Virus record (IMG/VR): IMGVR_UViG_3300021512_000009
Coordinates: 1 to 26,503 of that record
Source: a virus
Length of the DNA stretch: 26,503 bases
Direction: 5' to 3' (one strand)
The position numbers were made by a program, and so were the translations under genes. Position 1 is the first letter of the stretch; every line of letters begins with the position of its first letter. The notes under the pieces are model-generated. The model made no database searches. It was given only the letters and a program-made list of their open reading frames with translations, and was not told the DNA's origin. Below, piece by piece: positions 1 to 26,503 of this stretch.

Positions 1-366
1 GAATTACGGTTGGAATTAAAAAGAAAAGATGATTTATTGCTAGATAAAGATAACACGATAACTATACTACGAGAACAACAAAACAGTGAAGTGGCTAGCT
101 TAAAGCTGGAAATAATGAATTTGATAGATAAAATTAAGAATGGTAAACTTACAAGTGAAAATTATGATGATTCTAGACCAATTTTGAATGATAAGATATT
201 TATAGACCCATTAGAGTCTGTTGATACTGATTTAGATTTTCATATTAATGTAAGTGCATCTGAAGCAAAAGGACTGAAGCGAAATTTGAAGTCTGACGTT
301 GAAAAATTAAAGGGTCTATTGGATAATAAAAAATATAAGCCATCGAAGGCTAGAATTGATGAATGA
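1..366 (+). CDS. Coiled-coil protein, 5' end outside window
   Basis: The reading frame is open from the first base, so the gene is probably truncated; a TTG at position 10 could be a start but has no ribosome site visible in the window. The visible part is about 121 residues, very rich in Lys, Glu, Asp and Leu. It has a helical N-terminal stretch (to about residue 50), a short acidic linker, and a C-terminal Lys-rich helical segment. No enzyme motif is recognised. It ends 16 bases before the actin-like gene and probably shares its transcript. A role as a structural or filament-associated protein is only a guess from position and coiled-coil character. Confidence 0.7.
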   Translation, partial: ELRLELKRKDDLLLDKDNTITILREQQNSEVASLKLEIMNLIDKIKNGKLTSENYDDSRPILNDKIFIDPLESVDTDLDFHINVSASEAKGLKRNLKSDVEKLKGLLDNKKYKPSKARIDE

Positions 367-382
367 TTAAGGAGGAATTATT

Positions 383-1870
383 ATGAGCAGTAAGGGAGTG
401 GGATTAGATATAGGAACTAATATGTTAGTTTCCGCTATTATGGATGAGAATGGTAATCCTGTATATAAACGTCAACGTGACGCTTTTCTTAGAATTACTC
501 CTAAGTCAAAAGTAAATCAAAAGAGTATACGTTTGGCATTGGAAAACAGAAAAGCAAATTTTATTATAGATGAGAATGGGGATTTCATTGTTGTTGGTGA
601 GGACGCACTGTTAATGGCTAATGAGCGTAGTGTAGACGCTCAACGACCAATGAGTAAAGGTGTTCTTTCACCAAAAGAGAAGGATTCTTTGCCTATGATT
701 AAACTTATTATTAAGAGTTTAATTGGTAAAGGTGAGGGCAGTGATAATTTAGTGTTTTCTATACCAGCGGAACCAGTGGATGGTGCGTTTGATATATTTT
801 TTCACACCGAAATGATGAAGTCATATATGAAAAAAATGGGATTTGACGCGACACCACTTAATGAGGGATTTGCTATAGCTTTCTCAGAATTATTGGATGA
901 TAATCTTACTGGTATGTGTATTAGTTGTTTAGTTCCAGGAACTAAAATTTACACGGATAAGGGTATTGTAAATATTGAAGACGTAGTGGAAGGTGATAAA
1001 GTTTTAACACATAAAGGTAGATTTAAAAATGTGAATGCTGTAATAACAAAACAGTTTAAAGGTATTAGTACTAAAATACAATTACAGGGCTATAAAGATA
1101 GTACTGAATACTATAAATTTGTAGATGATCATGAGATATTAGTTAATAGAAACGGCAATTGGTTGTGGACTGGTTGTGAAAGTTTGAAAGTAGGTGATAT
1201 AGTAGGTGAACCTATAGTTAAACAAGATAGGAGTGGTGGAAAACCCACTATGACTATATGTGAAAGAATAACATCATCAAGGTTGTTTATAAATGGTGAT
1301 TTTTGTTGTACTCGTGTGCAGTCTATAGAATATGAAGACTATGAGGGTGTAGTATATGATTTAAATATTGAAGATGACCATTCTTTTTCTGGGCCATTTT
1401 TAACAATTCATAATTGTGGTGCTGGTATGATAAACACCGCAGTAGTTTATGAAGGTGATCCCATTGTTCAGTTTTCACTATTACGTGGTGGGGATTGGAT
1501 TGATAATGCAGTAGGTAAAGCACTTGATGAAATACCATCTCTTATACAGGTAGAGAAAGAAGATGATAGTTTAGATATAATAAATCCAGAGAGTAAGATT
1601 CATGAAGCTATATCAGTTTATTACAATGTTCTGATTAATTACGCTTTAGATAATATTTTGTACGAATTAGACAAAGCTAAACTACCTACATTTCGTGAGG
1701 AAATACCTATAGTGGTTTCTGGTGGTTTAACCTTGGCTAAGGGTTTTGTAAATAAATTTAAGGCAGGTTTTGCAGATAAAAAATTTCCTTTTGAAGTAAA
1801 GGAAGTGCGAAGAGCAAAGGATCCAATGACAGCTGTAGCTAATGGGTGCTTAATGGCTGCCATATTATGA
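383..1870 (+). CDS. Actin/ParM-like ATPase interrupted by a mini-intein
   Basis: The precursor is 495 aa; removing the 163-aa intein leaves 332 aa, close to the usual size of ParM-type actins. Phosphate-1 is near the N-terminus (GLDIGTN, residues 7-13), phosphate-2 is rebuilt across the splice junction (GMCIS joined to CGAGMINTAVVY), and an adenosine-type motif (IVVSGGL) lies near the C-terminus. Such actins form ATP-driven filaments that segregate plasmids or position phage DNA. Start ATG with GGAGG 8 bases upstream. Odd point: the Asp usual in phosphate-2 (DxGxGT) is absent; Ser precedes CGAG. The family assignment is strong; whether it moves phage DNA, a plasmid form or virions is unknown. 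The next gene, 23 bases downstream, is a candidate partner. Confidence 0.85.
   Translation: MSSKGVGLDIGTNMLVSAIMDENGNPVYKRQRDAFLRITPKSKVNQKSIRLALENRKANFIIDENGDFIVVGEDALLMANERSVDAQRPMSKGVLSPKEKDSLPMIKLIIKSLIGKGEGSDNLVFSIPAEPVDGAFDIFFHTEMMKSYMKKMGFDATPLNEGFAIAFSELLDDNLTGMCISCLVPGTKIYTDKGIVNIEDVVEGDKVLTHKGRFKNVNAVITKQFKGISTKIQLQGYKDSTEYYKFVDDHEILVNRNGNWLWTGCESLKVGDIVGEPIVKQDRSGGKPTMTICERITSSRLFINGDFCCTRVQSIEYEDYEGVVYDLNIEDDHSFSGPFLTIHNCGAGMINTAVVYEGDPIVQFSLLRGGDWIDNAVGKALDEIPSLIQVEKEDDSLDIINPESKIHEAISVYYNVLINYALDNILYELDKAKLPTFREEIPIVVSGGLTLAKGFVNKFKAGFADKKFPFEVKEVRRAKDPMTAVANGCLMAAIL
926..1414 (+). mobile_element. Mini-intein (163 aa) in the actin-like protein
   Basis: The insert starts with Cys (block A, CLVPGTKIYTDKG) and ends with His-Asn (FLTIHN) before a Cys +1 residue, the complete set of splicing residues. 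Block B is VDDHEILV, with the conserved His (intein residue 69) but Val in place of the usual Thr. No LAGLIDADG or HNH motif is seen, so this is a minimal splicing element without an endonuclease. Extein joining restores a continuous actin phosphate-2 loop; the unspliced protein should be unable to bind or hydrolyse ATP normally. Boundaries follow from the +1 Cys and the frame and are well supported. Confidence 0.9.
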
Positions 1871-1893
1871 AATAAATAGGAGGATTTTATATA

Positions 1894-2850
1894 ATGAGTA
1901 AAGATTTAGTTAAAATAGATGAGATGAGAGATATTACTGTACAAACAGATGACTTAATTGATAAGTCAAACAAATTTATACAAATATTTTCTAGAGCGGC
2001 TGATCCAGATGCACATAGCTTGGTTGAATTTAAGGTGTTTGACAATAATAAACTTGCTAAGTTAGCATCGAATATGCCAGAGATTAATAGAGCGACGAAT
2101 GTATTTGGCCGGCAGAACTCACAGACCACTGGTAAATTGATGTCGCTACATATGATTTCACAATCACCATATAGAAGATTGAAGCAGTGTTTGGCAGAGA
2201 TCGAACGAAAGCGACAAGCGCTTAAGGAAAATATTTTTAAGCTTAGAAAAGAAAGAGTGGAATTAGATAAATTAATAGCTAAAAAACAACGTTGGTTTGA
2301 TGATGAAACGGAATTAGATGACATTGATAGAGATTTTGAGCTTCAACTTTTGAATATAGAGATAGAAGAAAAGGTTGCTAATATTGGTGATACTAGTATT
2401 TATATTGAGGGTGCTCTGAAAGAGATTGGTATGTATCAAGATGCTTATAACGAAATTAAAGAGTCGTATAATATTCCTGATGATTGGGATGAGGATGATT
2501 TTGAAAAATGTGAAATAGAGGAACATATTAAGACGTCATTTTTACATGCTATAAGAGATGTTGAAATGACTGGTAGGTTAAATGTGGGCACACATGAATA
2601 TCTTGAACAATATGGTGTCAATCCACATGCTGCCTATGCATTAGTAAAACAATATTTAGCACAAGTAGAAGAGATAACAGCTTCTGGCAATGCACCTAGT
2701 ATACAAGTATTATATGATTTTTTAGATAAGATGTATAATTTATTTAAGAATGAATATAAGCATGCTATGCGGCGTATTGGTCTTAAAAAGTTAATATCTG
2801 ACGATTATTTATATTTAGCGGAGAAAACAGAAGAAAGTAATGAGGAGTAA
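1894..2850 (+). CDS. Unknown helical protein next to the actin gene
   Basis: A 318-aa protein with no recognised enzyme motif. Residues about 100-150 form a strongly charged coiled coil (alternating Lys/Arg and Glu with Leu spacing), followed by acidic helical segments, a Trp-Asp-Glu-Asp acidic patch in the middle, and a Lys/Arg-rich helix before an acidic tail. No signal peptide or membrane segment. Start ATG with GGAGG about 10 bases upstream. It lies 23 bases after the actin-like gene and likely shares its transcript. ParM-type actins usually work with an adaptor encoded just downstream, so it could be a partner, but it is much longer than typical ParR and no ribbon-helix-helix motif was recognised. 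Confidence 0.8.
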   Translation: MSKDLVKIDEMRDITVQTDDLIDKSNKFIQIFSRAADPDAHSLVEFKVFDNNKLAKLASNMPEINRATNVFGRQNSQTTGKLMSLHMISQSPYRRLKQCLAEIERKRQALKENIFKLRKERVELDKLIAKKQRWFDDETELDDIDRDFELQLLNIEIEEKVANIGDTSIYIEGALKEIGMYQDAYNEIKESYNIPDDWDEDDFEKCEIEEHIKTSFLHAIRDVEMTGRLNVGTHEYLEQYGVNPHAAYALVKQYLAQVEEITASGNAPSIQVLYDFLDKMYNLFKNEYKHAMRRIGLKKLISDDYLYLAEKTEESNEE

Positions 2851-2853
2851 TCA

Positions 2854-4392
2854 TTGCCTAATAAGCTTAATTATAATTTGGTCAAGTCGTCATTTGATAA
2901 TGAAGGATATACGTTACTATCAACTGAGTATGTTAATAGTAGGGAGAAGTTGAAATATAAGTGTCCCTCTGGCCATTATCATAGTATCTCATGGTCTAAA
3001 TGGCAGGCTGGCAGACGATGTCCTTATTGTTCTGGTAAAGTTAAAAAAACACTGTCATTTATTAGGAATGAATTCAGTAAAGAGGGGTATGCACTATTAG
3101 AAACGTCGTATGTGAACGCGCATGAGAAATTAAAATGTAAATGCCCCAATGGTCATATTACACATATAAGTTGGCATAATTGGAATCATGGACGACGGTG
3201 TGGTGTTTGTGCTGGTAAAGTAATAGATATTCATATGATTAAAAATGCATTCGAGTCTGAAGGTTATGTACTTTTATCAACGGAATATCTTGGTGCACAT
3301 TCATTTTTACATTATATTTGTCCTAGTGGTCATAAACATAAAATTAGATGGCATAATTGGTTATCGGGCAGGAGATGCCCTACTTGTAGCGCGTTAGTTC
3401 GTAGAATACCATTTGATAGTATAGTTAAATCTTTGAACGCTGAGGGGTATGAATTATTGAATATTGAATATGTGAATAGTGGATATCGCACTAACACATA
3501 TGTATATTATAAATGTCCATATGGGCATGTAGGTAAGATACGGTATGATCAATGGTCCAGTGGACATAGGTGTCGTACTTGCTTTATGAATGGTAGATCA
3601 TCGCAAGAGAACGCTTTGTATGAATATATTTGCACGCTTGACTCTAATGTACTAAGACATGACAGAAAATTAATATTTCCGTATGAATTGGATATAGTTT
3701 GTCCAGATAAAAAAATTGCTATAGAATATTGCGGTTTATATTGGCATTCAGAATTGGCTGGTAAAGATAAAGACTATCATGTGAATAAGTTGAATTTGTG
3801 TAGAAAATCTGGATATCGTTTATTAACTATTTTTGAAGATGAATGGGTAAATAAAAGAGATATAGTATGTAACATGCTTCGCGTTGTTATGCATAATAAC
3901 AGTAATAAATTGTATGCTAGAGAATGTGTAATAAAACCTATATCTGTTAAAGATGCTGTTTATTTTTGTAATAGGAACCATTTGGAGGGATATAAGACAT
4001 CTATGATACATTTGGGTGCATTTTACGCTGATAATCTTATGGCAGTAATGCTGTTTTCTAAGGCTAGTGGTACAGGTGATACATATGAATTAAATAGATT
4101 TTGTATCATTAAAGATCATGTAATTGTAGGATTGGCTTCTAGGATGTTTAATTATTTTAAGCATAATTATGTATGGTCAAACGTTTTATCATATGATGAT
4201 CGTAGGTGGTATGATGGTAGTTTATATGATAAAATAGGATTTAGGTTAATAGGTGTTACACAACCGAATTGTTGGTATTTTAAGAGTGGTGAGTTAGAAA
4301 GGTTTCGTGTTTTTGACTTGGTAAATAGATCACAATCATATAATTATATATGGGATTGTGGTAATTTGAAATATAAAACATCAATTTTGTAA
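2854..4392 (+). CDS. HEN-A: zinc-ribbon/Vsr-like (EDxHD) homing endonuclease
   Basis: A 512-aa free-standing nuclease starting at TTG, with GAGGAG 7 bases upstream inside the end of the previous gene. Residues 8-243 hold four repeats of about 52 aa, each with a C-P-x-G-H ... R-C-x-x-C metal site (C37/H41/C56/C59; C97/H101/C116/C119; C156/H160/C175/C178; C221/H225/C240/C243). Residues about 250-345 form a Vsr-like nuclease with E252, D280, E291 and H298 (motif IEYCGLYWHSE), as in the I-Bth0305I-type EDxHD family. Residues about 355-512 resemble a GNAT/Mom-type acyltransferase fold (H376, YELNRF 411-416, YDDR 447-450). It probably cuts DNA to drive its own spread; the zinc ribbons likely bind DNA. 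The tail domain's role is unknown. HEN-B is a sister with the same nuclease and tail. Confidence 0.85.
   Translation: MPNKLNYNLVKSSFDNEGYTLLSTEYVNSREKLKYKCPSGHYHSISWSKWQAGRRCPYCSGKVKKTLSFIRNEFSKEGYALLETSYVNAHEKLKCKCPNGHITHISWHNWNHGRRCGVCAGKVIDIHMIKNAFESEGYVLLSTEYLGAHSFLHYICPSGHKHKIRWHNWLSGRRCPTCSALVRRIPFDSIVKSLNAEGYELLNIEYVNSGYRTNTYVYYKCPYGHVGKIRYDQWSSGHRCRTCFMNGRSSQENALYEYICTLDSNVLRHDRKLIFPYELDIVCPDKKIAIEYCGLYWHSELAGKDKDYHVNKLNLCRKSGYRLLTIFEDEWVNKRDIVCNMLRVVMHNNSNKLYARECVIKPISVKDAVYFCNRNHLEGYKTSMIHLGAFYADNLMAVMLFSKASGTGDTYELNRFCIIKDHVIVGLASRMFNYFKHNYVWSNVLSYDDRRWYDGSLYDKIGFRLIGVTQPNCWYFKSGELERFRVFDLVNRSQSYNYIWDCGNLKYKTSIL
2875..3582 (+). repeat. Four tandem zinc-ribbon coding repeats in HEN-A
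   Basis: Four consecutive modules of 52-56 codons share the pattern EGY-x-LL-x-x-x-Y, then C-x3-H, 14 residues, and C-x2-C. The spacing between His and the second Cys pair is exactly 14 residues in all four. DNA copies have diverged, so the repeat is old at nucleotide level but tightly conserved at metal ligands. The array is likely a modular DNA-recognition arm. Confidence 0.85.
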
Positions 4393-4422
4393 TAGTAGTC
4401 TAGCAAATTTAATAAAATATTC

Positions 4423-4428
4423 TATAAT
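4423..4428 (+). promoter_or_regulatory. Possible -10 box before the glycosyltransferase-like gene
   Basis: A perfect TATAAT lies in the short AT-rich gap after HEN-A, 24 bases before the ATG. No TTGACA-like -35 and no TGn extension is present. The 9-base string TTCTATAAT also occurs before the protease gene at 15970-15978, which is the only support beyond the box itself. In DNA this AT-rich, chance occurrence is easy. Confidence 0.25.
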
Positions 4429-4451
4429 ATAGCTGAAAGGTTTTGAAATTT

Positions 4452-5120
4452 ATGGATAATATAAATGTTTTTATAGGTACACCAGCATATAATTCTATGG
4501 TGCACACAGATTTTATACATTCAATAATCTCATACTATGAGAAAAAGATACCTTTTACACTTATGACAATAGGTAATGAGAGTTTAATAACTAGGGGAAG
4601 AAACTCAGTCATATCCTATTTCTATAGTGCGGTTGGGCTTTCTCATCTATTATTTTTAGATGCTGATATTTATTTTAATGCGGATGGTTTTATGCGTTTG
4701 TTGTCATTGAACAAAGATGTTATAGGGGTACCTGTTGCTCTGAAGGGCTTTAATAAACAAACTGGCCAACCGGTTTATAATACTGGAAAAATTTTAGATG
4801 AGGAAGTAGTAGAGGACGGGCTTAAATTATATAAGGTGGATAGGGTTGGAACGGCTGTGTTTATGCTTTCAAAGAAAGCTGTAAATGCTTTGGTAGAATA
4901 TGCTAAAGATAATAATGATATTTATTATCCAAATCCACATACTTATGGGGATACACAACCTAACATTAAGATGTATGATGTTTTTAAGGTTGGTGTTTTT
5001 GATGGTGAGTATTTATCTGAGGATTATTATGTTTGTCGGGTTCTAAGAAAACTAGGATTCGATATTTTTGTCGATCCCAACATCAAAGTTCGACATAATG
5101 GTATGTATGTATTTCAATAA
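4452..5120 (+). CDS. GT-A-fold glycosyltransferase-like protein
   Basis: A 222-aa protein with the layout of phage-encoded GT-A glycosyltransferases: an N-terminal strand leading to a GTPAYN nucleotide-sugar motif, SLITRGRN at residues 45-51, a DAD (DxD metal-binding) motif at 70-72 ([10 protein letters not shown]), and a C-terminal [15 protein letters not shown] ... [10 protein letters not shown] segment. It would transfer a sugar to DNA, protein or cell wall; the acceptor cannot be told from sequence. The ATG at 4452 is chosen because GAAAGG (4435-4440) is 11 bases upstream; an in-frame TTG at 4443 is too close to that site. It follows HEN-A and may have its own weak promoter. Confidence 0.75.
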
Positions 5121-5121
5121 T

Positions 5122-5128
5122 GAGGAGG
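5122..5128 (+). promoter_or_regulatory. Ribosome site deciding the cold-shock gene start
   Basis: GAGGAGG lies 12 bases upstream of ATG 5141. An in-frame ATG at 5120 overlaps the previous stop codon and sits directly on this site, so it would lack its own upstream site; 5141 is preferred. Confidence 0.7.
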
Positions 5129-5140
5129 TTTTTTTGTATT

Positions 5141-5365
5141 ATGTCTGATAATAATAAAGTTTCGGGAGTAGTAAAATGGTTTAATGCTGAGCGTGGTTAT
5201 GGATTTGTGTTTAAAGACGGTGATGAGCAGACAGAGTTTTTCGTTCATTATTCATACATTAATATGGATGGTTATAAGACATTAAAAGCTGGACAACCAG
5301 TCACGTTTGAAATAGTGGAAACCGATAAAGGTATTCAGGCACATAATGTGGTGCCGGTAGTTTAA
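5141..5365 (+). CDS. Cold-shock (CspA-type) nucleic-acid-binding protein
   Basis: A 74-aa single cold-shock domain. It carries both RNA-binding motifs: the [12 protein letters not shown] stretch (RNP1) and FFVHYS (RNP2), and ends in the usual beta-strand with a VVPVV tail. Length and spacing match bacterial CspA/CspB. Proteins of this family bind single-stranded RNA or DNA and melt RNA structure; in a phage it may aid translation or antitermination. The gene sits between the glycosyltransferase-like gene and an unknown coiled-coil gene, with short gaps that suggest one transcript. Confidence 0.93.
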
Positions 5366-5376
5366 GGTGAATTCTA

Positions 5377-5832
5377 ATGTATTTAGCAGAGGCTATTAAG
5401 GAAAAGGATTTTATAGAAAAGTCTATCATTCAATTATGTGATAGAATAATGGATCTATCGGTTACCACCGATGATGTGGATGTCAAGTTAAACAGGGAAT
5501 TAGTTAAACAAAAGGTCAAGGATCTTGATGAATTGTATAAAAAATCGCAAAGGTATAGCATTATTATTGATAGAGCTAAAGTTGTGTCTAAAATCAAATT
5601 AAATGAGGATGAGTTTAGTATAGCTGATGCTGAAAATATTTTAGAATCGATGAGGTCTAAGTTGTATTTTTTTAATAGTATTAAGCAGTATATTGAAAAA
5701 TACAACTTAGATTCTGGAGCATTTGTTTGTATTGACTTTGAAGATTTATATGTGAAAATAGAAGGAATTATGTCTGATATTAGAGCAATAGAGAATAGTA
5801 TAGAGCGTACTTTATGGAATATAGAAGTTTAG
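5377..5832 (+). CDS. Unknown helical protein
   Basis: A 151-aa protein, mostly charged alpha-helix with no Cys cluster or enzyme motif (a single Cys near residue 21 and one near 113). The heptad-like Leu/Ile pattern suggests a helical bundle or coiled coil. Start ATG with AAGGTG 9 bases upstream, 11 bases after the cold-shock gene. Its end overlaps the next gene by 19 bases in another frame, which suggests translational coupling. No function is recognised. Confidence 0.8.
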   Translation: MYLAEAIKEKDFIEKSIIQLCDRIMDLSVTTDDVDVKLNRELVKQKVKDLDELYKKSQRYSIIIDRAKVVSKIKLNEDEFSIADAENILESMRSKLYFFNSIKQYIEKYNLDSGAFVCIDFEDLYVKIEGIMSDIRAIENSIERTLWNIEV

Positions 5833-6074
5833 TTTATAAATATTGGGTTGAATTTGATGACGATGGTGAAATAAAAGAAGTACACCGTAGTAAATATGAT
5901 TGTAAATCTTGTTGTAATGAATATATAGTAAAATTAATTCCCATAAAAAGATCTATTGAAACAGATGTTGCAAAAAATGTTAAAGATGTTACTGATAATT
6001 TAGCTAGACAATCTAAGCTTTTAGAAACTGAGTTTAAAAAAGCTATTAAAACAGTAAAAGGAGTATTAAGATGA
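5814..6074 (+). CDS. Small unknown protein
   Basis: An 86-aa protein with an N-terminal WVEFDDDGEIKEVHRSKYDC segment, a CxxCC cluster (residues about 30-34) and a C-terminal amphipathic helix rich in Lys. It starts inside the preceding gene and overlaps the dNMP kinase start by an ATGA junction, so it is translationally coupled on both sides. The Cys cluster could bind metal, but only three Cys are present. No family is recognised. Confidence 0.7.
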   Translation: MEYRSLVYKYWVEFDDDGEIKEVHRSKYDCKSCCNEYIVKLIPIKRSIETDVAKNVKDVTDNLARQSKLLETEFKKAIKTVKGVLR

Positions 6075-6730
6075 TAATTGGAATTGCTGGTAAAGCAAGG
6101 GCTGGTAAGAATAAATTTGCTGAATATTTACAGATGGTATTTAATGAGAACTATGGTAAAGATTTTGCTACATATGCTTTTGCAGATGAATTAAAAAAAA
6201 TGAGTAAAATGTGTTTTGATCTTAATTACGATCAATTATGGGGGGACCTAAAGGAAGAAAATACATTGTTTAAAAAGAAAGCATCTAATAATTCTGAGCC
6301 AAGTGATAGTTCTGTGGAATATTGGACACCGAGGGAAATTATGCAAGCACTTGGTGCCTTTTACCGTAGTATAGATAGTGATTTTTGGATTAAGCGCCTC
6401 GATAAAAAATTTGATAGAGATATTAAAAAGTCTATTGATGGTGGTGTTATTATTACTGATGTACGTTATGTTAATGAGTCTGAATATGTTAAAAAATATG
6501 GGATTTTAATTAAAATTATTAGAGATATTGATTATAAAATACATGGGATGCATCATGAATCTGAGGTGGCATTAGATGATAAACCATTAGAGTATTTTGA
6601 TTTAGAAATTTACAATAATGGTACATTGGAGGATTTATATAATATTGCAGAAGATTCGGCTAGTTTTATTTTGAAATTATTTGAATTAAAAAAATATGGA
6701 GGAAAATATAATGGCAACAAAGAAAAGTGA
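6071..6730 (+). CDS. Deoxynucleoside monophosphate kinase-like P-loop enzyme
   Basis: A 219-aa protein with an N-terminal P-loop (GIAGKARAGKNKFAEYL, residues 4-20), matching phage deoxynucleotide monophosphate kinases, which phosphorylate dNMPs for replication. The loop reads GKN where the family often has GKD or GKS/T. Further support comes from TPREIMQALG, a DFWIKRL segment and VIITDVRYVNE, typical of this kinase group. It starts at an ATGA overlap with the previous gene, AAGGAG 8 bases upstream. Exact dNMP preference cannot be read from sequence. Confidence 0.82.
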   Translation: MIIGIAGKARAGKNKFAEYLQMVFNENYGKDFATYAFADELKKMSKMCFDLNYDQLWGDLKEENTLFKKKASNNSEPSDSSVEYWTPREIMQALGAFYRSIDSDFWIKRLDKKFDRDIKKSIDGGVIITDVRYVNESEYVKKYGILIKIIRDIDYKIHGMHHESEVALDDKPLEYFDLEIYNNGTLEDLYNIAEDSASFILKLFELKKYGGKYNGNKEK

Positions 6731-6986
6731 TACTATTACATTATCATTTATGCCAACTGAAATAATTGGCGCTGACATTACAAGGAGTGGTGATTATAAA
6801 TATGCTAGTGTTGGTGTAAAGCGTAATGATAAGGAACGTTTGAGAATTTCTTATGAGTGGTCTGGGGAAGGTATTCCAGATTTTGTTATGTCTTTGATGG
6901 GATGGATGCAGGCTAATAAGGAAGCGATTGATAGTAATAGGAAAGAATTTGAGGATGAATATAATGAGTTGAAAAAGAGGTTATAA
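6711..6986 (+). CDS. Small unknown protein
   Basis: A 91-aa protein beginning MATKKSDTITLSF. ATG 6711 is chosen over an earlier in-frame ATG (6696) because GGAGG at 6698-6702 is 8 bases upstream. The gene begins inside the last 20 bases of the kinase gene. Predicted mixed beta-strands then an acidic C-terminal helix, with no enzyme motif. A single-base stop/start overlap joins it to the following gene. Confidence 0.75.
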   Translation: MATKKSDTITLSFMPTEIIGADITRSGDYKYASVGVKRNDKERLRISYEWSGEGIPDFVMSLMGWMQANKEAIDSNRKEFEDEYNELKKRL

Positions 6987-7222
6987 TGCCAACTATAGCT
7001 GATTATCGAACCCCAAAATTTATTCCATACAACAGTGGATGGACATTAACTAGGCACACCGATGATAGATATATGGCGTTTACTAATACTAGAAGCTATA
7101 GACATGGCCAGCCGCAACCTGGGTATAATGCCCAAAACCCATCTACACAACCTGAGCGTGTTGATTTTAGAACTGATGTTGTAAAATTAAGGCCACTTAT
7201 TGTTAATATACATGTAAGTTAA
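6986..7222 (+). CDS. Small unknown protein
   Basis: A 78-aa protein without Cys, rich in Pro, Arg, Thr and Tyr, with little predicted helix (central segment RHGQPQPGYNAQNPSTQP is disordered-looking). It starts in a TAATG overlap with the previous stop, so it is probably translated by coupling. Composition resembles small disordered phage proteins, but no family is recognised. Confidence 0.65.
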   Translation: MPTIADYRTPKFIPYNSGWTLTRHTDDRYMAFTNTRSYRHGQPQPGYNAQNPSTQPERVDFRTDVVKLRPLIVNIHVS

Positions 7223-7239
7223 AATTAAAGGAGAATTTT

Positions 7240-7821
7240 ATGGATTACAAGGACAGATTGTTATTATTTAAAAATGAATTAAAATTAATGTCTAGAAAAG
7301 ATATTGTTGATTTCACTAAGGAATGTATACGTGTAGCACCAGATTATGTATTTGATGATTGTCCATCTAGTTCGTCTGGTAAATTTCACCCCATCGATGA
7401 GTTAGCAGGGGATGGTACGGTTATACATACTAAGCGTGTATTTACTGTAGCCTATGATTATACAAGGGCATTTGGGTGTGAACATCACCGAGATGAGGTC
7501 TGTGCTGCGGCCTTGCTGCATGACATGGCTAAACAAGGTTTAGATTCGACTGGGCATACGGTTAGAGATCATCCACAAATCATGGCTAAATTAATAGCTG
7601 ATGTATATAATCATGGATTTAAAAATAAGTTAGATAAGCAATCAGCTAACATAATTTATTGGTCTGTGTTTTATCATTACGGTGAATGGACAATACAAGA
7701 ATATAGGAAACCCATCCATGAGTATACTATGGAGGAATTAGCTGTATATAGTGCGGATTATATTGCTTCGAAAAGATTTGTAGAAATAGATTATTTACGA
7801 AAGGAAGGTTTAAGCACATAA
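7240..7821 (+). CDS. HD-domain phosphohydrolase
   Basis: A 193-aa protein with the metal-ligand order of HD hydrolases: H63, the doublet H94-D95 (ALLHDMAKQG), H111 (RDHPQIMAKL), H146 (YHYGEW) and D173 (SADYIASKRF). Proteins of this superfamily remove phosphate from nucleotides or signalling nucleotides; the nearest look-alikes are YqeK-type and other HDc proteins. Start ATG with AAAGGAG 7 bases upstream. Together with the dNMP kinase it suggests nucleotide-pool control, or removal of a host signalling nucleotide; the substrate is not readable here. Confidence 0.82.
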   Translation: MDYKDRLLLFKNELKLMSRKDIVDFTKECIRVAPDYVFDDCPSSSSGKFHPIDELAGDGTVIHTKRVFTVAYDYTRAFGCEHHRDEVCAAALLHDMAKQGLDSTGHTVRDHPQIMAKLIADVYNHGFKNKLDKQSANIIYWSVFYHYGEWTIQEYRKPIHEYTMEELAVYSADYIASKRFVEIDYLRKEGLST

Positions 7822-8069
7822 TGCCGTTACCAGATGGAAGGCGGTGGATACCAGAAGGTGGGTTACAAAAGCATCGAGAAAGGATACACCGTGAAAGTAA
7901 AATAGCTGATAATAAAAAATTGCCATATGTGTTTTCTAAGCCAATAAGGAAATCATATGCACTATTTGAATGCGAAGAATGTGGTCGGGTATTTAGTGCA
8001 GCTAAAAACACAGTGATGGTAATTTGTTCTACTTGTAAAAAATTAACTAGGGCTAAGCAAATAGATTAA
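7821..8069 (+). CDS. Small zinc-ribbon protein
   Basis: An 82-aa protein with a basic N-terminus and a C-terminal zinc-ribbon: C51-x2-C54 and C69-x2-C72, separated by 14 residues. The N-terminal 45 residues are Arg/Lys-rich, fitting nucleic-acid binding. It begins in a TAATG overlap with the HD-domain gene, implying coupled translation, and precedes the NusG-like gene, so a transcription-related role is possible but unproven. Confidence 0.75.
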   Translation: MPLPDGRRWIPEGGLQKHRERIHRESKIADNKKLPYVFSKPIRKSYALFECEECGRVFSAAKNTVMVICSTCKKLTRAKQID

Positions 8070-8083
8070 TAGAAGGTTTTGAA

Positions 8084-8572
8084 ATGAGCACATGGCATGT
8101 TTGGACTGTAGTGGCTAATAGACAAAAAAGAATTACTAAGTTTTTGTCTGAGTTAGATGGCGTTGAGGAATTTTTGTACCCAATGGCTAAAAAGGAATAT
8201 AATACTAAGTCGGGTAAGAAAATAAGGAATGTACCAATTTATGCTAATTATATATTTATAAAATATGATCATACATCAAATATGTTAGCATCTATTAATA
8301 GTTGCCCATGGATAACTGGATATATTGGAAAATGTTCTAATGAGGAAATGTCTAGTGTAAAGGTACAGAATAACAGTGAGTATGATAGTTTAATTACAAC
8401 AGATGATATTTTACCTGGTACTACTGTTAAATTAGTTGGCACCCCATTTGTTGGATGGGAAGCTACTGTTGTTAGTGTTACTGATAAAACGTTACAGGTT
8501 AGTATTAGCATTTTGGGAGCTGATCGAGTAATAGAATGTAGTATTGATGATGTGAACGTTCAATCGAGGTAG
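8084..8572 (+). CDS. NusG/RfaH-like transcription elongation factor
   Basis: A 162-aa protein with an N-terminal NGN-like domain (WHVWTVVANRQKRITKFL at the start, FLYPMAKKEY in the middle, then PIYANYIFIKYDH) and a C-terminal KOW-type domain (ILPGTTVKLVGTPFVGWEAT and following strands). NusG proteins bind the RNA polymerase clamp and alter pausing or termination; specialised paralogues such as RfaH act on chosen operons. It sits just before the packaging genes, so it may help read-through of the long late operon. Distance and diverged core residues leave some doubt. Start ATG with AAGG 7 bases upstream. Confidence 0.72.
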   Translation: MSTWHVWTVVANRQKRITKFLSELDGVEEFLYPMAKKEYNTKSGKKIRNVPIYANYIFIKYDHTSNMLASINSCPWITGYIGKCSNEEMSSVKVQNNSEYDSLITTDDILPGTTVKLVGTPFVGWEATVVSVTDKTLQVSISILGADRVIECSIDDVNVQSR

Positions 8573-8576
8573 GGAT

Positions 8577-9008
8577 ATGGAGGAAAATACTAAAAAGCGA
8601 GGTAGGCCAATCGGTTTTGAATTAAGTGAGGAGACCAAGGAAAAAATAAGACAAAGTAGACTTGGGAAGTCTCATTCACAGGAGACACGGAATAAGATAT
8701 CAAAGTCATTATTAAGATATTTTAGAAAAAAAGATCCAGTTTCTGAAGGTATAAGTAATGAATATAAATATTTTCAGCGTGAAGTAACAGATTGGTTATA
8801 TGAGCACAGTTCAGACCTGGATGATACAGATGATATTATGGCTAATAAACGTCTTGTTTATTTAAGTCAGTTAGAATTGTGTTATGGATCAAATATTGAA
8901 AATTTTTGTCATTCAGCCACACCAGAATTTCTATTGTTGTTAAAAGAGGAATTAGAAAATAATCAAATGACGGATGAAGATAAAGAATTATTTTTGTCAT
9001 TAATTTAG
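8577..9008 (+). CDS. NUMOD3/AT-hook DNA-binding protein
   Basis: A 143-aa protein with an AT-hook-like KKRGRPIG (residues 6-13) and a NUMOD3 motif (residues 16-45; LSEETKEKIRQSRLGKSHS, then a second helix). NUMOD3 is a DNA-binding module usually attached to GIY-YIG or HNH homing endonucleases; no nuclease domain is present here. The remaining 95 residues are acidic and helical. It lies directly before a small-terminase-like gene and the large terminase. It may be a DNA-recognition packaging factor or the remnant of a homing endonuclease; the start (ATG, AGGTAGGG upstream) and intact frame favour a working protein. Confidence 0.75.
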   Translation: MEENTKKRGRPIGFELSEETKEKIRQSRLGKSHSQETRNKISKSLLRYFRKKDPVSEGISNEYKYFQREVTDWLYEHSSDLDDTDDIMANKRLVYLSQLELCYGSNIENFCHSATPEFLLLLKEELENNQMTDEDKELFLSLI

Positions 9009-9016
9009 GTGATAAA

Positions 9017-9541
9017 ATGGCGAAACTTGGTAGACCTAAAAAACCCCCAAAATTCAAACAAATATTGCGTGATTTAATTCCATCAACTGATATTTTTGAG
9101 GAAGATGAGCTAGACATGTTTAATGGTCTTGTGGCTTTATATTTAAGGGATTTTGATGAAAGTCAGTTGTCGGCAAATGATATGGATGATATCATTTCGA
9201 TAGCTATGAACCGTGTTTTGGAAATTAGACTATTGAAAACCGTTAAAGGAAAGCCGGGGGCTCAGATGGATGCTTCCACATCGATAGAACGTCTTCGTAA
9301 ACAAACTGAAAAGTTGAAAGAAAATTTGGCTACAAGAAGAAAGGATAGAATAGATCCTAAAAAATATAGTGGTCTTTCTATTGTAGATTTGGCAGTAGCT
9401 TTTGATAAAAAGAAAAAAGATGAGATGTTTATGAGGGCTGCGAAATTTGAAGAAGAAGAGCGTGAAGTAATGGGTTCCGACTTGTTAATTGGTAATAGAA
9501 ATGACCAAGACGCTGAGGTATTTAGTAATGAGGATAGTTAG
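9017..9541 (+). CDS. Probable terminase small subunit
   Basis: A 174-aa protein immediately upstream of the large terminase (9-base gap), the usual place for a small subunit. It has an N-terminal basic GRPKKPPK stretch resembling an AT-hook, an acidic helical middle, and a Lys/Arg-rich C-terminal helix ending in an acidic tail. No enzymatic motif. Small terminases recognise the phage genome and regulate the large subunit. The call rests on position, size and DNA-binding composition, not on a recognised family motif; the preceding NUMOD3 protein is the alternative candidate. Confidence 0.6.
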   Translation: MAKLGRPKKPPKFKQILRDLIPSTDIFEEDELDMFNGLVALYLRDFDESQLSANDMDDIISIAMNRVLEIRLLKTVKGKPGAQMDASTSIERLRKQTEKLKENLATRRKDRIDPKKYSGLSIVDLAVAFDKKKKDEMFMRAAKFEEEEREVMGSDLLIGNRNDQDAEVFSNEDS

Positions 9542-9550
9542 GAGTGTGGT

Positions 9551-12500
9551 TTGTCGTTTGTTGAAATAGGAGATAATTTAGAGGAAATAATGGACCGGGG
9601 TGGTTCTATGGTGGAATTTTATAGAACTGACCCGGTATTGGCAGCGTATGATCTATTGCGAGTAGATTTGGCTCCTATTCAACGTATTATACTTAGGGAT
9701 ATGTGGTTTAAAAATTATTGTATTACAGTGGCTGGTCGTGGTTGTGGGAAAAGTGTATCTGTAAATAGTTTATCTTATGTTAACAATAAAGGATTATGTT
9801 ATCTTTATGAAGAATTTCCGGCAATACCATATTTTCTTAATAGCGGAGAAACTGTAGAAATAGACGATTGTAGATCCATTCACACTGCAAGTGGTTCTTG
9901 CTCTACTAAAAAAGTGTCACTTGAGAAAGATATAAATGGTTTAAAATTAAAAACAAGTTGTGGTTTTACTCATTGTGGGAGTGAGCACCATCCGCTCTTA
10001 ACTATAGATGAGGAAGGTAATTTTATATATAAGCCAGTTAAAGATTTTAAACCCGGTGATAGAATATGCATTCAACGTGGACAACAAATTTTTGGAGAAG
10101 GTCATATTGATGATGAAGGTGCTTATTTAATAGGTTTGTTTTTGGGAAATAAGGAAGTACCAAAAATAATCAGACATTCAGATAAGCAAACACAAATTAG
10201 TTTTCTACAGGGTATTTTTGATACTAATGGTGAGTTTGAAAGCGATAGTTGTATGATATCTTCTTGTTTTATGTCTAAGAAATTGGCTATTGAAATTCAA
10301 ATGATGTTACTAAATTTTGGTATAGTTTCTAGAGTAATAGAAAAAGGGACTGAGTCTGGTTGTGGTGTATCTTTTATAGTTGAATTTGGCTCTAGAAATT
10401 TAATTACATTTGTGAACGAGATAAATTTTAGGATTGAGCATAAACGTGAATCTCTAAATCAATACCTATTTCACAAAAAGTTAGATACTGATATCGATAC
10501 AATACCCTATGTAAAGAATATATGTTATGAAATATTTGAGCAATGTAAACTAGGAAATGCTCCTATTTATGATGGTCTAGAGTTATCCATGTTAAATTCT
10601 AAAGAATATACTTATAAGGAATTGATAAATTTTTTAAGTAATTTTTTAGATTTGGTATCCGGAGGATATAAATTTAGTAATAAATCTTTGTTGAATTTGG
10701 AAAAGTTATATAATATAGTTATTACTAATTACTTTTTTGATGTAGTAGAGTCCATATCCGATTGGTCCGGTGATTGTTATGATTTTGAAATGGATATGGA
10801 AGGAGAGCCAAATTATTTTGCAAATGGTTTTATAAATCATAATACTTTTTTATTGGGTATTAATGCAGTTTTGCATGCTCTTCTTTATCCTGGGTATCGT
10901 GTTGGTTTAATAGCTCCATCTTTTAGACAATCTATAGTTATATCAAATAATTACACAACATTTTGGTCTGACACTGGGTTATATTCTAATACCAATGATT
11001 TTTATAATTCTGTTATAGAGGGTAAAACACATGTACAATCATTTAAATACCAAAATAAAATATTAAGTAAATGGAAAAATGATGACAGAGAATGTATTGG
11101 CATAAAAACAACTAAAGGATTTGAATTGGAAGGAACTGCTGACCACGCTATAATGAGATTGAATATGGATGATGCAAATATTGAGTTTTGCGATTTAAGA
11201 GACCTTAATATTGATGATTATGTATTATTGAAAGCAGGTTTTAATTATTTTGGAAATAACGATGTGTTACCTGAATTTAATTTTGAACATGATTGGCGTA
11301 CAAAAAACTGTGGTATACCTACAGAACTTACTCAGGAGTTGTCTTATCTATTTGGTTTGATTGTTGGTGCTGGTTGTGTATCTGTTGATAAAACTGGTAG
11401 AAAAAATAGAGTGATATTCACTAGTGGAGATGAGGAATTAATAGATATATTTAAGAAGTTGATGTTAAAATATTTTGATATAGAGCCTACTGAAGAAAGT
11501 AATAAAGACAGAGTCCAGCAAATTATTTATTATTGTAAAAAATTAGTTCATTTTTTATTAGCATGTGGTTTTACGAAGACAACTGCGTTGGATAAAAAAA
11601 TACCTGATGTAGTAAAGAAATCATCAAAAGAATGTTTTATTTCATTTGTTAGGGGTTTGATGGACACTGGGGGTAGTTGTTACGTGCAAACTCATAAAAG
11701 AGGTACACACTGTGAGGTTAAATTATCTACATCCTCATTGTGTTTGGCAAAAGAATTACAAGCATTTTTATTAAATATAGGTATAATATCATTGTTATCT
11801 GTTGGTAGCAAGGCCGGTAAGAAGAAATTATTAAACAGGAATAAATACTCTGTTTGCAGTATAGGCTATAGTGTTAGGATAATAGGAAGACGTAATTTAC
11901 AAAAGGCGGCTTATGAAGGATTGTTTGATATTTATAGAAAAAAAGATAAACTAAATAATTATGTAAACAGACACTTTAATCGTGAAGAATCTGTTGGATC
12001 TTATTTAGGGCTGCCTCAGAAAATAGTTAATGAGAATATTAATAAATTTAAACAGTATGTGGATGACGAATTATTTTTTGTACAGATAAAAGAGATAGAT
12101 CATTTTTTTGCTTCCACTATGGACATAGAAGTAGAAAATGAGCATTGTTATTGGGCTGGTGGTTTTATAAACCATAATTCCAAAATGATATTTTCAGAGG
12201 TTGAAAAGTTGTACCAGAAGTCGCCTATTTTGAAAGAAGCGACTGAAAAAAAACCTACTCGTGGTGCTGATACGTGTTTTTTAAAATTTAATGGTACTGA
12301 AAATTCTAATGGTAGTTATATAGAGGCATTACCTATTGGTGTTGATGGAGCTAAAATCAGAGGATCACGTTTTTATTTGATAGAAATAGACGAATTAGCT
12401 CAAATGCCATCGGATATTATAGATATGGTTATTAGACCTATGGCGGCCGTTCATTTAGAACCAATGCAAAAGGTGAGGGAAATAGAGCGGATAGAGAAAT

Positions 12501-13600
12501 TAATAGCAGAAGGTCTGGCTACAGAGGAAGATTTAGAAACAGAAGCTGCAAATAAAATGATAATGACTTCTTCTGGGTATTTCAAATTTAACCATATGTG
12601 GCATAGAATGAAATCTTATTGGAAAGCAATGGCTGAAGAAGGTGAGTCTACTAAATATGCAGTTCATCAAGTACCATATAGATTAATGCCAAAGGGGTTT
12701 TTAGACATTAATAATATAAATGAAGCTAAACGTACCATGTCAAATATAGAATTTATGATGGAGTATGAGGCTGCAATGGTTTCTGATAGTGAGGGATTTT
12801 TTAAGGCTTCATTACTTGAATCTTGTACAAGGAATAGTGGCTTTACTGTAAAAACTCGTGGTGATGCTGGTAAAGAATATGTGCTTGGTATTGATCCAAA
12901 TCAGGGGGGATCAGCACTTTTTGGTTTGGTGGTTATAGAGTTGGGGCCACCAAATAAAATTGTGTATGTGCGAGGATTGAAAAGGCAAGCTACACAAGAG
13001 ATGGCGAAGGCTATTCAGAGACTATTGAGTAGTTTTAATATTGTACGTATTTATATGGATGCTCAGGGTGGTGGTAATGCAATTAAAGATTTATTGGCTG
13101 AAGGATATAATAATAGTACACCTATTTTAGATATGGATGATGATCTTACTAAATATAAACAAGGTCGTCGTATTTTGAAAATGATAAATTTTTCACCGGC
13201 TTGGATATCAGATGCTAATTTTTGTACTTTGTCCTTATTAGAAAACAACAGACTTAGGTTTCCTGATATTCCTCGATCGTCTGTTGAGATAGAAGAAAAA
13301 TTATATGATGAAATACGTTTATTGAAATCACAAATGTTGAATATAGTAGTGACTGAAACTGCCAGGGGTGTTCGTCATTTTGATACACCAAAAAAGGGTC
13401 AAAATAAAGACTTATATTCTGCCTTGATTTTGGCTGCATATGGGGTTAGAGAGATAATGCGTGATTCTGAAATTGTAGAACCAACTTTGGAAAGTGCAGG
13501 ATTAATACGACCGCATCGAAAAGGTGCCTCTTTTGTTAAACAGAAAACTGGTGTGGCTAATGAATATATGAAGGCAGCCGTATTGCAGCGTAAACTTTAA
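9551..13600 (+). CDS. terL: Terminase large subunit with two inteins
   Basis: The 1349-aa precursor gives a 569-aa terminase after removal of two inteins. The spliced protein has Walker A (AGRGCGK joined to TFLLG), the IAPSFRQ/SKMIF segment, Walker B (YLIEIDELAQMP), and a RuvC/RNase H nuclease with acidic positions in LGIDPNQGG, IYMDAQGGG and DLYSALILAAYG. It packages DNA into the prohead using ATP and cuts it. The start is TTG 9551 with GGAG upstream. Exteins are encoded at 9551-9751, 10844-10930 (29 aa only) and 12179-13600. The portal gene follows after a small membrane protein gene. Confidence 0.92.
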   Translation: MSFVEIGDNLEEIMDRGGSMVEFYRTDPVLAAYDLLRVDLAPIQRIILRDMWFKNYCITVAGRGCGKSVSVNSLSYVNNKGLCYLYEEFPAIPYFLNSGETVEIDDCRSIHTASGSCSTKKVSLEKDINGLKLKTSCGFTHCGSEHHPLLTIDEEGNFIYKPVKDFKPGDRICIQRGQQIFGEGHIDDEGAYLIGLFLGNKEVPKIIRHSDKQTQISFLQGIFDTNGEFESDSCMISSCFMSKKLAIEIQMMLLNFGIVSRVIEKGTESGCGVSFIVEFGSRNLITFVNEINFRIEHKRESLNQYLFHKKLDTDIDTIPYVKNICYEIFEQCKLGNAPIYDGLELSMLNSKEYTYKELINFLSNFLDLVSGGYKFSNKSLLNLEKLYNIVITNYFFDVVESISDWSGDCYDFEMDMEGEPNYFANGFINHNTFLLGINAVLHALLYPGYRVGLIAPSFRQSIVISNNYTTFWSDTGLYSNTNDFYNSVIEGKTHVQSFKYQNKILSKWKNDDRECIGIKTTKGFELEGTADHAIMRLNMDDANIEFCDLRDLNIDDYVLLKAGFNYFGNNDVLPEFNFEHDWRTKNCGIPTELTQELSYLFGLIVGAGCVSVDKTGRKNRVIFTSGDEELIDIFKKLMLKYFDIEPTEESNKDRVQQIIYYCKKLVHFLLACGFTKTTALDKKIPDVVKKSSKECFISFVRGLMDTGGSCYVQTHKRGTHCEVKLSTSSLCLAKELQAFLLNIGIISLLSVGSKAGKKKLLNRNKYSVCSIGYSVRIIGRRNLQKAAYEGLFDIYRKKDKLNNYVNRHFNREESVGSYLGLPQKIVNENINKFKQYVDDELFFVQIKEIDHFFASTMDIEVENEHCYWAGGFINHNSKMIFSEVEKLYQKSPILKEATEKKPTRGADTCFLKFNGTENSNGSYIEALPIGVDGAKIRGSRFYLIEIDELAQMPSDIIDMVIRPMAAVHLEPMQKVREIERIEKLIAEGLATEEDLETEAANKMIMTSSGYFKFNHMWHRMKSYWKAMAEEGESTKYAVHQVPYRLMPKGFLDINNINEAKRTMSNIEFMMEYEAAMVSDSEGFFKASLLESCTRNSGFTVKTRGDAGKEYVLGIDPNQGGSALFGLVVIELGPPNKIVYVRGLKRQATQEMAKAIQRLLSSFNIVRIYMDAQGGGNAIKDLLAEGYNNSTPILDMDDDLTKYKQGRRILKMINFSPAWISDANFCTLSLLENNRLRFPDIPRSSVEIEEKLYDEIRLLKSQMLNIVVTETARGVRHFDTPKKGQNKDLYSALILAAYGVREIMRDSEIVEPTLESAGLIRPHRKGASFVKQKTGVANEYMKAAVLQRKL
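9752..10843 (+). mobile_element. TerL intein 1 (364 aa), in the Walker A loop
   Basis: The insert starts with Ser (SVSVNSLSYVNNKG) and ends GFINHN before a Thr +1. Splicing rejoins GRGCGK to TFLLG, the Walker A lysine and threonine. Block B reads SEHHPLL (Ser in place of the usual Thr; His at 80). A LAGLIDADG endonuclease trace remains: LIGLFLGN (residues 126-133) and FLQGIFDTNG (151-160), but both catalytic-position acids are Asn and the motifs are only about 25 residues apart, where an intact domain has roughly 90 or more. The endonuclease is therefore degraded while the splicing residues are intact. Confidence 0.9.
10931..12178 (+). mobile_element. TerL intein 2 (416 aa), LAGLIDADG type
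   Basis: The insert starts with Ser (SIVISNNYTTFW) after IAPSFRQ and ends GFINHN before Ser +1 (SKMIF). Block B is TADH (residues 69-72). A full-length LAGLIDADG domain is present, with motif 1 LFGLIVGAG (140-148) and motif 2 RGLMDTGG (241-248) about 98 residues apart. The aspartates expected in GDG and in DxDG are Ala and Gly, so cutting activity is probably lost. Splicing residues (Ser1, block B His, terminal His-Asn, Ser+1) are all present. Confidence 0.9.
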
Positions 13601-13635
13601 TAATATATTTCTTTAAAAATGAGGTGTTTAGGCGC

Positions 13636-14043
13636 ATGGATAATAAAATTATTGGCAACGATAAACAGCCGGAACTAAAAGAAATAACTGTGGGCGAAGT
13701 GTTAGATGAAGTCCAGGCAGATATTGATAATTTACAAGATGTGATAGAAAAAAAGTTTGAAGAGAAAAAACAATCTTTGCTTGTAGCTAAACAGCGTAAA
13801 GAATATTTTATTTGTAGAAATAGTTTTTGGGACTTGTGGTTCCAAAAGCTTTTTGCGCAGATAGTATCAGTTAAGATATGGATTATTGCTTTAATTACTA
13901 TTTTGCTATCAATCGGTTTAATAACTAATATACAATTCGCCTCCATTCTTGGTATTATTATGGGGTTAAAAGGTACATTTCAAGTAGCCGATGTTTGGAG
14001 GAAAAATGGCAAACATGATCTAAGTGCTATGGATAAAACATAG
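13636..14043 (+). CDS. Small coiled-coil membrane protein
   Basis: A 135-aa protein from ATG 13636 (an in-frame GTG at 13624 sits on the GAGG ribosome site, so the later ATG is preferred). Residues about 20-58 form a charged coiled coil; residues 81-112 hold one strong membrane segment (IWIIALITILLSIGLI) and a weaker second one (FASILGIIMG). It lies between the large terminase and portal. It could anchor part of the packaging machinery, or be a holin-like membrane protein, but position in a head cluster and the soluble N-terminal coil do not favour holin. Function unknown. Confidence 0.7.
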   Translation: MDNKIIGNDKQPELKEITVGEVLDEVQADIDNLQDVIEKKFEEKKQSLLVAKQRKEYFICRNSFWDLWFQKLFAQIVSVKIWIIALITILLSIGLITNIQFASILGIIMGLKGTFQVADVWRKNGKHDLSAMDKT

Positions 14044-14054
14044 GAGAACTTATA

Positions 14055-15932
14055 ATGGATTCAAAAGAAATAGCTAAGGTAACAGCTGAAATAAATGAAA
14101 AATATCCAGATATAGGGTTACGTAAAATAGAGTGGGATGGCAATAAAGCTTCGCTATATGTACAGCCAACTAAAAAAGTATTGGCTAGTCTTGAGTCTAA
14201 TGATGCTATAAAGTTACATACTGTAGAGTCTGCTGCATCTTTGAGAAGGCAAACATTAGATAGGACTAGTTTGGACTTGGTGCAGGGATATAATGCTCCA
14301 TATACTGAATCACCGACAGAGTTGTTTAATCGGTCTATGAAATATTACGTTGAGCAAGATATTTATGGGTCTGTTATTGATATACTAACTAATTTGTCGT
14401 CAAAGGGGTTTGAGAATGACTCTGATGATCCTGATATTAAGTTGTTTTACGATGTATGGTCATTGGATGTAAATTTTAGGGAAATTATTAATTGGATTTT
14501 TTTTGATTTCTTTAGGGTTGGTATGGTAAGAACATATAAAGTGGTAGGTAAATATGAGCCAGGTATTACTTATTTATCTCAAGTGCCTGGTACTAAAATA
14601 GAGAAAAGTGTTTTGAGAAATATTTCTAGTAGGGCCAAACGTATAAATGGTCGCCGTATCAAACTATTTAATAATGAAAAAGCGCAGAAAAAGAAAAAGT
14701 GGTCAAAGGGATATATACCTATCAGTTATACTGTTCTTAACCCGCTTAATATAGAAATTACCGGGAGTTTGCTATTCAATGATACGAAGGTAACCTTAAC
14801 ACCGTCAGATGAGATAAGACAATTGCTATCTAAAAGTAGTTCTGAGTTAACAACTGATGAAAAAAATCTTATTAAATTACTGCCTAGTGATTTTAAAAAT
14901 GATATTAAAAAAGGTGGGGGTATAGTTTTAGATAGTGAGTATGTAGGTGCGATAGATTATCGTAAAATGCCATATGAGCGATACCCTAGACCTCGTGGTG
15001 TAAAAGCTTTTGAAGCAATTGAGTATAAAAATGCTTTGAAACAGGCTGATTTAAGTACTTTGGATGGTATTACTAATTATATTTTGAAAATTACTATTGG
15101 TAATGACGAATATCCGGTTACGGATCAAAGTCAATTACAAGCGGTTGCTAATCTATTTGATACTACATCCAAATCATTCGATGTTGTTTGGAATCACACA
15201 TTAAACATTGAAAAAATAGTTTCGCCAGAAATTGAAAATATTTTAGGACAAGATAAATATGGACAAGTTAATCAAGATATTACTGGCGCATTGGCATTTT
15301 CAAGGGCTTTGATTGATGGAAGTGAACAGTTAAATCAGGGTGAGGCTGCTTTATTGTCTAGAACTATTACGGAAGAAATTTGGTATGCACGTAGTCAGGT
15401 TGAAAAATGGATATATAATGAATATAGAGAAATAGCTGAAGCGCAGGGATTTGATAGATTTCCAAAAGTTAGATGGGATAATACGGTTCTTAAGGATATT
15501 ATACTTTATATGAGTACTGTTTCGCAATTAGTTGATAGGCGAATGTTATCGTATAGGACCGCACTAGAGCAGCTTGGTTTTGAATTTGAAAATGAATTTG
15601 CAAATATGAAAGAAGAGTTTCCTGAAGTTGTAAACGGTATACTTGGTATTGTAGGAAGTCCATTTCAGAAAAGTGCTGGTATACAACCAGTACAGCAGGC
15701 TCCTACTGGCACACCTTCTGCTGGGCGTCCATCGGGTAAACCAGCTAAAACAAAAACTAAAAATACGAATGTTACTAAGAAAACAAAAGTGCCAAACCAA
15801 TCACCTAGTAATCAACCATCCACTACAACTAAATCCGTGTCAGCTTTAATATTAAAAGAGGCGGCTAAAGTTATGACAGATGATCAATTTGAGGCCTTTG
15901 CTGATGGGTTTTTGTCGAGTTTATATAATTGA
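14055..15932 (+). CDS. Phage portal protein
   Basis: A 625-aa protein placed after terminase and before the protease, the normal portal position. It has the N-terminal NRSMKYYVEQDIYGSVID segment, a central wing-type region, a helical stem region (EAIEYKNALKQADLSTLDG), the stretch LSRTITEEIWYARSQVEKWI, and a Pro/Thr/Lys-rich low-complexity linker (about residues 545-595) before a C-terminal helix. Portal proteins form the twelve-subunit ring through which DNA enters the capsid. Length is slightly above the usual 450-600 because of the linker. Start ATG with AGGAG upstream. Confidence 0.85.
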   Translation: MDSKEIAKVTAEINEKYPDIGLRKIEWDGNKASLYVQPTKKVLASLESNDAIKLHTVESAASLRRQTLDRTSLDLVQGYNAPYTESPTELFNRSMKYYVEQDIYGSVIDILTNLSSKGFENDSDDPDIKLFYDVWSLDVNFREIINWIFFDFFRVGMVRTYKVVGKYEPGITYLSQVPGTKIEKSVLRNISSRAKRINGRRIKLFNNEKAQKKKKWSKGYIPISYTVLNPLNIEITGSLLFNDTKVTLTPSDEIRQLLSKSSSELTTDEKNLIKLLPSDFKNDIKKGGGIVLDSEYVGAIDYRKMPYERYPRPRGVKAFEAIEYKNALKQADLSTLDGITNYILKITIGNDEYPVTDQSQLQAVANLFDTTSKSFDVVWNHTLNIEKIVSPEIENILGQDKYGQVNQDITGALAFSRALIDGSEQLNQGEAALLSRTITEEIWYARSQVEKWIYNEYREIAEAQGFDRFPKVRWDNTVLKDIILYMSTVSQLVDRRMLSYRTALEQLGFEFENEFANMKEEFPEVVNGILGIVGSPFQKSAGIQPVQQAPTGTPSAGRPSGKPAKTKTKNTNVTKKTKVPNQSPSNQPSTTTKSVSALILKEAAKVMTDDQFEAFADGFLSSLYN

Positions 15933-15950
15933 TCCATATAGTATGTTAAG

Positions 15951-15959
15951 TGTTATAAT
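15951..15959 (+). promoter_or_regulatory. Extended -10 promoter candidate before the protease gene
   Basis: TGTTATAAT is an exact TGn-TATAAT extended -10 box, 53 bases upstream of the GTG start. A weak -35 (TTGATC, 15929-15934) is 19 bases upstream of it. A second TATAAT lies at 15973-15978 as part of an 8-base direct repeat, TATAATTA. It lies in the gap between portal and protease genes, where a new late promoter is plausible. Confidence 0.45.
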
Positions 15960-16011
15960 TAACTAACCATTCTATAATTAGAGGAATACTTTCATATAGG
16001 AGGGGTGTATT

Positions 16012-17082
16012 GTGTCTACTAGTAAATCTATACGATTAGAGTCGGAAATTAAAATATTGGAGGAAACAGAGGATCTTTTGAAAGAAGTAGCCGCAATCGT
16101 TGAGTTTCCAAAAAATAAAACTCCTGATGTGTTATTTTTTTCTGGATGTTTCGTATCTTCCGGTGAAAATTTGAATCATGCGTATTTTATGCCGTCTGAG
16201 CTAGTTAAAGCATATGCTAGCATTGTTAATAAACCATTGGATATAGAGCATGCTGAGGATGAAATTGTTGGTCATATCTATTCTAGTGCTTTTGTAGATG
16301 GTGGTGGTAAGGTGTTAGACATAAATGAATTATCAAATATGGATGATTCTGTTTTAGATGATATGTCTATTGATGTACTCATTGGTGGTATAGTTTATAA
16401 AAGTCGTTTTCCAGAGCTCGCAGAGGAAGTAAAAAAAGGTAAATGGAAATTATCAATGGAAACGTATTTTCAAAATTATGATGTTAAAGTTGGTGATCTA
16501 ATTTTGTCTAAAAAAGAGGCTGAAGTTATGGGTTTGGCCTCGTTAGAAGCTTTAGGTAAGGCAGCTAAAATAGTCAAAAAGAATGTAACTGTAGCGTCTG
16601 GTAAAGTAGTGAGAGTTTTGCGTGATTTAATGTTTTCTGGGTGTGGGTTGGTAAAGCAACCTGCTAACCCTAGGTCCTTAATATTTGAAACTGCTAAAAA
16701 GCGTGAAGAGGAAGGTACTATTATTATTGAGCTAGATGATGATAGTCAAAAAGATGGAGTTGGTGATAAAGAAAAATCTGGTATTGACATCGTTGATATT
16801 AGGCGCCAGACAAGTGTTGGTATATGTGTTAGTTATAAGAAATATGTTTATGCTAGTGAGCCTGTTGGTCCAGACACGGAAATCCTACATGAAAACTGGT
16901 GTACATTATTTGATGCAGAGTGTACTTCATTTGGACATGATGTCACTGATCCAAACTGTTTGCGCCGACAAGCCGAGAGGAAGGCGGCTGCCTATACTGA
17001 GGCCAAATTAGAGTCATTAAGTCAAAATGACAACAGAAGTAAATTGTTGTTGGAATTAAAACAAGTATTACAAAAAATTTAA
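16012..17082 (+). CDS. Prohead protease-like head maturation protein
   Basis: A 356-aa protein starting at GTG with AGGAGG 8 bases upstream. Residues 70-97 (KPLDIEHAEDEIVGHIYSS) carry a His at 80, and KGKWKLSMETYF carries a Ser at 148, in the order and context of U35-like prohead serine proteases; SGCGLVKQPANP (209-220) marks the end of the protease-like domain. The C-terminal third is different: an acidic linker, then a Cys/His cluster (C272, C297, C304, H309, C316) and a helical end. Such proteases cut scaffold and capsid during maturation. Its place between portal and scaffold supports this; the C-terminal domain is not usual for the family. Confidence 0.65.
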   Translation: MSTSKSIRLESEIKILEETEDLLKEVAAIVEFPKNKTPDVLFFSGCFVSSGENLNHAYFMPSELVKAYASIVNKPLDIEHAEDEIVGHIYSSAFVDGGGKVLDINELSNMDDSVLDDMSIDVLIGGIVYKSRFPELAEEVKKGKWKLSMETYFQNYDVKVGDLILSKKEAEVMGLASLEALGKAAKIVKKNVTVASGKVVRVLRDLMFSGCGLVKQPANPRSLIFETAKKREEEGTIIIELDDDSQKDGVGDKEKSGIDIVDIRRQTSVGICVSYKKYVYASEPVGPDTEILHENWCTLFDAECTSFGHDVTDPNCLRRQAERKAAAYTEAKLESLSQNDNRSKLLLELKQVLQKI

Positions 17083-17099
17083 TGAGGAGGTAATCGCTC

Positions 17100-17522
17100 A
17101 TGCCACAAGCAAAATTAAATGGACGTAGTATACCCAAGGTTGTTAGGGTGAATGCTGATGATAACAAAGCTTGCGTATACAAGAACTTGGGTAATGGCCG
17201 TAGAGTCCCTTTTATTTGGGGGGCTACTGTAACATTGGCATCTGGTACTACAGAAGTTGTAGTAGCTAGCGGTGTTAGTTTTAATGATTTTACTCCAGAA
17301 ACTGGGTTAATTCAAATTAGTCCGGTATTTACAGTGGCTAGTGGTGTTACGTATGATACTACTGTTCTTGGTAAGGTTTATATCGAAAAGGATGTAGATA
17401 GCAAGACAGTTAAACTTAAATCTACGGTATCCGCTGGTGCAGACACTGATTTTGATGTTTTGGTATTTTTGGGTGACGACGCTGCATTCACTTCTAGCTC
17501 TTCAAATCAGATTTGGAAGTAA
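17100..17522 (+). CDS. Small beta-rich virion protein candidate
   Basis: A 140-aa protein composed mainly of predicted beta-strands, rich in Val, Thr, Gly and Asp, without Cys beyond one near residue 25. It lies between the protease and scaffold genes, with GAGGAGG 10 bases upstream of ATG. Such composition and place suit a capsid decoration or fibre protein, but no family is recognised. Confidence 0.75.
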   Translation: MPQAKLNGRSIPKVVRVNADDNKACVYKNLGNGRRVPFIWGATVTLASGTTEVVVASGVSFNDFTPETGLIQISPVFTVASGVTYDTTVLGKVYIEKDVDSKTVKLKSTVSAGADTDFDVLVFLGDDAAFTSSSSNQIWK

Positions 17523-17654
17523 ATCGATTGTACTAACTTAGATTTAAGGTTACTGGACAAGGTTTATGAGTAAATTTGGGTAGTTTAAAATAAATATGAG
17601 GTTGGTTCAATGTTTTACAAATTTACGAAAATTTTATAAGGAGGTTTATTTTCT
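17523..17654 (+). other. 132-base gap before the scaffold gene
   Basis: No gene is seen here. The gap is AT-rich, ends in AAGGAGG (the scaffold ribosome site) and holds no clear hairpin or promoter. It shares a nine-base string, TGGACAAGG, with the gap before 21988, which could be chance. Confidence 0.4.
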
Positions 17655-18521
17655 ATGAATGATAAACTTGATACTAATATCAAAGCTATTGTAGATGATA
17701 TTTTTAAGAAAAAAGAAGAAGCGGAAATGAAGAAAGAAACTGAGGCGGCGTTGGCTGATGCAGCGGCCACTATTACTGAGCTTAATGCATCTTTAGAGGC
17801 AAAAGATGCTGAGCATAAAGCTGAGGTTGAAAGTCTTCAGGAAACAATCGCTTCTTTGGAAGAGCAATTAAATGAGATTGTTGAAGCTAAAAAAGCACTT
17901 GAAGATGACAAAGCAAGCTTTGATAAAGAAAAAGAGGAATTGACTAAGCGTGTTGAGTCTGCTGAAGAAGAATTGGCTAATATGAAGAAGGATAAGCTGG
18001 CAGTTGAAAGAATGGAAGTTCTTAAATCGTCTGGTATTGCTTCTACGGATACAGAATCTCAACGAGTTAAAGTTAGGGAAATGACTGATGATGAGTTTGC
18101 TTCTTATAAGGAGGAACTGGTTTCCATTAGGTCTTACATTGTTAAAGAATTGGAATCATCTTCTGGCGATGGGAACGGTGATGAACCCACTGATAAATCT
18201 AAGGAAGATGCAAAGAAGCAAGAAGAGGAAAAAAAGAAAATATTGACAGCAAGGCTTGAAGAATTGAAAAAAATAGGTGTTGATACTATAGATGAAGATG
18301 AAGTTGCTAAAATTCAAGAAATGAGCGATGAAGATTTTGAATCTTATAAAGATGAAACTGTCGCTGCTTTGGATTCTGGTGATGATGATACTATTGACCC
18401 AATGAAAGCTATTGCGGCTGCTCTTAATATGGAAATTACGCCAAATGCTGATATTATGTCTAAATACAGAGAGCTCGGAAAGCAAATGGCAGAAAATATT
18501 AAGGGTAAACAGAAAGAATAA
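17655..18521 (+). CDS. Scaffold-like coiled-coil protein with internal repeat
   Basis: A 288-aa highly charged protein directly ahead of the capsid genes. Residues 15-118 are a long coiled coil rich in Glu, Lys and Ala. Two copies of a 39-40-residue module follow: residues 117-156 and 198-236, both ending in an EM-(T/S)-D-(D/E)-(E/D)-F-x-SYK pattern. Between them is an acidic Gly/Asp/Lys linker (165-197). The C-terminus is basic. Composition and position match assembly scaffolds, which guide capsid formation and are removed by the protease; the role is inferred. Start ATG with AGGAGG upstream. Confidence 0.72.
   Translation: MNDKLDTNIKAIVDDIFKKKEEAEMKKETEAALADAAATITELNASLEAKDAEHKAEVESLQETIASLEEQLNEIVEAKKALEDDKASFDKEKEELTKRVESAEEELANMKKDKLAVERMEVLKSSGIASTDTESQRVKVREMTDDEFASYKEELVSIRSYIVKELESSSGDGNGDEPTDKSKEDAKKQEEEKKKILTARLEELKKIGVDTIDEDEVAKIQEMSDEDFESYKDETVAALDSGDDDTIDPMKAIAAALNMEITPNADIMSKYRELGKQMAENIKGKQKE
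18003..18122 (+). repeat. Scaffold module copy 1
   Basis: Encodes residues 117-156 of the scaffold-like protein. It shares with copy 2 (18246-18362) an L-K-x-x-G start and the EM-[TS]-D ending, so it is an internal duplication. Confidence 0.6.
18246..18362 (+). repeat. Scaffold module copy 2
   Basis: Encodes residues 198-236 of the scaffold-like protein; matches copy 1 (18003-18122) in order and spacing of the conserved Gly, Asp/Glu and SYK positions, though the DNA has diverged. Confidence 0.6.
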
Positions 18522-18536
18522 TATATTTAAATATAT
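18521..18536 (+). other. 16-base AT palindrome after the scaffold gene
   Basis: ATATATTTAAATATAT is a perfect palindrome just after the scaffold stop. In AT-rich phage DNA such palindromes occur by chance; it has no T-run and is not called a terminator. Confidence 0.3.
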
Positions 18537-18553
18537 GTTTGTAAATTATATAT

Positions 18554-18560
18554 AAGGAGG
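18554..18560 (+). promoter_or_regulatory. Ribosome site deciding the 18571 start
   Basis: AAGGAGG lies 10 bases before ATG 18571. An earlier in-frame ATG at 18562 begins only 1 base after the site, so 18571 is chosen. Confidence 0.75.
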
Positions 18561-18570
18561 AATGGTAATT

Positions 18571-19176
18571 ATGTTTATTCCCAGACATCCTGTAGTAGAG
18601 AATCAATTTTGTCAGTTTAATGAGACGAACACAACCACTGGGGTAGGTGCTGTATTAGCCTATGCTGGGGCGGTGTGCTATCTTGTTAATAATGCTGCGA
18701 ACCAGGAAGCTATTGTTGACCTGTATAATGCAAGTGATACTTATACTTCACCTGAGAACTCACCTTTTGGATTTTTGATGCAGAAGGTAAAAACAGGGTA
18801 TCATCAGGTACATCCGGCTGCATTTTATATGCCTGGAGATCTAGGATCTTCAGATGTGATTGCACAGCCAAAGTATAATGCAAGTGGTCAAATTAGCGGT
18901 ACTAAGTTTGCACCTGTTGGTGTTGCACATTTAGGTATTTGGGATACAGTTCATTATACTGTTAACACTAAGGGTAGCGATGCTATGCAGCCTGGTGATC
19001 ATCTTTACATTGATAAAACAGGTGGTTATTGTAAAGTAAGTAATAGCAGTGCTAATCAGCCTGGTGGTGTGAATGTATCAGTTGCTAAAGTAGTCAAGGG
19101 TGCTAGTGCAGCACAGGTTGAAGCCAATATTGATAATACTACTTTGTATCCTATTCGGATTAAGCTTTTGATTTAA
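18571..19176 (+). CDS. Capsid decoration-type virion protein candidate
   Basis: A 201-aa beta-rich protein beginning MFIPRHPVVENQF. It has Gly/Ala turns, a central KVKTGYHQVHPAAFYMPGDL segment, a VGVAHLGIWDTVHY segment, and a C-terminal NIDNTTLYPIRIKLLI. It resembles small capsid-associated proteins encoded just before the major capsid gene in many tailed phages. No catalytic motif; no recognised domain name with certainty. The function is inferred from location and fold-like pattern. Confidence 0.72.
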   Translation: MFIPRHPVVENQFCQFNETNTTTGVGAVLAYAGAVCYLVNNAANQEAIVDLYNASDTYTSPENSPFGFLMQKVKTGYHQVHPAAFYMPGDLGSSDVIAQPKYNASGQISGTKFAPVGVAHLGIWDTVHYTVNTKGSDAMQPGDHLYIDKTGGYCKVSNSSANQPGGVNVSVAKVVKGASAAQVEANIDNTTLYPIRIKLLI

Positions 19177-19244
19177 ATTGATTATAAAAAAATTGAATAA
19201 AGTTGAATTATGGATCAATGCGTTTATCGCATCCAAAACTCTTG

Positions 19245-19251
19245 AAGGAGG
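19245..19251 (+). promoter_or_regulatory. Ribosome site deciding the capsid start
   Basis: AAGGAGG is 11 bases before ATG 19263. An in-frame upstream ATG/TTG region begins before the site and has no ribosome site of its own, so 19263 is preferred. Confidence 0.75.
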
Positions 19252-19262
19252 AAATAGCTATT

Positions 19263-20333
19263 ATGGATAGAAAGGAAATGCAAAAACTTTTTAAGGCTAC
19301 GGCTGCTATTAATACTCCGGAAGGTATGGCTGCATATAAAGCATTTGCCGCAGCTCTTACTACACCTATCCTTCAAGCGGTTGAGCGAGAGTCCATTATG
19401 AGGCAGTTATTTACTGTGGAAAGACTCGGTCCTGGTGCTCAGGCAGTTTACCCAGTGGCGGAAGATTTTGAAATTCCAGTATGGATTTTGCCTGGACTTG
19501 GTTATGTTGCTCAGAATTTTATTGAAGGTATTGGAGAAGAGGTATATGTTCCTACATTTACTGTTGATGCATCCGGTGATTGGAAAATTACATATGCTAG
19601 AGATTCTAGAATCGATATACCTCAACGTGCCGCTGAAAAAGCCGCTAAAGCTATTGCGGATTATGAAGAAGAATGTGGATGGCGGGTAATTTTCCCGGCC
19701 GCCACATCAGCGTTTTCTGGTAAAGGACTTTTAGGATCTCGTCCTGCACCTATTTATGAAATTAATCCTGCATCTACTGGTGCTGGATATTTGTCAAAAG
19801 AATTAATTAATAGAATGATTGTTGGTTTTAAGAGAGTTGGAAGGACACTTACAGATCTTTATGTTTCGCCTGAGGATGCAGCGGACATTCGTGAATGGAC
19901 TGATACAGATATTGACCCTGTAACTAGAAGAGAGATTTTTCAGGCTGCCGGTATGGGTAGTATTTGGAATGTAACATTGCATGAAATTCAGCATCTTGGT
20001 GCAACTGGTCTTTATAATATTAATGGTCATGCGTCAGAATATGGTAAATTCATTGCTGATGCCGGGGATGTTTATAATGCGTATACATTAGATAATCCCA
20101 ACGTTACTAATGCTGATGGTACTATTAATACATTAGGGGAAACCCAAGTTGTTGGTTTTGATCTTAGTGTGAATGACTCTCTCGTAATGCCTATCCGTAA
20201 AGAATATGATGCCTATGATGATCCTACATTGCTTCGTGTTCAGAAACAAGGTTTCTTTGGATGGGAAGAAATTGGATTCGCATGTCTTGACCCGAGAATG
20301 TTAGCTATTGGTGTAATCGATAGGTCATTATAA
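19263..20333 (+). CDS. Major capsid protein
   Basis: A 357-aa protein following protease, scaffold and decoration-type genes, the expected place and size for an HK97-fold capsid protein. The N-terminal 30-50 residues are helical (a possible delta domain), followed by VYPVAEDFEIPVWILPGLG, a central helix-rich region (IDIPQRAAEKAAKAIADY), and a C-terminal half including LTDLYVSPEDAADIREWTD and the end FFGWEEIGFACLDPRMLA. Codon usage looks cleaner and C-richer than in neighbours, as expected for a highly expressed gene. No intein or frameshift. Confidence 0.82.
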   Translation: MDRKEMQKLFKATAAINTPEGMAAYKAFAAALTTPILQAVERESIMRQLFTVERLGPGAQAVYPVAEDFEIPVWILPGLGYVAQNFIEGIGEEVYVPTFTVDASGDWKITYARDSRIDIPQRAAEKAAKAIADYEEECGWRVIFPAATSAFSGKGLLGSRPAPIYEINPASTGAGYLSKELINRMIVGFKRVGRTLTDLYVSPEDAADIREWTDTDIDPVTRREIFQAAGMGSIWNVTLHEIQHLGATGLYNINGHASEYGKFIADAGDVYNAYTLDNPNVTNADGTINTLGETQVVGFDLSVNDSLVMPIRKEYDAYDDPTLLRVQKQGFFGWEEIGFACLDPRMLAIGVIDRSL

Positions 20334-20348
20334 TAGTGATTGCAATTG

Positions 20349-20383
20349 GTTATATCTACCACTATAAACGTGGTAGGTATAAC
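20349..20383 (+). other. 14-bp RNA hairpin between capsid and HEN-B genes
   Basis: GTTATATCTACCAC, a 7-base loop, then GTGGTAGGTATAAC: 13 Watson-Crick pairs and one U-G pair. It begins 15 bases after the capsid stop. No run of T follows directly (A-rich instead), so it is not a classic terminator; it could protect the capsid mRNA 3' end or weaken read-through. Confidence 0.65.
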
Positions 20384-20447
20384 AAAAACAGGGACTTTTT
20401 GGATTTACTCAAACTGTAGTATTTTTGGTTTAGAGCAGGGGCTAATT

Positions 20448-21926
20448 ATGCCAAAGTACAAGAATAAAGAATGTCATATTTGTGGTAAAACATTTAATCC
20501 AATAAGTCCTAATCAAAAATATTGTCTTGGATGTAGGGATGAAGGTTGTAAAATACGTAGCCGAGAGCGCGATAGAAATAGGTATAGAAAGAAATATAAT
20601 TATAAAAAATATGTTAGATATTGTATGATTTGTGGTAAAAGATTTACTACATATTATAGTAAAAAATTATATTGTGGATCTAGTGAATGCGAAAAGGAGC
20701 GTATAAGAATTAAAAATGCTAAGTCTCAAAGAGCTAGAGATAAATTAGCGGAAAAGGCCAGAAGTAAAGAGTATTACAATAGGAATAAAGATATATGTAA
20801 ATTAAAAAAGGCTATGAAATATAGAGAATTACACCAATGTACTAAGAATTATGTGCCTGGTAGGGTTTATAAATATACTATAGAAGAAGTTAGTGCATAT
20901 GTATCTGAATTTGGTTATACGTTACTATCGACTGAATATAAAAATAGTAATTCTAAAATAAAGTTATTATGCCCTAAAGGACATGAGTGGGAAACTACAT
21001 TTCATAACTTTAAGGGTAGTGATAATAAAAAAGGTAATAGATGTTTATATTGTTATTTGGAAAATAACTATACTTCTGTACCTGAGCAGAAGTTAATTGA
21101 TTATTTTATTGATAATTATCCTAATATAAAAATTATTCATAATGACCGTAAACAAATATTTCCATTTGAAATTGATTTATATTTTCCTGATAATAAATTA
21201 GGAGTAGAAGTATGTGGGTTATATTGGCATAGTGAACTTGCAGGTGGTAAATCCAAAAACTATCATTATGATAAAATGATGAAATGCTATAAAAATGGCA
21301 TTAGACTAATTACTGTGTTTGAGGATGAGATAAAAGATAAATTTAATATCGTGATTTCTAGAATATTACATGCACTTAATATTATAGACGTTAAAGTGCA
21401 CGCTAGAGAATGTGAAGTAAAAGAAATAGATAATATGGCTGCAAACGAATTTTTTGAACAGCATCATATCCATGGTGGATCGCAGTTTAAGAAATCTTGG
21501 GGGTTATTTTATAGAGGAAAATTATTGCAGGCGTGTAGTGTTGGTAATTTAGTAGGTGAATATTCCTATGGTACTACGATTATAGAATTAAATCGATTTT
21601 GTTCAGAAACTAATGTAGTTGTTGTTGGTGGTTTTTTTAAGCTATTTGAACATGTAATTAATTATTGTATATGTAATAATTATGAATTTATTAGATTGTA
21701 TTGTGATATGAGATATGATGATATATTTGACACATTATATGAAAAAATCGGATTTACGTTAGAAGCTTTTATTAAGTACATGCCGCATTATATTAAGAAT
21801 GGGTTTAGATATTATAATTGTTCGTTAGTAAAAATGGATAATATAGAATCTGAATTTGGCTATAAACATGGGTATGATTGTATTTGGGATTGTGGACATA
21901 GAATTTATGTATATAAAGTTGTGTAG
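20448..21926 (+). CDS. HEN-B: zinc-binding/Vsr-like (EDxHD) homing endonuclease
   Basis: A 492-aa sister of HEN-A. N-terminal zinc clusters come first (C9/C12/C26/C29 and C59/C62/C76/C81), then a basic region, one zinc-ribbon of the HEN-A type (C175, H179, C199, C202) and the Vsr-like nuclease (residues about 212-300; D243, E254, H261, motif EVCGLYWHSELAGG). A GNAT/Mom-like C-terminal domain follows (residues about 319-492; IIELNRF and LYEKIGF). ATG 20448 is preferred over an in-frame TTG at 20340 because the 36 extra residues are unlike the zinc cluster start and overlap the hairpin. It lies directly behind the capsid gene, a common landing place for free-standing HENs. Confidence 0.83.
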   Translation: MPKYKNKECHICGKTFNPISPNQKYCLGCRDEGCKIRSRERDRNRYRKKYNYKKYVRYCMICGKRFTTYYSKKLYCGSSECEKERIRIKNAKSQRARDKLAEKARSKEYYNRNKDICKLKKAMKYRELHQCTKNYVPGRVYKYTIEEVSAYVSEFGYTLLSTEYKNSNSKIKLLCPKGHEWETTFHNFKGSDNKKGNRCLYCYLENNYTSVPEQKLIDYFIDNYPNIKIIHNDRKQIFPFEIDLYFPDNKLGVEVCGLYWHSELAGGKSKNYHYDKMMKCYKNGIRLITVFEDEIKDKFNIVISRILHALNIIDVKVHARECEVKEIDNMAANEFFEQHHIHGGSQFKKSWGLFYRGKLLQACSVGNLVGEYSYGTTIIELNRFCSETNVVVVGGFFKLFEHVINYCICNNYEFIRLYCDMRYDDIFDTLYEKIGFTLEAFIKYMPHYIKNGFRYYNCSLVKMDNIESEFGYKHGYDCIWDCGHRIYVYKVV

Positions 21927-21987
21927 TATGTAAAGATTTTTTGGACAAGGAATAATTTATTTAAGAATTGATAAGGAGGAAAAGGTT

Positions 21988-22473
21988 ATGGAAGGATATG
22001 TTAAAAATAATTCTCCAACATGGAGACATGCATTAAAAAGGTCTGTGGGGCCTGGAGAAAAGATACCTTTAGATGATTTATATGAACAATATGGTATTAA
22101 GCATGAAATTGAAAAAGGTGAACCGTTTGTTGTTTGGTTACGTAAAGTAAAGCTTCGTAATGATGATATTTGGGAAATAAAATATAGAGATGTTGAATCA
22201 GAGAGTATTTCTGGTAGTGAAAATACTTCAATACAAACGGGTAAAGATGAGGCTACCAAATCTAAGCAGTCTACCCCATTTGTTCAATCACAACTTGAGC
22301 CAGAGGAACTAGCTAGACTATCTGTTCGAAAAGCCCGTAATGTTATTCCAAAACTTACAGATCAAAAGATTTTGAAATATGCATTGAATATGGCAAGTCA
22401 ATTATCTAATAAAGATACTTTATGTCGAATGTTACGGAAACGAATCCAAGAATTAGAGCTTAGTAGGAGGTAA
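21988..22473 (+). CDS. Unknown protein in the structural cluster
   Basis: A 161-aa protein with two parts. The first (residues 1-68) is compact and mixed (TWRHALKRSVGPGEKIPLDD, then WLRKVKLRNDDIWEIKY). A Ser/Thr-rich linker joins it to a helical C-terminal part (residues about 95-160) that ends in a basic helix. GGAGG lies 11 bases before ATG. It is the first gene after HEN-B and starts the neck/tail-side cluster. No family is recognised. Confidence 0.78.
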   Translation: MEGYVKNNSPTWRHALKRSVGPGEKIPLDDLYEQYGIKHEIEKGEPFVVWLRKVKLRNDDIWEIKYRDVESESISGSENTSIQTGKDEATKSKQSTPFVQSQLEPEELARLSVRKARNVIPKLTDQKILKYALNMASQLSNKDTLCRMLRKRIQELELSRR

Positions 22474-22478
22474 TAAAT

Positions 22479-22730
22479 GTGAATAGTTATATGCAAACTT
22501 ATGATAGAAATACTCCATCTCCTAAGTTCTATAGCACTGCTGTAGTAGGTCATGACGGGTATAATCCAGAGATTACTTATTACTATAATAATAATGATGA
22601 ATTATTAATGGTAGATGAAATATGGCGAGGTAAAAAGTTTACTCAAACTATTTCTGGGTCTAATTATGCTAATTACATTGTTAGTTATAGAGTTACTTAT
22701 AGTGCTTGGGAAGAAACAACTGTGTCTTAG
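22479..22730 (+). CDS. Small unknown virion-type protein
   Basis: An 83-aa protein starting at GTG 22479, 8 bases after AGGAGG. It is rich in Tyr, Asn and Thr, with predicted beta-strands, e.g. EITYYYNNNDELLMVDEIW. A nearby ATG (22477) runs into a stop at once, so GTG is the only sensible start. Likely structural by location. Confidence 0.75.
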   Translation: MNSYMQTYDRNTPSPKFYSTAVVGHDGYNPEITYYYNNNDELLMVDEIWRGKKFTQTISGSNYANYIVSYRVTYSAWEETTVS

Positions 22731-22761
22731 ATATGATTAAGATAAGTGAGGCAAATTACTG

Positions 22762-23682
22762 ATGATACGCTTGACTATAAGAGTTACTGATATAGATAAC
22801 GTTATGATGTTATATTCTTATATCAGGATATATCGATCTGATGCTAGAAATGGAACGTATTCTCATTTAGCCTTTGTTCCGTTTGTACCAGGTCAGTCTG
22901 AATATGTCTATGATGATATTACTGGTACTACAGATTATTGGTATAGATCTTCGTATTATAGGGATGAAAGTATAGAAAGTTCATTGTCTGACCCAGTTCA
23001 AGGTGTGGCCCCTACTTTATACACTGGTGCTACTTATCCGAATGAGATTGATTTTGATACGTCACAATCGACAATAATACGAAAAATTAGAAGGTATATT
23101 GGTGATTTTAAGGGATTATCGAGGATATATCTTGAAGATTGTGAGAATGAAAGTTGTAATTATATTTTGGATGATGGTAAAACAATAGAATTAGATGAAA
23201 AGGGGTGGCCTGTATATATTTCACTCAGATCATTGAGTGATAGTACCCCAATAGAAAAAACAAATTTGGCTGATCCTGTTGTTCAGGGCTATAAATATCT
23301 TACCTTTAGCGGTACTTTGATAAGTGGTACCCAATGTTTATATAATATAATAAATATTTGGTATTATACATTTAAGTATTCTGATAGAGAAGTATACGAA
23401 GCATATGGTGACGCTATGATACCGCCTAATGTGCCAACTGATAGTGTTACACAAGATCATTTGATTTTACAAGCTTCTATCGATTTACTGGAGAATATGA
23501 CATCTGAAGATATGACGGAGGACGGGGCAGTTATTAGGGATGATCAAAGTTTATATGATCCATCACCTGGTTTAAAGGAACGTGATAAAACCATAAAGCG
23601 ACTTAAAAAAATGTTAGATGATTTGATTGATGAGTCCATTAAAAATGCAATAATAGCTCAAACGGGTGTATTAATAGATTAG
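22762..23682 (+). CDS. Fibronectin III-like plus neck-type protein
   Basis: A 306-aa protein with two parts. Residues 1-80 resemble a fibronectin type III domain (IRIYRSDARNGTYSHLAF, a VYDDITGTTDYWYRSSY strand pair, ESSLSDPV ending). Residues 95-306 start with a TIIRKIRRYIGDF segment seen in neck/head-completion proteins, and the C-terminus is helical and basic. GTGAGG lies 10 bases before ATG. It may be a head-tail connector carrying a surface domain. The Ig-like part is convincing; the connector call is moderate. Confidence 0.6.
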   Translation: MIRLTIRVTDIDNVMMLYSYIRIYRSDARNGTYSHLAFVPFVPGQSEYVYDDITGTTDYWYRSSYYRDESIESSLSDPVQGVAPTLYTGATYPNEIDFDTSQSTIIRKIRRYIGDFKGLSRIYLEDCENESCNYILDDGKTIELDEKGWPVYISLRSLSDSTPIEKTNLADPVVQGYKYLTFSGTLISGTQCLYNIINIWYYTFKYSDREVYEAYGDAMIPPNVPTDSVTQDHLILQASIDLLENMTSEDMTEDGAVIRDDQSLYDPSPGLKERDKTIKRLKKMLDDLIDESIKNAIIAQTGVLID

Positions 23683-23700
23683 TGTGAGGTAAGAAAAACT

Positions 23701-23985
23701 ATGGCCGTGATATTAACTAGACGACGCAGTGGCGGCGGTTCTGGGTCTTATGTAAATTTATTAATAGTTAATGAAGCCGCCATAGGTTCTAAAAATAATT
23801 TGAATCGTGTTTTTAGAACAGCATATAATTATGTAGCTGGCACATTGTCTGTTTATTACAATGGTCAGAAATTGGTTAAAGGCAATGATTATAAGGAACG
23901 TGGTTCTAATGTGTTTAAGCTAGTTTATGTTAAGCCGTATGGTGAGGATAGTTTAGTTGTTGGTTATCAAATACTTAATAATTAA
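23701..23985 (+). CDS. Small tail/neck-type protein
   Basis: A 94-aa protein with a basic Gly/Ser N-terminus and a compact beta-rich part (YYNGQKLVKGNDYKE, then LVYVKPYGEDSLVVGYQ). The motif (Y-x-N-G-Q-x-L, D-Y, and a final strand) is like that found near the C-terminus of the next gene (VYVGGQLLAADTGV and RDYGETSTSGITF), so it may share a small domain. GTGAGGT lies 11 bases before ATG. Confidence 0.75.
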   Translation: MAVILTRRRSGGGSGSYVNLLIVNEAAIGSKNNLNRVFRTAYNYVAGTLSVYYNGQKLVKGNDYKERGSNVFKLVYVKPYGEDSLVVGYQILNN

Positions 23986-24020
23986 GTACTACAAAATTTA
24001 AATAGGAGGAAGCATACAAA

Positions 24021-24089
24021 ATGGCTAGAAGTTTAATAAGACAGTTAGAACAAATTAGACGTTCTGCTACTTATGATGATCAGGTAGCT
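24021..24089 (+). repeat. 5' segment duplicated in the next gene
   Basis: The first 69 bases of this gene closely match 25377-25445: a run of 23 or more identical bases (cagttagaacaaattagacg and on) plus near-identical flanks. It shows a tandem gene duplication and could allow recombination that fuses or deletes copies. Confidence 0.75.
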
Positions 24090-25349
24090 AATGTTACATC
24101 TAGTGGTGTGGCTGAGCCTACTGCATCTGGTTCATTAGAAGACGATCTTAATGTTCTTCGTTCGATTATGCGCTTGACCAAAGGTTCTACTAATTGGTAT
24201 AGTGATCTGGGAAATTATTTTGATCCCACTAATACTACTAGTGGTAATGCGGAACAAAAGGCGTTGAATCTTACTAACTTAAAGAATAACACGTTGGATT
24301 CAAAGACTGTTATTCTAGCTGTACAAGAAGATAATAGTGGTAATGGTTATACTGTTTCTGGTACTTCAACAGGTGTTTTGCTTACAAGTGCCAATTCAAC
24401 AGTATATAATAAGGCGTATGCGACTGCTACGAATCGTACTGGTGGCTCAAATGGAGCGCTCCCAATTTATGCATCTACCAGTGGTGATTATTGGGACGAA
24501 GGTGGTGCGGATCGTGTTTGCCGTATTGATGTACTAAATTCTGCAAATGATGCGCAGATGCAGGATGCTAGTGGTAATACGATTTATGCTAAGTTTCATG
24601 ATGGTGCGGATCATGGTGGAACTGGTGACGGTACAGATGTATATGTAAAATTTTATGCTAATGATGCAGTATGTGATCTTTCTACAGTTACTGGAACGGT
24701 AAATTCTGTATATTTTATTGTTCCTGAACGTAGGCGTATGACTGATGTAGAAGAATGGGAATGGCAGAGAACTGATTTTGTAAGCTCTTGGGAAGGTGAT
24801 GTAGAGCTTCTTGAAGATATTATGAATTTGTGGAGTTATACTGGTGCAGGAGATGGTATTGATAGCACAGCTGGTTCTTGGACGAATGCTACTGGTAATT
24901 ACCCATTATCTGGTAATCCGTCTGATTTGCAAGCTGCAGCAGATGCGTTAAATGATGCGGCTGGTGATAGAACTTATACTGAGCAGAATTATATTACAAA
25001 TGCTGAAAGTTTTGCGGATTCTTTAGATGCATTGGATCAACAGGTAAAAGATAATGCTGATGCCATTGCTGCTGGTGCGGCTGATAAATATGTTGAAGAG
25101 GTATCTAGCACCATTAGTGCAGGTGTAGAGCATGCATTGCCAGCTGGTTTGACTTATACCCCAGATTCTACATCTGGTCAAGAAGGCAGTAATATGGATG
25201 TGTATGTTGGTGGTCAGTTGCTTGCAGCTGATACTGGTGTTGCCGGTGTAAATGCTGATCGTGATTATGGTGAGACAAGTACTTCTGGCATTACATTCCG
25301 CTTTGATGTACAGGCTGGTAGGAATATTACCTATATGATTAGACAGTAA
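24021..25349 (+). CDS. Tail/baseplate-type structural protein, paralogue 1
   Basis: A 442-aa protein. N-terminus: helical and basic with a conserved start (MARSLIRQLEQIRRSATYDDQ). Middle: Gly/Asp/Thr-rich beta region with YWDEGGADRV and DVYVKFYAN. C-terminal third: helical Ala/Asp-rich region, then a beta domain like that of the preceding small gene. No collagen-like or enzyme motif. The next gene is a paralogue. A structural role in neck, tail or fibre attachment is inferred from position and composition. AGGAGG lies 11 bases upstream of ATG. Confidence 0.8.
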   Translation: MARSLIRQLEQIRRSATYDDQVANVTSSGVAEPTASGSLEDDLNVLRSIMRLTKGSTNWYSDLGNYFDPTNTTSGNAEQKALNLTNLKNNTLDSKTVILAVQEDNSGNGYTVSGTSTGVLLTSANSTVYNKAYATATNRTGGSNGALPIYASTSGDYWDEGGADRVCRIDVLNSANDAQMQDASGNTIYAKFHDGADHGGTGDGTDVYVKFYANDAVCDLSTVTGTVNSVYFIVPERRRMTDVEEWEWQRTDFVSSWEGDVELLEDIMNLWSYTGAGDGIDSTAGSWTNATGNYPLSGNPSDLQAAADALNDAAGDRTYTEQNYITNAESFADSLDALDQQVKDNADAIAAGAADKYVEEVSSTISAGVEHALPAGLTYTPDSTSGQEGSNMDVYVGGQLLAADTGVAGVNADRDYGETSTSGITFRFDVQAGRNITYMIRQ

Positions 25350-25376
25350 AAAATCCAATAAAGGAGAGTATAACAA

Positions 25377-25445
25377 ATGTCTAGAAGTCTATTAACACAG
25401 TTAGAACAAATTAGACGTTCGGCTACTTATGATGATCAAGTAGCT
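25377..25445 (+). repeat. Second copy of the duplicated 5' segment
   Basis: Matches 24021-24089 with only scattered differences over the first 23 codons; see paralogue 1 and 2. Confidence 0.75.
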
Positions 25446-26503
25446 GATGCAGTTTTGAGTACTGTAGCCGAACCGACAGTCTCTGGTTCTCTTGAAGACG
25501 ATCTTAACGTGTTAAGAACGATTATGAGGCTGGTTAAAGGTAGTACTAACTGGTATGATAACTTAGGTAATTATTTCGATCCAACCAATACTACTAGTGG
25601 AAGTGACGAGACTAAATCACTCGATTTGTCTAATTTAAAAAATCATAGTGCGGATGCGAAAACTGTTATCGTACCGGTCGTTTCTGATAATAGCGGTTCT
25701 GGTTATTCAATAAGTGATACACAGGATGGATTTCTAATGAACATTACCACTAGTTATGCTAAAGCCACGGATAGACGTGGACTTCCTATTTATCAAAGTA
25801 CTAGTGGTGATTATTGGGATGAAGGCGGTGCACTGGATGTTTGCGCTGTTGATATCCTTAGTGTAGCTAATAATGCATCCATCACGACTAGTGGTGGTGA
25901 TATAATTTATGGACTATTCCATGATGCTGCTGATCATGGTGGAACTGGGGATGGTACAGATGTATATGTTAAGTTTTATGCAAATGGTTCTCCAGTTGGT
26001 TTTCCTAGTGGATATACTACAACAACTACTACTACGAGTGGTGGTTACACACCACCAAGTGGTGATGATGTTGATTTTGATTTTGGTGGGGGTTATGTAA
26101 CACCAAGTGGTAATTTGGTTAATTTTGATTTTAATGAGTATTCTACTACTGGTGGTATTAAAGTTGTTTATCCTCATAGGAAAGTAATGACTAATGTACA
26201 AGAATATGAATGGTTTAGAACCGATTTTATTACTAAAGTAGAAGGTGACCCGATTTTTGTTGATGATATTAATGATTTATGGAGTTATACTGGAGCAATA
26301 GATGGTAGTGACTCAACAGCTGGTAGTTGGACTTCAACTACTGGCAATTATCCATTTGCTTCTAATCCATCAGATTTACAAGATGCTTTAGATGTTATTA
26401 ATACGGCCCTTGGTAATACGATTTTTACTGAAGGTAATTATATTTCTGATGGTGATCCCATTGCTTCAGGTATTAATGCACTTGATGAGCAAATCAAGGA
26501 TAA
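25377..26503 (+). CDS. Tail/baseplate-type structural protein, paralogue 2 (3' end cut)
   Basis: The reading frame is open from ATG 25377 to the window end (375 codons plus 2 bases), so the gene is partial at its 3' end. It is clearly related to the preceding gene over its whole visible length: MSRSLLTQLEQIRRSATYDD, NWYDNLGNYFDPTNTTSG, YWDEGGALDV, DVYVKFYAN and LWSYTGAIDG. It carries an extra stretch of about 35 residues after DVYVKFYAN with a threonine run (seven Thr) and two copies of a PSG-x-x-V-x-FDF motif that paralogue 1 lacks. AAGGAGAG lies about 8 bases upstream. Confidence 0.82.
   Translation, partial: MSRSLLTQLEQIRRSATYDDQVADAVLSTVAEPTVSGSLEDDLNVLRTIMRLVKGSTNWYDNLGNYFDPTNTTSGSDETKSLDLSNLKNHSADAKTVIVPVVSDNSGSGYSISDTQDGFLMNITTSYAKATDRRGLPIYQSTSGDYWDEGGALDVCAVDILSVANNASITTSGGDIIYGLFHDAADHGGTGDGTDVYVKFYANGSPVGFPSGYTTTTTTTSGGYTPPSGDDVDFDFGGGYVTPSGNLVNFDFNEYSTTGGIKVVYPHRKVMTNVQEYEWFRTDFITKVEGDPIFVDDINDLWSYTGAIDGSDSTAGSWTSTTGNYPFASNPSDLQDALDVINTALGNTIFTEGNYISDGDPIASGINALDEQIKD

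What the first reader, a model, noticed from the sequence alone, without database searches (positions are those of the whole stretch)
2854..4392. HEN-A fuses zinc ribbons, a Vsr-like nuclease and a GNAT/Mom-like domain
Four ribbons with identical C-x3-H-x14-C-x2-C spacing look like a modular DNA reader. The C-terminal domain (H376, YELNRF, YDDR, then LYDKIGF) follows the pattern of GNAT folds, and its ELxRF-type core recalls Mu Mom, which modifies adenine. A nuclease joined to a modifying-type domain could be a self-protecting or modification-sensing homing enzyme. Only the nuclease part is confidently assigned.
Basis: partly seen in the sequence, partly recalled or inferred. Interest (0 to 1): 0.65.

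Follow-up and report, generated by a model that had tools for sequence, protein, structure and literature searches.

The report
Hef homing endonuclease with Mom-like domain
This is a mobile phage gene for a DNA-cutting enzyme of a known kind (a "Hef" homing endonuclease), with variable zinc-finger modules at the front, a cutting domain in the middle, and a tail domain shaped like Mom, the phage Mu enzyme that chemically modifies adenine; what that tail does is the one open question.

Summary
ORF 2854-4392 (512 aa) has four tandem C-x3-H-x14-C-x2-C modules, a Vsr/EDxHD-type nuclease (247-343) and a C-terminal domain that is a GNAT fold. The best solved match of the C-terminal domain is phage Mu Mom (8bv8, Foldseek E 1.8e-8; profile comparison 98.9%).

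The protein is a full-length member of a large phage family, phrog_559/Hef, found in hundreds of phages. It behaves as a free-standing homing gene. A syntenic relative (78% identical DNA) lacks it. A more distant relative has the two flanking genes 12 bp apart. A third carries an unrelated HNH endonuclease at the same spot.

The front modules diverge freely (about 20% identity, dN/dS about 0.5). The nuclease and Mom-like domains are equally constant (46% and 45%; dN/dS 0.19 and 0.14). Pocket residues H376, E412, R415, D449 and Y458, shared with Mom, are 95-100% conserved in 133 relatives. However, Mom's catalytic loop (N-x-E-S124) and Y59 are not kept, so it is Mom-related, not a demonstrated Mom.

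Mom-nuclease fusions in jumbo phages were published in 2021 and read as restriction-modification. My evidence favours homing, with the GNAT domain as a constant second module whose activity is untested.

The parts
2842..2847 (+). GAGGAG ribosome-binding-like site inside the end of upstream gene X; suggests translational coupling of HEN-A to gene X
   Evidence: Sequence: gaggag, then gene X stop TAA 2848-2850, then ATC, then TTG 2854.
2854..4392 (+). HEN-A, 512-aa Hef-type homing endonuclease with Mom-like GNAT domain
   Evidence: ORF; phrog_559 over residues 4-508, E 3e-97.
2872..3039 (+). zinc module 1 (residues 7-62)
   Evidence: CxxxH at residue 37; repeat alignment
3052..3222 (+). zinc module 2 (residues 67-123)
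   Evidence: CxxxH at residue 97
3229..3399 (+). zinc module 3 (residues 126-182); best CapR-domain stretch
   Evidence: PF21817 best stretch 128-179
3412..3588 (+). zinc module 4 (residues 187-245), most diverged
   Evidence: CxxxH at residue 221
3592..3882 (+). EDxHD/Vsr-like nuclease domain (residues 247-343); D280, E291, H298, K312
   Evidence: Family HMM E 8e-43; 3r3p; D, E and K 100%, H 99% in about 131 relatives
3889..4389 (+). Mom-like GNAT domain plus Hef-specific C-terminal hairpin (residues 346-512); H376, E412, R415, G426, D449, Y458, F463
   Evidence: hhalign to Mom 98.9%; AlphaFold pLDDT 89.7, top PDB match 8bv8; conservation
1894..2850 (+). gene X, upstream neighbour, conserved in relatives, unknown function
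   Evidence: 37-84% identical homologs L132-L138
4443..5120 (+). gene Y, downstream neighbour (phrog_1574, unknown function); relative L138 suggests the start is ATG 4452
20340..21926 (+). HEN-B, second, divergent Hef copy directly 3' of the major head protein gene (likely ATG start about 20448); different zinc modules, same nuclease and Mom-like domains
   Evidence: absent from two syntenic relatives with breakpoints at 20335 and 21938-21940

Best explanation
HEN-A is a free-standing (not intron- or intein-borne) homing endonuclease of the Hef family. Its four CapR-like zinc modules form the changeable target reader. The EDxHD/Vsr-like domain cuts a related genome that lacks the gene at or near the gene X/gene Y junction, and repair copies the gene across. 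Every Hef-type relative examined also keeps a Mom-related GNAT domain next to the nuclease. It is as constant as the nuclease, so it is part of the core enzyme and not the target-specificity module. Most likely it is a second module that engages DNA and still has an acyl-CoA-type catalytic pocket, able to mark adenines at or near the target. SHOWN by computation: domain content, fold, homology to Mom, insertion polymorphism, selection pattern. INFERRED from family knowledge: DNA cutting, homing. INFERRED and weak (about 45%): that the GNAT pocket is catalytically active.
For: Whole-length match to phrog_559 'HNH endonuclease' and to phrog_3339 'homing endonuclease'. Matches in 592 phage records, many annotated Hef-like/homing endonuclease. 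Up to 12 copies in one 135-kb Campylobacter phage, at scattered sites. Presence/absence: the syntenic 78%-identical L138 lacks HEN-A; L134 has genes X and Y 12 bp apart; L132 carries an HNH homing endonuclease in the same gap. HEN-B is likewise absent from two relatives with sharp breakpoints. A broken Hef copy lies in L002. Relatives sit where T4-type homing genes sit: between nrdA and nrdB in Escherichia phage FL23, the site of mobE, and U5 hef cuts nrdB (PMC2988022); between genes 23 and 24 in RPN226 and Berthold. GNAT/Mom: hhalign 98.9%, E 3e-17; reciprocal HMM hits; AlphaFold C-term pLDDT about 90-97 with Mom 8bv8 as top PDB match. Conservation of H376 99%, E412 96%, R415 98.5%, D449 95%, Y458 100%. 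Domain identities 20/46/45% and dN/dS 0.50/0.19/0.14 for N-term/nuclease/C-term.
Against: No activity can be tested here. Mom's N-x-E-S/T loop is remodelled to V-x-G-G-A-S-K, although 8bv8 is described as 'inactive mutant S124A'. S429, the nearest serine, is only 79% conserved and its alignment to S124 is uncertain. Mom Y59 is I/L in Hef. T4-type Hefs have N in place of D449. The GNAT Q/R of motif A is absent. The retrieval was similarity-biased, so '133 of 133 have both domains' is partly by construction. dN/dS pairs are not independent and many are near saturation. The target site of HEN-A is unknown.
Confidence: 0.8

Rival explanations
1. The GNAT-fold domain has lost catalysis and serves only to bind or position DNA (a structural or DNA-contact domain) in an otherwise ordinary homing endonuclease.
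For: Mom's catalytic loop N-x-E-S124 and Y59 are not kept. D449 is N in T4-type Hefs, which include the nrdA-nrdB copy. Homing itself needs no acyl-CoA in any known family (general knowledge). Residue 430 is basic in all (K 90%, R 10%), which could contact DNA.
Against: Polar residues at the positions of Mom's pocket, not only surface basic ones, are 95-100% conserved at about 45% pairwise identity. The GNAT general-acid motif Y-x-K-x-G-F is intact with Y458 100%. The domain is under the strongest constraint of the three.
Confidence: 0.4
2. Single-chain restriction-modification: the Mom-like domain marks phage DNA genome-wide and the nuclease destroys unmarked host or rival DNA (the reading of Iyer et al. 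2021, PMC7824862).
For: Published proposal for jumbo-phage Mom-REase fusions, with PA5oct named as having five (the same five-copy phage appears).
Against: Copies are numerous, patchy, inserted between genes, have diverged readers and decayed copies, and are almost confined to phages: one hit, in a 4-kb contig of an Elusimicrobiota MAG, among 84,980 prokaryote genomes with the patterns used. One genome-wide marker would not need 12 paralogs with different readers.
Confidence: 0.1
3. Known Mom family enzyme (methylcarbamoylase) fused to a nuclease, with Mom chemistry unchanged.
For: Mom is the closest solved structure and closest Pfam family; 22 of 35 relatives hit PF25680, best E 1e-9.
Against: HEN-A scores 16-20 bits against the Pfam cut-off of 27.1. 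Invariant Mom residues Y59, N121, E123 and N163 and the S/T at 124 are not kept.
Confidence: 0.07

Closest known systems
Hef / phrog_559 phage homing endonucleases (Campylobacter NCTC12673 Hef58, AR9 g188, FL23 nrdA-nrdB gene)
   Same: Full-length homology, same order of reader - EDxHD nuclease - Mom-like GNAT domain, free-standing between core genes.
   Different: Only 45-52% identical to the nearest members. Four near-identical CapR-like modules with exact spacing are rare. Sits at a gene X/Y junction not seen in named phages.
Jumbo-phage Mom-REase fusions (Iyer et al. 2021, PMC7824862)
   Same: Almost certainly the same proteins: the text names PA5oct with five copies, as found here.
   Different: They were read as restriction-modification; the insertion pattern here favours homing.
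Phage Mu Mom (PDB 8bv8)
   Same: GNAT fold; H58, E108, R111, D149, Y159 and F164 equivalents.
   Different: Mom's N-x-E-S124 loop, Y59 and N163 are absent; a Hef-specific C-terminal D-C-G hairpin replaces Mom's R-Y-I-Y-x-L end.
I-Bth0305I (PDB 3r3p), EDxHD homing endonuclease
   Same: Nuclease domain.
   Different: Intron-borne; to my knowledge no Mom-like domain, and other DNA-binding modules.
T5orf172 homing endonucleases with CapR/DUF723 repeats (PMC10448857)
   Same: Beads-on-a-string zinc-module reader, near core genes.
   Different: Nuclease is GIY-YIG type; no GNAT domain.

Membership tests
Hef / phrog_559 homing endonucleases | Full-length homology (reader-nuclease-C-terminal domain) | tested here: met
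   phrog_559 residues 4-508, E 3e-97; tblastn full-length hits
Hef / phrog_559 homing endonucleases | Gene is an insertion absent from related genomes | tested here: met
   L138 lacks it, L134 empty, L132 has an HNH gene there
Hef / phrog_559 homing endonucleases | Site-specific cutting and biased inheritance | not testable with these tools
   Needs enzyme and co-infection assays
EDxHD (Vsr-like) nucleases | Nuclease core with conserved D280, H298 and E/D residues | tested here: met
   3r3p E 4e-4; D, E and K 100%, H 99%
CapR homology zinc domain | Profile match above curated cut-off | tested here: met
   PF21817 32.1 bits against 24.2
CapR homology zinc domain | Sequence-specific DNA binding | not testable with these tools
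   Needs a binding assay
GNAT superfamily | GNAT beta-alpha topology | tested here: met
   AlphaFold elements 359-477; Foldseek to Mom and many GNATs
GNAT superfamily | Motif A pyrophosphate loop Q/R-x-x-G-x-G/A | tested here: inconclusive
   G426 (99%) and A428 (79%) fit; Q/R not present
GNAT superfamily | Motif B Y-x-x-x-G-F with general-acid Tyr | tested here: met
   LYxKxGF, Y458 100%, F463 99%
Mom family (PF25680) | Fold and shared core residues H58, E108, R111, D149, Y159 | tested here: met
   hhalign 98.9%; conservation
Mom family (PF25680) | Score above Pfam cut-off (27.1 bits) | tested here: not met
   16.0 bits full length, 20.0-20.3 bits C-term alone
Mom family (PF25680) | Invariant N-x-E-S/T loop (S124 needed for activity per 8bv8 title) and Y59 | tested here: not met
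   Loop is V-x-G-G-A-S-K, Y59 is I/L
Mom family (PF25680) | Adenine modification of DNA | not testable with these tools
   Needs LC-MS of DNA
Restriction-modification system | Modification protects against the linked nuclease | not testable with these tools
   Distribution argues against but does not exclude it

The most novel reading that the evidence does not exclude
Hef homing endonucleases carry a working acyl-CoA-dependent base-modifying domain on the same chain as the nuclease. The enzyme can therefore mark its own (already invaded) copy against cutting, giving a homing gene with built-in, sequence-targeted self-immunity, and a site-directed adenine modifier whose target is set by swappable zinc modules.
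Probability: 0.25. Interest if true: 0.75.

Novelty: new member of a known kind. Interest (0 to 1): 0.4.

Why it matters
Hef genes are common homing genes in large phages, yet a third of each protein, the Mom-like GNAT domain, has no tested role that I know of. It is more constrained than the reader modules and at least as constrained as the nuclease. If it is catalytic, these are natural zinc-module-guided base modifiers and the first homing genes known to me to carry their own marking activity. If not, it is a striking case of an enzyme fold reused with its pocket kept. Either answer also corrects the published count of 'momylating enzymes' in jumbo phages.

Tried and rejected
Intron or intein location of HEN-A: rejected. 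No Rfam intron in the window, and the ORF sits between complete genes X and Y. Sequence search of the C-terminal profile against PDB sequences does not find Mom; the link needs profile-profile or fold comparison. NCBIfam gave no useful hit. PADLOC hits only a homing-endonuclease profile. Naive MAFFT of Mom with two Hefs misaligned the loops and was replaced by hhalign and a ten-Mom alignment. The key papers on Mom residues, Hef and I-Bth0305I are not held, so Mom residue roles rest on the 8bv8 title and on conservation. No near-identical DNA exists in the named-phage collection.

Full report
OBSERVATION. The ORF at 2854-4392 (+) encodes 512 aa from a TTG that follows the stop of the upstream gene by three bases, with GAGGAG at 2842-2847. 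C-x3-H-x14-C-x2-C occurs exactly four times (residues 37, 97, 156, 221). Shuffles of the protein give 0.002 on average and at most one, and the four repeats are 20-30 residues identical over about 57, z = 11-19. They match the CapR homology domain above its cut-off. CapR-type zinc modules are described as DNA-binding repeats of phage homing endonucleases (PMC10448857). The nuclease matches 3r3p, a mobile-intron protein, which I identify from memory as I-Bth0305I.

FAMILY. The whole protein matches phrog_559 (E 3e-97, residues 4-508) and phrog_3339 'homing endonuclease'. tblastn finds 592 named phage records, many annotated Hef or homing endonuclease, with up to 12 places per genome (16 matching stretches in NCTC12673). 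The NCTC12673 record itself notes similarity to 'Hef [Bacteriophage U5] at C-terminus'. In Escherichia phage FL23 a member lies between the ribonucleotide reductase alpha and beta genes. That is the mobE site of T4, and PMC2988022 states that U5 hef cleaves nrdB.

MOBILITY. A syntenic relative (L138; 78-80% DNA identity across the window) lacks HEN-A and holds an unrelated repeat-protein ORF there. The more distant L134 has genes X and Y 12 bp apart. L132 has a 247-aa zinc/HNH homing endonuclease in the same gap. L002 has the closest HEN-A homolog (52% identical) in the same volactin-cspA neighbourhood but without genes X and Y, plus a broken second Hef. HEN-B (20340-21926) follows the major head gene. 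The syntenic relatives G004 and G005 lack it, with alignment breaks at 20335 and 21938-21940. The L001 homolog also follows what looks like a head gene, and RPN226 and Berthold carry theirs between genes 23 and 24, where T4 has segD (PMC2988022). So the gene behaves as a free-standing homing gene.

C-TERMINAL DOMAIN. Pfam Mom hits HEN-A below cut-off (16 bits full length, 20 bits alone), but phrog_1384 'Mom-like' hits at 7e-7. An HMM of ten Moms hits 37 of 133 Hefs (best 4e-12), and a Hef C-terminal HMM hits five true Moms. hhalign gives 98.9%, E 3e-17, 24% identity over 127 columns. AlphaFold with 40 sequences gives mean pLDDT 88, about 97 over most of the C-terminal domain; the domain alone gives 89.7, pTM 0.81. 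Foldseek's top PDB match in both cases is 8bv8, Mu Mom (E 3e-7; 1.8e-8 with TM 0.66/0.56), then many GNATs.

POCKET. In 133 distinct relatives the nuclease residues D280, E291 and K312 are 100% and H298 99%. The Mom-equivalent pocket residues are H376 99%, E412 96%, R415 98.5%, D449 95% and Y458 100%. Y458 sits in the GNAT motif Y-x-K-x-G-F. Against this, Mom's invariant N121-x-E123-S/T124 loop is replaced by V-x-G-G-A-S-K; 8bv8 is the 'inactive mutant S124A', and S429 is 79% with uncertain register. Mom Y59 is I/L. The T4-type Hefs have N for D449. Hence: Mom-related GNAT, fold shown, catalysis open.

ROLES OF THE PARTS. In 295 random pairs of relatives the N-terminal region is 20% identical (background level), the nuclease 46% and the C-terminal part 45%. 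In close pairs median dN/dS is 0.50, 0.19 and 0.14 (pairs overlap and many are near saturation, so only the order matters). The zinc or other N-terminal modules are the swappable reader; the GNAT domain is a constant part of the engine. Nuclease-only ORFs related to this nuclease do exist, so the GNAT domain is a trait of the Hef group and not of the nuclease as such. Retrieval by similarity means domain co-occurrence is partly built in.

MECHANISM. Shown: anatomy, homology, insertion polymorphism, constraint. Established for the families: EDxHD enzymes and Hef cut DNA, and free-standing genes home by repair. Inferred: HEN-A cuts at or near the X/Y junction; the GNAT pocket engages a base and perhaps an acyl-CoA (about 45% for transfer activity, about 40% for a pure DNA-contact role, remainder other).

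PRIOR ART. Iyer et al. [quoted passage not shown] GenBank annotates an Acinetobacter Hef as 'putative nuclease/acetyltransferase protein'. The find is therefore a new member of a known kind. What this study adds is the synteny evidence for homing, the side-by-side constraint of reader, nuclease and GNAT domains, and the residue-level comparison with Mom.

Noticed in passing
window 20340-21926: Second, divergent Hef (HEN-B) directly 3' of the major head protein gene, with a different zinc module set; absent from two syntenic relatives.
   Followed up: yes
window 383-1870 (intein about 919-1416): Actin-like (Volactin-family) protein interrupted by a mini-intein of about 166 aa; relative L138 lacks the intein.
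   Followed up: partly
window 9551-13600: Terminase large subunit with two inteins (about residues 68-431 and 465-874) only 33 extein residues apart, with LAGLIDADG domains; L138's contig has neither.
   Followed up: partly
L232 4490-5649: In the relative behind L132 the major head gene is split by a group I intron (RF00028, 44.5 bits, below gathering score) carrying a LAGLIDADG-like ORF, while the window carries HEN-B just after the same gene: head genes as a shared homing target.
   Followed up: partly
L132 7859-8599: HNH homing endonuclease occupies the gene X/Y gap that HEN-A occupies in the window.
   Followed up: yes
L138 8956-10044; L133, L137: GVFGGG-repeat (propeller-like) proteins appear next to gene X in relatives; function unknown.
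   Followed up: no
L002 5837-6178 and 6476-6868: A broken second Hef copy, as expected from homing-gene decay.
   Followed up: no
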